Source of the DNA: Streptococcaceae bacterium AF54-32pH5A | Lineage (GTDB): Bacteria > Bacillota > Bacilli > Lactobacillales > Streptococcaceae | NCBI GenBank assembly: GCA_027682205.1 | Contig: JAQDAD010000004.1 | Location: 47,340 to 111,339, forward strand | Reading direction: 5' to 3' | DNA: 64,000 nt | In this document: positions 1 through 64,000 of the stretch, one piece after another | Position numbering within the stretch: position 1 is the first letter of the stretch | Layout of the letters: each line of letters starts with the position of its first letter | Notes under the pieces: generated by a model | Databases searched by the model: none | Told to the model about the DNA's origin: nothing | What the model saw: only the letters and a program-made list of their open reading frames with translations | Program-made: the position numbers and the translations under genes

Positions 1-777
1 TTTTATCACCAGATTATTGGCTTGGAGATTTTATCTCAAACAGAGACAGAAGCGATTTTGGGACTTGGTAAAAAGGCCTTGGTCCACTTGATTCAGGCAG
101 AAAAAGCTGGGGAAGTAAGGGAGCACTATGGGCTCTACCATCTGGCGATTTTGTTGCCAACACGAAAAGCCTTGGCAGATGTCCTGAAACACCTAAGTGA
201 TTTGCGTATTCCTCTGGTCGGAGGAGCGGATCATGGATACAGTGAGGCCCTTTATATGGAGGATTTGGAAGGAAATGGCATTGAACTCTACCGTGATAAG
301 CCAGTTTCTTCATGGGATATTCGAGAAGACGGACGTATTATCGGTGTGACAGAGGCCCTTGCGGCACAGGATATCTATGAGTTAGGGGAAAAGGTAGATC
401 CTTTTTTCCTAGCTGAAGGGACGAGAATGGGGCATATCCATCTATCGGTTAAGGATAGCCATGCGGCGAGCCAGTTTTATCAAAAGGTGTTAGGGCTAGA
501 GGATAAATTTAGTATTCCGAGTGCTAGTTGGATAGCGGCTGGTCAGTATCATCACCACCTGGCTGTCAACGAATGGGCTGGAAAAGGTCTAGCTCCGCGC
601 AAATCGGGCTTGCCTGGCTTGGCCTACTACGTCCTTGAGGTCGAAAGCAAGGAAGAACTCTTAGCCATCGTTCAGCAAGCACAAGAGCTAGAAGCTCCGA
701 TTAAGTGGTTACATTCAAGTGAGTTGGATCTTGTAGACCCAGAAGGGATTGTGACCCGCATTCGCTTGGAACGATGA
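1..777 (+). CDS. VOC-family (glyoxalase/catechol 2,3-dioxygenase-like) protein, 5' end missing
   Basis: The frame is open from base 1 and continues upstream, so the TTG at 22 is not the start; the residues before it (FYHQIIGLEIL) already match the middle of a betaalphabeta VOC module. About 258 residues are visible of a family of roughly 280. Two VOC halves can be seen: the first ends near the GIELYRDKP stretch, the second begins at GHIHLSV and contains the HLAVNEWAGKG segment and a terminal VDPEGI loop. The family binds a divalent metal and includes CatE-like dioxygenases, but the substrate cannot be told from sequence. It converges on the relP-relR-relS genes and shares a bidirectional hairpin with them. 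Confidence 0.85.
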   Translation, partial: FYHQIIGLEILSQTETEAILGLGKKALVHLIQAEKAGEVREHYGLYHLAILLPTRKALADVLKHLSDLRIPLVGGADHGYSEALYMEDLEGNGIELYRDKPVSSWDIREDGRIIGVTEALAAQDIYELGEKVDPFFLAEGTRMGHIHLSVKDSHAASQFYQKVLGLEDKFSIPSASWIAAGQYHHHLAVNEWAGKGLAPRKSGLPGLAYYVLEVESKEELLAIVQQAQELEAPIKWLHSSELDLVDPEGIVTRIRLER

Positions 778-810
778 GATGTGAAAAACACATCATATAC
801 ATAGAAAAAG

Positions 811-859
811 GCGGACAAGCTCGCATTCTGTTTTTAGAATGCGAACTTGTTCGCTTTTT
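811..859. terminator. Bidirectional Rho-independent terminator
   Basis: A 19-bp near-perfect stem (811-829 with 836-854, two wobble positions) is followed by TTTTT on the plus strand and preceded by AAAAA, so it can end both the VOC gene and the convergent histidine kinase gene. Confidence 0.85.
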
Positions 860-883
860 ATGGAATAATAAAGAGTGAAGCCA

Positions 884-2116
884 TTATAGCCAAACTGTAA
901 AGGTAATCACCTGCTTTTTGTAGGTGACAAAGATTTTACCTCTAAACAAGCTGACGAGGTGCTGGGCCATGGAGAGACCAATGCCATACCCAGAGGTGGT
1001 TTGGTTATTGTGTGATGTTTCGGCGCGATAAAAGCGGTCAAAGAAGCGTTTAATATTGGCAGGCTGCCCATCCTTATAATCATTAGAAATAGTGATACAG
1101 GTGCGTTTGCGTAGGAGATAGGCTTTGCGTTTGAGAGTCAGACGGATGGTGCCTGCTGGATCACAGTATTTGCGGGCATTGTCAAGAAGGATGCTAAGAA
1201 GCTCATAAAATTCCTCTTGGGCTACTTTTTCTACAAGGTCTGCTTCAATCAGACTTTCAAATTTTTTATCCTCTTTGGTAAAGAGAGGAGCAAAGTCTGA
1301 GGCGACCTTTTCAGCGATGACGGAGATATTTTGAGGGGCTAGTTTGATATCCTCTTGTTCCTCGAGCCGGGCAAGTCGGATCAGTCTTCCAATCAGATGG
1401 TTGAGACGCTCGGTCTGTTCCTTGGTACTGATGCTCCACTCGGTCTCGCCTTTCATCAACTCCTGCAGCTCGGTATTGGCTGAGATGATAGCCAGCGGTG
1501 TTTTGAGTTCATGACCTGCATTAGTGATAAACATCCGTTGTTTTTCATAGTTTTTGACGAAGGGACGGATGACAATCCCAGAAATCAAGGTGAAGAGCAG
1601 AGCAAGGAGAAACAAGCTAGCTAGTGATAACCAGATAGAGACTTGAAATAGGGTGTCGCGTTCACGGATGTAGTTAGTCGCTTCAAAGAAGACTAGGAGC
1701 TTGCCCGAAGCTGTCTGACTAATCTGGTAGGTGAAGTAGCGCCCGTTGCGAGTAATTGTGCCATAGGTTTCCTGTTTTTTTAGAATTCTCTGGAGAAAAT
1801 CTCTGACGTCTGCTTCGGTCAGTGATTGGACATTGCCTAGAGAAATCGCGTAGTCATCCCCCTTTTCTCTGACAGAGAAGTACTGAAAATTGTAGATAAT
1901 CCCTTCCTGAATGTTCTTTTTGGTAAAACTTTCCTTGATTTCATCTGTGATTGGGAGTTCACCTTCATTTTTAGACAAGATGGATAGGACGGTTTGGATA
2001 TTATCCTCTGTCTGAGTATAGACGATGCTATTCATCAAGACCAGAAAGAATGCAAGAATCAGAGCGATAGCAGCAGTGGCTGTAACAATGAACTTGATAC
2101 GTAGTTTTCGAAACAT
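884..2116 (-). CDS. relS: Sensor histidine kinase, likely RelS
   Basis: 410 residues. Two membrane segments (about 10-30 and 159-184) bracket a roughly 125-residue extracytoplasmic sensor region. The dimerisation/phosphoacceptor box is NAGHELKTPLA with His202; an N box (LLDNARKYC) and a G box (GYGIGLSMA) follow, so the kinase looks active. It starts right after the regulator stop and is the last gene of the unit alarmone synthetase - regulator - kinase. The same three-gene order is known as relPRS in S. mutans, where the two-component system controls the synthetase; that name is transferred here by context and is an inference. The signal sensed is unknown. Confidence 0.8.
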   Translation of the reverse strand: MFRKLRIKFIVTATAAIALILAFFLVLMNSIVYTQTEDNIQTVLSILSKNEGELPITDEIKESFTKKNIQEGIIYNFQYFSVREKGDDYAISLGNVQSLTEADVRDFLQRILKKQETYGTITRNGRYFTYQISQTASGKLLVFFEATNYIRERDTLFQVSIWLSLASLFLLALLFTLISGIVIRPFVKNYEKQRMFITNAGHELKTPLAIISANTELQELMKGETEWSISTKEQTERLNHLIGRLIRLARLEEQEDIKLAPQNISVIAEKVASDFAPLFTKEDKKFESLIEADLVEKVAQEEFYELLSILLDNARKYCDPAGTIRLTLKRKAYLLRKRTCITISNDYKDGQPANIKRFFDRFYRAETSHNNQTTSGYGIGLSMAQHLVSLFRGKIFVTYKKQVITFTVWL

Positions 2117-2791
2117 CTAGTCACCTCCTGTCAATTGGAAGGGGCCTTCTGCAGATCCTAAAATTTGCAGATTGGACTGAACACTTTGAAGCTTTTGGCG
2201 TAGGTAGGAAATATAGAGAAAGACAAGCTCGTGATCACTTTCTTCCAACTCATCTGGCCAGATTTGCTCTAGTAGTTGTTGAGAGCTGAGGGCTTGGTTA
2301 GTATGCTGGATGAGGAGAGCTAGGAGTTGGGTCTCCTTCTTTCCCAAGCGAATGCTGTTTGCAGCCACTAGTTCTTGCTCATCAATATCTAAGCAAGTGT
2401 TACCTAATTGGACCGTATCTGGGGTATAGTCCTCCAGACGGCGGGCAGTAGATCGGAGTCTAGCCAAGAGTTCCTTGAGAGAAAAGGGTTTGGTCAAGTA
2501 GTCGTCGGCACCTGCATCGAGTCCAGTTACACGGTCATCTACTTCCGCCATGGCTGTCAGCATGATAACGTGAGTCGTATTGCCCAACTGGCGAATTTCT
2601 TTGAGGGCTTCAATTCCAGTTTTAATTGGCATCATGATGTCAAAGATCATGAGGTGATAGTGGTTAGATTTAGCCTTTTCGACAGCATCTTGTCCGTTAA
2701 AAACAGAATCAACGCTATAGCCTTCGCGTTCTAAAGCAACAGTGATGACGCGATTTAGTTGAGCTTCATCTTCGGCAAGTAGGATTTTCAT
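2117..2791 (-). CDS. relR: OmpR-family response regulator, likely RelR
   Basis: 224 residues. Receiver domain with acidic pocket E7/D8, phosphoacceptor D51 (MIFDIMMP), T80 and K102 (LTKPFS); a C-terminal winged-helix DNA-binding domain follows (about 125-220). A clear ribosome site (AAGGAGAA) precedes the ATG. The stop abuts the kinase ATG and the start lies 9 bases after the synthetase stop, so the three genes are one transcription unit. Partner is the adjacent kinase. The RelR name rests on the gene order known from S. mutans relPRS. Confidence 0.82.
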   Translation of the reverse strand: MKILLAEDEAQLNRVITVALEREGYSVDSVFNGQDAVEKAKSNHYHLMIFDIMMPIKTGIEALKEIRQLGNTTHVIMLTAMAEVDDRVTGLDAGADDYLTKPFSLKELLARLRSTARRLEDYTPDTVQLGNTCLDIDEQELVAANSIRLGKKETQLLALLIQHTNQALSSQQLLEQIWPDELEESDHELVFLYISYLRQKLQSVQSNLQILGSAEGPFQLTGGD

Positions 2792-2800
2792 AGGTTCTCC

Positions 2801-3433
2801 TTAGTCTTGGTCAGATCTCTGAATCAAATCACGGATGGTCTGCATGGTCAAGTCACATGAAGCAAGCTCATCGGCACAACGCTTGAGTTCGCGCGTGATT
2901 CGCTCAGGATTTTGGATGTTTTTCTTGTATTTCATCTGGTGCTCAAGGCTGGCCCAGGAATCCATAGCAATCGTGCGTAGCTGGATCTCGATAAAGTAGG
3001 TACCCTGGTCATTTCCCAGACAATCTGGGTAGGGAGTGGACACCTCGAGAATCAGATGGTAGGAGCGGTAGCCATTGGGTTTGACCTGACGGATATAGTC
3101 TTTCTCTTTGAAAATATGGATACTTGGCATCTGACGAATATACTCTATGATGCGGTAGATATCATCTGTAAAGCCTGTGATGATCCGAACACCGATAGCA
3201 TCTCGGATTTCTTTAAGAGCGGATTGACTCGTCTGAGGAAGGCCTTTGCGTTGGCATTTTTCACGCATACTTTTTTCTGTTTTGATTCGCGCATGCAAAT
3301 GCTCATATAGTTTGAGGGAGGTTTCTCTTTTGTAATTAGCTGCAGCCTCCTCCATGTCTTCAATAAAGGTTTGCAAGATAGTGGGTAAGTAGGCTTCGCA
3401 AGTGCCGTAGATAGAGTTCATAAGTAAGTCCAT
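2801..3433 (-). CDS. relP: Small alarmone synthetase (RelA/SpoT synthetase domain only), likely RelP
   Basis: 210 residues, the length of single-domain (p)ppGpp synthetases, with no HD hydrolase, TGS or ACT domain. Family motifs are visible: the DAIGVRI strand, the GYRSYH loop, EIQLRT and the DSWASLEHQMKYK segment. It would make (p)ppGpp from ATP and GDP/GTP. It heads an operon with a response regulator and kinase, which distinguishes it from RelQ (usually beside ppnK). The start could be Met1 (3433) or Met5 (3421); neither has a strong ribosome site. S. mutans RelP is the nearest precedent; I do not recall this cluster in S. pneumoniae. Confidence 0.85.
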   Translation of the reverse strand: MDLLMNSIYGTCEAYLPTILQTFIEDMEEAAANYKRETSLKLYEHLHARIKTEKSMREKCQRKGLPQTSQSALKEIRDAIGVRIITGFTDDIYRIIEYIRQMPSIHIFKEKDYIRQVKPNGYRSYHLILEVSTPYPDCLGNDQGTYFIEIQLRTIAMDSWASLEHQMKYKKNIQNPERITRELKRCADELASCDLTMQTIRDLIQRSDQD

Positions 3434-3451
3434 TCTGAACAGTTTTTTACT

Positions 3452-3460
3452 ATTATATCA
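3452..3460 (-). promoter_or_regulatory. Extended -10 promoter of the relP operon
   Basis: On the minus strand the hexamer TATAAT is preceded by TGA, an extended -10 (TGnTATAAT). No good -35 is seen at 17 bp. It lies about 20 bases upstream of the relP ATG. Confidence 0.6.
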
Positions 3461-3510
3461 TGAAAACACGGTTAAGATAAGTTCCTACAAAGACAGATAG
3501 GATGAGAATT

Positions 3511-3539
3511 TTGACAAAGGAGTCCATTAGAGATATAAT
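3511..3539 (+). promoter_or_regulatory. Promoter of the cstR-like gene
   Basis: TTGACA and TATAAT, both perfect, with exact 17-bp spacing, 27 bases upstream of the repressor ATG. No palindromic ACCC/GGGT operator was seen here, unlike at 6679. Confidence 0.85.
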
Positions 3540-3566
3540 GAAGAAAAATCAACCAAGGATAAGAAG

Positions 3567-3824
3567 ATGACAAACTCAAAGTATATAACACGCCTGAAAC
3601 GCTCAGAAGGCCAGTTACGTGGTATCCAAAAAATGATAGAAGAAGAGCGTGATTGTGCAGATATTATTACCCAGTTGACAGCGGTGCGCTCCAGTGTAGA
3701 GCGCGTGATTGAGATGATGATTACCGAGAATCTCACAGCCTGCATCAACCACCCCCTAGACGACCCTGAGGCTCAAAAGGAACGCTTGGAAAAGGCTGTT
3801 CAGTACCTAATCAAACGGAAATAA
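3567..3824 (+). CDS. cstR: CsoR/DUF156-family repressor, CstR-like persulfide sensor
   Basis: 85 residues, all-helical CsoR/RcnR family. It has Cys30 (ERDCAD) and Cys59 (NLTACI). Copper-sensing CsoR proteins have a His four residues before the second Cys; here that position is Asn55 (ENLTAC), as in CstR, which senses persulfides through the two cysteines instead of metals. The neighbourhood agrees: a CoA-disulfide/persulfide reductase and two rhodaneses lie opposite, with a CsoR-type operator at 6679-6699. The gene has its own strong promoter and is followed 42 bases later by the ybaK-like gene. Assigning CstR instead of CsoR is inference from residues and context. Confidence 0.8.
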   Translation: MTNSKYITRLKRSEGQLRGIQKMIEEERDCADIITQLTAVRSSVERVIEMMITENLTACINHPLDDPEAQKERLEKAVQYLIKRK

Positions 3825-3866
3825 CCCAATTTTTAGGGCTATCAAGTTAATAAAGGAGGCCAGCAA

Positions 3867-4355
3867 ATGGAAGCATATGAAAAAGTAGTAGAAATGCTAA
3901 ATGGACTAGATATTCCCTTTGAAATTGTGGATCACGAGCCAGCCTTAACGACGGAGCAGGCGGATAGCTTTATCGAAGGGATCGAAGGTGTCCGTACCAA
4001 GACCATGTTTCTCACAAACAAAAAGAAAACAGCCTATTATCTTGTGATTATGGATGATAAAAAGCGTTTGGACATGGACCTCTTGAAGGATTTGGTAGGA
4101 GCCAATAGAATCCGTATGGCTTCCTCTGATAGTCTGTTTGAAAAAATGAACTTGCTAGCAGGAGCCGTTTCTCCATTTGGCTTGCTGAACAATGCAGATA
4201 AGGATGTTCAGGTCTATTTCGACAAAGAAATTATGTCTGAAAAACGGATGAGTTTTCACCCCAATACCAATGAAAAAACGCTTTTCTTGGACACGACAGA
4301 CATACTCAAGTTCCTAGAAGCTATTGGTTATGAGGCTCATATCATCGAGTTATAA
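3867..4355 (+). CDS. YbaK/ProX-type aminoacyl-tRNA deacylase
   Basis: 162 residues, the usual size for free-standing trans-editing proteins that hydrolyse Ala- or Cys-tRNA(Pro). Visible family features are the DHEPALTT segment near residue 20, the RTKTMFL strand with the conserved lysine, AGAVSPFGLLNN near 95-107 and SFHPNTNEKTL near 130. The pattern is closest to the ProXp-ala/PrdX branch. It follows cstR on the same strand after a strong ribosome site (AGGAGG), so the two may be cotranscribed. A link to persulfide biology is not evident. Confidence 0.82.
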   Translation: MEAYEKVVEMLNGLDIPFEIVDHEPALTTEQADSFIEGIEGVRTKTMFLTNKKKTAYYLVIMDDKKRLDMDLLKDLVGANRIRMASSDSLFEKMNLLAGAVSPFGLLNNADKDVQVYFDKEIMSEKRMSFHPNTNEKTLFLDTTDILKFLEAIGYEAHIIEL

Positions 4356-4362
4356 AGATGAA

Positions 4363-4393
4363 AAAACCGATTAAGAATTCTTAATCGGTTTTT
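4363..4393. terminator. Bidirectional terminator
   Basis: Perfect 15-bp palindrome (AAAACCGATTAAGAA and its complement) with A and T runs on both sides, between the convergent ybaK-like and rhodanese genes. Confidence 0.9.
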
Positions 4394-4395
4394 GT

Positions 4396-4692
4396 TTATT
4401 CTACTTGACCGGGCCAAGCATTCATACCACCTTCTACATTGGTAACGGTGAGCCCTTGGCCACTGAGAAATTGACAGGCAGAGGCAGAACGCACTCCCCC
4501 TTGACAGATGACATGGTATTCATGGTCAGGTTTGAGTTCTTTGTAGTCTTGCTCCAGGGTGCTTAAAGGCAGATTTTTAGCACCTGGCACATGTCCTGCT
4601 TGGAATTCATGTACCTCACGGACATCGATAAGATCTAGATTTTCATGTTGATATTTTTCATAAAAGTCAACCATGCTGATATTAGTTACCAT
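4396..4692 (-). CDS. Single-domain rhodanese (sulfurtransferase)
   Basis: 98 residues, one rhodanese fold. The active-site loop is CQGGVRSA, with the catalytic Cys near residue 63, and the family DVRE and GHVPGAKNLPL segments are present. It would carry sulfane sulfur as a persulfide. The start overlaps the end of the reductase gene by 11 bases, indicating translational coupling in the operon rhodanese - reductase - rhodanese. No signal peptide, so it is cytoplasmic. Confidence 0.9.
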   Translation of the reverse strand: MVTNISMVDFYEKYQHENLDLIDVREVHEFQAGHVPGAKNLPLSTLEQDYKELKPDHEYHVICQGGVRSASACQFLSGQGLTVTNVEGGMNAWPGQVE

Positions 4693-6337
4693 ATTCTACT
4701 CCTTCTGGGTTAGCCATTTTGTATAGTGAATAAGCGCCGTCAAGGTTTTGGACGGTAAATCCTGCTTGCTTGAGGATACGCTCTGCGATATAGCTGCGTA
4801 AACCGCTGTGGCAGCTAACGATGTAGGCTTGATTCTTGTCCAGTTCGTCCAAGCGTTCCCGTAGTTCGTTTAGGGGGATGTGGATGGTATCGACTTTGAG
4901 TCGGCCACTCTGGAATTCGCCACTTGTCCGTACATCTAGGAATTTCTTACCGGCGGCTAGTTCGTCTTCTAGTTGGTACCATTGAATATTGTCGCTTAAA
5001 CCTTCGATTAGGTTCAAGGCTGCATAACCCAACATATTGACGGGATCCTTGGCAGAGCCAAATGGTGGCGCATAGGTGAACTCCAATTCTGGTAGGTCAA
5101 AGACGGTGAGATTTCCCTTGATAGCAGTTGCCAGGATGTCAATTCGCTTGTCAACACCTTTCTTCCCAACTCCTTGGGCGCCATAGATTTTTCCAGTATT
5201 TGGTTCAAAGAGGAGTTTCAAGGTCATATCAGTAGCGCCTGGATAATAACCGGCGTGGTCTTTTCCGCTGACATGAAGCGCCTTGTAAGGAAGTTGATTC
5301 ATGCTAAGGATACGTTCGCTGAGACCAGTCGAAGCAGCTGTCATATCAAAGGCACGAACGATCGCAGTGCCGATGCTACCCTTGTTTGTACGACCTAGTC
5401 CTGCGATGACGTCTGCCACTTGGCGTCCCTGACGATTGGCAGGAGAAGCTAGAGAGATGAGAGCGTCTTGGCCCGTAATCTCTTGCTTGACAACGATGGC
5501 ATCCCCAACTGCAAAAATATCTTTTTGACTGGTTTCATAATGTTCATCGACCAGGATCCCACCACGGAGTCCCAGTTCAATCCCCGCAGCTTTTGCCAGT
5601 CCGTTTTCAGGTTCAACACCGACAGAAAGGATGGTGAGGTCAGAAGTGATCTTTTGACCGTTTTCGAGAACGATGATTTTTCCTTGGTCTTCAAATTGAT
5701 TCGCAGACTGAGAAGTGATAACGCGAACGCCGTTTTTAACCAATTCTGCTTGAACAAAGGCAGCCATTTCTTGATCTAATGGTGGCAAGACATGGGGTGC
5801 TTTCTCAACGATAGTAACTTGCAATCCACGTTTTGTCAGGTTTTCAGCCATTTCAAGCCCGATAAATCCTGCACCGATAACGACAGCTTCTTTTGGATGA
5901 TTGTCCAAGGCTGCCATAATTTCATCGAGATCGGGAACATTGCGAAGCGTGTAGGCGTTCTTAGCTTCTGCCAAGCCTTCAATGGTAGGAACAAATGGTT
6001 TAGCTCCTGGGGAGAGGATCAACTTGTCGTAGCTTTCTGTGAATTCCTGTCCATCATGGCGTACGGTCACAGTGCGCTCTGCTGGCGAAATGCTGATGAC
6101 CTCATGGAAAGGACGAACATCCAGATTAAAGCGTGCTTTGAGACTTTCAGGAGTTTGGACCAATAAACTATCACGGTTTGCAATTTCTCCTGAAACATAG
6201 TAAGGAAGTCCGCAGTTTGCAAAGGAAACAAAGGGACCTTTCTCAAAAATAGTGATTTCAGCGTCTTCCATGAGACGTCTGAGACGGGTTGCTGCTGACA
6301 TTCCGCCTGCAACTCCCCCGACAATGATAATTTTCAT
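4682..6337 (-). CDS. CoA-disulfide/persulfide reductase fused to a rhodanese domain
   Basis: 551 residues. An N-terminal FAD site (GGVAGGMSAA), the single redox Cys42 in FANCGLPYYVSG, an NAD(P)H site near 150-175 (VIGAGFIGLEMA), and a dimerisation domain up to about 450 define the CoADR family; the C-terminal rhodanese (about 455-545) has Cys509 in SCHSGLRS. Fusions of this type reduce CoA persulfide/polysulfide. Enterococcal CoAPR and related enzymes lie under CstR control. It is the middle gene of a three-gene minus-strand operon, 20 bases after the first rhodanese. The exact substrate (CoA disulfide or CoA persulfide) is inferred from context. Confidence 0.88.
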   Translation of the reverse strand: MKIIIVGGVAGGMSAATRLRRLMEDAEITIFEKGPFVSFANCGLPYYVSGEIANRDSLLVQTPESLKARFNLDVRPFHEVISISPAERTVTVRHDGQEFTESYDKLILSPGAKPFVPTIEGLAEAKNAYTLRNVPDLDEIMAALDNHPKEAVVIGAGFIGLEMAENLTKRGLQVTIVEKAPHVLPPLDQEMAAFVQAELVKNGVRVITSQSANQFEDQGKIIVLENGQKITSDLTILSVGVEPENGLAKAAGIELGLRGGILVDEHYETSQKDIFAVGDAIVVKQEITGQDALISLASPANRQGRQVADVIAGLGRTNKGSIGTAIVRAFDMTAASTGLSERILSMNQLPYKALHVSGKDHAGYYPGATDMTLKLLFEPNTGKIYGAQGVGKKGVDKRIDILATAIKGNLTVFDLPELEFTYAPPFGSAKDPVNMLGYAALNLIEGLSDNIQWYQLEDELAAGKKFLDVRTSGEFQSGRLKVDTIHIPLNELRERLDELDKNQAYIVSCHSGLRSYIAERILKQAGFTVQNLDGAYSLYKMANPEGVEYGN

Positions 6338-6357
6338 TGACTTTCTCCTTTATACAT

Positions 6358-6666
6358 CTAGATGACCTTACCTGTCCAAGCACTCATACCGCCTCGGACA
6401 TTGATGACATCGTAGCCTTTTTTCTTTAGCTTCTTCGCAGCTAGTTTGCTTCGCACACCAGAATGGCAAATGACATAGAGTGTTTCTTTTGTCTCAGGTG
6501 TGTAAGATCCGATTTCGGTTAGAGGGACATTCTTGGCATTTTTGATATGACCTCTGCGGAATTCTGTAGGTGTCCGAACATCCAGTAGCTGAATCGGTTC
6601 TCTGAGTTTAGCTTCTAACTCGCTGGTAGAAATACTGTCAATTTTTGTAAATAATAAGTGAAACAT
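6358..6666 (-). CDS. Single-domain rhodanese, first gene of the persulfide operon
   Basis: 102 residues from the ATG at 6666, chosen because GGAGGTGCCT precedes it; the frame is open further upstream to 6822 but that stretch runs through the operator and the divergent promoter. The active loop is CHSGVRSK; LLDVRTPTEF and GHIKNAKNVPL are family segments. It is the first gene of the operon that continues with the CoA reductase-rhodanese. A CstR-type operator sits directly upstream of the ribosome site. Confidence 0.88.
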   Translation of the reverse strand: MFHLLFTKIDSISTSELEAKLREPIQLLDVRTPTEFRRGHIKNAKNVPLTEIGSYTPETKETLYVICHSGVRSKLAAKKLKKKGYDVINVRGGMSAWTGKVI

Positions 6667-6678
6667 AGGCACCTCCAA

Positions 6679-6699
6679 ATATACCCTTATGGGGTATAT
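6679..6699. promoter_or_regulatory. CsoR/CstR-type operator
   Basis: Inverted repeat ATATACCC (6679-6686) and GGGTATAT (6692-6699) around a 5-base centre. This is the TACCC/GGGTA operator shape known for CsoR and CstR repressors, and it sits just upstream of the rhodanese ribosome site. The proposed ligand is the repressor encoded at 3567-3824. Confidence 0.8.
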
Positions 6700-6785
6700 T
6701 AAACCATGAAGTAAAGCTTTTGTCAAGCAAGTTGTTTTGAGTTGGGATGGGGATTTGTTTTGAGAGACTGGAAAGCAAGCTATTC

Positions 6786-6814
6786 TTGACCTTTCAAAGT
6801 CTTTTTGATATGAT
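6786..6814 (+). promoter_or_regulatory. Promoter of the acetyltransferase gene
   Basis: TTGACC and TATGAT with 17-bp spacing and an upstream TGA (extended -10), 28 bases before the ATG at 6843. Confidence 0.75.
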
Positions 6815-6842
6815 GGCATCAAACTAAGTGTGAGGTGCTAAG

Positions 6843-7406
6843 ATGACCAGTGAATACCAGAAAATGATAGCAGGGGAGCCTTACCGTCCGTCGGATCCTG
6901 AATTACGGACCTTGGCGCAGGTAGCACGTCAAAAGCAGGCGGATTTCAATCAGGAGTTAGATCCCTTGAAAGGGGCGGAGATTATCAAGACTTGGTTTGG
7001 TTCAACTGGGGAAAATCTCTATGTCAATCCACGTCTGGTGGTCGATTATGGAGTCAATATCCATCTAGGGGAAAATTTTTATTCTAATTGGAACTTGACC
7101 ATGCTGGATGTTTGTCCGATTCGCATCGGTAACAATGCTATGCTTGGTCCCAACTGTCAGTTTTTAACCCCACTCCATCCACTGGATCCGCATGAACGCA
7201 ATTCAGGGGTCGAATACGGCAAGCCCATCACCATCGGTGACAATTTCTGGGCTGGAGGTGGCGTCATTGTCCTTCCTGGAGTGACACTGGGAAATAACGT
7301 AGTAGCAGGAGCGGGGGCTGTGATTACCAAATCCTTTGGAGACAATGTTGTCCTAGGTGGCAATCCTGCGCGTGTTATCAAGGAAATCTCTGTAAAAGAA
7401 AATTAA
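6843..7406 (+). CDS. maa: Maltose/galactoside O-acetyltransferase-type enzyme
   Basis: 187 residues, typical for the MAT/GAT branch of left-handed beta-helix acetyltransferases. An N-terminal MAT cap is followed by hexapeptide repeats, with the catalytic-His region HPLDPHER near 118 and the C-terminal GGNPARVIKE loop. It would transfer acetyl from acetyl-CoA to a sugar hydroxyl. It is transcribed alone from its own promoter, divergently from the persulfide operon, and ends at a hairpin. Confidence 0.85.
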   Translation: MTSEYQKMIAGEPYRPSDPELRTLAQVARQKQADFNQELDPLKGAEIIKTWFGSTGENLYVNPRLVVDYGVNIHLGENFYSNWNLTMLDVCPIRIGNNAMLGPNCQFLTPLHPLDPHERNSGVEYGKPITIGDNFWAGGGVIVLPGVTLGNNVVAGAGAVITKSFGDNVVLGGNPARVIKEISVKEN

Positions 7407-7433
7407 AAAGAATAGCCCCAGCTGTTCTTTTTG
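7407..7433 (+). terminator. Rho-independent terminator after maa
   Basis: Stem AAAGAATAGC / GCTGTTCTTT around a CCCA loop followed by T residues, directly after the maa stop. Confidence 0.8.
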
Positions 7434-7682
7434 TAATCTTTATCATAGTCTTATAGATTTTTCTTCTTTTTGGCTTTCTTGATCAAGGAGACATGGCACT
7501 GGGGAATTTTGGTTAAAGAACTATTAAATGTATTTTAATACTCTCAAATTGTTTCTAGTAGCCCTTTCAAAAGAATACTAAGCGAAACTAAATTTAAGGA
7601 AACTTTCAGAAAAGTTTTAGTTTCGTTTCAGAAATCTTCTGTAGACTGTCTAGCTATATCATACGAAGGAGAGGAAAAAGGT
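7434..7682. other. Intergenic region upstream of the lipoprotein gene
   Basis: No ORF. It holds a 10-bp inverted repeat CGAAACTAAA (7583-7592) / TTTAGTTTCG (7616-7625) and a TTTAAG-n5-TTTCAG direct repeat within that loop. A ribosome site (GGAGAGG) precedes the ATG. I see no strong -35/-10 pair, so the promoter may need an activator. Confidence 0.45.
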
Positions 7683-8933
7683 ATGAAATCAAAAAAATGG
7701 ACCCTACTCGCAACGAGTTTAACGGCAATGGTGCTGATGGCAGCATGTGCCCAATCAACAACTACATCTAATACCAATGCAACGAAAAATAATGCAACAA
7801 CAACGTCAACAAAGGCAAATCAAACTTCCTATTTTACAGAGAAGGACTATGATACTTCTTATGATGAAGGCACAGCTTCTAAGATTGAGCTATCTGGCTC
7901 ATCTGCAAACGTCTCTGGAGATGGCGTGACAGTTTCTGGCTCAACAGTGACCATCACAAAATCTGGCACCTATGTAATTTCAGGTCAGTCTGACGGAGTT
8001 CAGATCAAGGTCGAGGCAGATAAGTCAGCAGATGTTCACCTAGTCCTAAAAGGTGCGACCATGACCAATACCAATGCAGCGATATCTGCGACATCGGCTG
8101 GCCATGTCTACCTGACTCTGGCAGAAGGAACCACCAACAGTCTCTCTGACTCAAGCTTGAACAGTGACGAAAAAGCCGACGCAGCTCTCTTTTCTAAGGT
8201 GGATTTAACCATCAACGGGAAAGGAACTCTTAATGTAGAAGGAAAGAAAAATAATGGTATTAAAGCTAACGACACCCTCCACATCACGGGTGGAACCTAT
8301 AACATCACAGCAGTTGGTGATGCCTTTAATGTCAATGATGAACTCAACATCACTGGTACGACCATGACCATCGATGCAAAAGAAGATGGAGTCAAGGTGG
8401 ACAATGATGAAGATACTTCAGTTGGAACCATGTACCTATCTAACAACGACATCACCGTTACAGCAGGGGATGATGGTATCCACGCTTCTGGAGACCTCGT
8501 CATCGATAGTGGTACCTACACCGTCAAAAATTCGACAGAAGGACTTGAAGGTAAGTCAATCACTATCAACGGAGGCGATATCAACATTTACGCGACAGAT
8601 GATGGTGTCAATGCAGCCAACAAAAATGCCCAACAAAGTGAAATCTTCTTCACCATGAATGGCGGGAACCTGACAGTAGAAGTTGGTCAAGGGGATACAG
8701 ACCCAATCGACTCAAACGGAAATATCACGGTCACAGGCGGAACCATTAAAATGACTGGTCAAACAGGTTTTGACTTTGATGGAACTGCGACCTATACAGG
8801 TGGAGACATCTACCTCAACGGTGAAAAACAAAGGGAAATCGTCAACTCTATGCCTGGAGGCGGTGGACCTGGCGGTGGCCCTCAAGGCGGCGGACCTCAA
8901 GGCGGTGGACCAGCCCCTGGCGGACAAGGGTAA
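7683..8933 (+). CDS. Secreted lipoprotein with carbohydrate-binding (DUF4353-like) beta-helix and Gly/Pro-rich tail
   Basis: 416 residues. A lipoprotein signal ends with lipobox LMAAC (Cys22), then a Thr/Asn-rich linker to about 55. The body (about 65-385) is a repetitive Asn/Gly/Asp/Thr sequence with recurrent ITG-GT and GDD/DDG turns (KEDGVKVDND, AGDDGIHASGD, ATDDGVNAAN), the pattern of a right-handed parallel beta-helix found in carbohydrate-binding DUF4353 proteins. The last 26 residues are almost only Gly, Pro and Gln (GGGPQGGGP repeats), unusual for the family core and probably an exposed, disordered tail. Membrane-anchored on the outer face. Ligand unknown; Ca2+ binding by the Asp turns is plausible. 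Confidence 0.85.
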   Translation: MKSKKWTLLATSLTAMVLMAACAQSTTTSNTNATKNNATTTSTKANQTSYFTEKDYDTSYDEGTASKIELSGSSANVSGDGVTVSGSTVTITKSGTYVISGQSDGVQIKVEADKSADVHLVLKGATMTNTNAAISATSAGHVYLTLAEGTTNSLSDSSLNSDEKADAALFSKVDLTINGKGTLNVEGKKNNGIKANDTLHITGGTYNITAVGDAFNVNDELNITGTTMTIDAKEDGVKVDNDEDTSVGTMYLSNNDITVTAGDDGIHASGDLVIDSGTYTVKNSTEGLEGKSITINGGDINIYATDDGVNAANKNAQQSEIFFTMNGGNLTVEVGQGDTDPIDSNGNITVTGGTIKMTGQTGFDFDGTATYTGGDIYLNGEKQREIVNSMPGGGGPGGGPQGGGPQGGGPAPGGQG

Positions 8934-8935
8934 TA

Positions 8936-8974
8936 AAGATTCTCCTTTCTCGAGAGAGAAGGGAGAATCTTGTG
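8936..8974 (+). terminator. Rho-independent terminator
   Basis: Stem AAGATTCTCC...TTCTC / GAGAAG...GGAGAATCTT immediately after the lipoprotein stop, with T residues following. Confidence 0.8.
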
Positions 8975-9005
8975 TTGTTACTAGAGGAAATGTAAAGATA
9001 ACTCC

Positions 9006-9033
9006 TTGACACTCCGTCAGCTTTTGGTACAAT
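9006..9033 (+). promoter_or_regulatory. Promoter of the nucleoside phosphorylase gene
   Basis: TTGACA and TACAAT with 16-bp spacing, and TGG before the -10 hexamer. Confidence 0.8.
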
Positions 9034-9058
9034 AGTACAAAATTAGAGGAGGTGGGCT

Positions 9059-9823
9059 ATGATTCAGAAGCATGCGATTCCCATTTTAGAGTTTGATGAT
9101 AATCCCCAAGCGGTCCTTATGCCAACACATGAGGGGTTGGACTTAAAGTTGCCAAAGAAGTGTATCTATGCATTTTTGGAGGAGGAGGTTGACCGCTATG
9201 CGAGGGGAGTAGGGGCGGACTGTGTTGGTGAGTTCGTTTCCGCCACCAAAACGTATCCAGTATATGTCATCAATTATAAGGGTGAGGAGATTTGTCTGGC
9301 CCAAGCGCCCGTTGGTTCAGCGCCAGCGGCCCAGTTTATGGATTGGTTGGTTGGCTATGGTGTGGAGCAAATCATTTCCACTGGTACTTGTGGAGTCCTA
9401 GCCGATATAGAGGAAAATGCCTTTCTCGTCCCTGTTCGCGCTCTGCGAGATGAGGGGACCAGCTACCACTATGTAGCGCCTTCTCGTTATATGGAGATGC
9501 AGATTGAGGCGATCTCTGCTATTGAGCAAGTCCTGGAACAAAGAGGAATTCCTTACGAGGAGGTCATGACCTGGACGACAGATGGTTTTTATCGAGAGAC
9601 GGCTGAAAAGGTTGCCTATCGTAAGGAAGAAGGCTGTGCAGTTGTGGAGATGGAGTGTGCAGCTCTTGCAGCAGTTGCCCAGCTTCGAGGAGTAGTTTGG
9701 GGTCAACTTCTATTTACAGCCGACTCTCTAGCGGATTTAGAAAATTATGATAGCCGCGATTGGGGTTCAGAAGCTTTTGACAAGGCCTTAGAACTCTGTC
9801 TTGAAATCGTTAGTCATATGTGA
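9059..9823 (+). CDS. Nucleoside phosphorylase (PNP/UDP family)
   Basis: 254 residues, usual for hexameric/trimeric PNP_UDP_1 enzymes that split nucleosides with phosphate. Visible are the phosphate/ribose segments (APVGSAPAA, STGTCGVL) and the purine/pyrimidine-binding VEMECAALAAVAQLRG loop near 197-213, followed by LFTADSL. The sequence looks closest to uridine phosphorylase-like members, but the base specificity cannot be read. It has its own promoter and precedes trkH, whose promoter overlaps its 3' end. Confidence 0.8.
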   Translation: MIQKHAIPILEFDDNPQAVLMPTHEGLDLKLPKKCIYAFLEEEVDRYARGVGADCVGEFVSATKTYPVYVINYKGEEICLAQAPVGSAPAAQFMDWLVGYGVEQIISTGTCGVLADIEENAFLVPVRALRDEGTSYHYVAPSRYMEMQIEAISAIEQVLEQRGIPYEEVMTWTTDGFYRETAEKVAYRKEEGCAVVEMECAALAAVAQLRGVVWGQLLFTADSLADLENYDSRDWGSEAFDKALELCLEIVSHM

Positions 9824-9849
9824 CTGCTTTAACTGTTTTATGGTACAAT
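9820..9849 (+). promoter_or_regulatory. trkH promoter, possibly giving a leaderless mRNA
   Basis: Extended -10 TGG-TACAAT (9844-9849) with a GTGACT-like -35 at 9820-9825. The proposed ATG at 9856 lies only 7 bases after the -10, where transcription would begin, and no ribosome site is present. Confidence 0.6.
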
Positions 9850-9855
9850 GTAACT

Positions 9856-11235
9856 ATGTTATTCAAATCATTTTTTGAAAAAATCAAGACGACACTGGGA
9901 CGTTTATCGCCAGCCCGTCGCATCTTTTTAAGCTTTGCCCTAGTTATCCTCCTGGGTTCACTCCTTTTAAGCCTTCCCTTTGTGCAAGCAGGAACGTCAC
10001 AAGCGACTTACTTTGACCATCTCTTTACGACTGTGTCCATGGTCTGTGTGACAGGGCTCTTCACCCAGCCGGTGGCCTCTACTTACAATATCTGGGGCCA
10101 GTTGATCTGCATGATCTTGATCCAGATTGGTGGTTTGGGGCTCATGACCTTTATCGGAATCTTTTATATCCAAGGCAAGCAAAAGCTCAGTCTTCGTGGC
10201 CGTGAGACCATTCAAGAAAGTTTTAGCTATGGGGAAACTCAGTCTCTAAAGGATTTTATCCGCTCGATCTTTCTGACGACTTTTCTAGTGGAAGGGCTCG
10301 GTGCCTTTCTCTTGAGTTTCCGCTTTATTCCTGAATTTGGCTGGGGGCGAGGGATTTTAACCTCTATCTTTTTGGCTATTTCAGCTTTCTGCAATGCAGG
10401 CTTTGATAATTTTGGAAGTACGAGTTTGCTAGCCTTTCAAACGGATCCCTTGATCAATCTAGTGATTGCAGGTTTGATTATCACGGGTGGGCTAGGATTT
10501 ATGGTCTGGTTTGACCTAGCGACCCAGATTGGGAAAAAGAAAAAACGACGTCTGCGTTTCCATACCAAGTTGGTTCTCTTTTTAACGTTGGGAATTCTGC
10601 TCTTTGGAACAGTATCGACTCTCTTAATTGAGTGGAATAATCCTGGAACGATTGGAAATCTCAGCGCTCCAGAGAAACTGCTGGTTAGTTTCTTCCAGAC
10701 CGTCAGCATGAGAACGGCTGGCTTTGCTTCAATTGACTACACCCAGGCTCGACCAGTTACCTTACTGATTTACATCTTGCAGATGTTTCTGGGCGGGGCA
10801 CCTGGAGGGACAGCAGGGGGGCTCAAGATTACGACCTTCTTTGTCTTGTTGGTCTTTGCTCGCAGTGAATTATTGGGCTTGCCTCATGCCAATGTAGCTC
10901 GGAGGACCATTGAACCCCGAACCGTGCAAAAATCTTTCAGTGTCTTTATTATCTTCTTGCTGACCTTCTTACTGGGCTTGATTCTATTAGGGGTAACCGC
11001 AGAAGGAAATCCGCGATTTATCTACCTCATGTTTGAGACCATTTCAGCACTTGCAACTGTTGGGGTAACGGCAAATTTAACACCAGAGTTAGGTAAGTTA
11101 GCCCTCAGTATCGTTATGTTGCTGATGTTTATTGGCCGTATTGGCCCCTTGACACTACTGGTCAGCTTAGCAGAATATAAGCCAGACAAGAAAGATTTGA
11201 TTCACTATATGAAAGCAGATATTACCATCGGATAA
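9856..11235 (+). CDS. trkH: TrkH/KtrB-type potassium channel subunit
   Basis: 459 residues from the ATG at 9856. The upstream frame to 9820 includes the promoter, so it is unlikely to be translated. The protein has the fourfold M1-P-M2 organisation of the SKT superfamily; selectivity-filter glycines appear in VCVTGLF, FCNAGFDNFGS, MRTAGF and ATVGVTANL. It forms the membrane pore of a K+ uptake system whose cytosolic gate is the RCK protein encoded 13 bases downstream. In S. pneumoniae this pair is the Trk/CabP system. The start has no ribosome site, which fits a leaderless transcript. Confidence 0.85.
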   Translation: MLFKSFFEKIKTTLGRLSPARRIFLSFALVILLGSLLLSLPFVQAGTSQATYFDHLFTTVSMVCVTGLFTQPVASTYNIWGQLICMILIQIGGLGLMTFIGIFYIQGKQKLSLRGRETIQESFSYGETQSLKDFIRSIFLTTFLVEGLGAFLLSFRFIPEFGWGRGILTSIFLAISAFCNAGFDNFGSTSLLAFQTDPLINLVIAGLIITGGLGFMVWFDLATQIGKKKKRRLRFHTKLVLFLTLGILLFGTVSTLLIEWNNPGTIGNLSAPEKLLVSFFQTVSMRTAGFASIDYTQARPVTLLIYILQMFLGGAPGGTAGGLKITTFFVLLVFARSELLGLPHANVARRTIEPRTVQKSFSVFIIFLLTFLLGLILLGVTAEGNPRFIYLMFETISALATVGVTANLTPELGKLALSIVMLLMFIGRIGPLTLLVSLAEYKPDKKDLIHYMKADITIG

Positions 11236-11248
11236 GAAAGGATGAACG

Positions 11249-11914
11249 ATGTCAGATCGGACGATTGGAATTTTAGGCTTAGGAATTTTTGGGAGTAGTG
11301 TTTTGGCTGCTCTTGCCAAGCATCATATGAATATCATTGCTATTGATGACCACGAGGAGCGCATCAATCAATTTGAACCTGTGCTGGCGCGTGGGGTTGT
11401 TGGAGATATCACGGATGAAGAACTCCTTCTATCAGCTGGAATTGACACCTGCGATACCGTGGTTGTCGCAACGGGGGAAAATCTAGAATCCAGTGTTCTT
11501 GCTGTCATGCACTGTAAAAGTCTAGGGGTGCCGACCGTCATTGCCAAGGTCAAAAGCCATACAGCTAAAAAAGTTCTAGAAAAAATCGGTGCGGATGCAG
11601 TCATCTCACCAGAGTTTGAAATGGGGCGCTCATTAGCGCAGACAATCCTCTTTCATAACAGCGTAGATGTCTTTCAGTTGGACAAGAATGTATCGATTGT
11701 CGAGATGAAAATCCCCCAATCATGGGTAGGGAAAAGCCTCAGTCAGTTAGATTTACGTGGGAAATATAACCTCAACGTACTTGGTTTTCGTGCCTACGAA
11801 AATGCTCCTCTGGATGTCCAATTCGGACCCAATGACCTCTTGCAGGCAGATGCCTACATCATGGCAGTCATTAATAACCAACATTTGGATACTCTAACAG
11901 AGCTTAGTGAGTAG
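11249..11914 (+). CDS. cabP: RCK-domain K+ uptake regulator CabP (TrkA/KtrA-like)
   Basis: 221 residues. N-terminal RCK_N Rossmann domain (GLGIFGSSV nucleotide loop, DDHEERI end of beta2), then RCK_C from about 140 (MKIPQSWVGKSL to the end). In S. pneumoniae the homologue binds c-di-AMP through the RCK_C domain and loses its interaction with the channel, lowering K+ uptake. It follows trkH in one operon with a good ribosome site (AAAGGATGA). The c-di-AMP role is from family knowledge, not visible in the residues. Confidence 0.85.
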   Translation: MSDRTIGILGLGIFGSSVLAALAKHHMNIIAIDDHEERINQFEPVLARGVVGDITDEELLLSAGIDTCDTVVVATGENLESSVLAVMHCKSLGVPTVIAKVKSHTAKKVLEKIGADAVISPEFEMGRSLAQTILFHNSVDVFQLDKNVSIVEMKIPQSWVGKSLSQLDLRGKYNLNVLGFRAYENAPLDVQFGPNDLLQADAYIMAVINNQHLDTLTELSE

Positions 11915-11978
11915 GAGAGGAAGGGCTACTCTTTTCCCAATGATTATTGAGTCAATATAAGTATTTTATAAGAGGGAT

Positions 11979-12032
11979 TTAAGAAAAATTTTAACTTTTT
12001 CTTAATCCTTTTTAATTTTAGGAGATTATACT
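11979..12032 (+). promoter_or_regulatory. Promoter region of the pavB-like gene with an AT-rich inverted repeat
   Basis: A perfect 10-bp inverted repeat TTAAGAAAAA (11979-11988) / TTTTTCTTAA (11996-12005) is followed by TATACT (12027-12032) with no recognisable -35. The repeat may end the cabP transcript or be a binding site for an activator, for example the neighbouring TCS08 regulator. The function is inferred. Confidence 0.5.
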
Positions 12033-12069
12033 AGAGTCATCAAAAAAAGAAAACTCTAAGGAGAATCCT

Positions 12070-14157
12070 ATGAAATTCAATCCAAATCAGAGATATACTC
12101 GTTGGTCTATTCGCCGTCTCAGTGTCGGTGTTGCTTCAGTTGTTGTAGCCAGTGGCTTTTTTGTCCTAGTCGGTCAACCAAGTTCTGCACGTGCTGACGT
12201 CGTCAATCCAACCCCTGCTCAAGTCGTACCAGACGCTGCTTCTGTGAGTGCAAAGAGCGACTTACCAGTAGAGGTTCTCAAAAAAGCAGTTGACGTAGCT
12301 CTTCCTTCAGAACAGTCTGTTCCAACACCTAAAACAAGTTTGGATGCTACAGGCTCTTCAGAAAAAGCGGATACCGATGCTAAAGAGCCAGTAGTAGAAC
12401 CAAAAGAAGAAGTGCAAGCACAATCTGACTCTAAGAAACAAACAGAAGATGCAGTTAAATCTGTGGAAAGTCCTGCGTCTACAGTTTCTGGACAAGACCG
12501 TGAAGCAAGTGAAGCGCAACCAGCAACCACTCCAACTGAAGTGCAAAAGGGTGTGGCTGACAATACCAAAGATACAGTAGATGTCCCAGCTAGCTACCTT
12601 GACAAAGCCAATTTCCCAGGTCCATTTACAGCTGGCGTCAACCAAGTCATCCCATACGAAGCTTTTGGTGGAGACGGCATGTTGACTCGCCTGATTTTGA
12701 AGGCATCAGACAAGGCTCCATGGTCAGACAACGGAACGGCTAAAAATCCCGCCCTCCCACCAGTAGAAAAATTGGGCAAAGGCCTTTACTTCTACGAAGT
12801 AGACTTGGCAGGCACCCAAGGAAAATCAGATAAAGAGCTGCTTGACCTCTTGAAACAAAATGGTACGCAAAGCTATAAAGCTACTATCAAGGTGTACGGT
12901 GCAAAAGACAGCAAGCCTGACTTAACAAATCTTGTAGCGACTAAAGATTTGACTGTCAATTTGAATGGTTTGACCACTCCAGCTGAAGTGCAAAAAGGTA
13001 TGGCTGACAACACTAAAGACACAGTAGATGTCCCAGCTAGCTACCTTGACAAAGCCAATTTCCCAGGACCATTTACAGCTGGTGTCAACCAAGTCATTCC
13101 ATATGAATTCTTCGCTGGTGATGGCATGTTGACTCGCCTTATCTTGAAAGCCTCTGATAAGGCTCCATGGTCAGACAACGGAACGGCTAAAAATCCCGCC
13201 CTCCCACCAGTAGAAAAATTGGGCAAAGGTCTCTACTTCTATGAAGTGGATTTGGCAGGTACTCAAGGAAAATCTGACAAAGAACTACTTGCCCTCTTGA
13301 AACAAAACGGTACGCAAAGCTATAAGGCTACCATCAAAGTGTACGGTGCGAAAGATGGCAAGCCTGACTTAACTAATCTGGTAGCGACTAAAGATTTGAC
13401 TGTTAATTTGAACGCTTCAACCACACCAAATCAGGTTAAAGAGTCTGTTGTTAACAATGTCAAAGACATGATTGATGTTCCAGCTAGCTACCTTGATAAG
13501 GCTAAGGTTCCTGGACCTTTCTTGGCCGGTGTCAACCAAGTCATCCCATACGAAGCTTTTGGTGGAGATGGTATGTTGACTCGTCTCTTGTTAAAGGCCT
13601 CAGACAAAGCCCCATGGTCTGACAATGGAACAGCGAATAACCCAGCGCTATTGCCACTTGAAGGCTTGGCTAAAGGCCAATATTTCTACGAAGTGGATTT
13701 GAATGGCAACACGACAGGCAAAGAAGGACAAGCCCTTCTAGATCAACTTCGTGCCAATGGCACTCACACTTACCAAGCTACTGTTAAAGTGTATGGTTCT
13801 AAAGATGGCAAACCAGATTTGACCAATCTGATTGCTACTCGTCAAGTAACGATTCAGCTTCGTGGAAAGGAAATGGCGACAACACCATCTCAACAAGGTC
13901 AGATGAATACGAAGCCTTTTGAAACAGGCTCTACAGGTATGACTGAGGGTATGATGGGTACAAATCACCATATGTCAGATATGAAAGTAGATCAACCAGC
14001 TTCTAGCCCAATGGCTAATATGATGAAAAAAGATGATAAAGCGATGCTACCAAATACTGGGGAAGCTAAAACGGCTACAGCTGGCCTTGGTATCTTTGGT
14101 CTAGCCTTGGCAGGTCTTGTTGGACTCTTGGGTTTGACAACCAAACGAGAAGATTAA
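12070..14157 (+). CDS. pavB: LPNTG-anchored surface adhesin with three SSURE repeats (PavB-like)
   Basis: 695 residues. A YSIRK-type signal peptide (RWSIRRLSVGVASV, cut near ARA-D43), a Pro/Glu/Ser-rich region to about 152, then three 149-residue SSURE repeats beginning at residues 153, 302 and 451. After 600 comes a Met/His-rich linker (MTEGMMGTNHHMSDM and following), then LPNTG, a hydrophobic segment and a basic KRED tail, so sortase A anchors it to the wall. SSURE repeats bind fibronectin and plasminogen in S. pneumoniae PavB. Upstream of the TCS08 genes, as in pneumococcus. Three repeats is fewer than I recall for pneumococcal PavB; number varies by strain. Confidence 0.9.
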   Translation: MKFNPNQRYTRWSIRRLSVGVASVVVASGFFVLVGQPSSARADVVNPTPAQVVPDAASVSAKSDLPVEVLKKAVDVALPSEQSVPTPKTSLDATGSSEKADTDAKEPVVEPKEEVQAQSDSKKQTEDAVKSVESPASTVSGQDREASEAQPATTPTEVQKGVADNTKDTVDVPASYLDKANFPGPFTAGVNQVIPYEAFGGDGMLTRLILKASDKAPWSDNGTAKNPALPPVEKLGKGLYFYEVDLAGTQGKSDKELLDLLKQNGTQSYKATIKVYGAKDSKPDLTNLVATKDLTVNLNGLTTPAEVQKGMADNTKDTVDVPASYLDKANFPGPFTAGVNQVIPYEFFAGDGMLTRLILKASDKAPWSDNGTAKNPALPPVEKLGKGLYFYEVDLAGTQGKSDKELLALLKQNGTQSYKATIKVYGAKDGKPDLTNLVATKDLTVNLNASTTPNQVKESVVNNVKDMIDVPASYLDKAKVPGPFLAGVNQVIPYEAFGGDGMLTRLLLKASDKAPWSDNGTANNPALLPLEGLAKGQYFYEVDLNGNTTGKEGQALLDQLRANGTHTYQATVKVYGSKDGKPDLTNLIATRQVTIQLRGKEMATTPSQQGQMNTKPFETGSTGMTEGMMGTNHHMSDMKVDQPASSPMANMMKKDDKAMLPNTGEAKTATAGLGIFGLALAGLVGLLGLTTKRED
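12526..13866 (+). repeat. Three tandem 447-bp SSURE repeats
   Basis: Exact 447-bp period: units start at 12526, 12973 and 13420. Units 1 and 2 share long identical DNA stretches, for instance the part encoding SDNGTAKNPALPPVEKLGKG, while unit 3 is more divergent, which points to recent exchange or duplication of units 1 and 2. Confidence 0.92.
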
Positions 14158-14187
14158 GATTCAAATCATTTAAACATTAGAGAAAAT

Positions 14188-14221
14188 AGTGTTATACTAA
14201 AGCAAGTATAACACTGTTTTT
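14188..14221 (+). terminator. Rho-independent terminator after pavB
   Basis: Perfect 11-bp stem AGTGTTATACT / AGTATAACACT with a 6-base loop and a GTTTTT tail. Confidence 0.85.
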
Positions 14222-14237
14222 ATCGAAGGAGTGTCAG

Positions 14238-14936
14238 ATGAAAAAGACAATTTTGCTGGTTGATGATGAGATAGATATTCTAGATATTCAAAACCGCTAT
14301 CTTATACAGGCAGGTTACGATGTTTTGGTCGCCCATGATGGTAAAGAGGGATTAGAACTTTTCAGAAAAAAATCTATCGACCTCATTATCACAGATATCA
14401 TGATGCCCAATATGGACGGTTATGATTTTATCAGTGAAGTTCAGTATATCGCTCCGGATCAACCCTTCCTCTTTACAACTGCTAAGACAAGCGAACAGGA
14501 TAAGATTTATGGATTAAGTTTGGGGGCAGATGATTTTATAGTCAAACCCTTTAGCCCACGCGAATTGGTTTTAAGAGTAAATAATATCTTGCGTCGCCTT
14601 AGCCGTGGAAGAGAGACAGAACAGATCGAGTTTGGTGACTTGGTAATCAACCATGTGACTCATGAGGTTCGCATTGGGGATCAACCTTTGGAATTGACAG
14701 TAAAATCCTTTGAACTTCTATGGGTATTAGCCAGCAATCCTGAGAGAGTCTTTTCAAAGACGGAACTTTACGAGAAGGTATGGCAAGAGGACTATGTGGA
14801 TGATACCAATACACTCAATGTTCATATCCATGCTTTGAGGCAAGAGTTGACCAAGTACACAAATTCAAATGCTCCTGCTATCAAAACTGTCTGGGGTTTG
14901 GGCTATAAGATGGAAAAACCAAGAGGTAGAAAATGA
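14238..14936 (+). CDS. saeR: OmpR-family response regulator (TCS08, SaeR-like)
   Basis: 232 residues. Receiver acidic pair D9/D10 (LLVDDEIDI), phosphoacceptor in IITDIMMP, KPFSPREL lysine, then a winged-helix domain ending with a VWGLGYK strand. It overlaps the kinase gene by 4 bases (ATGA). In S. pneumoniae the pair beside pavB and rpsD is TCS08, also named SaeRS, which controls adhesins; the name is given here on gene order and domain type. Confidence 0.85.
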   Translation: MKKTILLVDDEIDILDIQNRYLIQAGYDVLVAHDGKEGLELFRKKSIDLIITDIMMPNMDGYDFISEVQYIAPDQPFLFTTAKTSEQDKIYGLSLGADDFIVKPFSPRELVLRVNNILRRLSRGRETEQIEFGDLVINHVTHEVRIGDQPLELTVKSFELLWVLASNPERVFSKTELYEKVWQEDYVDDTNTLNVHIHALRQELTKYTNSNAPAIKTVWGLGYKMEKPRGRK

Positions 14937-15967
14937 AATTAAAAAACTATATTTTAGTGGGGTATCTAGTGTCGACTCTACTAACGATTTTGGTCGTTTT
15001 CTGGGCAGTCCAACGAATGTTGATCGAGAAAAGTGAAGTTTACTTTCTAGTTGGAATGACCTTGATTGCTAGTTTCATTGGCGCTGCAGTGAGCATCTTT
15101 CTTTTGTCGCCTGTGTTCTCTTCTCTGAAACATTTGAAAAAACAAGCTCAGGATATAGCAAGCAAGGATTTCAGCACAGAAATTGAAACCAAAGGACCAT
15201 TAGAATTTCAAGAGTTGGGCCAGGCTTTTAATGACATGTCCCACAATTTGCAGGCTACCTTTCAATCACTTGATGAGAGCGAGCAAGAAAAGAGAATGAT
15301 GATTGCGCAGCTCTCTCACGATATTAAAACTCCCATTACCTCCATTCAGGTTACTGTGGAGGGAATTCTAGATGGAGTGATTAAGGAAGAGGAGCGGCTC
15401 CACTACTTAGCCACGATTGGTCGGCAAACCGAGCGTCTAAACAAGCTAGTGGAGGAGTTGGATGTTTTGACTCTCAATACACAACCTCAAGATACTGCTG
15501 ATGAAGAAGTCGAAGAGGTCTTTTTAGATCAGTTGTTGATTGAGTCAATGAGTGAATTTCAACTCCAGATTGAACAAGAGGAGCGAGATGTTTACATTCA
15601 AGTATCACCTGAGTCAGCGAAAATCAAGAGCCATTCTGACAAACTTTCTCGCATTCTGGTCAATTTGTTAAACAATGCCTTTAAATATTCAGAACCAGGA
15701 ACCAGAATCGAGGTTCTTGCCCAATTAACAGAACAAGAGCTGACAATCAGTGTGAAAGACGAGGGTCAGGGGATTCATCCTGAGGATTTGGAAAAGATCT
15801 TTAAGCGACTTTATCGTGTAGAAACTTCGCGCAATATGAAGACAGGTGGGCATGGCTTAGGTCTTGCGATTGCACGCGAACTAGCCCATCAGCTTGGTGG
15901 CGATATCACAGCAGAAAGTCAGTATGGCTTAGGTAGCAAGTTTACATTCTGTCTCAATTTGAAATAA
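14933..15967 (+). CDS. saeS: Sensor histidine kinase (TCS08, SaeS-like)
   Basis: 344 residues. Two close N-terminal membrane segments (about 5-28 and 38-60) with almost no extracellular loop, the intramembrane-sensing layout, followed by HAMP (about 62-115), phosphoacceptor box QLSHDIKTPITS near 125-136, N box LLNNAFKYS and G boxes (DEGQGI, GGHGLGLAIA). It is translationally coupled to the regulator by a 4-base overlap. The lack of a sensor loop suggests it senses membrane stress or a partner protein. Confidence 0.85.
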   Translation: MKLKNYILVGYLVSTLLTILVVFWAVQRMLIEKSEVYFLVGMTLIASFIGAAVSIFLLSPVFSSLKHLKKQAQDIASKDFSTEIETKGPLEFQELGQAFNDMSHNLQATFQSLDESEQEKRMMIAQLSHDIKTPITSIQVTVEGILDGVIKEEERLHYLATIGRQTERLNKLVEELDVLTLNTQPQDTADEEVEEVFLDQLLIESMSEFQLQIEQEERDVYIQVSPESAKIKSHSDKLSRILVNLLNNAFKYSEPGTRIEVLAQLTEQELTISVKDEGQGIHPEDLEKIFKRLYRVETSRNMKTGGHGLGLAIARELAHQLGGDITAESQYGLGSKFTFCLNLK

Positions 15968-15981
15968 AGTCGTAAATTTCC

Positions 15982-16010
15982 TTTACAAATCGAGCTTTTC
16001 ATGGTACAAT
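15982..16010 (+). promoter_or_regulatory. rpsD promoter
   Basis: TTTACA and TACAAT with 17-bp spacing, TGG before the -10. It gives a leader of about 150 bases. Confidence 0.75.
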
Positions 16011-16017
16011 AGCCTTT

Positions 16018-16168
16018 GTGTGAAATAGCAGCAGGAAAGCATGAAGCTCGTCAACAGGTGTCTTATGACAAGTAACCTTGGCTGTTTAGGCGAAGGGCAT
16101 CTGCACGAATCAGGGCTTTCTAAGTGACTATTTCCGCCAAATATTATTTATATCAGGAGGACATATAT
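16018..16168 (+). promoter_or_regulatory. Structured rpsD leader, probable S4 autoregulatory RNA
   Basis: A roughly 150-base GC-richer untranslated leader with several short pairable segments precedes rpsD, much longer than needed for initiation. In Bacillus the rpsD mRNA leader binds S4 protein and represses its own translation. That this leader does the same is inference from its length and position. Confidence 0.5.
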
Positions 16169-16780
16169 ATGTCACGTTATACAGGACCATCTTGGAAACA
16201 AGCTCGTCGCCTCGGCCTTTCACTTACAGGTACAGGTAAAGAATTGGCACGTCGTAACTACGTACCAGGACAACACGGACCAAACAACCGTTCTAAATTG
16301 TCAGAATACGGTTTGCAATTGGCTGAAAAACAAAAACTTCGTTTCACTTACGGTGTAGGTGAAAAACAATTCCGTAACTTGTTCGTACAAGCTACAAAAA
16401 TCAAAGGTGGAATCCTTGGTTTCAACTTCATGCTTCTTTTGGAACGTCGTTTGGATAACGTTGTTTACCGTCTTGGTCTTGCGACTACTCGTCGTCAAGC
16501 TCGTCAATTCGTAAACCATGGTCACATCCTTGTTGACGGAAAACGCGTTGATATCCCATCATACCGCGTAACTCCAGGTCAAGTGATCTCAGTTCGTGAG
16601 AAATCATTGAAAGTTCCAGCTATCCTTGAAGCAGTAGAAGCTACTCTTGGACGCCCAGCATTCGTATCATTCGACGCTGAAAAATTGGAAGGTTCATTGA
16701 CTCGCTTGCCAGAACGCGACGAAATCAACCCAGAAATCAACGAAGCACTTGTCGTTGAATTCTACAACAAAATGCTTTAA
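16169..16780 (+). CDS. rpsD: 30S ribosomal protein S4
   Basis: 203 residues from the ATG at 16169 ([10 protein letters not shown]), preceded by AGGAGG; an in-frame codon at 16124 would add 15 residues inside the leader and is rejected. N-terminal S4 domain, then the S4 RNA-binding fold ([30 protein letters not shown]). It lacks the zinc-cysteine cluster of C+ paralogues. Codon use is strongly biased to preferred codons, as for highly expressed genes. Confidence 0.97.
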
Positions 16781-16800
16781 GATAAGACTTTATATTGTAA

Positions 16801-16826
16801 GAAGCCTACAACAGTGGGCTTTTTGC
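16801..16826 (+). terminator. rpsD terminator
   Basis: Short stem AAGCCTAC / GTGGGCTT followed by TTTTG. Confidence 0.75.
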
Positions 16827-16912
16827 TTTGTCTTAAAAAATAGAATACTTCCTAGTCGTGAAGGAGGATAAGAAAAAAGTTCCCTGCAAAGTGAAATTAC
16901 AAGAAACTTTTG

Positions 16913-17029
16913 CTAATGGTAATAGACAAGCCATACGGAATACTTTTTCCCAAGCCAAAGGGCAAAGAGGAGATTGATGACGATAATGACTGAGCCGGCC
17001 AGTGAAAAGAGGAAAAATTCGCTAGTCAA
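16913..17029 (-). CDS. Small hydrophobic ORF or remnant, unrecognised
   Basis: A 38-residue frame with a TTG start 6 bases after the stop of the next gene encodes a clear membrane segment (FFLFSLAGSVIIVINLLFALW) and a short charged tail. No ribosome site is evident. It could be a small membrane protein coupled to the HXXEE gene or the 3' remnant of a longer gene. Confidence 0.3.
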   Translation of the reverse strand: MTSEFFLFSLAGSVIIVINLLFALWLGKKYSVWLVYYH

Positions 17030-17035
17030 AACTTG

Positions 17036-17431
17036 TCACAAATGCACGATGTCTATAATCAAATAAGCACTGACAGGAAAACAGAGGATAGAAGTAATCA
17101 GAGCAGGAATATACTTGCGGAGAAGAATTGATTGTCCAATATGGAGCAAGAGATGAAGCGCAAAGGCTACAAATCCCCCTAACCAAATTAATTCGAGAAC
17201 TCTAGATTGAGTAAAATACGCTAATAAAGTGATGGATAAGACAAGGAAAAATTCTTCAAAAACAGCAAGGGCAAATCCCTCTGTTGTCATTTCTTTATGG
17301 ATCTTGATAATAGTTGGAGCCTTTTGGGCCAGCAAGGTTTTGTTGAGACGGATCCAAGGGACAAGACCGATAATTTCTTCCATATCGTGAAAGATAAAAA
17401 GTAGAGGAAACATCCAAAGATAAAACGCCAT
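17036..17431 (-). CDS. HXXEE-domain membrane protein
   Basis: 131 residues from the ATG at 17431, selected because AGGAGA precedes it (the longer frame starts with an unsupported TTG). The namesake motif HDMEE lies near residue 15, and four hydrophobic segments follow. Function of the family is unknown. It is the last gene before the first rpmG-type attachment copy, so it lies just outside, or at the edge of, the accessory region. Confidence 0.75.
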   Translation of the reverse strand: MAFYLWMFPLLFIFHDMEEIIGLVPWIRLNKTLLAQKAPTIIKIHKEMTTEGFALAVFEEFFLVLSITLLAYFTQSRVLELIWLGGFVAFALHLLLHIGQSILLRKYIPALITSILCFPVSAYLIIDIVHL

Positions 17432-17474
17432 AAATCTCTCCTGAAAAGCTAAAGATTGCTCACCAATCAAGCAA

Positions 17475-17500
17475 AAAACGCCCAGTAAGGCGTTTTGAGT
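17475..17500 (-). terminator. Terminator of the cadX-cadD unit
   Basis: Stem AAAACGCC / GGCGTTTT; on the minus strand it is followed by TTTTTTGC, fitting the end of transcripts coming from cadX. Confidence 0.7.
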
Positions 17501-17509
17501 TAGGTATGC

Positions 17510-17618
17510 TTATTTAACCTCTGTAAAGATTAAATAATTTCTATTTTAGCTGTTAGAAACGTTGGTACATCAATGTTTTTAGAATGCTACATAATAAAAG
17601 GTAGAGTGAATGGTAGAG
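17510..17618. repeat. Attachment copy A: rpmG 3'-end duplicate plus arm repeats
   Basis: 17510-17533 read on the minus strand encodes LIFTEVK-stop, the C-terminus of ribosomal protein L33, though no L33 gene is present here. Ninety bases to the right lie two GGTAGAG repeats 12 bp apart (17600 and 17612). The layout matches the outer boundary of an element that integrates into the 3' end of rpmG. The real gene end is at 22824. Confidence 0.82.
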
Positions 17619-17633
17619 TAGTAAAAATAGTTG

Positions 17634-17972
17634 TTATCCTAGTTGATTAAAAAAATCTCTGATTTCCTCATCTTTTATAAAATAATATATAATTTTCCCC
17701 TCTCTTCTAGTATCCAAGATGTTTTGATTGGCTAGTTTACGAAGATGGTGGGAGGCAGATGCCATACTGAGATTTAGTAAACAGGCTATATCACAGACAC
17801 AGAGTTCTTCAACAGCAAGGAGATAAAAGATGATATTTATCTGTTTATTATCGGTAAACTTTGATAAAATACGAAGTGATTTTTGGACTTTTTCCTTTTC
17901 AAGGTAGTTCGTTGCGGTTGTAACATTTTGTTGATTTATAATATTCACTTGGCATATACTATCTTTTTTCAT
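17634..17972 (-). CDS. cadX: ArsR/SmtB-family metal sensor of cadmium resistance (CadX/CadC type)
   Basis: 112 residues with winged helix-turn-helix. The ELCVCDIACLLN helix carries the Cys pair of CadC-type sensors, and Cys7 in the N-terminal arm could complete a Cd/Pb site. The recognition helix is SMASASHHLRKL. It follows cadD after 11 bases in one operon; a CadC-type operator lies at the cadD promoter. It would repress cadD until Cd2+ or Zn2+ binds. Confidence 0.88.
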   Translation of the reverse strand: MKKDSICQVNIINQQNVTTATNYLEKEKVQKSLRILSKFTDNKQINIIFYLLAVEELCVCDIACLLNLSMASASHHLRKLANQNILDTRREGKIIYYFIKDEEIRDFFNQLG

Positions 17973-17983
17973 AATTTTTTCTC

Positions 17984-18598
17984 CTAGCCGAACACAGTCC
18001 TTAGTATGTTAAAGCTGTTGTTTTCAATCAGGATATACATCCCCAATCCTAAATAAACAACGGCAATAAACCATCTGCTATATTTTTCCAAAGTTTCTCC
18101 AACAGAAGGGACTTGTGCCAATTTTTGGGCAGAAAAAACCAAGAGATAAATCATGACTAGAAAAGTAAGTAAAGCCACTATCAAATTCGCTAAATTTAAG
18201 GTAATAAAATATGGGACAAAAACACCAATATTGTCAGCACCACAACTAGCAAAAGTAATCATAGCTACTAGAAAAATCAGGTTTTTATCATCTTTGCGCA
18301 AACCATCTTTTGCAATAGCTTCTCCATCAGAATCTCCTAAAAGCAAAACTTTGAGTCCTAGGAAAATTGGAATCAAACCGAGCAAACCTAAAATCTCTTT
18401 ACTAGGAATATAATTTAAGACAAATGCAAAAAGTAAACTTAGCAATATTAGACTAACAGAGCCTAGAAATTGCCCTAAATAGATGTTAATGATGTCTTTT
18501 CTGCTTTTTCTTTTGGCAAAAAATAACATTAGGATAATAAGTAAGTCTACGGCTGTCCCAGAATACAGTATTATTGAAGTAACAACATTTTGAACCAT
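17984..18598 (-). CDS. cadD: Cadmium resistance transporter CadD
   Basis: 204 residues, counted from the ATG at 18598, because GAGGTG lies just before it and inside the longer alternative reading. Six hydrophobic segments; the CadD-family CGADNIGVFVPYF motif near 120 and the LLGDSDGE loop are present. It exports or sequesters Cd2+ at the membrane. First gene of the cadD-cadX operon, the sole cargo of the first accessory element. Confidence 0.9.
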   Translation of the reverse strand: MVQNVVTSIILYSGTAVDLLIILMLFFAKRKSRKDIINIYLGQFLGSVSLILLSLLFAFVLNYIPSKEILGLLGLIPIFLGLKVLLLGDSDGEAIAKDGLRKDDKNLIFLVAMITFASCGADNIGVFVPYFITLNLANLIVALLTFLVMIYLLVFSAQKLAQVPSVGETLEKYSRWFIAVVYLGLGMYILIENNSFNILRTVFG

Positions 18599-18607
18599 AA
18601 AACACCT

Positions 18608-18659
18608 CATTCAAATATATTTTTGAATGTATTTTAACATTAAACTTTGTAGATGTCAA
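18608..18659 (-). promoter_or_regulatory. cadD promoter with CadC/CadX operator
   Basis: On the minus strand TTGACA (18654-18659) and TAAAAT (18631-18636) are 17 bp apart. Downstream, 18608-18629 is an inverted repeat CATTCAAAtAtATtTTTGAATG-like site, the shape of CadC operators (TTCAAAnAnATnTTTGAA). Binding there would block transcription start. Confidence 0.85.
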
Positions 18660-18708
18660 CTTCAGCTCCATCAAAATATAGTTAAGAAGGTAGTGTACCA
18701 AACATTAA

Positions 18709-18740
18709 AAAGCCCTGCCATCGAAATGATAGCAGGGCTT
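18709..18740. terminator. Strong hairpin at the element joint
   Basis: Stem AAGCCCTGC.ATC / GAT.GCAGGGCTT with a GAAA-like loop. A stem of similar placement (22643-22671) precedes copy C, so it belongs to the conserved element end. Confidence 0.7.
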
Positions 18741-18776
18741 AACTTCAATATCCAGATGATATATTTATCTAAAAAA

Positions 18777-18910
18777 GGTAGAGAAAAAGGTAGAGTTTGG
18801 ACTGAAATATAGTGAAATGTATTGAAATTGAAAAAAGAAAAAACGCTTGAAATCAGCGTTTTTATTATGTATTGATTCGTATTGAATGCTTACTTCACTT
18901 CTGTAAAAAC
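18777..18910. repeat. Attachment copy B: arm repeats and rpmG 3'-end duplicate
   Basis: GGTAGAG repeats at 18777 and 18789 (12-bp period), then GTATTGAA-type repeats, then 18890-18919 which on the minus strand reads PYLVFTEVK-stop, a second copy of the L33 C-terminus. The arm-to-core distance is 113 bp, against 114 bp in copy C. It separates the cad element from the ABC-transporter element. Confidence 0.85.
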
Positions 18911-18911
18911 C

Positions 18912-18978
18912 AAATAAGGTAAACTTTTGATATTCTGGTTCGATTTTATCTTATTTTTAATGAAAGTTTACCTTATTT
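18912..18978. repeat. Perfect 16-bp inverted repeat next to copy B
   Basis: AAATAAGGTAAACTTT (18912-18927) and its exact complement (18963-18978) enclose 35 bases. The left arm overlaps the rpmG-end copy. It could fold as a hairpin; no T tract follows, so it is not a typical terminator. Confidence 0.75.
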
Positions 18979-19081
18979 AAATGAAAGTGATTGAACTTAA
19001 TTGAAATTTGAATTTTTAGAAACTTATGAAAACGTTGATTTTAAAGCATTTTGAAATTGGATAAAATAAGTGGTGCCCCAA

Positions 19082-19129
19082 CCAGGTCTTAAGAAAGCTC
19101 GTAAAGCATCACAATTATCAAAACGTTAA
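19082..19129 (+). pseudogene. rpsI (ribosomal protein S9) 3'-end remnant
   Basis: In frame it encodes PGLKKARKASQLSKR-stop, the C-terminus of streptococcal S9 (KPGLKKARKASQFSKR). No S9 gene is present. rpsI 3' ends are known attachment sites of streptococcal ICE/IME families, so this is best read as an att copy from an rpsI-targeting element carried into the rpmG-located element. The surrounding 18980-19420 holds no gene. Confidence 0.85.
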
Positions 19130-19429
19130 TCAACACGCTTATATCAACGTTTACAGACATTTAAGAAATTTCTCTTGGATGTCTTTTTTTGTCTAGCTAA
19201 ATTTTACAAATTGGGCAATTTAGGTTACTCAATAATATAAAAAAGATAAAAATTTAAAGTTCGAATTTTAATTTTAAAAAAAGTAATTATTATTGAATAT
19301 CTGTTCAAACATTTTTTCTTTTCTAAGGTTAATATAAGTATATATACTTTAAAAAAGGAAGTCAAACATCTTGCTCATAGATTTTTGCATTTTTAAAAAA
19401 TACATTTTGTCATATAATAATGTGGAAAA

Positions 19430-19458
19430 TTGACGGATTCCTTAAATAATCATATAAT
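19430..19458 (+). promoter_or_regulatory. Promoter of the small ORF / ABC transporter operon
   Basis: TTGACG and TATAAT at 17-bp spacing, about 120 bases before the first ATG. The long AT-rich leader holds no obvious hairpin. Confidence 0.8.
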
Positions 19459-19583
19459 ATGAATATGTAAACCCTTACATACTATTCTACTTATACTTGA
19501 TAAAATGCAAGTTCTTGAGGATCTATAAATATATAGACACTCTTCTATTTATAAAGTGAAATAAAGAATCACGGAGAAAGTTT

Positions 19584-19787
19584 ATGGATATTAAAGAGAC
19601 ATTCAACCAGCTAGACAATACAAAATTTAATGATTTCAATAATCGCCTTGAAGGTTTTGAGAAACTTTTTAAAGACAAATATTATTTTACCCATCCCGAA
19701 GATTTTAGCTCAATCTTTAGCATTTTGGTAAAGTATGGAAAAAGTACAAGTAAATATATTTTATCGAAAGGAGAGATATATGAGTGA
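19584..19787 (+). CDS. Small unknown protein coupled to an ABC transporter
   Basis: 67 residues, highly charged and aromatic (FNQLDNTKFNDFNNRLEGF, DKYYFTHPEDF), with no signal peptide, membrane segment or double-glycine motif. GGAGAAAG precedes the ATG. Its end overlaps the ABC ATPase start by 8 bases (ATGAGTGA), so translation is coupled. It is not a recognised family to me. Position suggests a role with the transporter, for instance a regulator, an immunity protein or a precursor, but nothing in the residues decides. Very AT-rich like the whole 18.9-22.8 kb stretch. Confidence 0.6.
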   Translation: MDIKETFNQLDNTKFNDFNNRLEGFEKLFKDKYYFTHPEDFSSIFSILVKYGKSTSKYILSKGEIYE

Positions 19788-20766
19788 AATAGTTATTAAT
19801 GCTCAGAATTTATCTAAAAATTTTTATAATTTTGATTCAAGACTCCCATTTATCAAGAGATTTTTGAAACGTAATCAAATAACGATTCGAGCTGTTCAAG
19901 ATATTAGTTTTACGATTAAGAGAGGGAGTATAGTTGGCTTTATTGGGAGTAATGGAGCTGGTAAATCCACAACGATTAAAATGTTGACTGGGACTCTTTA
20001 TCCTAGTTCCGGAAAATTAGAAGTGAATGGAGAAATTCCATTTAAAAGAAGTATAAATTTTAGAAAAAAAATTTCAATAGTAGTAGGAAATAAATTACAG
20101 TTATTTCAAGATGTTTCGGCTATGGATTATTTTCAATTGATTGGTACTTTATATGAGGTAGAACCGGCGATTTTACAAGAACGAATTCAGGAATTAAGCA
20201 ATTTGTTGAATGTAAAAGATCAGCTTTACCAGCAGGTCCGGACCCTCTCTCTTGGACAAAAAATGAAAATGGAGTTTATCGCGGCATCTTTAACAAGTCC
20301 GGGAATATTATTTTTAGACGAGCCTACTATAGGGTTAGATATACAGTCTAAAAAAGATATCAGAACATTTTTAAAGAAAATGAATGAAGAATGTCATACT
20401 ACTATTATTTTAACGAGTCATGATATGGATGATATTTCGTCTGTTTGTGACGAATTAATCGTCATTGACAAAGGAAAAATTATTTTGCAGGAGTCAATGG
20501 ATGTTATTTTATCTAAATTTTCTGATTTTAAATATTTAAAGATAAAAATGACATTAGATTTGGTACCAGAGTTATGCTCTGTTAAAGGAGTAGTAGTCAT
20601 TTCTCAAACAAAATCGGAATGTATACTAAAAATACCTAGAGATTTTGTCTTTGAGACATTAGAATCAATCAATAAGCTTGTAGATATAGAAGATTTAGAA
20701 ATATCAAATCTTTCTTTAGAAGAAATTATTTTACAAAACTATTTTACAAAAAAGGAGCACAATTGA
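19780..20766 (+). CDS. ABC-2 type transporter ATP-binding protein
   Basis: 328 residues from the ATG at 19780, which has AAGGAGAG upstream; a longer frame from 19735 has no site. Walker A GSNGAGKST, signature LSLGQKMKMEF, Walker B ILFLDEPTIGLD and switch His in LTSHDMDD are intact, so it should hydrolyse ATP. The C-terminal 90 residues form the regulatory extension found in DrrA/NatA-like exporters. It overlaps both neighbours by a few bases. The three-gene set (one ATPase, two different six-helix permeases) resembles exporters annotated as ABC-2 family; the substrate is unknown. Confidence 0.88.
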   Translation: MSEIVINAQNLSKNFYNFDSRLPFIKRFLKRNQITIRAVQDISFTIKRGSIVGFIGSNGAGKSTTIKMLTGTLYPSSGKLEVNGEIPFKRSINFRKKISIVVGNKLQLFQDVSAMDYFQLIGTLYEVEPAILQERIQELSNLLNVKDQLYQQVRTLSLGQKMKMEFIAASLTSPGILFLDEPTIGLDIQSKKDIRTFLKKMNEECHTTIILTSHDMDDISSVCDELIVIDKGKIILQESMDVILSKFSDFKYLKIKMTLDLVPELCSVKGVVVISQTKSECILKIPRDFVFETLESINKLVDIEDLEISNLSLEEIILQNYFTKKEHN

Positions 20767-21557
20767 AAAAAGAAATGTCTATTATTCTGATATCATTTCG
20801 ATCTATTTTGAACTATAAATCAAGTGTACTATTGTTAATGTTACAGGTAAGTATACAAATTATGATATCAGTATTTTTATGGACGTATATATATCAGAGT
20901 AACCAGATAAATATAGCAGGATATGATTTTACCTCAATGGTTCAATACTATTTGGGGACTATAATTTTTTCATATTTTGTTTTTTATCCAGTTGATTGGG
21001 AAATCAATGACGATGTTCATTCAGGAAATTTTTTTAGCATATTAATAAAACCTGTTACTTTTTATAAGTATTATTTTTGTAAAATGCTTGGAGATAGGCT
21101 TGCTCATTTATTATTTATCATCATTCCTGTCATTTTATTCTCCAGTGTTTATTACAAGAATGAGTTATTAACCATTGAAATTCTTATTTTAGGAAGTATT
21201 GCAATTATTCTATCTATGGTTCTATGGTTTTTAATATCATGTTGTGTAGGTATGCTTTCTTTTTGGTTAGAAAATATATTTTTTGTCCTTACTGTTAAAG
21301 AAATAGTAATTCAGTTTTTATCAGGAATATTATTGCCTTTAAGTTTTTTTTCAAATAATTTTCGTCTGTTTTTAGATGTATTACCTTTTAAATACTTAGT
21401 ATATGAACCGCTTCAGATGTTTAGTAATGATACATATAAATTAATAGACTATTTGAGAATTATTTGTATTCAATTGATTTGGTGCATCATTTTTTATATT
21501 ATATCAAGATTCATATTGAGAAAAGGAGTGGAGCACTTCTCAAATGTGGGAGGATAA
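20763..21557 (+). CDS. ABC-2 family permease, first subunit
   Basis: 264 residues starting with TTG at 20763, which has AAAGGAGC at proper distance and overlaps the ATPase stop (TTGA); the next ATG (20775) is too far from the site. Six hydrophobic segments (about 18-38, 55-78, 105-130, 140-170, 178-200, 230-255). The DVHSGNFFSILIKPV segment between helices 2 and 3 is the typical ABC2_membrane_6 coupling region. Works with the next permease as a heterodimer, by inference. Confidence 0.82.
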   Translation: MKKEMSIILISFRSILNYKSSVLLLMLQVSIQIMISVFLWTYIYQSNQINIAGYDFTSMVQYYLGTIIFSYFVFYPVDWEINDDVHSGNFFSILIKPVTFYKYYFCKMLGDRLAHLLFIIIPVILFSSVYYKNELLTIEILILGSIAIILSMVLWFLISCCVGMLSFWLENIFFVLTVKEIVIQFLSGILLPLSFFSNNFRLFLDVLPFKYLVYEPLQMFSNDTYKLIDYLRIICIQLIWCIIFYIISRFILRKGVEHFSNVGG

Positions 21558-21558
21558 A

Positions 21559-22344
21559 ATGTTTAGAATAAAAGTAATTTTTAGGCTACTTCATTTTGGT
21601 TTTAAATCTGATATGAATTTTCATTTTGACTTCTTTTGTGGTCTATTTTCGTCGATACTGTGGATTGGTTTACCTATTGTATTTTTTAGATTGATTTTCT
21701 TAAACATAGACTCTTTTAATGGTTGGGACTATTATCAAATTTTATTTTTGGTAGGTTCCTACACTATTGTAGATGGAGTTATGATGGGATTGTTAATTAG
21801 AAGTATGGGAATTTTAGAATCAGATATTTTGAGTGGTAACTTGGATCAAATTTTATTGAGGCCGTTTGATACTCAGTTGTTCTATATTTTTAGATCATTT
21901 AATTTAGTTCAATTCGTGAATACTTTTTTTGGTCTTGCGATCATTTTTATAAGTTATGGAAATTTAAATGTACATTTAAATTCATTAAAAATATTATTTT
22001 ATATCCTTTCTTTAATGTGTGGTTGTATTATATATTATTCAATTTGGTTTCTAATAACGATTAGTTCATTTTGGTTCCCAACTAAATTTTCAAAAGTAGA
22101 TGTATTTTTGAATTATATTGGAATTTCTAAGTATCCATATAATATTTTTACAGGTATTAACAGATTGATCACTATGTTATTTGTTCCCAATTTATTAATT
22201 GCCAATCCTGCAGTATTAATATTTTTAGGGAAAGATACATTGAACCTATTTTTCTATCAAATAGTTTTTACAGTTTTTTTGATTATTATCAGTCGTACAA
22301 TTTTTAGAAAAGGATTGAAAAAATATGAAAGTGCAGGAAGATAA
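21559..22344 (+). CDS. ABC-2 family permease, second subunit
   Basis: 261 residues from the ATG at 21559, with GGGAGG at good spacing; the alternative ATG at 21544 would place that site inside the gene. Six hydrophobic segments; the SDILSGNLDQILLRPFDTQ coupling region parallels that of the first permease. One base separates it from the upstream stop. It is the last gene of the operon; a hairpin at 22643 lies 300 bases on. Confidence 0.82.
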   Translation: MFRIKVIFRLLHFGFKSDMNFHFDFFCGLFSSILWIGLPIVFFRLIFLNIDSFNGWDYYQILFLVGSYTIVDGVMMGLLIRSMGILESDILSGNLDQILLRPFDTQLFYIFRSFNLVQFVNTFFGLAIIFISYGNLNVHLNSLKILFYILSLMCGCIIYYSIWFLITISSFWFPTKFSKVDVFLNYIGISKYPYNIFTGINRLITMLFVPNLLIANPAVLIFLGKDTLNLFFYQIVFTVFLIIISRTIFRKGLKKYESAGR

Positions 22345-22642
22345 ACAATGTTGTTCAGTTATATGTTTGACTAAAGGAAGTGATTCGCTGTACTTTGTTT
22401 TGTGGTCATTGAAACATCAGATAATTATAAACTATAATTTAAAGAATAGTATTATTAACTTATAGGTGCTAAGAAAAAATTTAAAGAAATTCCCTCATTC
22501 AATCAAACTTATTCATATTTTTTAAAATAAGAAAATAGTTGGATTTTGATGATGGTTGATATAAAGCTAAACTGAAAGTACCTGAAATCCAACTGTGTCA
22601 AACCAGGTCATACGATCTGTGAGAAAAAGAACACATAACAAA

Positions 22643-22675
22643 AAGAGGAGCTTCACAATAAAGTTCCTCTTCTTT
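22643..22675 (+). terminator. Hairpin at the right end of the ABC element
   Basis: Stem AAGAGGA.CTT / AAG.TCCTCTT followed by CTTTT. The 22345-22640 stretch before it has no gene and no other clear signal. Confidence 0.7.
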
Positions 22676-22709
22676 TATATATCCGAATCATTATTCTTAT
22701 TTCAAAAAA

Positions 22710-22841
22710 GGTAGTGAAAAAGGTAGTGATTCGGTTGATTTATATTGCAATGTAGTGAAATTTAGAATTTCAAGAATCGCTTAAAATCAAGGTTTCTAAC
22801 ATCTATTGACGTGTAGTGAACCCCTATTTCACCTCTGTAAA
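22710..22841. repeat. Attachment copy C: arm repeats at the genuine rpmG 3' end
   Basis: GGTAGTG repeats at 22710 and 22722 (12-bp period) and GTAGTGAA repeats precede the functional rpmG end at 22824. Spacing and order match copy B almost base for base. The element inserted here replaces only bases past the shared core, so rpmG stays intact. Confidence 0.82.
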
Positions 22842-22973
22842 CACAACGTGTTTGCGAAGTTTTGGTGAGTATTTCTTCAATTGAAGACGGTCTGGGGTGT
22901 TACGTTTGTTTTTAGAAGTAAGGTACAAGCGTTCACCAGATTCTTTGTGTTCAAGTGTAATATTTACGCGCAT
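22824..22973 (-). CDS. rpmG: 50S ribosomal protein L33
   Basis: 49 residues ([19 protein letters not shown] to HVVFTEVK). It lacks the CxxC zinc cysteines, so it is a zinc-independent (C-) form. It sits 15 bases after rpmF in one operon. Its 3' end is the attachment site for the two elements to its left. Confidence 0.95.
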
Positions 22974-22988
22974 GGTATCTCCCTTCTA

Positions 22989-23171
22989 TTATTCAGCTGA
23001 TGCAGCTTTAGCGATTTTACGTCCTTTGTAGTATCCTTTAAGTGATACACGGTGAGAACGTGAGTAATCTCCAGTAGTTTCGTCAAAGTTTACAGATGGA
23101 GCTGTTACTTTGTAGTGTGTACGACGTTTGTTTTTCTTCGCTTTTGACGTGCGACGTGCAGGTACTGCCAT
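22989..23171 (-). CDS. rpmF: 50S ribosomal protein L32
   Basis: 60 residues beginning [20 protein letters not shown], the L32 signature. No CxxC zinc pairs are present, so it is also a zinc-independent form. A ribosome site (AAGGAGAAA) precedes the ATG. First gene of the rpmF-rpmG operon. Confidence 0.95.
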
Positions 23172-23368
23172 TTTGATTTCTCCTTTAGGTATTTAAATTC
23201 GATTCAATCCACTGATTTTCATCAACCATACTAGGATAACACATTTTTTTTGTAAAGTAAAGTTACTTGACAAAAAAAGATGAAAAAATTAAAAGGTCAT
23301 TAACCGAATTAATCAAAATTTTCTGAAAATTCAAGAATTTTCTTCTGTTCATTGCTTTTAAATTGTGC

Positions 23369-23374
23369 TATAAT
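23369..23374 (+). promoter_or_regulatory. ilvD promoter (extended -10)
   Basis: TGC-TATAAT, with a weak TGTTCA at the -35 position; 27 bases before the ilvD ATG. Confidence 0.65.
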
Positions 23375-23401
23375 AGTAAAAACTGAAATGGGAGGGAACA
23401 A

Positions 23402-25105
23402 ATGACCGAATTAGATAAACGTCACCGCAGTAGTATTTATGACAGTATGGTAAAATCACCAAACCGTGCTATGCTTCGTGCGACTGGTATGACAGATAAG
23501 GACTTTGAGACACCGATTGTGGGAGTGATTTCAACTTGGGCGGAAAATACCCCATGTAACATTCACTTGCATGATTTCGGGAAATTGGCCAAAGAAGGTG
23601 TCAAATCTGCAGGTGCTTGGCCTGTTCAGTTTGGAACTATCACGGTAGCAGACGGGATTGCTATGGGAACGCCTGGTATGCGTTTCTCTTTGACATCTCG
23701 TGATATCATCGCGGACTCTATCGAGGCAGCTATGGGTGGTCACAACGTTGATGCCTTTGTCGCTATCGGTGGCTGTGATAAGAACATGCCTGGTTCCATG
23801 ATTGCCATTGCTAACATGGATATCCCAGCTATTTTCGCCTATGGTGGAACCATTGCACCGGGAAATCTTGATGGAAAAGACATCGATTTGGTTTCTGTCT
23901 TTGAGGGAATCGGAAAATGGAACCACGGTGACATGACAGCTGAGGACGTGAAACGTCTTGAATGTAATGCCTGTCCTGGCCCTGGTGGCTGTGGTGGTAT
24001 GTATACAGCTAATACCATGGCGACAGCTATCGAAGTTCTAGGGATGAGTTTGCCAGGATCTTCCTCTCACCCAGCTGAGTCAGCTGATAAGAAAGAAGAC
24101 ATCGAAGCAGCAGGACGTGCTGTTGTTAAGATGCTGGAACTCGGTCTCAAACCATCAGATATCTTGACTCGTGAAGCCTTTGAAGATGCTATTACTGTGA
24201 CTATGGCTCTTGGTGGTTCTACAAATGCTACTCTTCACTTGCTTGCCATTGCCCATGCTGCGAATGTTGACTTGTCACTTGAGGACTTCAATACGATCCA
24301 AGAGCGTGTGCCCCACTTGGCTGACTTGAAACCATCTGGTCAGTATGTCTTCCAAGACCTCTACGAAGTCGGTGGTGTCCCTGCGGTTATGAAGTACTTG
24401 TTGGCAAATGGATTCCTTCACGGAGACCGTATCACATGTACTGGTAAGACAGTTGCTGAGAACTTGGCTGACTTTGCAGACCTCACACCAGGTCAAAAAG
24501 TCATCATGCCATTGGAAAATCCAAAACGTGCAGATGGACCATTGATTATCTTGAACGGGAACCTTGCCCCTGACGGTGCAGTTGCTAAAGTATCAGGTGT
24601 TAAGGTGCGTCGTCACGTTGGACCAGCTAAAGTATTTGACTCAGAAGAAGATGCTATTCAGGCCGTTCTGACAGATGAAATCGTTGATGGCGATGTTGTC
24701 GTTGTTCGTTTCGTTGGACCTAAGGGTGGTCCTGGTATGCCTGAGATGCTATCACTTTCATCAATGATTGTTGGTAAAGGTCAAGGAGATAAGGTTGCCC
24801 TCTTGACGGATGGCCGTTTCTCTGGTGGTACTTATGGTCTGGTTGTTGGACATATTGCTCCTGAAGCTCAGGATGGTGGACCAATTGCCTACCTCCGTAC
24901 AGGTGATATCGTTACGGTTGACCAAGATACCAAAGAAATTTCCATGGCCGTATCCGAAGAAGAACTTGAAAAACGCAAGGCAGAAACAACCTTGCCACCA
25001 CTCTATAGCCGTGGAGTCCTTGGTAAATACGCCCATATCGTATCATCTGCTTCACGCGGAGCCGTGACAGACTTCTGGAATATGGACAAGTCAGGTAAAA
25101 AATAA
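23402..25105 (+). CDS. ilvD: Dihydroxy-acid dehydratase
   Basis: 567 residues, full length. Iron-sulfur cluster cysteines are seen in GGCDKNMPG and [14 protein letters not shown]; the [14 protein letters not shown] and [13 protein letters not shown] segments are typical of the IlvD/Edd family. It makes 2-keto acids for valine and isoleucine synthesis. It has a good site (GGGAGG) and its own promoter. Codon use is strongly biased. A BOX element follows directly. Confidence 0.97.
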
Positions 25106-25109
25106 ACTC

Positions 25110-25213
25110 ATACTCTTCGAAAATCTCTTCAAACCACGTCAACGTCGCCTTGCCGTACTCAAGTACAGCCCGCGGCTAGTTTCCTAGTTTGCTCTTTGAT
25201 TTTCATTGAGTAT
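25110..25213. repeat. BOX element of A-C type (no boxB)
   Basis: Begins ATACTCTTCGAAAATCTC and ends TTTCATTGAGTAT; contains CGTCGCCTTGCCGTA, the complement of the BOX-A core, and the boxC end GCTAGTTTCCTAGTTTGC. At 104 bp it lacks a B unit. BOX elements are hallmark repeats of S. pneumoniae and close relatives. Confidence 0.9.
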
Positions 25214-25216
25214 CAA

Positions 25217-25247
25217 AAAGCAAGCCAACTTCGGCTTGCTTATTTTT
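25217..25247 (+). terminator. Terminator after ilvD/BOX
   Basis: Stem AAGCAAGCC / GGCTTGCTT followed by ATTTTT. Confidence 0.85.
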
Positions 25248-25270
25248 ATCTTCAAAAGTGATTTGCCTAC

Positions 25271-25612
25271 TTAACGAGGTGGTAGTCCAAGGGCAATACG
25301 GCCGTAGCGACTGATTCGTGTGATCTTCCAAGCAGGTGACCAGGTGACTTCAACCTTGACATCTTCGATACCTTCGATTTGTTTCAGACCTGCTACGATT
25401 TCGATAGGCAAACTTTCTGCACAATCGCAGGCAGTATCAGTGAAAGTCATGACAATCTTGCAGAGACCTGTTTCGTCCAGATTGATTTCATAAATCAGCC
25501 CTAGATTGTAAACATCCAATTCCACATCTGTATCAAAAACCTTCTCTAGTTTTTCGATAATTTGGTCTTGTAAGGCCAAAGCACGGTCATTGATTTTGAT
25601 ATCGTCTCTCAT
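25271..25612 (-). CDS. DUF59/MIP18-family metal-sulfur cluster assembly protein
   Basis: 113 residues, one MIP18-like domain (DVYNLGLIYEINLD, TDTACDCAESLP with the conserved reactive cysteine region, VEVTWSPAWK). The family (SufT/PaaD-like) helps iron-sulfur cluster maturation; that would suit the neighbouring Fe-S enzyme IlvD, though they converge and share no transcript. No further neighbours in its unit. Confidence 0.85.
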   Translation of the reverse strand: MRDDIKINDRALALQDQIIEKLEKVFDTDVELDVYNLGLIYEINLDETGLCKIVMTFTDTACDCAESLPIEIVAGLKQIEGIEDVKVEVTWSPAWKITRISRYGRIALGLPPR

Positions 25613-25779
25613 TACAGTCCCTCCACCTGATAAATATCCTCTATTTTCTCATAATTCTGACAATTTGGCAAGTTTTTGATGAATTTTCTGAAAAGACTCT
25701 CTTGAGATTTTCTACTCTCACTGTTTTAATCCCTCTATTTATGGTAAAATAAGACTATTAAGTTTAAAGAGGATTCCCT

Positions 25780-27060
25780 ATGAAATTACAAAAACCAAAA
25801 GGAACGCAGGATATTTTACCTGCTGAATCTGCCAAGTGGCAGTACGTTGAGGGCTTTGCCCGTGAAATTTTCAAGCGCTATAACTATGCAGAAGTGCGCA
25901 CGCCTATTTTTGAGCATTACGAGGTCATCAGTCGCTCTGTCGGAGATACGACCGATATCGTAACCAAGGAAATGTACGATTTTTATGACAAGGGTGACCG
26001 CCATATTACCCTCCGTCCAGAAGGAACTGCGCCCGTTGTCCGTTCCTATGTGGAAAATAAACTCTTCGCCCCAGAAGTGCAAAAGCCAAGTAAGTTCTAC
26101 TACATGGGTCCAATGTTTCGTTATGAGCGTCCGCAAGCAGGTCGTTTGCGTCAGTTCCACCAGATTGGTGTTGAGTGTTTTGGCTCAAGCAATCCAGCTA
26201 CCGATGTGGAAACCATCGCTATGGCAGCTCATTTCTTGAAAGAAATCGGCATCCAAGGTGTCAAACTACACCTCAACACTCTTGGAAATCCTGAGAGCCG
26301 TGCGGCTTACCGTCAAGCCTTGATTGACTATTTGACACCGCTCAAGGAGACCTTGTCTAAGGATAGCCAACGTCGCTTGGAGGAAAATCCTCTCCGTGTC
26401 TTGGACTCTAAGGAAAAAGAAGACAAGGTGGCAGTAGAGAATGCGCCGTCTATCTTGGATTTCCTTGACGAAGAAAGCCAAGCTCACTTTGATGCTGTGC
26501 GTCAGATGTTGGAAAATCTGGGTGTAGACTACATCATTGATACCAATATGGTGCGTGGTCTGGACTACTACAACCACACGATTTTCGAGTTCATCACAGA
26601 AATCGAGGGCAATGACTTGACCGTCTGTGCGGGTGGTCGCTATGATGGTTTGGTTGCCTACTTTGGAGGCCCTGAAACTGCTGGATTTGGTTTTGGACTT
26701 GGTGTAGAGCGCCTGCTTCTCATTCTTGAAAAGCAAGGGGTGGCCCTCCCTATCGAAAACGCTCTAGATGTCTATATCGCAGTCCTGGGCGAAGGGGCAA
26801 ATATCAAGGCTTTGGAATTGGTACAGGCTCTTCGCCAACAAGGTTTTAAAGCAGAGCGTGATTACCTCAACCGTAAACTCAAAGCTCAGTTCAAGTCAGC
26901 TGATGTCTTTGCGGCTAAGACTCTTATCACCCTAGGAGAGAGTGAAGTCGAAAGCGGACAAGTAACGGTCAAGAATAACCAAACTCGAGAAGAGGTGGAA
27001 GTTATGCTCGATACAATCAGCCAAAACTTCTCAGAAGTCTTTAAAAAACTAGGATTTTAA
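25780..27060 (+). CDS. hisS: Histidyl-tRNA synthetase
   Basis: 426 residues, class II. Motif 1 ([21 protein letters not shown]), motif 2 ([20 protein letters not shown]), the HisA loop ([12 protein letters not shown]) and motif 3 ([13 protein letters not shown]) are visible, with the anticodon domain after 330. An extended -10 (TGGTAAAAT) lies about 25 bases upstream of the ATG. I looked for a T-box leader in the 167-base gap and saw none. Confidence 0.97.
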
Positions 27061-27073
27061 TGACAGATAAACG

Positions 27074-27103
27074 GGTCAGGGAGCCATCCCTGACCTTTTT
27101 CTT
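27074..27103 (+). terminator. hisS terminator
   Basis: Perfect 9-bp stem GGTCAGGGA / TCCCTGACC with a TTTTT tail. Confidence 0.9.
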
Positions 27104-27128
27104 TTGCAAAATGACAAAAATCATAAAC

Positions 27129-27173
27129 TTTTTGACAAATATACTTGTCAAAAAGAAAAAGATGTGTTACAAT
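27129..27173 (+). promoter_or_regulatory. Promoter with palindromic operator of the XRE/PspC operon
   Basis: The palindrome TTGACAA-ATATAC-TTGTCAA (27132-27151, with T and A flanks) overlaps the -35 (TTGTCA, 27145-27150), which stands 17 bp from the -10 TACAAT (27168-27173). Likely bound by the XRE regulator at 27537. Confidence 0.75.
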
Positions 27174-27212
27174 AAATTCAAGTTAAGAAATAGAAACCAG
27201 AAAGGAACGATT

Positions 27213-27527
27213 ATGTGGGCATTAGGATTTGTACCTCTTGTGATTATGCTTTATCTCTATCATACCCAAAGGGTCAAGAAACTAGAGAATAAAATCAAAA
27301 GAATTGAGCAAAAACAGAAAGGAAATAAAGAAATGTCAAGAATTTTAAAAGAACTGATTGGGAAAAAACCGGTCATCGTTGGACAATTGTTTGGGACAGA
27401 CAACTGGGAAGTTGTAGATGTTGATGAGGAGTGGGTCAAGCTACGACGTGTAGATAAAAAAGGAAAAGAAAAATTCAAGTTGCAACGTATTGAGGATATC
27501 CAAACCGTTGAATTTGACGGAGAGTAG
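27213..27527 (+). CDS. Small membrane-anchored protein, unrecognised
   Basis: 104 residues from the ATG at 27213 (AAAGGAACG upstream); the open frame back to 27060 crosses the terminator and promoter. An N-terminal membrane segment (WALGFVPLVIMLYLY) is followed by a coiled-coil-prone basic stretch (KKLENKIKRIEQKQKG) and a small beta-rich domain ending in RIEDIQTVEF that resembles an SH3-like/YjzC-type fold. First gene of a seven-gene unit; the next gene encodes the probable repressor. Confidence 0.65.
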   Translation: MWALGFVPLVIMLYLYHTQRVKKLENKIKRIEQKQKGNKEMSRILKELIGKKPVIVGQLFGTDNWEVVDVDEEWVKLRRVDKKGKEKFKLQRIEDIQTVEFDGE

Positions 27528-27536
27528 GTGTGTAAC

Positions 27537-27746
27537 ATGCAACTAAAAAATCGTCTAAAAGAGCTTCGAGCTCGAGATGGTCTCAACCAAACCGAACTAG
27601 CCAAGCTAGCAGGGGTCTCTCGACAGACTATCAGTCTGCTTGAGAGGGATGAATATACCCCGTCGGTTGTGATCGCCCTGAAGATTTCACAGATATTCAA
27701 TGAACCAGTCGAGTCGGTATTTCGTATAGAGGAGGAGGATGAATAA
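27537..27746 (+). CDS. XRE-family transcriptional regulator
   Basis: 69 residues from the ATG at 27537 (AGGTG upstream). It is a bare Cro/C1 helix-turn-helix: LNQTELAKLAGVSRQTISLLERDEYTPS. No ligand domain. It overlaps the next gene by one base (TAATG). The operator at 27132-27151 suggests autoregulation. Confidence 0.88.
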   Translation: MQLKNRLKELRARDGLNQTELAKLAGVSRQTISLLERDEYTPSVVIALKISQIFNEPVESVFRIEEEDE

Positions 27747-27949
27747 TGAATAAGTATAAAGTGATTTATTATATAGTTGCTATAGCTCTAGTAGTCAGCG
27801 TGTTTCTATTGATTGGGATAGACTTAGGCTGGTTTAATCCCTATCAAAGTGACCAATTTATTTGGGCCTATTTTACTCTCATACCAGTAATTGAATGGAT
27901 TGAAAAGAAATCAAAAAATCTAGCAAGTGAAAAAGGAGAAGGAATATGA
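27746..27949 (+). CDS. Small two-helix membrane protein, unrecognised
   Basis: 67 residues: a membrane segment at 5-25 (VIYYIVAIALVVSVFLLIGID), a second hydrophobic stretch near 36-50, and a basic tail. Its start shares a base with the regulator stop and its end overlaps the PspC gene by 4 bases (ATGA). Translation is coupled through the unit. Confidence 0.65.
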   Translation: MNKYKVIYYIVAIALVVSVFLLIGIDLGWFNPYQSDQFIWAYFTLIPVIEWIEKKSKNLASEKGEGI

Positions 27950-28296
27950 AAGAATTTTTAGCAGGTTTTCAAGTAGATACTGAGAACAAAGAATTTGCAG
28001 GTGTCTGTGCAGGTTTAGGAAATTATTTTAATATCAAGACTAATGTTATCCGTTTAGTAGCAATTTTGTTGTTTCTTTCGTCAACAGAGTTTGGGATTTT
28101 AACAGTCATCCTATATGCTTATCTAGCAGGCTGGCTTGGGAGAGGTCCTTTAAGAGAAGGGGCGAAAAAAGCAAGAAACCAAGCTATTCTCTTGTTTGCT
28201 GTTTGTTTGATTTTAGTATCACTTGGAACAGAGGGTTTGACAGCAATTTATGAATCAGGAAAAGCTTTTGGTCAGTGGTTAGTTGGATTGGTGTAG
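27946..28296 (+). CDS. PspC-domain membrane protein
   Basis: 116 residues. An N-terminal PspC domain (EFAGVCAGLGNYFNIKTNVIRL) with one membrane segment, a second hydrophobic segment near 75-95. PspC domains belong to envelope-stress responses. It is in the middle of an XRE-controlled unit with other membrane proteins. Confidence 0.8.
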   Translation: MKEFLAGFQVDTENKEFAGVCAGLGNYFNIKTNVIRLVAILLFLSSTEFGILTVILYAYLAGWLGRGPLREGAKKARNQAILLFAVCLILVSLGTEGLTAIYESGKAFGQWLVGLV

Positions 28297-28308
28297 TTTA
28301 GAAAGAAG

Positions 28309-29016
28309 ATGAATATGAAAAAGAAACATTTATTAATTTTGTTGGGGAGTGTACTGTTAGGTGTTTTATTGGGAATGATTGGTACTGGCTTTGCTAGTCT
28401 TCGTTCAGAAATTTCTAAAGATCAAGTACTGTTTGTTCTAGATGCCTTCTTTTTCTGGTTTGGGATTATTTCAACAATTTTAGCTCTTTATTTTACCAGA
28501 ATGAGTCGTAAAGCCTACAATAACTACCAAAGAGAAGAAGACGACGAACAAAGTGAACAAGACTATATTAGGATGTATCGTTTCTTAGATTATGGTACAG
28601 TGGCTAATAGTACTTTGCTAATTAGTATGTTATTTAGCTTAGTTACCATGTTTCCTGGGTTTAGATTATCTTTATCTCCTTTTCTCTTAGCTATACTTGT
28701 AATTTTTGTGGGTAGCTACTGTCTCAATACGACTAGCTTGATCCGTAATTATAAACTTTCTATCATGGCAACTCCTAAGGAAATGTTAGAATTCCTAGAT
28801 ACTTATGATGAGGGAGAAAAGCAAGCAGAAATGGAGAATACCTATTTGACCCTGTTTAGATTAAACCAAATTTTACTCCCAGAACTTTATATTTTATTAT
28901 TGGTGCTATCAATCATTTTACAAGAAATACAACTTGTTGCTTTAGTTCTTTTGATTGTAATTCATCTTTACATCAATTTTGCGCAGTTACGCAAAACAAA
29001 ACGTTATTTCAAATAG
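28309..29016 (+). CDS. DUF3169-like membrane protein
   Basis: 235 residues with about six hydrophobic segments (6-28, 40-62, 100-118, 125-143, 188-206, 208-225) and an acidic cytosolic loop (QREEDDEQSEQDY). DUF3169 proteins are often beside XRE regulators and PspC-like genes in Firmicutes. Function unknown. The start could equally be the ATG at 28315. Confidence 0.7.
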   Translation: MNMKKKHLLILLGSVLLGVLLGMIGTGFASLRSEISKDQVLFVLDAFFFWFGIISTILALYFTRMSRKAYNNYQREEDDEQSEQDYIRMYRFLDYGTVANSTLLISMLFSLVTMFPGFRLSLSPFLLAILVIFVGSYCLNTTSLIRNYKLSIMATPKEMLEFLDTYDEGEKQAEMENTYLTLFRLNQILLPELYILLLVLSIILQEIQLVALVLLIVIHLYINFAQLRKTKRYFK

Positions 29017-29025
29017 GAGATCTTT

Positions 29026-29667
29026 ATGAAAATACTTAAAAATCTTGGCTGGTTTCTTCTAGCTGTTCTATCCTTTTTCTTTGGTTATGGTCTGGTTCAG
29101 AGTATGGCACTGTCAGCTCTTGGACTAGGGGCTTCAATCTATGGAGTCTTGCCACTTTATATCGCCCTGTCAGGAGCCTATGTTTATGGAGTTTACAAGT
29201 GGTATCAGACAGAAAAGGTTAGCATCCAGACAACTGCTTTTAATCGTTATATCTGGTTGCCCACTCTGGTTTTGCTAGTGGCTATTACAGCCCAGTTCTT
29301 TTTGCCAAACGATCCGTCGACCAATCAACAAATCGTATCCCAACTGACAGTGGCACAGCCTGAATTTGGTTTCTTTATGGTGGTGGTCTTTGCTCCTCTG
29401 ACGGAAGAACTCATTTTTAGAGGGATGCTGGCGCGCTATCTCTTTCCTATGCAGGACAATAGCAAACAGACAGGTCTGTTTCTCCTTGTATCGAGTGTCC
29501 TTTTTGCCTTGATTCATTTTCCAGGTACTTTGCAACAGTTTTTAGTCTATGCTAGTCTGGGATTAAGTTTGGGACTGGCTTATGTGAGTCGAAAAGGCCT
29601 TCTTTACAGCATTTCTTTACATGCTTTGAATAATTTAATCGGCTTTTTGATGATACTCATGCTATAA
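29026..29667 (+). CDS. CPBP-family intramembrane metalloprotease (CAAX/Abi type)
   Basis: 213 residues, six membrane segments. Catalytic motifs are EELIFRG (near 125), FALIHF (near 164) and the C-terminal HALNN, all intact. The family includes bacteriocin self-immunity proteins and RodZ-type stress proteases; which applies here is unknown. GGAGATCTTT precedes the ATG. It is the sixth gene of the XRE unit. Confidence 0.85.
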   Translation: MKILKNLGWFLLAVLSFFFGYGLVQSMALSALGLGASIYGVLPLYIALSGAYVYGVYKWYQTEKVSIQTTAFNRYIWLPTLVLLVAITAQFFLPNDPSTNQQIVSQLTVAQPEFGFFMVVVFAPLTEELIFRGMLARYLFPMQDNSKQTGLFLLVSSVLFALIHFPGTLQQFLVYASLGLSLGLAYVSRKGLLYSISLHALNNLIGFLMILML

Positions 29668-29684
29668 TAGAGTCAGGAGGTCAC

Positions 29685-29903
29685 ATGAAACGAGTAATTT
29701 TATTAGCAGTGATACAGGCAGTCGTTCTCTTCTTTATTATCGGGGGCCTTGCCTATGCCTTTAAAGGCGATTTCTTTTACAACTATCTAGCAGTTGTCTT
29801 TGCGCCTATTGCAGGTGTCTTGCGTTTTGCTTCGGCTTATGCGACGGAGATTGTTCTACCTAAAAAGGCAGCTGAGATTGCTGAAAAGCGTAAAAAAGGT
29901 TAA
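29685..29903 (+). CDS. Small membrane protein, unrecognised
   Basis: 72 residues: two hydrophobic segments (5-25 and 33-52) and a basic C-terminal tail (KKAAEIAEKRKKG). Strong ribosome site (AGGAGG). Last gene of the unit, ending at a good terminator. Confidence 0.7.
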   Translation: MKRVILLAVIQAVVLFFIIGGLAYAFKGDFFYNYLAVVFAPIAGVLRFASAYATEIVLPKKAAEIAEKRKKG

Positions 29904-29916
29904 GAATCATAATAGG

Positions 29917-29950
29917 AAAATCCGATGGCGTCTTCATCGGATTTTTTGAT
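29917..29950 (+). terminator. Terminator of the XRE/PspC unit
   Basis: Perfect 11-bp stem AAAATCCGATG / CATCGGATTTT plus TT. Confidence 0.9.
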
Positions 29951-30039
29951 GGTGTCATGATTTTTTAACTGTTCGTTTTGATTTTTACAGACAATCAAAC
30001 TTTTCTGCTGATTTTCATGAAGAGCCTGCGCTTTTATGG

Positions 30040-30045
30040 TAAAAT
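30040..30045 (+). promoter_or_regulatory. aspS promoter (extended -10)
   Basis: TGG-TAAAAT, 28 bases before the aspS ATG; the same TTTATGGTAAAATA string occurs before hisS. Confidence 0.6.
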
Positions 30046-30073
30046 AGTAACAGAATAAAAGAGGAGAGAAGAA

Positions 30074-31831
30074 ATGAAACGTAGTATGTATGCTGGTCGT
30101 GTTCGTGAGGAACACATCGGACAAGAAATTACCTTGAAAGGATGGGTTGGCCGTCGTCGTGACTTGGGCGGTTTGATCTTTATCGATCTTCGTGACCGTG
30201 AAGGGATTATGCAGTTGGTCATCAATCCAGAAAAAGTTTCAGCAGAAGTCATGGCAACAGCTGAAAGCCTTCGTAGCGAATTTGTCATAGAGGTGACGGG
30301 TCAGGTTGCGGCACGCGAGCAAGCAAATGATAAGCTGCCAACTGGTGCAGTTGAGTTAAACGTGACAGCCCTGACAGTCCTAAACACCGCTAAAACAACC
30401 CCATTTGAGATTAAGGATGGGATTGAGGCCAATGATGATACGCGTCTACGTTACCGTTACCTTGACCTTCGTCGTCCAGAGATGTTGGAAAATCTTAAAC
30501 TTCGTGCTAAGGTGACCCACTCTATCCGCAACTACTTGGATGAGTTGGAGTTTATTGATGTGGAAACCCCCTTCCTTTCTAAGTCAACGCCAGAAGGGGC
30601 ACGTGACTATTTGGTGCCGTCTCGTGTCAATAAAGGTCATTTCTACGCTCTTCCTCAAAGTCCGCAGATTACCAAACAGTTGTTGATGAATGCTGGATTT
30701 GACCGTTACTACCAAATTGTCAAATGTTTCCGTGACGAAGACTTGCGTGGAGACCGCCAGCCTGAATTTACCCAGGTCGACTTGGAAACGTCCTTCCTTA
30801 CTGAGCAAGAAATCCAAGATATCACAGAAGGTTTGATTGCGCGCGTGATGAAAGAAACTAAAGGGATCGAAGTAACACTTCCATTCCCTCGTATGAAGTA
30901 CGATGATGCTATGGCTCTTTACGGTTCTGACAAGCCAGATACCCGTTTTGACATGTTGCTTCAAGACTTAACAGAAGTGGTCAAAAGTGTTGACTTCAAA
31001 GTCTTCTCAGAAGCACCTGCAGTTAAAGCCATTGTCGTTAAAGGGGCTGCAGACAACTATTCGCGTAAAGACATCGACAAGATGACCGAAGTAGCCAAGC
31101 AGTATGGAGCTAAGGGGCTTGCTTGGGTCAAGGTTGTGGATGGCGAATTAAACGGACCAGTTGCTAAGTTCTTGACGGGCATCCAAGCAGACTTGACTGC
31201 AATACTTGGTCTTGAAGACAAGGACTTGGTTCTCTTTGTGGCAGATACGCTTGAAGTGGCGAATGCAACCCTTGGCGCCCTTCGTGGACGTATTGCCAAA
31301 GAGCTTGGCTTGATTGATAACGACAAATTCAACTTCCTTTGGGTGGTTGACTGGCCAATGTTTGAATGGTCTGAAGAAGAAGGTCGTTACATGAGCGCCC
31401 ACCATCCATTCACCCTTCCACAGGAAGAGACTGCTCACGAATTAGAAGGTGATTTGGCTAAAGTTCGTGCCATTGCTTACGATATCGTCTTGAACGGTTA
31501 TGAGCTTGGTGGTGGTAGTCTTCGTATCAATCAAAAAGACCTTCAAGAACGCATGTTCAAGGCTCTTGGTTTCTCATCTGAAGAAGCAAATGACCAGTTT
31601 GGCTTCCTTCTTGAAGCCATGGACTATGGTTTTCCACCACACGGTGGTTTGGCTATCGGACTTGACCGATTTGTCATGCTCTTAGCAGGAGAAGAAAATA
31701 TCCGTGAAGTCATTGCCTTTCCTAAGAACAACAAGGCAACTGATCCAATGACACAAGCCCCATCAATAGTCGCTCTCAAACAACTAGAGGAGCTAGAGAT
31801 TCAATTGAAACCCTCTTGCTTTAACGTTTGA
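30074..31831 (+). CDS. aspS: Aspartyl-tRNA synthetase
   Basis: 585 residues, bacterial type with OB-fold anticodon domain ([23 protein letters not shown]), class II motif 2 ([20 protein letters not shown]), the GAD insertion (about 300-410) and motif 3 ([15 protein letters not shown]). Ribosome site GGAGAG. The YitT-like gene follows after 18 bases and may be cotranscribed. Confidence 0.97.
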
Positions 31832-31849
31832 AATATTGAGTAGAAGAAG

Positions 31850-32791
31850 ATGAAACAAGCAAAACGAACTAAGCGGTGGCGCTATTATCTGCGCCGCTTT
31901 GCTTATCAGATAAAAATTTTACGTGTCTTACAAAGCATCTCTCGGGAAAAATATGATGAGAAAGTCTCGGCTTCTCTGGTCTATGGTTTTTTATCAGCAG
32001 TAGCGGTCAATTTCTTTTTTCAACCAGGGCATGTGTATTCGAGTGGTGCGACAGGTTTGGCGCAGATTATCTCTGCCTTGAGTAATCATTGGTTTGGTTT
32101 CCATCTACCGGTATCCGCAACCTTTTATGCCATTAATATCCCACTGATGATTTTGGCTTGGTATCAGATTGGACATAAATTTACGGTCTTTACCTTTATC
32201 ACGGTATCCATGAGTTCCCTTTTTATCCAGTTTGTGCCCGTTGTGACGCTGACAGAGGATCCCATTATCAATGCTCTCTTTGGGGGTGTTGTCATGGGCT
32301 TGGGAATCGGCTTTGCTTTGCGCAATAGTATTTCCAGTGGAGGTACAGATATTGTCAGCCTGACCATTCGCAAGAAAACAGGGAGGAATGTCGGCAGTAT
32401 TTCTTTTTTGGTCAATGGGACGATTATGCTGATAGCAGGTTTGACCTTTGGTTGGAAATACGCTCTCTATTCCATGATTACCATTTTTGTATCCAGTCGT
32501 GTGACAGATGCGGTCTTTACCAAGCAAAAACGGATGCAGGCCATGATTGTGACTAGTAATCCTGACAAGGTAATCGAAAAAATTCATAAAAAATTGCACC
32601 GAGGGGCTACCATGATCCACGATGCAGAAGGAACCTATAATCATGAGAGAAAAGCAGTCTTGATTACTGTTATCACGCGAGCAGAGTTTAATGATTTTAA
32701 ACACATCATGAAACAGGTCGATCCGACAGCCTTTGTCTCTGTATCCGAAAACGTTCATATCCTAGGACGATTCGTAGAAACAGACAATTAG
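31850..32791 (+). CDS. YitT-family membrane protein (DUF161/DUF2179)
   Basis: 313 residues. Five hydrophobic segments up to about 230, with the family GHVYSSGATGLAQI and SSGGTDIVSL loops, then a cytosolic DUF2179 domain (about 245-305). Function unknown. Shares a bidirectional terminator with malR. Confidence 0.85.
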   Translation: MKQAKRTKRWRYYLRRFAYQIKILRVLQSISREKYDEKVSASLVYGFLSAVAVNFFFQPGHVYSSGATGLAQIISALSNHWFGFHLPVSATFYAINIPLMILAWYQIGHKFTVFTFITVSMSSLFIQFVPVVTLTEDPIINALFGGVVMGLGIGFALRNSISSGGTDIVSLTIRKKTGRNVGSISFLVNGTIMLIAGLTFGWKYALYSMITIFVSSRVTDAVFTKQKRMQAMIVTSNPDKVIEKIHKKLHRGATMIHDAEGTYNHERKAVLITVITRAEFNDFKHIMKQVDPTAFVSVSENVHILGRFVETDN

Positions 32792-32798
32792 ACATGAA

Positions 32799-32826
32799 AA
32801 AACCAGCCCTGGAGCTGGTTTTTATT
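32799..32826. terminator. Bidirectional terminator between the YitT gene and malR
   Basis: Perfect 9-bp stem AAAACCAGC / GCTGGTTTT with T run; it overlaps the malR stop. Confidence 0.88.
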
Positions 32827-33808
32827 TTTCGATAATTTTGTGGGCAATCAACTGACGGTAACAAATCTGTCTATTATTTTTCGCGTCATTGATAATCTGC
32901 AAAATCGTTTCAAATGATGTCCGTCCAAGTTCAAGACTGTTGATGTCGACATAGGCTACTAGGTCGAGTCGAGGGTTGACAGAGTCAAAACTCAAGACGG
33001 GAACATTTAATTGGTGTTTATTGATGTAGTCGCAAACCCCTTCAGCTAGAAGGCTATCGGTTGTGATGATGGCGTCAATCTGCGGATCATGATTAAATAG
33101 GAGTTCACTGAATTGATAACCTTTTTCTTCTAGAAATTCTGTTGCAAAGTAGGTAAGGTTAGTATCAATCGAAAGTTGGTGTTGTTTGAGTGCCAATTCG
33201 TAGCCTCTTAGACGGTCTTGTGTAACAAAAAGTTTCTTGGTTCCTCCGATAAAGGCAATTCTGCTACAGCCCTTTTTGATGAAATACTCAGTTGCATCAA
33301 AACCGGCTTGGACATTATCATTGTCGACAAGTGGGATAAAGGGTGAGAGGGATTTTCCGAGAATGAGGAAAGGGAACTGCTCATCCGCTACTAGTTTGAC
33401 TAGAGGATCTTCTTCTTCAGCGTAGAGGAAAATCAAACCGTCAACACGCTTACCATAAACCATCTGAGAAATAGCATTGAGACGTTCTTTTTCATCTTTC
33501 CCCGTTGCAATCTGAATAGCGTAGTGGTTTTCAGATGCGACTTGGGCGATCCCTCGTAGGACAGATGGGAAGAAAGGATTTTGGTAAAAGGCATCTGAGT
33601 CGTCAGGAAGCACCAGGCCGATAACTTGAGTATAGCTACTAACTAGACTACGAGCATTGAGATTGGGATGGTAGTTGAGTTCCTTCATAGCCTTGCGAAC
33701 TCGTTTTTTGGTTTCATCACTAATCGTTGATTTATTTTGAATGACGCGGGTTACGGTTGAAGGTGAGACACCTGCAGCCTTGGCCACATCTTTAATCGTA
33801 ACGGGCAT
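32822..33808 (-). CDS. malR: LacI-family maltose operon repressor MalR
   Basis: 328 residues. N-terminal LacI helix-turn-helix (TIKDVAKAAGVSPSTVTRVIQ) and hinge, then a periplasmic-binding-like effector domain (GLVLPDDSDAF, GRTSFETI). In S. pneumoniae MalR represses malXCD and malMP and is released by maltose. CGCAAACGTTTGCG operators of the LacI type stand at both target promoters in this window. It lies 9 bases after malA in the same unit. Confidence 0.93.
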   Translation of the reverse strand: MPVTIKDVAKAAGVSPSTVTRVIQNKSTISDETKKRVRKAMKELNYHPNLNARSLVSSYTQVIGLVLPDDSDAFYQNPFFPSVLRGIAQVASENHYAIQIATGKDEKERLNAISQMVYGKRVDGLIFLYAEEEDPLVKLVADEQFPFLILGKSLSPFIPLVDNDNVQAGFDATEYFIKKGCSRIAFIGGTKKLFVTQDRLRGYELALKQHQLSIDTNLTYFATEFLEEKGYQFSELLFNHDPQIDAIITTDSLLAEGVCDYINKHQLNVPVLSFDSVNPRLDLVAYVDINSLELGRTSFETILQIINDAKNNRQICYRQLIAHKIIEK

Positions 33809-33817
33809 AAAAATCTC

Positions 33818-34624
33818 CTATTTATGATAATCTGGATCACGGAAATGTGTCTTGTAAAAAATAGTGACCAGATACAGAACAAAAAGAATGTTTTGTACAG
33901 TGATAAGGGTTGTCATATTTTGGCCAAAAAGTCCCAAAACAAGCGTAATCAAAGTTGGCAATCCTAAACAGTTCAAGATAAAGTGGTAGCACTCTTTAAA
34001 GCTCCTAAATGAAAAGAGGCGTGATTTTTTGGTGATATAAAGGAGAAGACTAGCTCCAAGGGAGACAATGAAGAAATTCAATCCAAAGAGGAAGCTAGCA
34101 CCAAGGACGAGAAAGAGACTGATATAGATACGGTTCTGTTGGTACCAGTCTTTAGAAATAGCCTGGGTTAAAGCTTCCTTATTCTGGAAACTCTCCGTTT
34201 GAATCGCGTGGTAGCGAATGCGGGTCAATTCCTTGTTTTCCTTGCTGATGACGAGTTCTTCAGTATCAAAATGAAGTTGCAAATCCTTTGGCAATTCCTC
34301 GCTTGGACTTGGACCAATCAGAAGAGAAGCTTGCTGATTTTTAGTTCCAGAATAGCTCAGTTTTCCATCTACTATCTGCGCATTCTCTGACAAGTCCATG
34401 ATCGCTTCATCTGTCAGGGGAGTGTAGACATTATCAATAAAAGTATCCAGCGGATAGGTTTCCTGTGAGCTGTTTTGAATAGCAATTGGAACCATAGACA
34501 AGCTGATGAGGAAAATGCTAGTAAAGAGGAGTTGAAACCAGTTGAGTCCGAAACGTTTTGACAGGGGCTTACGAAATCCCCAGATACTAGTAAAATACGA
34601 GAATGGATATGGAAGCATAGGCAT
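33818..34624 (-). CDS. malA: MalA (DUF1189 membrane protein)
   Basis: 268 residues, DUF1189. An N-terminal membrane segment, an extracytoplasmic domain of about 110 residues, and three C-terminal membrane segments. Function unknown; in S. pneumoniae malA lies between malD and malR as here. Expressed with malR, separated from malD by a terminator and 174 bases. Confidence 0.85.
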
Positions 34625-34779
34625 CTTTCTAAAAGTGTTTTCTATATGAGTAATATTATATAGAGAAATGTACTTTATTTCAAGTCTAGTAGATAAATTG
34701 CTTATTTAAAAGCGAATCTTGCTACTATTTGTGGTCTTGTGTCTAATCTTTCAACTTTACAAGCAAGATAAAAAATGAA

Positions 34780-34816
34780 AAAGGGTGGCGGGGATAGATT
34801 ATCCCTTGTCGCCACC
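34780..34816 (-). terminator. Terminator of the malXCD operon
   Basis: Minus-strand stem GGTGGC..GGGAT / ATCCC..GCCACC followed by CTTTTT, overlapping the malD stop. It should separate malXCD from malA-malR. Bases 34625-34779 hold no gene. Confidence 0.8.
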
Positions 34817-35641
34817 ACTTGTAAGTCCTGAAACAAAGTTCTTTTGTAGGAAGAAGAAGAGAATACAGATTGGAAGGGCGATGAGGATAGCACCTGCTGA
34901 GAAGTAGGCAATCTTCATGTTTTTCACGTTGTTAACGAAGGTTTGGAGACCAACGGCAACAGTAAAGTATTCTTTCTCACGAAGCAAGAAACTAGAGAGA
35001 ATGTAGTCTCCGAAAGGTCCCATGAAGGCCCATAGAGCTTGTACAGCCACCATTGGGCGAACAAGAGGGAGAACGATTTGCCAGAAGCGACGGAAGTGTC
35101 CTGCACCATCTAGTTTTGCAGATTCGTCTAGAGACATTGGCACGGTATCGAAGTAGCCTTTCATGAGCCAAGCATTCATCGGGATACCTCCACCGACGTA
35201 GAGGAAGATGAGGAACCAGCTATGGTTAAGGGCATTCAACATAAGGGCCATAACGAAGAAGGCTGTCAAGGCGGCCATAGTTGGCACCATTTGAATAATC
35301 AAGAAGAAGACCAAGCTTTGTTTACGTGCCAAGAAGTTGTAACGACTGTAAGCGTAACCTGCAAGTACAATGATACTAGTTTGTACAGCCATTGTAATAA
35401 AGGCAATAATCAAAGTATTAAGGTACCAAGTACCATACAAGGTTTCGGTGAAGAGCCCTTTAAAGTTATCAAAACTAAAGTCGACATTACCATCTAGTTT
35501 AAAGGCTACGACGTTACCAGTCTTGAAGGCTGACATAATGGTAATCAAAAGTGGATAGATAATGACAATTGATAGGCCAATCAAGTAGAGGTAAGTGAGG
35601 GTTTGAGTCAGTCTACGTTTGAGTTTGATTGAGTTATTCAT
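34799..35641 (-). CDS. malD: Maltodextrin ABC transporter permease MalD (MalG-like)
   Basis: 280 residues from the ATG at 35641, with GGAGGACG upstream; a 7-residue longer frame lies inside malC. Six membrane segments, and the EAA loop near 185 ([24 protein letters not shown]) that docks the shared ATPase, which is not encoded here. Forms a heterodimer with MalC. Confidence 0.93.
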
Positions 35642-35642
35642 C

Positions 35643-36935
35643 TTAGACGTCCTCCATATCAAATGCGTGTAGTTTCTTGAATGCGATCATAGAGATAGAG
35701 ATGACAATGATAGAGATAATCAAGGTAACAGCTGCCGCCATAGAGTATTGTGGTGCTGTACCTGTTGTCAAACGGTAAATCCATGAAATCAAGATATCAG
35801 TTGAACCGGCTCCACCACCAACGCTACCAGGACCTCCGCCGTTGAAGAGGTACATGATAGAGAAGTTGTTAAAGTTAAAGGTGTATTGGCTGATCAATGT
35901 TGGTGCCGCAACAGCCAAGATCATTGGGAAAGTAATGTTGCGGAATTTTTGCCAAGCATTGGCACCATCGATGTAAGCCGCTTCATAGAGGTCGTTAGGG
36001 ATAGACTGCAAGATACCCAAGGTCAAAACGTAGATGTATGGGAATCCTAGCCAACCTTGCATCATAATCAAGGCAATCTTAGTCCAAGTTGGGTCTGTTT
36101 TCCAAGGGATAAGAGCACCGTCAAGGAAAGGAAGAACCTTAGACAAAAGAGGCAAGACTTGCGTATTGATGGCACCGACACTATCGTTAAACATGTTTGA
36201 GAATGTCAAGATAGTGATGAAGGCGGGAACAGCCCAAGGAAGAAGGAAAATAACACCAAAGATACGTTTTCCTTTGATAAATGGTTGGTTAGCAATGATA
36301 GCGGTGAAGATACCAATCACAATCTGCAAAGTAGAAGCAGACAAAGCCCAGATGATGGTCCAAGAAAGAACGGAACCAAAGGCTGAACGGAAGGTACTTA
36401 AGCTCCAGATGTTTGTGAAGTTCGTCAAACCAACCCAGTCCAACAATTTGTTTGGTGGCAAGTGTTGGAAGTCATAGTTGGTAAAGGCAATCATCAAGGT
36501 TACGATAACTGGGAAGATAATTGCAAATGTCATCGCTACATACGATGGGATAATCAAAAGATATGGGAATCCATTCTCATAAATACCTTTAATCATATCC
36601 TTGAAGGTACGAGCTACAGGAATACCGTTGTTGATACGTTTAGCAGTCGTATGTGCGTCCTTTATATTAAAGATATAAAAGAGCAAGTAAACGACAACAA
36701 AGATAGAGTGGAAGGCGCCACGAATCAGCATGAAAAGTGAATTGTCACGACCAGGTTTCACACCAAGTGTGATCAAATTGCTCAATTCAGGGGTTGCAAG
36801 TGTTAGAAAATACAGAACAAATAAAACGGTAACACCAAGGAAAATCAATCCTTTAGCTTTTTGTTTATTATAGATTTGTCCTAAACCAGGAATGATTGAC
36901 AGCAAGGCTGCTTTGCGAGGCTGTTGTTTTTCCAT
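35643..36935 (-). CDS. malC: Maltodextrin ABC transporter permease MalC (MalF-like)
   Basis: 430 residues from the ATG at 36935 (AAAGGAG upstream); the longer frame to 37019 runs through the intergenic hairpin. Eight membrane segments; the EAA loop ([21 protein letters not shown]) near 340 contacts the ATPase, normally the multi-sugar MsmK. Imports maltodextrins bound by MalX. Confidence 0.93.
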
Positions 36936-37022
36936 GATTACTCCTTTCATAGGATGTGAGATAAAACTCGGATTCAACCGCAAGATACGTGTATCTGAAT
37001 AAGAAGCGTATCTATACATTCA

Positions 37023-37049
37023 AAGGGGGATTTCACTTCCACCCCCCTT
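37023..37049 (-). promoter_or_regulatory. Intercistronic hairpin between malX and malC
   Basis: Stem AAGGGGG / CCCCCTT with a 13-base loop and no long T run. A stable hairpin after malX could protect its 3' end or cause partial termination, giving more binding protein than permease. Inferred. Confidence 0.6.
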
Positions 37050-37060
37050 GAACAAATCAA

Positions 37061-38329
37061 TTAGTTACCAAATTTTTGTTGGATTGTTTCCTTGATCAAT
37101 GTTACAGCATCGTTAGCAGCTGTTTTAGCATCTTTCTTACCGCTTACAGTATCAAAGAGCATAGTTTTCGCTGGGTCCCAAACTGTTGACATTTGTGAGA
37201 TGTTTGGCATTGGTTGAGCGTTCTTGAACTGTTTGATAACAGCTGTAGTCAACTCATCGTTTTTACCTTCAGCGTAAGCACGAGCTTCAGTGTTTGCTGG
37301 GATTTCGTTCGTTGCATCGTAGAATGCTTTTTGTTGTTCAGTTGAAACAAGGAAGTCTACAAATTTTTGAGCGCCTTCAAGGTTTTTAGTGCTTGATGGG
37401 ATGATCCAAGCTTTACCTCCACCAAAGGCTTCGTAGTTTTTACCGTTTGGAAGAGTTGGGATAGTCGCAACACCGTAGTTTACTTTAGCATCTTTGAATG
37501 CTTGAGCTTTCCAAGGACCATCGATGATAGCAGCTGTTTTACCTTCTTGGAATTGAGTTTGGATCAAGTTTCCAGCACCTTCAGTATCTTGCATACCTTT
37601 AGGCCATTTTTCGTACCAAGTTTTAGCGTATTCGAGACCTTTGATTGCTCCGTCGTTAGCAAGACCGATGTCTTTAGGATTTTTACCGTTATCACCAAAT
37701 ACGTAAGCTCCGTTACCAGCAAGAAGTCCGTATGCGTAGTAGAAGTTAGTCCAGTCAGCTAGGAAGGCAGTAGTTTTGCCATCTTCACCAGCGAAAGCGT
37801 ATTTGCTATCTTTAGCAAGCTCTTCTAATTCAGCAAAAGTTTTTGGAGCTTCTTTGATCAAGTCTTTGTTGTAGTACATAACAAGAGACTCGATAACAGC
37901 TGGAGCACCATAGACTTTGCCACCAACAGTTACAAGAGATTTAGTTGTGTCGTCAGTTTTTGCTCCGTCGTTCAATGTAACTTCTGAAAGTTGTCCATCA
38001 GTACCAAGGCTACCTACGCGGTCGTATGGTGCCATCATAACATCAGGGGCTTTACCAGATTGGTTATCTAGTGAAAGGTTATCAAGCCCACCCATTTGGT
38101 CTCCTGTTTTGATGGTAACTTTTACGCCAGATTCTTTTTCGTAAGCTTTTGCAGCTGATTCAGCAAAGGCTTTGTATTGATCTTCGACGTAGAAAGTGAT
38201 TTCTTTTGCTTCAGATGAACCAGTATCAGCAGCTTTGTCAGCAGTTTTGCTTCCACAAGCTACCAAGAGCAAGCTAGCAAGAGTAGCAGTTCCGAGCACA
38301 GCAGCGCTCTTCATGAATTTAGATGACAT
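37061..38329 (-). CDS. malX: Maltodextrin-binding lipoprotein MalX
   Basis: 422 residues. Lipoprotein signal with lipobox LLVAC (Cys25), then a family 1 solute-binding fold (EITFYVEDQYKAF, APYDRVGSLG, the NYEAFGGGKAW and VDFLVSTEQQKAF segments). Delivers maltodextrins to MalC/MalD. Strong ribosome site (AGGAGGA). Highly biased codon use. First gene of malXCD, divergent from malQP. Confidence 0.95.
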   Translation of the reverse strand: MSSKFMKSAAVLGTATLASLLLVACGSKTADKAADTGSSEAKEITFYVEDQYKAFAESAAKAYEKESGVKVTIKTGDQMGGLDNLSLDNQSGKAPDVMMAPYDRVGSLGTDGQLSEVTLNDGAKTDDTTKSLVTVGGKVYGAPAVIESLVMYYNKDLIKEAPKTFAELEELAKDSKYAFAGEDGKTTAFLADWTNFYYAYGLLAGNGAYVFGDNGKNPKDIGLANDGAIKGLEYAKTWYEKWPKGMQDTEGAGNLIQTQFQEGKTAAIIDGPWKAQAFKDAKVNYGVATIPTLPNGKNYEAFGGGKAWIIPSSTKNLEGAQKFVDFLVSTEQQKAFYDATNEIPANTEARAYAEGKNDELTTAVIKQFKNAQPMPNISQMSTVWDPAKTMLFDTVSGKKDAKTAANDAVTLIKETIQQKFGN

Positions 38330-38371
38330 AGTGTATTCCTCCTAAAGAATAACAAAAATAATTTAATGAGA

Positions 38372-38428
38372 AAACGCAAACGTTTTCTTTTACGAACTTA
38401 GTATAGCACAAACAGAAAACGGTTGCAA
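38372..38428 (-). promoter_or_regulatory. malX promoter with MalR operator
   Basis: On the minus strand TTGCAA (38423-38428) and TATACT (38400-38405) are 17 bp apart; a LacI-type operator AAACGCAAACGTTTT (38372-38386) lies downstream of the start region, and GCTTGCAACCG overlaps the -35. 38430-38700 has no gene. Confidence 0.85.
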
Positions 38429-38709
38429 GCGTTTTTAGAAAAATTTTTAAAAAAATTTTAAGGTTTCAAATTTTTATCAATGCCTTTATATAGGTAAAAA
38501 CTTCAACTTTTAGGTTTTCTTGCTTTGAAAATATCTAAGGGAAACGATTGCGTTGATTTGATACATTTTTTAACAAAAATGAGGTTGTTTTTAATTTCAA
38601 CTATCTTAAATTAGAAAAACTTTATAAGAAAAGTGTTCATTTCATAAAATAACAGTGGAACCAAGATCCATTCAAAGAAAAAGAAATCAAAAAAAGTTTC
38701 TAAAACCGC

Positions 38710-38783
38710 TTGCATTTGTTTTTGAAATACGTTATACTTAAACCGACGCAAACGTTTGCGCCTTGATTTGCGCAACGTTTTAT
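38710..38783 (+). promoter_or_regulatory. malQP promoter with MalR operators
   Basis: TTGCAT (38710-38715) and TATACT (38733-38738), 17-bp spacing; perfect palindrome CGCAAACGTTTGCG (38747-38760) over the start point and a second half-match TTTGCGCAACGTTT (38768-38781). The layout mirrors the malX promoter. Confidence 0.88.
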
Positions 38784-38807
38784 TACAAAAATACATGAGG
38801 TGCTATT

Positions 38808-40325
38808 ATGAAAAAACGTCAGAGTGGTGTGTTGATGCACATCTCTTCTCTTCCAGGAGCTCACGGGATTGGATCATTTGGCCAAAGCGCCTATGATTTC
38901 GTTGATTTCTTGGTTCGTACCAAGCAACGTTACTGGCAAATCCTTCCTCTAGGAACAACTAGTTATGGAGATTCTCCTTACCAATCATTCTCAGCTTTTG
39001 CTGGGAACACACATTTTATCGACCTTGACATCTTGGTAGAGCAAGGTCTGCTCGAAGCTAGTGATCTTGAAGGTGTTGACTTTGGAAGCAATCCAGCAGA
39101 AGTTGACTATGCTAAGATCTATTATGCACGTCGTCCTCTTTTGGAAAAGGCGGTCAAACGTTTCTTGGAAGTGGGAGATGTCAAAGCGTTTGAGAAATTT
39201 GCTCAAGACAACCAATCATGGCTTGAACTCTTCGCAGAATATATGGCGATTAAAGAGCATTTTGACAATCTAGCATGGACAGAATGGCCAGATGCAGATG
39301 CTCGTGCTCGTAAAGCTTCAGCACTTGAAAGCTACCGTGAGAAATTGGCAGACAAGTTGGTTTACCACCGTGTGACTCAATATTTCTTCTTCCAACAATG
39401 GTTGAAATTGAAAGCATATGCTAACGAAAACCATATCGAAATCGTCGGGGATATGCCAATCTATGTAGCGGAAGACTCAAGCGATATGTGGGCAAATCCA
39501 CATCTCTTTAAAACAGAAGAAAACGGAAAAGCGACTCACATTGCAGGTTGCCCTCCAGATGAGTTTTCTGCGGATGGTCAACTTTGGGGGAACCCAATCT
39601 ATGACTGGGAAGCAATGGACCAAGACGGCTACAAATGGTGGATTGAACGCTTGCGCGAAAGTTTCAAGATTTATGACATCGTTCGTATCGACCACTTCCG
39701 TGGTTTCGAATCTTACTGGGAAATTCCTGCTGGTTCCGATACAGCAGCCCCTGGTAAATGGGTGAAAGGTCCTGGCTACAAGCTTTTTGCAGCCGTTAAG
39801 GAAGAGCTTGGTGAGCTAAACATCATCGCAGAAGACCTTGGTTTCATGACAGATGAGGTTATCGAGCTGCGCGAACGTACTGGCTTCCCAGGGATGAAGA
39901 TTCTTCAATTTGCCTTTAATCCAGAAGACGAAAGTATCGATAGCCCACACTTGGCACCTGCTAACTCTGTTATGTACACAGGAACACATGATAACAATAC
40001 GGTCCTTGGTTGGTACCGTAATGAGATCGACGATCCAACTCGTGAGTATATGGCCCGTTACACCAACCGTAAAGAGTATGAAACCGTGCCACACGCAATG
40101 CTTCGCACAGTATTTTCATCAGTGAGCTTTATGGCTATCGCTACCATGCAAGACTTGCTAGAATTGGATGAGGCGGCTCGCATGAACTACCCATCTACTC
40201 TTGGTGGAAACTGGTCTTGGCGTATGACAGCAGACCAACTCACGCCAGCTGTTGAAGAAACTTTGCTTGATTTGACTACAATTTATCGCCGAATTAATGA
40301 AAATTTGGTAGAATTAAAGAAATAA
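38808..40325 (+). CDS. malQ: 4-alpha-glucanotransferase (amylomaltase)
   Basis: 505 residues, GH77. Family segments: [41 protein letters not shown] with the nucleophile Asp region, [10 protein letters not shown] with the acid/base Glu, and [11 protein letters not shown]. It rearranges maltodextrins to longer chains and glucose; called malM in pneumococcus. First gene of malQP. Confidence 0.96.
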
Positions 40326-40347
40326 GACATTATCAGGAGACACAAAA

Positions 40348-42606
40348 ATGTTACCATTAAAAGAATTTGTACAAAAGCGTTACAATAAAACCATTGCAGA
40401 ATGTAGCAATGAAGAGCTTTACCTTGCTCTTCTCAACTACAGCAAGCTTGCTAGCAGTCAAAAACCAGTCAACACTGGTAAGAAGAAAGTTTACTACATC
40501 TCAGCTGAGTTCTTGATCGGTAAACTCTTGTCAAACAACTTGATTAACCTTGGTCTTTATGACGATGTGAAAAAAGAACTTGCTGATGCCGGTAAAGAGT
40601 TGATCGAAATTGAAGAAGTAGAATTGGAACCATCACTTGGTAACGGTGGTTTGGGACGTTTGGCAGCCTGCTTTATCGACTCAATCGCTACACTTGGTTT
40701 GAATGGTGACGGTGTTGGTTTGAACTACCACTTCGGTCTTTTCCAACAAGTTCTTAAAAACAACCAACAAGAAACTATTCCAAATGCTTGGTTGACAGAG
40801 CAAAACTGGTTGGTTCGCTCAAGCCGTAGCTACCAAGTGCCATTCGCACACTTCACATTGACATCTACTCTTTACGATATTGATGTACCTGGTTACAAGA
40901 CAGCTACTAAAAATCGCTTGCGTTTGTTTGACTTGGATTCAGTTGATTCTTCTATCATCGAAGATGGTATCAACTTTGACAAGACAGATATCGCTCGCAA
41001 CTTGACTCTCTTCCTTTACCCAGACGATAGCGACAAGCAAGGTGAATTGCTCCGTATCTTCCAACAATACTTCATGGTTTCAAACGGTGCGCAATTGATC
41101 ATCGATGAAGCAATCGAAAAAGGAAGCAACTTGCATGACCTTGCGGACTACGCAGTTGTACAAATCAACGATACTCACCCATCAATGGTGATCCCTGAAT
41201 TGATCCGTCTTTTGACTGCGCGTGGTATCGAGCTTGACGAAGCAATCTCTATCGTTCGTAGCATGACTGCCTACACTAACCATACAATCCTTGCTGAAGC
41301 CCTTGAAAAATGGCCTCTTGAATTCTTGGAAGAAGTGGTTCCTCACTTGGTACCAATCATCAAAGAATTGGATCGCCGTGTGAAAGCAGAATACAAAGAT
41401 CCAGCTGTTCAAATCATTGATGAAAACGACCGTGTACACATGGCTCACATGGATATCCACTATGGATACAGCGTGAACGGGGTGGCAGCACTCCACACTG
41501 AGATCTTGAAGAATTCAGAGTTGAAAGCTTTCTACGACATCTACCCAGAAAAATTCAACAACAAAACAAACGGTATCACATTCCGCCGTTGGCTCATGCA
41601 TGCCAATCCAAGACTGTCTCACTACTTGGATGAGATTATTGGAGAGGGATGGCACCATGAAGCAGATGAGCTTGAAAAACTCTTGTCATACGAAGACAAG
41701 GCTGCTGTCAAAGAAAAATTGGAAAGCATCAAGGCTCACAACAAACGTAAATTGGCTCGTCACTTGAAAGATCACCAAGGTGTGGAAATCAATACAAACT
41801 CTATCTTTGATATCCAAATCAAACGTCTTCACGAGTACAAACGCCAACAAATGAACGCTTTGTATGTCATCCACAAATACCTTGATATCAAGGCTGGTAA
41901 CATCCCTGCTCGTCCAATCACAGTCTTCTTTGGTGGTAAAGCAGCTCCTGCCTACACAATCGCCCAAGACATCATTCACTTGATCCTTTGCTTGTCAGAA
42001 GTGATTGCAAATGATCCAGAAGTAGCTCCACATTTGCAAGTGGTTATGGTTGAAAACTACAACGTTACTGCAGCAAGCTTCCTCATCCCAGCATGTGATA
42101 TCTCAGAACAAATCTCACTTGCTTCTAAAGAAGCTTCAGGTACTGGTAACATGAAATTCATGTTGAACGGAGCTTTGACTCTTGGTACTATGGACGGTGC
42201 TAACGTGGAAATCGCTGAGTTGGTTGGCGACGAAAACATCTACATCTTCGGTGAAGATTCAGAAACTGTTATCGACCTTTACGCAAAAGCAGCTTACAAA
42301 TCAAGCGAATTCTATGCTCGTAAAGCCATCAAACCATTGGTTGACTTCATCGTCAGCGACGCTGTTCTTGCAGTAGGTAAGAAAGAGCGCTTGGAACGTC
42401 TTTACAACGAGTTAATCAACAAAGACTGGTTCATGACTCTCCTTGACTTGGAAGACTACATCAAGGTGAAAGAGCAAATGTTGGCTGACTACGAAGACCG
42501 TGACGCATGGTTGGATAAAGTTATCGTTAACATTTCTAAAGCAGGATTCTTCTCATCTGACCGTACAATTGCTCAGTACAACGAAGATATTTGGCACTTG
42601 AACTAA
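40348..42606 (+). CDS. malP: Maltodextrin/glycogen phosphorylase
   Basis: 752 residues, GT35. The pyridoxal-phosphate lysine lies in [20 protein letters not shown]; the substrate loops [12 protein letters not shown] and RMAHMDI-like segments are present. It releases glucose 1-phosphate from maltodextrins. It follows malQ after 22 bases in one operon. Its original terminator is split by the IS element that follows. Confidence 0.96.
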
Positions 42607-42699
42607 GATTCATTACATGAGACTATAAAACAAAACGCATCTTGTGACCTGCACCCCAAAAGTTAGACAGAAAAAATCTAACTTTTGGGGTGTTTTATT

Positions 42700-43236
42700 A
42701 TGAAATTGAGTTATGAGGATAAAGTTCAGATCTATGAACTTAGAAAACAAGGATATAGCTTAGAGAAGCTTTCAAATAAATTTGGGATAAACAATTCTAA
42801 TCTTAGGTACATGATTAAATTGATTGATCGTTACGGAATGGAGTTCGTCAAAAAAGGAAAAAATCGTTACTATTCTCCTGATTTAAAACAAGAATTGATT
42901 AATAAAGTCTTACATAAAGGCTGGACTAAAGATAGAGTTTCTCTTGAATACGGTCTCCCAAGTCGTACGATACTTCTTAACTGGCTAGCACAATACAAGA
43001 AAAACGGGTATACTATTCTTGAGAAAATAAGAGGGAGAGTACCTAAAATGGGACGTAAACGGAAGAAAACTTGGGAAGAAATGACAGAACTAGAGCGACT
43101 CCAAGAGGAGAATGAACGCTTACGGACTGAGGTGGCTTACCTAAAAAAGTTAAAAGAGTTAGAGGAAAGGGACGAAGCCTTAGAGCGAGAAAAGCAGAGA
43201 CAGTTAGAGAAATGGTTTCAGGAGGATTTCGACTAG
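42700..43236 (+). CDS. IS3-family transposase OrfA
   Basis: 178 residues from ATG 42700. Two helix-turn-helix domains (YSLEKLSNKFGINNSNLRYMI and WTKDRVSLEYGLPSRTILLNW) bind the ends, followed by a leucine-zipper-like coiled coil (about 125-170). Ends in frame with an overlap into OrfB of 25 bases. Confidence 0.92.
   Translation: MKLSYEDKVQIYELRKQGYSLEKLSNKFGINNSNLRYMIKLIDRYGMEFVKKGKNRYYSPDLKQELINKVLHKGWTKDRVSLEYGLPSRTILLNWLAQYKKNGYTILEKIRGRVPKMGRKRKKTWEEMTELERLQEENERLRTEVAYLKKLKELEERDEALEREKQRQLEKWFQEDFD
43143..43149 (+). promoter_or_regulatory. Programmed -1 frameshift site A AAA AAG
   Basis: The heptamer is in the correct OrfA phase (CTA AAA AAG). The -1 frame is free of stops from here to the OrfB ATG at 43212, so a fused OrfAB transposase can be made. 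Confidence 0.8.
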
Positions 43237-44051
43237 ATTTTCTTCTTGAAACAGCACGTTTAGCTCGTTCAACTTACTATTATCAGTTGAAGGAACTAGA
43301 TGGGTTTGATAAAGATAAAGAGCTTAAAACCGAAATTCAGGCCATTTATAATGACCATAAAGGAAATTATGGCTATCGGAGAGTTACTCTTGAACTAAGA
43401 AATCGCGGATTTACAGTGAATCATAAGAAAGTTCAACGTCTGATGAAGGTCCTTGGTTTAACAGCTCGAATTCGTCGCAAACGAAAGTATTCTTCCTACC
43501 AAGGAGAGATTGGCAAGAAAGCAGAAAATCTCATTCAACGCCAGTTTGAAGTATCAAGGCCAATGGAAAAATGCTATACGGATGTGACAGAATTTGCCAT
43601 TCAAAATGGCGCTCAGAAACTGTATTTATCGCCTGTTTTAGATGGCTTTAACAGCGAAATTATTGCTTATCATCTTTCTACTTCGCCCAACTTAGAACAA
43701 GTGAAGAGTATGCTAGAACAGGCCTTTACAGAGAAACACTATGAGAATACCATTCTCCATAGTGACCAAGGTTGGCAATACCAACACGACTCTTATCATC
43801 GGTTCCTAGAGAGTAAGGGAATTCAAGCATCCATGTCACGTAAAGGTAACAGCCCAGACAACGGTATGATGGAGTCCTTCTTTGGCATTCTGAAATCGGA
43901 GATGTTTTATGGTTATGAGAAGTCATTTCGGTCGCTTAACCAATTGGAACAAGCTATTGTAGACTATATTGATTACTACAACAATAAACGAATTAAGGCA
44001 AAACTAAAAGGACTCAGTCCTGTGCAATACAGAACTAAATCCTTCACTTAA
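43212..44051 (+). CDS. IS3-family transposase OrfB (DDE integrase core)
   Basis: 279 residues. HTH_21 region (GNYGYRRVTLELRNRGF), then the rve core with DDE residues in CYTDVTEF, LHSDQGWQY and NGMMESFFGILKSE. Normally made as the C-terminal part of the OrfAB fusion. Confidence 0.93.
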   Translation: MVSGGFRLDFLLETARLARSTYYYQLKELDGFDKDKELKTEIQAIYNDHKGNYGYRRVTLELRNRGFTVNHKKVQRLMKVLGLTARIRRKRKYSSYQGEIGKKAENLIQRQFEVSRPMEKCYTDVTEFAIQNGAQKLYLSPVLDGFNSEIIAYHLSTSPNLEQVKSMLEQAFTEKHYENTILHSDQGWQYQHDSYHRFLESKGIQASMSRKGNSPDNGMMESFFGILKSEMFYGYEKSFRSLNQLEQAIVDYIDYYNNKRIKAKLKGLSPVQYRTKSFT

Positions 44052-44116
44052 ATTATTTGTCTAACTTTTTGGGGTCAGTACATTGAAAAGGTGCGTTTTT
44101 TCGTATTTAAACTAAT

Positions 44117-44965
44117 TTACAGTGCTTTCCCAACTAGAATCTCTGCTTCGATGGTAACCTCTGTCAGTTGGCTCCAGTCAATCTTACTTTGATCGACGTG
44201 AAAGAGAAGAGGTGTCATGCTGAGCAATGCTTGACGTTGCTCTGCTGAGATGGGTTTGGTCAGGGAGGCTATTTGACGAGATTGGATGATGAAGTGTTCC
44301 TGGAAATGTTCCTTGATATCTTGGTTGGAATAGTCCTTCTTTGTTAGCTGGTCCTGCACAATGTGGCGGATTTCTTTGAGGTGGTTTTTAGTAGGAATAA
44401 CCTTGATCAAGATACCGTCTTTTGATAATACTCTTTGAAATTCTCCGTAGTTGGCAGGCGAGAAGATATCAAGCAGAATATCCATACTGGCGTCTTTTAT
44501 AGGAAGTCGAGCCAGGTCACCAACAAACCAATTGACTGCCCAGTTGGGTTCACTCTTAGCAGCGATTTGGACCGAGTCTTTTGAAATATCAAAGGCATAA
44601 AAGGTTTTGTCAGAGTGACTTTTTTGTAGTTTGCGAGAGTAAAACCCTTCGCCACAACCAATATCCAAGACAGTTTTTGCGAATGGATTAGTTGTTAGTA
44701 AGTCCGAAACACCTTCTAAAATAGCCTGATAAAAACCAGCTTCTAGGATTTGCTGGCGATTTTGGAAGTTTTCCTTGTCGTAGTTAGCAGATTGCTTGAT
44801 TTGAGGAGCTAGATTGACATAGCCGAATTTTGCTAAGTCAAAAGAATGGCGGTTGCTACATTTTAGGCTAGACTCTACCAAGGTGAGGTTTTCTTGACAG
44901 ATAGGGCAGGCAAAGGCACTAGCAGAAGCAAAGCGCTGGAGTTTTGGTTTGAGGTTTGTATTCAT
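44117..44965 (-). CDS. rlmA: 23S rRNA (guanine-N1) methyltransferase RlmA(II)
   Basis: 282 residues. N-terminal zinc finger (CPICQ near 21, CSNRH near 35) then a SAM fold (VLDIGCGEGFYS). Gram-positive RlmA(II) methylates G748 of 23S rRNA and affects telithromycin binding. It converges on the IS element. Confidence 0.85.
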   Translation of the reverse strand: MNTNLKPKLQRFASASAFACPICQENLTLVESSLKCSNRHSFDLAKFGYVNLAPQIKQSANYDKENFQNRQQILEAGFYQAILEGVSDLLTTNPFAKTVLDIGCGEGFYSRKLQKSHSDKTFYAFDISKDSVQIAAKSEPNWAVNWFVGDLARLPIKDASMDILLDIFSPANYGEFQRVLSKDGILIKVIPTKNHLKEIRHIVQDQLTKKDYSNQDIKEHFQEHFIIQSRQIASLTKPISAEQRQALLSMTPLLFHVDQSKIDWSQLTEVTIEAEILVGKAL

Positions 44966-45018
44966 AGTTTTAGTCTAGCAAAAAAAGGACTGGATGGCAA
45001 ATGCCTCCAGTCTGTTTT

Positions 45019-46275
45019 TTAATATGTAAGGACGAAGTATTTCTTCTTCCCGCGGCGGATAACAGTCAGTTCGTTTTCGAGCTTGTCTGCGTCGCTCAAG
45101 ACATAGTCAAGGTCTTGGATGCGGTCGCCGTTGACGTAGATAGCTCCGTTTTGAACATCTTCGCGAGCTTGGCGTTTTGAGTTGACCACACCAGATGACA
45201 CAAGGAGCTCCACGATATTGTGATTTTCGTCTGCTTGTACCTGGTAGTTTGGCACTCCACGAAGTCCTTGTTTAAGTTCTTTGACAGAAAGGTTTTTGAT
45301 GTTTCCAGCAAAGAGTTGCTCCGTAATGTTAAGGGCTTCTTTGTAGGCTTCTTCTCCGTGTACAAGTGTTACGACCTCACGAGCCAAGACTTTTTGAGCC
45401 AAGCGTTCGTGTGGAGCTGCTTCAAACTGTTTGCGGATGTCTTCAATCTCATCCAGTGACAAGAAAGTAAAAATCTTCAAGAAACGAACAGCGTCAGCGT
45501 CCATAACGTTCATCCAGAATTGGTACATTTCGTATGGAGAAGTTTTTTCAGGGTTGAGCCAGACTGCGTTTCCTTCTGATTTACCAAATTTCTTCCCAGT
45601 CGCATCTGTGATAAGGGGAACTGTGATAACGTGGCCTGTCTTATCAGCCTTACGACGAAGCAATTCGGTACCAGCTGTCATATTTCCCCACTGGTCAGAA
45701 CCTCCGATTTGAAGGGTAACATTGTGCTCTTGGTTAAGGACATAGAAGTCGTACCCTTGCATGATTTGGTAGGCAAACTCAGTGTAAGAAATCCCTGTTT
45801 CGATCCGTTTTTTCACAGACTCCTTGCTCATCATGTAGTTGACAGTGAAGTATTTTCCGACATCACGGAGGAAATCAATGAAGCTGATGCTGCCAAACCA
45901 GTCGTAGTTGTTGACCATGACAGCTTTATTTTCCCCATTTTCAAAGTCAAGAAAACGAGAAAGTTGTCCTTGGATAGACTTGACCCAGCCATCTACTGTG
46001 TCTTTTGTTTGGAGACTACGCTCAGCATCTTTGAAGGACGGATCTCCGATGAGACCTGTAGCACCGCCAACGAGCGCATAAGGTTTGTGACCTGCTAGTT
46101 GCAAACGACGACTGGTCAAGATTGCGACAAGGTGACCTAGGTGAAGGCTGTCAGCAGTTGGATCGTAGCCACTATAATAAGAAACTTGACCTTCTTCTAG
46201 GGCTTTACGCAAAGCTTCTTCATCAGTCGTTTGAAAAATCAAACCACGCTCTTTTAGCTCATCAAAAATGTGCAT
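45019..46275 (-). CDS. tyrS: Tyrosyl-tRNA synthetase
   Basis: 418 residues, class I. HLGHL (HIGH) near 46, [11 protein letters not shown] (KMSKS) near 230, Tyr-binding GYDPTAD and [10 protein letters not shown], and an S4-like C-terminal domain. Ribosome site AAGGAGAA. Minus-strand extended -10 TGATACAAT at 46312-46320. No T-box was seen. Confidence 0.96.
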
Positions 46276-46390
46276 ATGTCTTTTCTCCTTTTTAAAATAT
46301 TGTTTCTACCTATTGTATCACAAACTTGGGCAATAGCCTAGTGGAATAGGGAAGAAAGTGGCTATTTTATTGAAAATTTACCTTTTATGG

Positions 46391-46396
46391 TATAAT
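46391..46396 (+). promoter_or_regulatory. pbp1b promoter (extended -10)
   Basis: TGG-TATAAT with a TTGAAA 15 bp upstream, 19 bases before the ATG. Confidence 0.65.
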
Positions 46397-46415
46397 AAAT
46401 AAAGTGAGGATATTC

Positions 46416-48878
46416 ATGAAAAAAAGAAACAATGAATCAAAAACAAAGCTGCTGCATTTTTTCCAGCAGCTATCTGCCAAATGGAAGAAAAAACAAGCAA
46501 GTAAAAAGACCGATACGAAAGTAGCTTCTTCTGACAAAGTCAGAAGGGTTGGGTCTATTTTTGCTAAGATTTTGAGCGGCTTTAAAGTAGTTTTTAACAC
46601 TCTCTTTATCCTAGGCTTTATCGGTGGACTGTTTGGTGCTGGTGTAGCTATGGGTTATGGGGGTGCTCTATTTGACAAGGCCCAGGTACCTCAAGCAGAA
46701 GAGTTGGTCAAGCAAGTGAAGGATATTGCCTCTATCTCAGAAATAACCTATTCTGATGGCAGTACCATTGCCTCAATCGAGGGCGATTTGTTGCGCACAT
46801 CAGTAGCGTCAGATGCTATATCAGATAATCTTAAGAAAGCCATCATTGCGACGGAGGACGAGCATTTCAATGAGCACAAGGGAGTTGTGCCTAAGGCCGT
46901 TATTCGTGCAACCTTGGGAACCTTTGTCGGTCTAGGGTCGTCCAGTGGTGGTTCGACCTTGACCCAGCAGGTTATCAAACAACAGGTGGTGGGGGATGCT
47001 CCCACTCTAGCTCGTAAGGCGACAGAAATCGTAGATGCTCTTGCCTTGGAGCGTGTTATGAGCAAGGACGAAATTCTGACGACCTATCTGAATATTGCTC
47101 CTTTTGGCCGCAATCACAAAGGTCAAAATATTGCAGGTGCCCAGCAAGCTGCAGAAGGAATTTTTGGTGTTAATGCTTCAGATTTGACGATACCTCAAGC
47201 GGCTTTTATCGCAGGCTTGCCGCAGAGCCCGATTAGTTATTCCCCTTATGAATCTGATGGTAGCATGAAGAGTGATGAGGACATTGCCTTGGGAATCAAG
47301 CGTGCCAAGGATGTCCTCTACAACATGTATCGAACAGGTGCTCTGAGCCAGGAAGATTACGACAAGTACAAGGATTATGACTTTAAGAAAGACTTCCTAC
47401 CATCAGGTAGTGTCAACGGAAGCTCACGTGACTATCTCTACTATGCAACCTTGGCAGAAGCTACCGATCGAATGTACGACTATCTGATTGAGAGAGACCA
47501 CGTCTCTGCTCAAGAGTTAAAGAATGAGTCCATCCAGAAGGCTTATCATGACCTAGCAACCAAGGAAATTGAGAATGGTGGGTATAAGATTACGACAACT
47601 ATCAATAAAAACGTTCATGCTGCGATGCAAAATGCGGTTGCGACCTACGGATATCTGCTAGATGATTCGACAGGCCAGCCTGAGGTAGGAAATGTCCTTA
47701 TGGACAACCAAACTGGAGCCATTCTTGGCTTTGTCGGTGGTCGTAATTATCAAGAAAATCAGAACAATCACGCTATCGATACTAAGCGTTCTCCAGCTTC
47801 AACAACTAAGCCTATACTGGCCTATGGTATTGCCATTGACCAAGGTTTGATGGGAAGTGCAAGTATCTTATCAAACTATCCGACAAACTTTTCAAACGGC
47901 AATCCCATCATGTATGTCAATAGTCCTGGTACAGGGATGATGACTTTGGGAGAAGCTCTTAACTACTCATGGAATATCCCAGCCTACTGGACTTATCGCA
48001 CACTTCGGGAGAAGGGTGTCGATGTCAAGGGCTATATGGAAAAAATGGGCTACGAAATTCCTGAATACGGTATCGAAAGCTTACCGATGGGTGGGGGAAT
48101 TGAGGTTACAGTCGCCCAGCATACCAATGGTTATCAGACTCTGGCCAACAACGGAGTTTACCATAAGAAACATATGATTGCGAAGATCGAGTCAACAGAT
48201 GGTCGAGTGGTCTATGAACATAAGGATAAACCTGTCCAAGTTTACTCCAAAGCGACAGCAACCATCATGCAGAGTCTGCTTCGCGAGGTGATCTCATCTC
48301 GAATTACTTCGAGCTTCCAGACGGACTTGGCTTCTATCAATCCAAGCCTAGCTCGCGCCGACTGGATCGGAAAGACTGGTACGACCAATGAAGATGAAAA
48401 TATGTGGCTCATGCTTTCTACGCCTCGATTAACTTTAGGAGGTTGGTTAGGCCACGACGACAACCGACCGCTAGCTAAGGGTGCTGGTCATTACCGCAAT
48501 GCTAACTATATGGCTCACTTGGTTAATGCCATTCAACAAGCCAAACCTGGTATTTGGGGGAATGAGCGTTTTAGCCTAGACCCAAGTGTGACCAAATCTC
48601 AAGTCCTCAAATCGACAGGGGAGAAGCCTGGCAAGGTCACAATCAATGGCAAAGAAGTCACTGTTTCAGGTCCTACAGTAACGAGCTATTGGGCTACTAA
48701 AGAAGGGGCGCCAGTAACCACTTACCGCTTTGCCATCGGAGGGAGCGATGCCGATTATCAAAATGCTTGGAAGAGCATTCTAGGAAGTTTACCGAGTCTT
48801 CCTAGCCCAACTCTTCCAGGTTTAAGTAGCAGTTCGGGAACAAGTTCATCAACTCGCTCAAATCAATCAAATCGATAG
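46416..48878 (+). CDS. pbp1b: Class A penicillin-binding protein 1B
   Basis: 820 residues from the ATG at 46416; a GTG at 46404 is the overlap of the ribosome site. A basic cytosolic N-terminus, a membrane segment near 60-85, a GT51 glycosyltransferase ([12 protein letters not shown] with catalytic Glu, [12 protein letters not shown]) and a transpeptidase (SPASTTKP active Ser, SWN, KTGTT). A Ser/Thr-rich tail of about 30 residues closes it. It polymerises and crosslinks peptidoglycan. Confidence 0.95.
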
Positions 48879-48883
48879 AATAA

Positions 48884-48931
48884 AAAAGTAGCAAGTTTCA
48901 TTTAATATTATGTTTCGTGCTACTTTTTTCT
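48884..48931 (+). terminator. pbp1b terminator
   Basis: 11-bp stem AAAAAGTAGCA / TGCTACTTTTT around a 24-base AT-rich loop, T run following. Confidence 0.8.
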
Positions 48932-48958
48932 TTTTTCATTTCGTGTTACAATAGGAGA

Positions 48959-49867
48959 ATGAATAAGTATCAAAAGAAGATTTTTAAGGGAACTCTATAT
49001 TCACTATTGTCAGGTCTGATTTGGGGAATTTGTGGTATTCTGGGAGAGTATTTTTTCACCCATTATCAGGTGTCGTCTGGCTGGATCACTTCCATGCGCT
49101 TGCTTTTGGCAGGTAGCTTGGTCTTGTTTTTATCTGCCTTTCAGTTGCGCTTTCAATTATTGGACATTTGGCGAAATAAGAAAAACTATCTGCCTTTTTT
49201 AGCCTACGCTATTCTGGGGATTTTTTCTGTGCAGTTTTTCTTCTATCTCTGTGTTGAATATTCGAATGCGACGACAGCAACGATTTTGCAATTTATCAGT
49301 CCAGTTTTTATCTTGTTTTATAATCGTATCGTTTATCAAAAGAAGGCTTCTATCACAGCTATTCTCTATGTTTTGATTGCCATGCTAGGTGTTTTTTTGA
49401 TGGCTACAAAAGGGGATTTATCCAAGCTATCAATGACACCTCTGGCTTTGGTGACAGGGCTACTCAGTGCTGTAGGAGTCATGTTCAACGTTATCCTGCC
49501 TCAGCGTTTTGCACGTGACTATGGTTTTGTGCCAACCGTTGGTTGGGGGATGTTGCTAGCAGGTGTTTTTAGCAGTTTTCTTTATCCTGTTCATCAGATT
49601 ACCTTTCAACTTGATGTGACGAGCCTTTTGATTTGTTTTACTATTGCTGTGTTTGGAACTGCTTTTGCCTTTTTCCTTTCGATGAAGGCTGTGCTACTCG
49701 TCTCACCGTTAGTTGTCTCAGTTGTGAGTGCCAGCGAACCTTTATCTTCCGCATTGTTAAGTGTGCTATTTCTAGGTATGGTTTTGGATGGTTTTCTAGC
49801 TTTGGCTATGATTTTGATTATCGTTCCAATGGTTTTCTTATCAATTGAGGAAACGAAGGAAAGGTAA
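48959..49867 (+). CDS. EamA/DMT-family permease
   Basis: 302 residues from the ATG at 48959. Ten membrane segments in two EamA halves (LLSGLIWGICGILGEYFF; second half after the LSMTPLALVTGLLSAVG segment). Substrate unknown. The ATG lies 6 bases after an extended -10 (TGT-TACAAT, 48947-48952); a GGAG is present but too close for normal use, so the transcript may be leaderless or start lower. Confidence 0.8.
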   Translation: MNKYQKKIFKGTLYSLLSGLIWGICGILGEYFFTHYQVSSGWITSMRLLLAGSLVLFLSAFQLRFQLLDIWRNKKNYLPFLAYAILGIFSVQFFFYLCVEYSNATTATILQFISPVFILFYNRIVYQKKASITAILYVLIAMLGVFLMATKGDLSKLSMTPLALVTGLLSAVGVMFNVILPQRFARDYGFVPTVGWGMLLAGVFSSFLYPVHQITFQLDVTSLLICFTIAVFGTAFAFFLSMKAVLLVSPLVVSVVSASEPLSSALLSVLFLGMVLDGFLALAMILIIVPMVFLSIEETKER

Positions 49868-49887
49868 AATGTTCTGTTCGGGTGCTT

Positions 49888-49915
49888 AAGGCTTCAAATT
49901 TGAAGCCTTTTTTGG
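49888..49915 (+). terminator. Terminator of the DMT permease gene
   Basis: Perfect 11-bp palindrome AAGGCTTCAAA / TTTGAAGCCTT with T run. Confidence 0.88.
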
Positions 49916-49952
49916 TAGAATAGGTATCATTATAATGAACCAGGAGGTGCCT

Positions 49953-50651
49953 ATGACTGCTACAAAAATGAATGCTCAAGAAATTATCCAATTTATCGCT
50001 AATGCTGAAAAGAAAACCAGTGTCAAAGTGACTTTTGAAGGAGAACTTGCAACTGCTGTGCCTAGCTCTGTTGTCAAACTAGGAAATGTTTTATTTGGAG
50101 ACTGGAAGGACGTCGCTCCGCTTCTCGAAGGCTTGGTTGAAAATCAAGACTATGTTGTTGAGCAAGATGCTCGTAATTCGGCAGTTCCCTTGCTAGACAA
50201 ACGTGATATCAACGCTCGTATCGAGCCAGGTGCCATTATCCGTGACCAAGTGGAAATTGGTGACAATGCTGTTATCATGATGGGAGCTGTTATCAATATC
50301 GGTGCTGAAATCGGAGCAGGAACCATGATTGACATGGGGGCTATCCTTGGTGGCCGTGCTATCGTTGGGAAAAACAGCCACGTTGGTGCAGGTGCAGTTC
50401 TTGCAGGTGTGATTGAGCCAGCCAGCGCAGAACCAGTCCGTGTCGGGGACAATGTTCTCATCGGAGCCAATGCAGTGGTTATCGAAGGAGTGCAAATCGG
50501 TAGTGGTTCAGTTGTCGCTGCAGGAGCCATCGTTACCCAAGATGTCCCAGAAAACGTGGTTGTAGCGGGTGTTCCGGCTCGTATTATCAAAGAAATCGAC
50601 AGCCAAACCCAACAAAAAACAGCGCTAGAAGATGCGCTTCGTACCTTGTAA
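49953..50651 (+). CDS. dapH: Tetrahydrodipicolinate N-acetyltransferase
   Basis: 232 residues from the ATG at 49953, chosen for AGGAGGTG (the frame is open to 49935). An N-terminal helical domain (about 1-85), then left-handed beta-helix hexapeptides ([26 protein letters not shown]) and [11 protein letters not shown]. Acetyl-CoA dependent step of the acetyl branch of lysine synthesis, for peptidoglycan lysine in streptococci. The deacetylase of the same branch follows. Confidence 0.92.
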
Positions 50652-50664
50652 TTGTAAAAGTAAA

Positions 50665-50697
50665 AAAGAGGCGGAACCCTTTTTCCAGCCTCTTTCT
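50665..50697 (+). terminator. Hairpin after dapH
   Basis: Stem AAAGAGGC / GCCTCTTT with a 15-base loop; the T run is short, so read-through into the deacetylase gene is likely. Confidence 0.65.
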
Positions 50698-50718
50698 GCT
50701 ATATCGGAGGATAGATAG

Positions 50719-51849
50719 ATGTTAGATTTGATTCAGACTCGACGAGATTTGCACCAGATTCCAGAGATTGGCTTGGAGGAATTCAAAACTCAGGCATATT
50801 TGCTGGAAGTGATTGAGAAATTGACTGCGGGCAAGGATTTTGTTCAAGTTCGCACCTGGCGGACAGGTATTTTGGTTTACCTACAGGGATATCAACCGGA
50901 GCGTACCATTGGTTGGCGCACGGATATTGATGGACTCCCTATCCTTGAACAAACAGGACTACCTTTTTCTTCCCAACACCAAGGTCGTATGCATGCCTGT
51001 GGCCATGATTTTCATATGACCATTGCCTTGGGCTGTCTTGAGCGCGCCCTTGAGGAGCAACCCAAGAATAATCTGCTTTTTCTGTTTCAACCTGCTGAAG
51101 AAAATGAAGCGGGTGGTATGCTCATGTATGAGGACGGTGCTTTTGGGGACTGGTTACCAGATCAATTTTATGGCCTTCATGTCCGACCAGATTTGAAAGT
51201 CGGCCAGATTGCGACCAATACCCATACACTCTTTGCTGGGACTTGCGAAGTTAAGATCCGTTTCAAAGGAAAAAGCGGGCACGCAGCCTTCCCGCATGAA
51301 GCCAATGACGCCTTGGTGGCTGCTAGTTACTTTGTGACCCAAGTACAGTCAGTGGTCAGCCGCAATGTCAATCCAATCGAGGGAGCAGTAGTGACCTTTG
51401 GTGTTTTTCAAGCTGGAACCACCAACAATGTCATTACAGACACTGCCTTTTTACATGGAACCATTCGCGCCTTGACCCAGGACATGAGCCTCTTGGTGCA
51501 AAAGAGGGTAAAAACAGTTGCAGAAGGAGTTGCAGCAGCCTTTGATATGGAAGTCGAAGTGGAACTCAAGCAAGGAGGCTACCTACCTGTTGAGAACAAT
51601 CCAGCCTTGGCGCGTGAACTGATGGACTTCTTTGAAGAAAAAGAGGGAATCGAGTTGATTAATATCGAGCCTGCTATGACTGGCGAGGACTTTGGCTATC
51701 TCTTTTCAAAGGTGGATGGCGTTATGTTTTGGCTGGGTATTGATAGTCCCTATGCTCTTCATCACCCTCAGATTAGCCCCAAGGAAGAAGCCTTAGCTAT
51801 TGGGGTGGATGCGGTCTCTAGCTTCCTGAAAAAGAAAGTAGCAGAGTAG
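50719..51849 (+). CDS. N-acetyldiaminopimelate deacetylase (M20 family)
   Basis: 376 residues. Metal ligands appear in MHACGHDFH (near 97), PAEENEAGG and the GLHVRPD and C-terminal YALHHPQ segments; the lid domain is about 180-290. It acts after DapH and the aminotransferase in the acetyl-DAP branch. Ribosome site GGAGGATAG. Family members also cleave hippurate, but the context favours DAP. Confidence 0.88.
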
Positions 51850-51860
51850 AGGTGCTTTCT

Positions 51861-52400
51861 ATGAAATCGGAATTACGTAAGCAAGTCTTGCAAGAAATGA
51901 AGGCTATGCCCCAGGAGCAAAAACAGGCTATGGATCAAGCTTTAACAGAACGATTTTTGAATCATCCTTTTTACCAAGAAGCCAAGGTCATCGCAACCTA
52001 TCTCTCTTTTCCGCATGAGTTTCAAACGCAGGGGCTGATCGACCAGGCGCTGAAGGATGGCAAAAAAGTTTTGATACCCAAAACCTATCCCAAGGGGCGC
52101 ATGGAGTTTGTGGTTTACGATCCGCAGCAGTTGGTTAAAACTTCCTTTGGCTTACTGGAGCCACAGGGAGATTTGGAAGTTGTGGATGCTTCTCAGATTG
52201 ATTTGATTCATGTTCCGGGCTTGGCTTTTACGAAAGAGGGCTATCGGATCGGATATGGCGGAGGCTACTACGACCGCTATTTGGAGAATTTTGCTGGTCA
52301 GACCATGAGTACAATCTATCCTTGTCAAATTCAGGATTTCAACTCGGAAGACCACGATATCCCCGTTCAGGAGGTGCTAATCTATGAAGGAAATCTTTGA
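51861..52400 (+). CDS. 5-formyltetrahydrofolate cyclo-ligase
   Basis: 179 residues from ATG 51861 (AGAGGTG upstream). ATP and folate binding motif GLAFTKEGYRIGYGGGYYDRYL. Makes 5,10-methenyl-THF. Starts 11 bases after the deacetylase stop and overlaps the rhomboid gene by 17 bases. Confidence 0.92.
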   Translation: MKSELRKQVLQEMKAMPQEQKQAMDQALTERFLNHPFYQEAKVIATYLSFPHEFQTQGLIDQALKDGKKVLIPKTYPKGRMEFVVYDPQQLVKTSFGLLEPQGDLEVVDASQIDLIHVPGLAFTKEGYRIGYGGGYYDRYLENFAGQTMSTIYPCQIQDFNSEDHDIPVQEVLIYEGNL

Positions 52401-53064
52401 TAAACGTTACCCTGTTACTAGTCTTTTTCTCCTAATGACTGGCTTTGTATTTCTACTGATGCTGATTACTACGGGAATCAACTTTGATCAGACAAAAACT
52501 CTGTTTCAGTTTGGAGCTATGTATGGACCGATCATTCGCCTGTTCCCAGAACAGATCTGGCGCCTTTTTTCGGCCATATTTGTGCATATCGGTTGGGAAC
52601 ATTTCATTGTCAATATGATTTCACTCTACTTTCTTGGACGACAGGTGGAGGAGATTTTCGGCTCTAAGCAGTTCTTCTTTCTCTATCTCTTATCAGGAAT
52701 GATGGGGAATCTCTTTGTTTTTGCTTTCACACCGAAAGCCCTAGCGGCAGGAGCATCCACCTCCCTCTATGGGCTCTTTGCTGCGATTATCGTCTTGCGC
52801 TATGCAACTCGCAATCCCTATATCCAGCAGTTGGGGCAATCCTATCTGACGCTTTTCGTGATAAATATCATTGGCAGTGTTATGCTTCCAGGAATTAGCC
52901 TGGCAGGGCATATTGGTGGCGCAGTAGGTGGGGCCTTTCTAGCAGTCATCTTTCCAGTCAAATGGGAAAAAAGGATGTTTAGTACCAGCCAGCGAATCGG
53001 AGCAACCGTACTTTTTGTCGCACTAGCCGTTTTCCTTTTCTATAAGGGAATGAGCTATGTGTAA
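52384..53064 (+). CDS. Rhomboid family intramembrane serine protease
   Basis: 226 residues, seven hydrophobic segments. Catalytic Ser in GASTSLYGLFA and His in LAGHIGGAVGG; HIGWEHFIVNM is the loop-1 signature. Ribosome site AGGAGG inside the previous gene. Substrates unknown. Confidence 0.92.
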   Translation: MKEIFDKRYPVTSLFLLMTGFVFLLMLITTGINFDQTKTLFQFGAMYGPIIRLFPEQIWRLFSAIFVHIGWEHFIVNMISLYFLGRQVEEIFGSKQFFFLYLLSGMMGNLFVFAFTPKALAAGASTSLYGLFAAIIVLRYATRNPYIQQLGQSYLTLFVINIIGSVMLPGISLAGHIGGAVGGAFLAVIFPVKWEKRMFSTSQRIGATVLFVALAVFLFYKGMSYV

Positions 53065-53078
53065 GCTTGGAATACTTA

Positions 53079-53108
53079 AAAAGCTACTCAAAAAACGAGT
53101 AGCTTTTT
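53079..53108. terminator. Bidirectional terminator between the rhomboid gene and the CRISPR remnant
   Basis: 11-bp stem AAAAGCTACTC / GAGTAGCTTTT; works for the rhomboid gene and, on the minus strand, directly after the solitary CRISPR repeat. Confidence 0.85.
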
Positions 53109-53112
53109 ATGT

Positions 53113-53148
53113 GAATTTGAACCATTCGAAACAACATAGCTCTATAAC
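53113..53148 (-). CRISPR. Solitary type II-A CRISPR repeat (36 nt)
   Basis: Read on the minus strand the 36 bases start GTTATAGAGCTATG and continue TTGTTTCGAATGGTTC. By memory of the S. thermophilus CRISPR3 repeat, 31 of 36 positions agree; the changes gather at the 3' end, as in leader-distal terminal repeats. No second repeat lies within 30-40 bases on either side. It could still pair with the tracrRNA at 53560 with one mismatch over the upper stem. Confidence 0.88.
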
Positions 53149-53224
53149 TAGGAAATATTGATACTATCAACTCCATACATCCTACATAGACAGTTTACCT
53201 AATGTTTTTTAATATTCTTCAAAA

Positions 53225-53512
53225 CTATATCTTATACAAATTATTTAATCTTTCTAACTCTAATACATTCATACATACTTCTACTCCAGTAACTACCCCC
53301 TTGCTATGAATAAATCCACAAGAAAACACAATCCTCTCCTTACTCAAAATATTTGACAATACTACTAATGCTTCTAAAACATAATCCTCTATGGTAATAA
53401 AACTATTGTTTTCATCTTTGAAAAACTTTATAAATCCAATATCCTTACACCTATCACCAAAATAAAACCTAAGTGATTTTAAATAATAATCAAAAAACAC
53501 ATCAATCTCCAT
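53225..53512 (-). CDS. Small unknown protein between a CRISPR repeat and tracrRNA
   Basis: 95 residues from the ATG at 53512, with GAAGGGGG before it (five-residue longer frame rejected). Contains MEIDVFFDYYLKSLRFYFG, three cysteines, and a hydrophobic VLEALVVLSNIL helix, no membrane segment or signal. Not Cas9, Cas1, Cas2 or Csn2 by eye, and not a family I know. It occupies the place cas genes would have in a II-A locus: divergent from tracrRNA, upstream of the repeat. Its mRNA would run through the repeat to the terminator at 53079. Very AT-rich. Confidence 0.6.
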   Translation of the reverse strand: MEIDVFFDYYLKSLRFYFGDRCKDIGFIKFFKDENNSFITIEDYVLEALVVLSNILSKERIVFSCGFIHSKGVVTGVEVCMNVLELERLNNLYKI

Positions 53513-53541
53513 AGAAACCCCCTTCATTTTTAAAATATTCT

Positions 53542-53571
53542 GTTATATCATACAAAAAAGTTTTGGAACCA
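53542..53571 (-). promoter_or_regulatory. Promoter of the small gene, overlapping the tracrRNA 5' end
   Basis: Minus-strand extended -10 TGA-TATAAC at 53542-53550, about 30 bases before the ATG. Its -35 region falls inside the tracrRNA anti-repeat (53564-53571). Divergent overlap is seen directly; regulation by the RNA is inference. Confidence 0.55.
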
Positions 53572-53648
53572 TTCGAAACAACACAGCGAGTTAAAATAAG
53601 GCTTTATCCGTACACAACTTGAAAAAGTGAGCACGATTCGGTGTTTTT
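53560..53648 (+). ncRNA. tracrRNA of type II-A (Cas9) kind
   Basis: Anti-repeat GAACCATTCGAAACAACA and CAGCGAGTTAAAATAAGG, then a nexus (GGCTTTATCCGT), hairpin ACTT-GAAA-AAGT and a final CACGATTCGGTG hairpin with TTTTTT, in the order and spacing of Cas9 tracrRNAs. Compared from memory with S. thermophilus CRISPR3, the last stem has lost one C and the nexus loop differs. No cas9 is in the window. Confidence 0.9.
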
Positions 53649-53865
53649 TACTTTATTATACTAACTTAGTATACTCCTATTTTTATAAAAAGCAAACAGA
53701 AGTATAGTGCTTTCACAAAATTTTGCAAATAATTAGAGATAAGTGTGGGAACTGCTCGACCTATCGATTCTTTTCTTCGATGATAGGCAAAGTACAGGGG
53801 TGAGATGAGTGCAAATAAAAAAAGAACTAGGATAGTAACCACCCTAGTTCTTCTTTTGTTATAGA
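53649..53865. other. Intergenic stretch between tracrRNA and galU
   Basis: No gene. It contains an inverted repeat CCTATC / GATAGG (53760-53787) and a hairpin AAGAACTAGG / CCTAGTTCTT (53821-53852) that should terminate galU on the minus strand. Confidence 0.7.
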
Positions 53866-54774
53866 TTATTTTTTTAATTTCTCTCCAGCTAACTCTTTTC
53901 CAAGTTGGATGAGGTAGTCTTTCAAGTCGTCTTTGACTTGAGGGTGCTTGAGGGCGTAGTCAATGGACGTTTTCATAAAGCCAAACTTATCTCCGACATC
54001 GTAGCGAGCTCCCTTGAACTCACGAGCAAAAACACGTTGTGTTTTATTGAGGGTGTCGATCGCGTCTGTCAGCTGTATTTCATTTCCTGCACCTGGAGTT
54101 TGGTTTTCGAGGATTTGAAAAATTTCAGGTGTGAGGAGATAGCGTCCAATAATAGCAAGGTCGCTAGGAGCATCCTCTGGAGCTGGTTTTTCAACGAAGG
54201 TCTCAACGCTGTAAAGACCGTTTTTTCCTTCACCTTGAGGAGCAATCACCCCATAGGCAGATACTTCGTCGTGAGGGACAGGCATGACAGCGATAGTGGA
54301 CGCGTGCGTACGCTCATAGTCATCCATGAGTTGTTTGGTAAGCGGAATAGCCTTGTCGTTGGTGATATCCATCAAGTCGTCACCAAGCATAACGACAAAA
54401 GGTTCATTTCCGACGAAAGCCTTGGCTTGCAAAACAGCGTCTCCGAGACCTCGTGGATGAGTTTGGCGGATAAAATGCAGACGCATGCCAGTTGTTTCAT
54501 CAACTAGTTTCAAAAGATCTGTTTTCCCTTTTTCTTTGAGGTTGTATTCCAATTCGAAGTTTGAATCAAAATGATCCTCGATGGAACGTTTTGACTTACC
54601 AGTAACAACCAAGATATCTTCGATTCCAGACTTGAGGGCTTCTTCAACGATAAATTGGATGGTTGGTTTGTCTACGATTGGCAACATTTCCTTGGCCAAG
54701 GCTTTAGTTGCAGGGAGGAAACGAGTTCCCAATCCAGCGGCAGGGATGACTGCTTTTCTGACTTTTTGTTTCAT
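53866..54774 (-). CDS. galU: UTP-glucose-1-phosphate uridylyltransferase
   Basis: 302 residues. Nucleotide loop [29 protein letters not shown], and [11 protein letters not shown]. Makes UDP-glucose for capsule, glycolipids and teichoic acids. Cotranscribed after gpsA (21-base gap). Confidence 0.95.
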
Positions 54775-54795
54775 AATGTTCCTTTCTATAAGGGT

Positions 54796-55812
54796 CTAAG
54801 ACCATTCGTTTTCTGCTTTAAATTCATTGTTCATGATGTCATTGATTGCTTCTTTAATATTGACACCTTCATAGATAACTCGGTAGATGGCTTGTGTGAT
54901 TGGCATGTAGACGCCCAATTCCTGAGCCAGTTCGTAAGCTGCTCGAGTTGTTGAAATTCCTTCAATGACCATGCCCATGTTGGCTTCGATGTCTGCTAGA
55001 GATTCTCCACGACCGAGAGCGTCACCCGCTCTCCAGTTGCGAGAGTGGACGGATGTCCCCGTTACGATCAAATCACCGACTCCAGAAAGACCGCTATAAG
55101 TCAGAGGATTAGCTCCAAGAGCTACTCCTAAACGGGTGATTTCTGCTAAGCCACGGGCGATGATGGCTGCCTTGGCATTGTCACCAAATCCTAGGCCATG
55201 TAATGCACCTGCACCAACTGCGATGATGTTTTTCAAAGCACCGGCAGTTTCAACCCCGATAACATCCGTATTGGTATAGAGGCGGAAGTAGTGATTGCTA
55301 AAGAGGTTTTGGACGTACTGGGCAGTTTCAAGATCTTTGGAGGCTGCAGTAATCAAGGTGATATCGCGTACAATGGTTTCCTCAGCGTGGCTAGGTCCTG
55401 AAACAACGACGACTTCACTACGGAGGTCAGCTGGAATTTCTTCTTCAAGAATGGTTGATAGGCGTTTGTGACTATCTGGTTCCAATCCTTTGGAGGCATG
55501 CATGATGACAACTTTGTGATCAAGTACCTTTGCTACTTGTTGGGCAACCAGTCTCGTTACTTTTGTTGGGACAACAAATAGAACAGCATCCACATCCCTT
55601 AGCGTTTCTTTCAAGTCATGATAGGCTTTGATTTTTTCGTTGAGTAGGATATCTTTGAAGTAGCGCTTGTTTGTATGTTGGCTATTGATTTCATCGATTT
55701 GGTCAGGAATATTTCCCCAAATCCGAACCTCGTGTCCATTGTCGTTTAGAACCTGCGAAAGGGCAGTTCCCCAAGAACCAGGACCCAAGACAGCGATGGT
55801 TTGTTTCTTCAT
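54796..55812 (-). CDS. gpsA: Glycerol-3-phosphate dehydrogenase [NAD(P)+]
   Basis: 338 residues. Rossmann GPGSWGTAL, catalytic-Lys region [24 protein letters not shown]. Produces glycerol 3-phosphate for phospholipids. GAGG ribosome site; first gene of gpsA-galU. A few more residues than the usual 330-335. Confidence 0.95.
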
Positions 55813-55915
55813 TTTTTCCTCCTTGTAAGAGTTCTTCTTTTCATTTTATCATAAAAAGCCTTTTCATGCATTACTTGCGAGTGAAAGCGCACTAATTTAT
55901 AATAAGAAAACGCCT

Positions 55916-56018
55916 TTGACAAGATTCCTCTTTTTTGCTAGAATAGCATCAACATGAAAGAATGAGAGGAGCTGGCGAATTTCGTCACTCCCTTTTGTCT
56001 ATCTGATTAGGAGGAAGT
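55916..56018 (+). promoter_or_regulatory. patA promoter and attenuator-like leader
   Basis: TTGACA and TAGAAT, 17 bp apart, give a start near 55951. The leader has a three-codon frame and then a hairpin (about 55969-55994, CTGGCGAA / TTCGTCA) followed by CTCCCTTTT, a terminator-like shape, before the patA ribosome site (AGGAGGA). This fits conditional termination linked to ribosome stalling. Confidence 0.65.
55954..55965 (+). CDS. Possible three-residue leader peptide
   Basis: ATG AAA GAA TGA encodes Met-Lys-Glu. It begins about three bases after the predicted start of transcription, without a ribosome site, and ends just before the attenuator hairpin. Ultra-short upstream frames of this sort control antibiotic-induced ABC genes in Firmicutes. 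Confidence 0.4.
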   Translation: MKE

Positions 56019-57725
56019 ATGCTGATTGAAAAAATTAAAGCCTATAAATGGCAAGCCTTGGCATCCTTTGTGATGACAGGCTTGATGGTTGCGAGCTCGC
56101 TCTTGCAACCTCGCTATTTGCAGGAGGTTTTAGATGCTTTACTGGCTGGTCGACATGAGGCCATTTATAGTATTGGGGCATGGTTGATAGGAGTAGCCCT
56201 CGTGGGTCTGGTTGCAGGTGGTGTCAATGTTCTTCTTGCAGCCTATATCGCTCAGGGAGTATCTTCGGATCTTCGGGAAGATGCTTTTCGTAAAATCCAA
56301 ACCTTTTCTTATGCTAATATTGAGCAGTTTAACGCTGGGAATCTGGTTGTCCGCATGACCAATGATATCAACCAAATTCAGAATGTGGTGATGATGGTTT
56401 TCCAAATCCTTTTCCGTCTTCCCTTGCTTTTTATCGGTTCCTTTATCTTAGCGGTTCACACCCTGCCTTCGCTTTGGTGGGTAATTGTCCTTATGGTAGT
56501 GCTGATTTTTGCGCTTACAGGTATCATGATGGGGATGATGGGGCCGCGCTTTGCCAAGTTTCAAACCCTTCTTGAACGAATTAATGCTATCGCCAAGGAA
56601 AATCTACGTGGTGTGCGTGTGGTTAAATCCTTTGTGCAGGAAAAAGAGCAATTTGACAAGTTTACTGAGGTCTCAGATGAGCTTCTGGGTCAAAATCTCT
56701 ACATCGGTTATGCTTTTTCTGTAATGCAGCCCTTTATGATGTTAGTCGGATATGGAGCAGTTTTTCTTTCAATCTGGCTGGTGGGTGGAATGGCCCAATC
56801 AGATTCGTCTGTCGTTGGTTCCCTTGCTTCCTTCGTTAACTATCTCAGTCAGATTATTTTCACCATTGTCATGATAGGTTTTTTGGGGAATACAGTCAGT
56901 CGTGGTATGATTTCGATGATGCGTATCCGTGAGGTTCTAGATACTGAGCCAGCGATGACTTTTAAGGATCTTCCAGATGAGGATCTAGAAGGAAGTCTTT
57001 CTTTTGAAAATGTGACCTTCACATATCCTACTGATGAAGAGCCCATGCTTAAGAATGTAAGTTTTGAAGTTGCACCTGGTCAGATGGTCGGTGTGGTTGG
57101 AGCGACTGGGGCAGGTAAGTCCACTCTTGCTCAGTTAATTCCACGACTTTTTGACCCACAGGAGGGTTCTATCAAGATTGGTGGCAAGGACATTCGAGAC
57201 GTCAGCGAGGGAACCTTGCGTAAAACAGTCTCCATTGTCTTGCAACGGGCTATTCTCTTTAGTGGAACCATTGCAGACAATCTCCGTCAAGGAAAAAGTA
57301 ATGCCAGCGTGTCCGAACTGGAACGTGCAGCACAAATCGCCCAAGCCAGTGAATTTATCGGACGCATGGAAAACAAATTTGAGAGTCAGGTCGAGGAACG
57401 TGGCACCAACTTTTCTGGTGGGCAAAAACAACGGATGTCGATAGCCCGTGGGATTGTCAGCAATCCCCGTATCCTGATTTTTGACGATTCGACTTCGGCC
57501 TTGGATGCCAAGTCAGAAAGACTCGTGCAGGAAGCTTTGAATAAAGACCTGAAAGGGACAACAACGATTATCATCGCTCAAAAGATCAGTTCAGTCGTCC
57601 ATGCAGACAAGATTTTGGTCTTGGACCAAGGGCGTTTGATTGGAGAAGGAAGGCATGCAGACTTGGTAGCTAGCAATGCCGTCTACCGTGAGATCTACGA
57701 AACACAAAAGGGAAAGGAGGAATAA
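56019..57725 (+). CDS. patA: Multidrug ABC exporter half-transporter PatA
   Basis: 568 residues: six membrane segments (about 1-310), then an ATPase. Walker A GATGAGKST and signature FSGGQKQRMSIARG are normal, but the catalytic Glu after Walker B is Asp (LIFDDSTSALD) and the switch His is Gln (IIAQKIS). So this half holds the degenerate ATP site. PatA and PatB form the fluoroquinolone-exporting heterodimer in S. pneumoniae. patB starts one base later. Confidence 0.92.
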   Translation: MLIEKIKAYKWQALASFVMTGLMVASSLLQPRYLQEVLDALLAGRHEAIYSIGAWLIGVALVGLVAGGVNVLLAAYIAQGVSSDLREDAFRKIQTFSYANIEQFNAGNLVVRMTNDINQIQNVVMMVFQILFRLPLLFIGSFILAVHTLPSLWWVIVLMVVLIFALTGIMMGMMGPRFAKFQTLLERINAIAKENLRGVRVVKSFVQEKEQFDKFTEVSDELLGQNLYIGYAFSVMQPFMMLVGYGAVFLSIWLVGGMAQSDSSVVGSLASFVNYLSQIIFTIVMIGFLGNTVSRGMISMMRIREVLDTEPAMTFKDLPDEDLEGSLSFENVTFTYPTDEEPMLKNVSFEVAPGQMVGVVGATGAGKSTLAQLIPRLFDPQEGSIKIGGKDIRDVSEGTLRKTVSIVLQRAILFSGTIADNLRQGKSNASVSELERAAQIAQASEFIGRMENKFESQVEERGTNFSGGQKQRMSIARGIVSNPRILIFDDSTSALDAKSERLVQEALNKDLKGTTTIIIAQKISSVVHADKILVLDQGRLIGEGRHADLVASNAVYREIYETQKGKEE

Positions 57726-57726
57726 A

Positions 57727-59493
57727 ATGAAAACAGTTCGATTTTTCTGGAATTATTTTAAAGTTTACAAGCTCTCCTTTGTCATTGTGATTCTGATGGT
57801 TGCGATTGCGACGATTGCCCAAGCCCTCTTTCCTGTTTTTTCAGGTCAAGCAGTGACGGAGCTCGCTAATCTGGTTCTAGCTTATCAAAATGGGACTTCA
57901 GAACTAGCCTGGCAAAGTTTGTCAGCTCTGATGCTGAATCTAGCACTGGTTGTGCTGGTTTTGGTAGTGTCCAGTTTGATTTACATGGCCTTGATGACCC
58001 GTGTGATTGCCGAGTCAACAAATGAAATGCGTAAGGGCCTTTTTGGCAAACTTTCCCGTTTGACGGTTTCTTTCTTTGATCGCCATCAGGATGGTGATAT
58101 TCTCTCTCGCTTCACTAGTGACTTGGATAACATCCTTCAAGCTTTCAATGAAAGTCTAGTTCAGGTTATGAGCAATATTGCTCTTTACATCGGTTTGATT
58201 TTTGTCATGTTTTCAAAAAATGTGACGCTAGCCCTGATAACAGTAGCTAGCACCCCAGTGGCCTTTCTCATGTTGGTCTTCATCGTGAAAATGGCTCGCA
58301 AGTACACCAATCTCCAACAAAAAGAGGTTGGAAAACTCAATGCCTACATGGACGAAAGTATTTCAGGGCAGAAAGCTGTTATTGTACAAGGGATTCAAGA
58401 CGACATCGTAGCAGGCTTTGTGGAGCAAAATGAGCGCGTGCGCAAGGCAACCTTTAAAGGGAGAATGTTCTCAGGCATCCTCTTTCCAGTTATGAATGGG
58501 ATGAGCTTGGTCAACACGGCCGTCGTCATTTTTGCAGGTTCGGCTGTCTTACTGAACGATCCAAGTATCGAAACAACGACAGCTCTAGGCTTGATTGTCA
58601 TGTTTACCCAATTTTCTCAGCAGTATTACCAGCCGATTATCCAGGTGGCTGCGAGTTGGGGGAGTCTTCAGTTGGCCTTTACTGGGGCGGCTCGTATCCA
58701 AGAAATGTTTGATGCAGAAGAAGAGATTCGTCCGCAAAATGCGTCTGTCTTTAAGGAATTGCGAGAAGGTGTTGAAATCAGTCATGTTGATTTTTCTTAT
58801 GTGCCTGACAAGCCGATTTTGAAAGATGTTAGCATTTCTGCTCCTAAGGGGCAGATGATAGCAGTTGTCGGCCCGACTGGTTCGGGGAAAACAACCATCA
58901 TGAACCTCATTAATCGTTTCTACGATGTGGATGCAGGTAGCATTTCCTTTGATGGCAAAGACATACGTGACTACGACTTGGACAGTTTGCGGAGCAAGGT
59001 TGGTATTGTCTTGCAGGATTCGGTCTTGTTTAGTGGAACGATTCGGGATAATATCCGCTTCGGTGTGCCAGATGCGAGTCAGGAAATGGTTGAAGCAGCT
59101 GCAAAGGCAACTCACATTCATGACTATATCGAAAGCTTGCCTGACAAGTATGATACCCTTATTGATGATGAGCAAAATATCTTCTCGACTGGTCAGAAAC
59201 AATTGATTTCCATCGCGCGAACTCTGATGACTGATCCTCAAGTCTTAATCTTAGATGAAGCGACTTCCAATGTCGATACTGTAACAGAAAGCAAGATTCA
59301 ACATGCCATGGAGGCGATTGTAGCAGGACGAACTAGTTTTGTCATTGCCCATCGTTTGAAGACCATCCTCAATGCTGATCAGATTATTGTCCTCAAAGAT
59401 GGAGAGGTCATTGAACGCGGGAATCATCACGAACTACTCAAGCTCGGTGGTTTCTACTCAGAACTCTATCACAATCAATTTGTTTTTGAATAA
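57727..59493 (+). CDS. patB: Multidrug ABC exporter half-transporter PatB
   Basis: 588 residues from the ATG at 57727 (AGGAGGAAT). Six membrane segments and an ATPase with Walker A GPTGSGKTT, Walker B LILDEATSNVD with catalytic Glu, and His in VIAHRLK; its signature is altered (FSTGQKQ). Together with PatA this yields one consensus and one degenerate ATP site. Confidence 0.93.
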   Translation: MKTVRFFWNYFKVYKLSFVIVILMVAIATIAQALFPVFSGQAVTELANLVLAYQNGTSELAWQSLSALMLNLALVVLVLVVSSLIYMALMTRVIAESTNEMRKGLFGKLSRLTVSFFDRHQDGDILSRFTSDLDNILQAFNESLVQVMSNIALYIGLIFVMFSKNVTLALITVASTPVAFLMLVFIVKMARKYTNLQQKEVGKLNAYMDESISGQKAVIVQGIQDDIVAGFVEQNERVRKATFKGRMFSGILFPVMNGMSLVNTAVVIFAGSAVLLNDPSIETTTALGLIVMFTQFSQQYYQPIIQVAASWGSLQLAFTGAARIQEMFDAEEEIRPQNASVFKELREGVEISHVDFSYVPDKPILKDVSISAPKGQMIAVVGPTGSGKTTIMNLINRFYDVDAGSISFDGKDIRDYDLDSLRSKVGIVLQDSVLFSGTIRDNIRFGVPDASQEMVEAAAKATHIHDYIESLPDKYDTLIDDEQNIFSTGQKQLISIARTLMTDPQVLILDEATSNVDTVTESKIQHAMEAIVAGRTSFVIAHRLKTILNADQIIVLKDGEVIERGNHHELLKLGGFYSELYHNQFVFE

Positions 59494-59632
59494 GAAAGAA
59501 GTTGTCCTCATTGGGCAACTTTTTCTTGTCCATAAAAAATACTTATCACGGTCTTTTAAAAAACATATTAGACAGCAGAGAACTTGAATGATAAGATAGG
59601 ACTATCGTTAGAAAATCGAAAGGAGACACATC

Positions 59633-60322
59633 ATGGCTAGAACGGTTGTAGGAGTTGCTGCAAATCTATGTCCTGTAGATGCAGAAGGGAAAAACATTCA
59701 CTCATCTGTATCCTGTAAATTTGCAGAGAGCATTCGTCAAGTCGGAGGTCTTCCTTTAGTGATTCCTGTAGGGGATGAGTCCATTGTTCGCGATTATGTG
59801 GAAATGATTGACAAACTCATCTTGACAGGTGGGCAAAATGTCCATCCCCAGTTTTATGGAGAGAAAAAAACCATTGAGAGCGATGATTACAACCTAGTGC
59901 GAGATGAATTTGAATTAGCCCTCTTGAAAGAAGCCCTTCGTCAGAATAAACCAATTATGGCAATCTGTCGTGGAGTTCAGCTGGTCAATGTTGCTTTTGG
60001 TGGCACCCTCCACCAAGAAATTGAGGGTCACTGGCAAGGCTTACCTTTTGGAACATCTCATTCTATTGAGACAGTGGAAGGAAGCGTGGTGGCTAAGTTG
60101 TTTGGCAAAGAAAGTCAGGTCAACTCAGTCCATCGTCAAAGCATCAAAGATTTGGCACCTAACTTCCGTGTGACGGCTGTAGATCCTCGCGACCAGACGG
60201 TGGAAGCGATTGAGTCTATCGACGAACATCGCATTATCGGTTTACAGTGGCATCCAGAGTTTTTGGTCAATGAAGAAGATGGCAATTTAGAACTATTTGA
60301 GTATTTATTAAATGAATTGTAA
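59633..60322 (+). CDS. Class I glutamine amidotransferase-like (PuuD-type gamma-glutamyl hydrolase)
   Basis: 229 residues. Nucleophile Cys in MAICRGVQL, His in QWHPEF, and the LTGGQNVHPQFYG loop typical of peptidase C26. Hydrolyses a gamma-glutamyl compound. Ribosome site AAAGGAGA. Confidence 0.87.
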   Translation: MARTVVGVAANLCPVDAEGKNIHSSVSCKFAESIRQVGGLPLVIPVGDESIVRDYVEMIDKLILTGGQNVHPQFYGEKKTIESDDYNLVRDEFELALLKEALRQNKPIMAICRGVQLVNVAFGGTLHQEIEGHWQGLPFGTSHSIETVEGSVVAKLFGKESQVNSVHRQSIKDLAPNFRVTAVDPRDQTVEAIESIDEHRIIGLQWHPEFLVNEEDGNLELFEYLLNEL

Positions 60323-60346
60323 CGGTTAGAGCCTCTAGCCGTTTTT
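60323..60346 (+). terminator. Terminator
   Basis: Stem ACGGTTAGAG / CTCTAGCCGT with TTTT directly after the stop. Confidence 0.85.
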
Positions 60347-60383
60347 ATTCGTCCGTTCAGATTTTTTGTATTTTAGCGTTTTT

Positions 60384-60462
60384 ACGCAAACGTTTGAATT
60401 CTGATAAAAATTGGGCAAATTCAATAAAAAAACTTGAAAAAATCGAAGGTAAGCGTTATGAT
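60384..60462 (+). promoter_or_regulatory. pgi promoter with upstream cre/LacI-type site
   Basis: TTGAAA (60434-60439) and TATGAT (60457-60462), 17 bp apart. Upstream, ACGCAAACGTTTGA (60384-60397) matches the core of the mal operators in this window and resembles a CcpA cre site. Confidence 0.75.
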
Positions 60463-60490
60463 AGAAAAGAAGAAATATTGGAGGAATATC

Positions 60491-61840
60491 ATGTCACATA
60501 TTAAATTTGATTATTCAAAAGTTTTAGATAAATTTGTTGCCCCACATGAAGTGGAATACATGCAAGCACAGGTAACAGCAGCGGACGAGTTGATCCGTAA
60601 AGGAACTGGTGCTGGTAGCGACTTTTTGGGTTGGTTGGACCTTCCTGAAAATTACGACCGCGAAGAATTCGACCGCATCTTGAAAGCTGCTGAGCAAATC
60701 AAATCAGACAGCGATGTTTTGGTTGTTATCGGTATTGGTGGCTCTTACCTTGGTGCCAAAGCAGCCATCGACTTCTTGAACCACCACTTTGCAAACTTGC
60801 AGACAAAAGAAGAACGCAAAGCGCCACAAATCCTTTACGCTGGAAACTCAATCTCATCTACTTACCTTGCTGACTTAGTAGAGTATGTTGCGGATAAAGA
60901 CTTCTCAGTAAACGTGATCTCTAAATCAGGTACAACAACTGAACCAGCGATTGCTTTCCGTGTCTTCAAAGAACTCTTAGTTAAGAAATACGGTCAAGAA
61001 GAAGCGAACAAACGTATCTATGCAACAACTGACCGCCAAAAAGGTGCTGTTAAGGTTGAAGCAGACGCTAACGGTTGGGAAACATTTGTTGTTCCAGATG
61101 ATATCGGTGGACGCTTCTCAGTATTGACAGCCGTTGGTTTGCTTCCAATCGCGGCATCAGGAGCAGACATCAAAGCCCTTATGGAAGGTGCCAACGCAGC
61201 TCGTAAAGACTACACTTCAGATAAAATCTCTGAAAATGAAGCTTACCAATATGCAGCAGTACGTAACATCCTTTACCGCAAAGGCTACGCAACTGAAATC
61301 TTGGTAAACTACGAGCCATCACTTCAATACTTCTCAGAATGGTGGAAACAATTGGCTGGTGAGTCAGAAGGAAAAGACCAAAAAGGTATCTATCCAACTT
61401 CAGCTAACTTCTCAACTGACTTGCACTCATTGGGTCAATTTATCCAAGAAGGAACTCGTATCATGTTTGAAACAGTTGTCCGTGTTGACAAACCACGTAA
61501 AAACGTGATTATCCCTAGCTTGGAAGAAGACCTTGACGGACTTGGTTACCTTCAAGGAAAAGATGTTGACTTTGTAAACAAAAAAGCAACTGACGGTGTT
61601 CTTCTTGCCCACACAGACGGTGACGTGCCAAACATGTACGTAACCCTTCCTGAGCAAGATGCCTTCACTCTTGGTTACACTATCTACTTCTTCGAATTAG
61701 CTATCGCCCTTTCAGGTTACTTGAATGCCATCAACCCATTTGACCAACCAGGTGTTGAAGCCTACAAACGTAACATGTTTGCCCTTCTTGGAAAACCAGG
61801 ATTTGAAGAATTGAGCAAAGAGCTTAACGCACGTCTATAA
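60491..61840 (+). CDS. pgi: Glucose-6-phosphate isomerase
   Basis: 449 residues from ATG 60491 (GGAGGAATATC); an open frame to 60434 runs through the promoter. [21 protein letters not shown], catalytic Glu region [11 protein letters not shown] and the closing [12 protein letters not shown]. Strong codon bias. Confidence 0.96.
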
Positions 61841-61847
61841 TAGAAGA

Positions 61848-61876
61848 AAAGAGTGGCCTGACCACTCTTTTTACTC
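61848..61876 (+). terminator. pgi terminator
   Basis: Perfect 9-bp stem AAAGAGTGG / CCACTCTTT with T run. Confidence 0.9.
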
Positions 61877-61892
61877 TCTTTATTCGTAGACA

Positions 61893-61921
61893 TTGGACTC
61901 AAGCGAGACTTGTGATATAAT
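61893..61921 (+). promoter_or_regulatory. gltX promoter
   Basis: TTGGAC and TATAAT at 17-bp spacing, with TGA before the -10. Confidence 0.8.
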
Positions 61922-61967
61922 ATAGAGAGCAAAAAGGCAGACGCCTAGAGACTTTATAGGAGAAACT

Positions 61968-63428
61968 ATGTCAAAAGATATCCGCGTACGCTACGCACCA
62001 AGTCCGACCGGACTACTACACATCGGAAATGCCCGTACAGCATTATTTAACTACCTCTACGCACGCCATCATGGTGGAACTTTTATCATCCGTATCGAAG
62101 ATACTGACCGTAAACGCCATGTCGAAGACGGAGAGCGTTCACAACTTGAAAACCTTCGTTGGTTAGGCATGGATTGGGATGAAAGTCCAGAAACTCATGA
62201 AAACTACCGCCAGTCTGAGCGTTTGGAACTCTATCAAAAATACATCGACCAACTGCTAGCTGAAGGAAAAGCCTACAAATCTTATGTTACAGAGGAAGAG
62301 TTGGCAGTTGAGCGCGAACGTCAAGAAGCAGCAGGCGAAACACCTCGTTACATTAACGAATACCTTGGTATGAGCGAAGAAGAAAAAGCGGCTTACATCG
62401 CAGAACGTGAAGCAGCAGGTATTATCCCGACTGTTCGTTTGGCAGTTAATGAGTCTGGTATCTACAAGTGGCATGACATGGTCAAAGGTGATATCGAATT
62501 TGAAGGTGGCAATATCGGTGGTGACTGGGTGATCCAAAAGAAAGATGGTTACCCAACTTACAACTTTGCTGTCGTTATTGATGACCATGATATGCAAATT
62601 TCTCACGTTATTCGTGGAGATGACCACATTGCTAACACCCCAAAACAGCTGATGGTTTATGAAGCGCTTGGTTGGGAAGCGCCAGAGTTCGGTCACATGA
62701 CCTTGATTATCAACTCTGAAACTGGTAAAAAGTTGTCAAAACGCGATACCAATACTCTCCAGTTCATCGAGGATTACCGTAAAAAAGGTTACCTGCCAGA
62801 AGCAGTCTTTAACTTCATCGCTCTTCTCGGTTGGAATCCTGGCGGCGAAGATGAAATCTTCTCTCGCGAAGAACTCATCAAGCTCTTTGATGAAAACCGC
62901 CTCAGCAAGTCTCCAGCAGCCTTCGACCAGAAGAAACTAGACTGGATGAGCAATGATTACATCAAGAGAGCTGACTTAGCAATCATTTTTGAAATGGCAA
63001 AACCATTCCTAGAAGAAGCAGGACGTTTGACTGACAAGGCCGAAAAATTGGTAGAACTCTACAAGCCACAAATGAAATCAGTAGATGAGATTGTTCCGCT
63101 GACAGATCTTTTCTTCTCAGATTTCCCAGAGTTGACAGACGCTGAGCGCGAGATCATGGCAGGAGAAACTGTTCCGGTTGTTCTAGAAGCCTTCAAAGCG
63201 AAACTAGAAGCAATGACAGACGAGGAATTTGTGACAGAAAATATCTTCCCGCAAATCAAAGCAGTCCAAAAAGAAACAGGCATCAAAGGAAAAAATCTCT
63301 TCATGCCTATTCGTATTGCTGTATCAGGTGAAATGCATGGACCAGAATTGCCAGACACCATTTTCTTGCTCGGACGTGAAAAATCAATCCAGCATATCGA
63401 AAACATGCTCAAAGAGATTTCTAAATAA
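61968..63428 (+). CDS. gltX: Glutamyl-tRNA synthetase
   Basis: 486 residues, class I. HIGH motif in [18 protein letters not shown] as KKLSKRD, and an all-helical anticodon domain. Likely the non-discriminating type, charging tRNA-Gln too, as in other streptococci. A probable tRNA-Glu gene lies at the right edge. Confidence 0.96.
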
Positions 63429-63440
63429 GAAGGACTGCCA

Positions 63441-63932
63441 ATGGATATCTGGGAAAAGATGTATGAAGAAGCACGAACATTATACAATCCCCACGAAGTT
63501 TCTGACTTTGTTTATGCTAACCATGTCGTTGCTGCGGTAGAAACAGAAGATGGTCAAATCTTCACAGGATTTTGTATGGAGGGCACTTGTGGCGTTTTTC
63601 ATCTCTGTGCAGAACGAGCAGCTCTCTTCAATATGTATCAATTTTCAGGACAAACTAAAGTTAAGAAAATCCTGGCCTTTCGAGATAATCCACCCTACGG
63701 TGAAAGTTCAGATATGCCCTGTGGCGCATGCAGAGAATTCCTCTTAGAACTGAATGCTGAAAATAAAGATGCAGAGTTCATGATGGATTACGAAACAAGA
63801 AAAACAATTAAAGTTGCCGAGTTGATCCCATATTGGTGGGGAGAGGAACGTGGACTAATTGGCAAGTCAAATAGAGAGTCAGTTAAACTGGCTCTTTTCT
63901 ATTATCTGCGAAGCATTTGTTGTATAGGATGA
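63441..63932 (+). CDS. Cytidine deaminase-like protein (CDA fold)
   Basis: 163 residues. Zinc motifs CAERAAL (near 52) and PCGACREF (near 90); FTGFCMEGTCGVFHL precedes the first. The length and the Cys-Ala-Glu box suit cytidine/blasticidin-S deaminase relatives. It begins 12 bases after gltX. Substrate unknown. Confidence 0.82.
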   Translation: MDIWEKMYEEARTLYNPHEVSDFVYANHVVAAVETEDGQIFTGFCMEGTCGVFHLCAERAALFNMYQFSGQTKVKKILAFRDNPPYGESSDMPCGACREFLLELNAENKDAEFMMDYETRKTIKVAELIPYWWGEERGLIGKSNRESVKLALFYYLRSICCIG

Positions 63933-63942
63933 AAAAAAGTCC

Positions 63943-63970
63943 TTGACAAAGGAGAAAAAGTAGGTATAAT
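63943..63970 (+). promoter_or_regulatory. Strong promoter before a tRNA gene
   Basis: TTGACA and TATAAT with 16-bp spacing. Confidence 0.85.
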
Positions 63971-63991
63971 AGAAAGAGTTGAAAAACTCAA

Positions 63992-64000
63992 GGTCCGTTG
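63992..64000 (+). tRNA. Start of a probable tRNA-Glu, cut by the window edge
   Basis: GGTCCGTTG equals the first nine bases of streptococcal tRNA-Glu as I recall it, 22 bases after a strong promoter. The rest is outside the window. Confidence 0.55.

What the first reader, a model, noticed from the sequence alone, without database searches (positions are those of the whole stretch)
53113..53648. Cas-less type II-A unit: tracrRNA and one CRISPR repeat around a single unknown gene
Seen: a full-length tracrRNA (plus), a 36-nt degenerate repeat (minus), and between them one small minus-strand ORF, with no cas9/cas1/cas2/csn2. The geometry is that of a II-A locus in which cas genes and array have been replaced by the ORF. 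Known: CreTA modules use crRNA-like RNAs to hold down toxins, and solitary repeats can act as RNA anti-CRISPRs. Inference: this is either a relic after deletion, or a Cas9-dependent regulated cassette kept in place by a cas9 elsewhere.
Basis: partly seen in the sequence, partly recalled or inferred. Interest (0 to 1): 0.9.

Follow-up and report, generated by a model that had tools for sequence, protein, structure and literature searches.

The report
Whole gene lodged as CRISPR spacer
A small intact gene found on streptococcal plasmids sits between two CRISPR repeats as an oversized last spacer, and here it is what remains, with a tracrRNA, after the CRISPR-Cas9 genes were deleted, which suggests that CRISPR arrays can trap and keep whole genes.

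Summary
Window 53113-53651 holds a tracrRNA, a degenerate terminal II-A repeat and a 95-aa ORF, without cas genes. The ORF did not replace the cas operon. It is the last "spacer" of the lost array: 411 bp between two direct repeats, the upstream one fused to the tracrRNA anti-repeat. Nineteen of 31 close copies are repeat-ORF-repeat. One, in S. parasanguinis S32, still lies inside a II-A locus with cas9-cas1-cas2-csn2 and 30 regular repeats. Twelve of 74 cas-bearing II-A loci lie at galU-rhomboid; the window is such a locus collapsed by recombination between anti-repeat and repeat. On plasmids the ORF is divergent from a secreted-protein gene, and its 3' edge is followed by TGGCG or TGGAG, the NGGNG motif recalled for this Cas9 class. 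Four of four single-contig genomes with this cassette lack cas9, so a Cas9-dependent cassette is unsupported. ORF function is unproven; an orphan immunity gene is my best guess. The searches found no report of genes as spacers.

The parts
53113..53148 (-). Terminal (leader-distal) degenerate II-A CRISPR repeat, downstream edge of the giant spacer
   Evidence: 4 mismatches of 36 to consensus; the flank beyond it resembles the trailer flank printed for galU-rhomboid II-A loci
53149..53559 (-). Giant spacer, 411 bp (413 bp in the S32 locus): ORF promoter region, ORF, 3' tail
   Evidence: lies between the two repeats; in plasmid copies the sequence continues differently beyond both edges, without repeats
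53225..53512 (-). 95-aa ORF (stop included); 100 aa if started at 53527; predicted alpha-beta-beta-alpha-beta-beta-alpha fold
   Evidence: ORF list; 288 homologues, 120 listed; AlphaFold2 mean pLDDT 91; no Pfam match, only weak PHROG and NCBIfam hits
53542..53550 (-). Extended -10-like TGATATAAC, possible ORF promoter
   Evidence: read by eye; not found by the strict scan
53149..53168 (-). 20-nt guide-like 3' end of the giant spacer (GATAGTATCAATATTTCCTA), 1 mismatch to the plasmid protospacer
53560..53595 (-). Hybrid repeat: tracrRNA anti-repeat at one end, array-repeat sequence (TTCCAAAAC) at the other; deletion junction
   Evidence: 16 of 16 cas9-bearing loci printed read CCAACA here; the window reads CCAAAAC
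53561..53651 (+). tracrRNA left from the lost II-A operon
   Evidence: RF02348 90.5 bits

Best explanation
The window holds a collapsed type II-A CRISPR-Cas9 locus whose last spacer was a whole gene. Step 1 (inferred from the PAM-like edge and the flanking repeats): a 413-bp piece of a small streptococcal plasmid, carrying the promoter and 95-aa ORF of a divergent secreted-protein/ORF pair, was integrated as an over-long spacer by the II-A adaptation machinery. Step 2 (shown in S32): it sat as the leader-distal unit of an array with a cas operon. Step 3 (shown by junctions): recombination between the tracrRNA anti-repeat and the repeat next to the giant spacer deleted cas9-cas1-cas2-csn2, leader and remaining array, leaving tracrRNA, hybrid repeat, ORF and terminal repeat. 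Step 4 (inferred): the ORF is expressed from its own promoter and kept because it protects against the plasmid's secreted product or another shared hazard, while tracrRNA and terminal repeat are remnants.
For: S32 locus with cas9, cas1, cas2, csn2, 30 regular repeats and the ORF as last, 413-bp unit. Repeat-flanked form in 19 of 31 close copies, with several different flanks. Twelve of 74 cas-bearing II-A loci at galU-rhomboid, with trailer flanks like the window's. Hybrid junctions. A collapse without ORF, L203, at the same site by a like route. Plasmid copies continue past both edges, the 3' edge followed by TGGCG or TGGAG; NGGNG occurs at 0.9% and NGG at 3.6% of positions on two of these plasmids. 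A GBS strain gained an ordinary II-A spacer matching pDRPIS7493 over 30/30 bases (PMC5641575, passages). S. pyogenes Cas1-Cas2 alone integrates unprocessed lengths in vitro, and 30-45 bp spacers still immunise (PMC8034620, passages and section 18). No stop in 31 close copies, 8.7 expected if neutral.
Against: Only one cas-bearing locus with the ORF was found, 1 of 74. Normal II-A machinery trims to 30 bp (PMC8034620). The PAM argument is one plasmid lineage and so one independent case; the PAM of this Cas9 was recalled, not tested. Edges vary by a few bases between copies. The ORF tree is unresolved and embedded and free copies intermix, so one capture is assumed. dN/dS is only 0.61. The guide is perfect to the plasmid in 3 of 19 embedded copies, and its last base differs in 4. 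Donors of the two other giant spacers were not found. No giant spacer in 33 arrays of the shorter-Cas9 class, one 2803-bp gap there not read. The immunity role rests on gene neighbourhood alone.
Confidence: 0.68

Rival explanations
1. Purely neutral relic: a mis-acquired long spacer that persists only because terminal spacers are rarely lost; the ORF does nothing for the host.
For: Terminal spacers are known to be stable (PMC8047081, passages); dN/dS 0.61 embedded and 0.55 free.
Against: 0 stops against 4.45 expected in 19 embedded copies (p 0.012) and 8.7 in all 31 (p 0.0002, recombination ignored); ORF kept with several different upstream junctions.
Confidence: 0.2
2. A mobile cassette of its own kind that uses or targets CRISPR repeats as its termini and inserts at repeats in several loci.
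For: Same repeat-ORF-repeat unit with several different flanks; near-identical edges in the embedded copies.
Against: No second ORF of 40 aa or more, so no recombinase gene, between the window's repeats; plasmid copies lack repeats; upstream flanks are an array, a tracrRNA or another CRISPR repeat type in 12 of 19 embedded copies, and an IS-like hairpin in the other seven.
Confidence: 0.1
3. The ORF is an anti-CRISPR; captured by accident it silenced Cas9 and caused CRISPR decay.
For: cas9 in 4 of 30 ORF-positive against 107 of 254 ORF-negative genomes, Fisher p 0.0025 (phylogeny not controlled).
Against: S32 keeps a full II-A operon plus three ORF copies; pairing with a secreted protein, also beside a distant homologue, 32-34% identical; the depletion also follows from the deletion mechanism itself.
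Confidence: 0.07
4. CreTA-like or tracr-L-like circuit: repeat-derived RNA with tracrRNA and a Cas9 represses the ORF.
For: Degenerate repeat, tracrRNA and small gene in one unit.
Against: No cas9 found in 16 of 18 genomes with embedded copies; no NGG site in the whole window whose last 8 bases match the guide or that has 5 or fewer mismatches to it; the CreTA abstracts listed that name a type concern type I.
Confidence: 0.03

Closest known systems
Type II-A CRISPR-Cas locus of the S. thermophilus CRISPR3 / S. mutans class (class name recalled)
   Same: tracrRNA, repeats, trailer flank, galU-rhomboid position in 12 of 74 cas-bearing loci
   Different: cas genes, leader and ordinary spacers are gone; the one retained unit is 411 bp instead of 30 bp and codes for a protein
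Ordinary CRISPR spacer
   Same: sits between two direct repeats, matches a plasmid, PAM-like motif at its 3' edge, guide-like last 20 nt
   Different: about 14 times too long, carries an intact gene with a promoter-like sequence
CreTA modules (starts of abstracts of PMC9458426, PMC10097628 and PMC8501985)
   Same: small gene beside degenerate CRISPR repeats
   Different: no effector gene found in most carriers, no self-target in the window, type II instead of type I
Racr / solitary repeat units of phages (PMC10651486, passages)
   Same: repeat outside an array without cas genes
   Different: chromosomal deletion scar with tracrRNA; the repeat is the old terminal repeat of an array
Integron gene cassettes (recalled)
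   Same: whole gene captured at a recombination site and kept in an array
   Different: no integrase or attC seen; capture would be by the CRISPR integrase

Membership tests
Type II-A CRISPR-Cas locus | cas9-cas1-cas2-csn2 present | tested here: not met
   no hit in the window; present in the S32 homologue
Type II-A CRISPR-Cas locus | tracrRNA with matching anti-repeat | tested here: met
   RF02348 90.5 bits
CRISPR spacer | flanked by direct repeats inside an array | tested here: met
   S32 locus L024/L075: 30 regular repeats, giant unit, terminal repeat; in the window only the two flanking repeats remain
CRISPR spacer | derived from a mobile element next to a PAM | tested here: inconclusive
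   NGGNG follows the edge in 3 of 3 plasmids that keep the region, but they are one lineage and the PAM is recalled
CRISPR spacer | length about 30 bp | tested here: not met
   411-413 bp; 1413 conventional spacers of 25-40 bp in 74 loci
CRISPR spacer | transcribed and processed to a crRNA | not testable with these tools
   needs small-RNA sequencing
CreTA | repeat-derived guide matches the toxin promoter | tested here: not met
   no qualifying NGG site in the window
CreTA | cognate CRISPR effector in the cell | tested here: inconclusive
   not found in 16 of 18 embedded genomes; window assembly not held
CreTA | the small gene is a toxin | not tested
   no assay
Racr / solitary repeat unit | carried by a virus or plasmid | tested here: not met
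   chromosomal galU-rhomboid site; no ORF match in phages or viral contigs; plasmid copies lack the repeat
Bacteriocin-type immunity protein | protects against a cognate secreted toxin | not testable with these tools
   divergent secreted neighbour on four plasmids or plasmid-like contigs and in distant L022; no family match above cut-off

The most novel reading that the evidence does not exclude
CRISPR adaptation works as an occasional gene-capture system: an over-long prespacer brings in a complete, expressed gene of the invader, so that one 'spacer' gives both an anti-plasmid guide (its last 20 nt) and a protein that neutralises the invader's product; such units end up terminal, survive loss of the CRISPR system and persist as chromosomal orphan genes.
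Probability: 0.3. Interest if true: 0.9.

Novelty: new variant of a known kind. Interest (0 to 1): 0.72.

Why it matters
Spacers are thought of as 30-bp guide memories. A conserved, intact gene lodged as a spacer in many streptococci, with PAM-like and flanking-repeat signs of CRISPR acquisition, would mean that CRISPR arrays can take up whole genes, and that array position and repeat recombination can turn captured plasmid genes into fixed chromosomal genes. It also shows a simple route of II-A loss, recombination between tracrRNA anti-repeat and array repeat, which leaves tracrRNA-bearing scars that can be mistaken for new regulatory modules.

Full report
WHAT IS THERE. Window 53113-53651 holds, from left to right: a degenerate II-A repeat on the minus strand (53113-53148; 4 of 36 mismatches), a 95-aa minus-strand ORF (53225-53512), and a tracrRNA on the plus strand (53561-53651; RF02348, 90.5 bits). 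Nothing matches Cas9, Cas1, Cas2 or Csn2 of the S32 locus. The first part of the tracrRNA, its anti-repeat, reads on the minus strand as a repeat in the same direction as the terminal repeat, so the ORF is flanked by two direct repeats with 411 bp between them.

THE STRUCTURE RECURS. The ORF family was found in 30 of 284 Streptococcus genomes and in 288 proteins of a large metagenome-rich collection (120 listed). I examined 31 close copies: 29 from 26 genomes, the window and plasmid pDRPIS7493; homologues in G015, G148, G162 and G163 are distant or partial and were left out of that count. Nineteen copies have repeats on both sides, counting anti-repeats and allowing 13 mismatches; three (L020, L079, L081) have one only downstream; nine have neither. 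The nine are four small plasmids or plasmid-like contigs (S. infantis DD18, strain k-402, S. pseudopneumoniae pDRPIS7493, S. parasanguinis 30.8.10) and five other copies.

THE KEY LOCUS. In S. parasanguinis S32 (L024/L075) the order is cas9, cas1, cas2, csn2, a leader-like stretch, 30 regular repeats with 29 spacers, then 413 bp with the ORF, then a terminal repeat. The ORF therefore occupies the place of the last spacer. L074 supports this: anti-repeat, one 30-bp spacer, repeat, ORF unit, repeat. S32 is the only one of 74 cas-bearing loci with the ORF.

HOW THE WINDOW AROSE. I fetched all 74 places with the long Cas9 (most 1350-1460 aa; one partial, two with a stop); broken or lower-scoring ones were not fetched in this set. 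Twelve have both galU and rhomboid beside them, with the order galU, cas genes, array, rhomboid printed for nine. In the 30 genomes whose rhomboid is closest to the window's, the interval holds II-A repeats in 13 (one of them, L221, a single repeat), the ORF unit in 4, a lone repeat-like hit without ORF in 2 (L203, L204), and no repeat in 11, of which 7 keep the tracrRNA 3' hairpin. In 16 of 16 cas9-bearing loci printed the anti-repeat runs into CCAACA, whereas the window and L012, L013, L065, L068 and L069 read CCAAAAC and L014 reads CACAAAAC, which is repeat sequence. L203 shows a collapse with no ORF and a terminal-repeat-like end; the L204 junction was not printed. So the operon and array were most simply lost by recombination between anti-repeat and the repeat next to the ORF. 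Other routes also occur: L017 and L072 join a second repeat type upstream, and seven copies have a hairpin flank that looks like an insertion-sequence end (the latter naming is recalled).

WHERE THE ORF CAME FROM. On all four plasmids, and in the distant locus L022 (ORF 32-34% identical), the ORF is divergent from a secreted protein of about 152 aa (51% identity between L022 and the plasmid protein). In embedded copies that neighbour is missing: homology stops at the repeat, give or take a few bases (TTATTTTTTG at the 5' edge, shortened in the window; TTTCCTA at the 3' edge). On DD18, k-402 and pDRPIS7493 the sequence continues after TTTCCTA with TGGCG, TGGCG and TGGAG. NGGNG, which I recall as the motif of S. 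thermophilus CRISPR3, occurs at 0.9% and NGG at 3.6% of positions on L064 and L030. The three plasmids are one lineage, so this counts once. The fourth plasmid and copies L076, L077 and L080 lack a 95-base stretch with this edge (aligned; L078 reads the same by eye). In S32, which has cas9, the only site within two mismatches of the consensus guide is the one in the array. A Group B Streptococcus study reports a newly gained ordinary II-A spacer matching pDRPIS7493 over 30/30 bases (PMC5641575; passages), so this plasmid family is a real II-A target.

COULD A SPACER BE THAT LONG? In the S. pyogenes system the Cas9-integrase supercomplex trims to 30 bp, whereas Cas1-Cas2 alone integrated unprocessed substrates in vitro, and spacers of 30-45 bp still immunised (PMC8034620; passages and section 18). 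In the survey, 3 of 67 long-Cas9 arrays with three or more repeat hits have a giant spacer that I accept: S32 (413 bp), L093 (534 bp, 102-aa ORF) and L121 (204 bp, 40-aa ORF), all in terminal position (chance about 0.0003 if position were random; the L121 array contains runs of N and one spurious repeat hit). None was seen in 33 arrays of the shorter-Cas9 class (one 71-bp spacer, and one 2803-bp gap in L265 not read). Terminal spacers are in any case the most stable (PMC8047081; passages), which would explain the position without selection.

DOES THE ORF DO ANYTHING? No stop codon was found in the 31 close copies; 8.7 would be expected on the gene tree if neutral, and 4.45 in the 19 embedded copies (recombination ignored). 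dN/dS is 0.61 in embedded and 0.55 in free copies, only modest constraint. The model is a confident small alpha/beta fold without clear relatives; the secreted partner is a predicted beta-sandwich. No family library names either above its cut-off. In L082 and L066 the secreted gene is degraded while the ORF stays open, which suggests use without the partner. My best guess is an immunity or antidote gene. This is inference.

IS CAS9 INVOLVED NOW? Cas9 is found over the cut-off in 111 of 284 genomes, in 4 of 30 with the ORF and in 2 of 18 with a repeat-flanked ORF: S32, and G182, whose Cas9 is 25.5% identical to that of S32 over the aligned part. It is not found in the four single-contig genomes with the window's cassette. 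The guide has no qualifying NGG site in the window. The tracrRNA in the window lacks one base in its last hairpin, though tracrRNAs of other carriers look sound (L014, the locus also held as L023, scores 98.6 bits). Present use of tracrRNA or repeat is unlikely but not excluded, because the window's own assembly is not held.

NOVELTY. Searches for giant or over-long spacers and genes in arrays listed no description of whole genes as spacers; the library lacks most subscription papers. The parts are known kinds; the arrangement is a new variant.

Noticed in passing
L093 10173-10706 in array orientation (G105): Second giant spacer, 534 bp, terminal, with an intact 102-aa membrane-anchored-looking ORF whose distant homologues occur in tandem in other streptococci.
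   Followed up: partly
L121 (G153), last unit of the array: Third giant spacer, 204 bp, terminal, with a 40-aa hydrophobic ORF; no donor found.
   Followed up: partly
L112 and L140: An ndk gene followed by a second leader-like sequence lies next to II-A repeats; in L112 it lies between two arrays (gene name recalled).
   Followed up: no
L203 (G035), galU-rhomboid interval: tracrRNA fused to a terminal-repeat-like sequence without ORF, followed by what looks like an IS200/IS605-type transposase gene (naming recalled).
   Followed up: no
L017, L072: Two different II-A repeat types abut: the upstream array or repeat is GTTTTTGTACTC-type, and the ORF unit follows with the other type.
   Followed up: partly
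L063, L076, L077, L080: A 95-base stretch holding the protospacer edge and PAM is missing in these free copies, including one in the Cas9-positive S32 genome (L077); target-site escape is one reading, a later insertion in the plasmid lineage another.
   Followed up: partly
L020, L079, L081: Hybrid copies: plasmid-type upstream side, CRISPR terminal repeat downstream, as if plasmid-type and array copies recombined within the ORF.
   Followed up: partly
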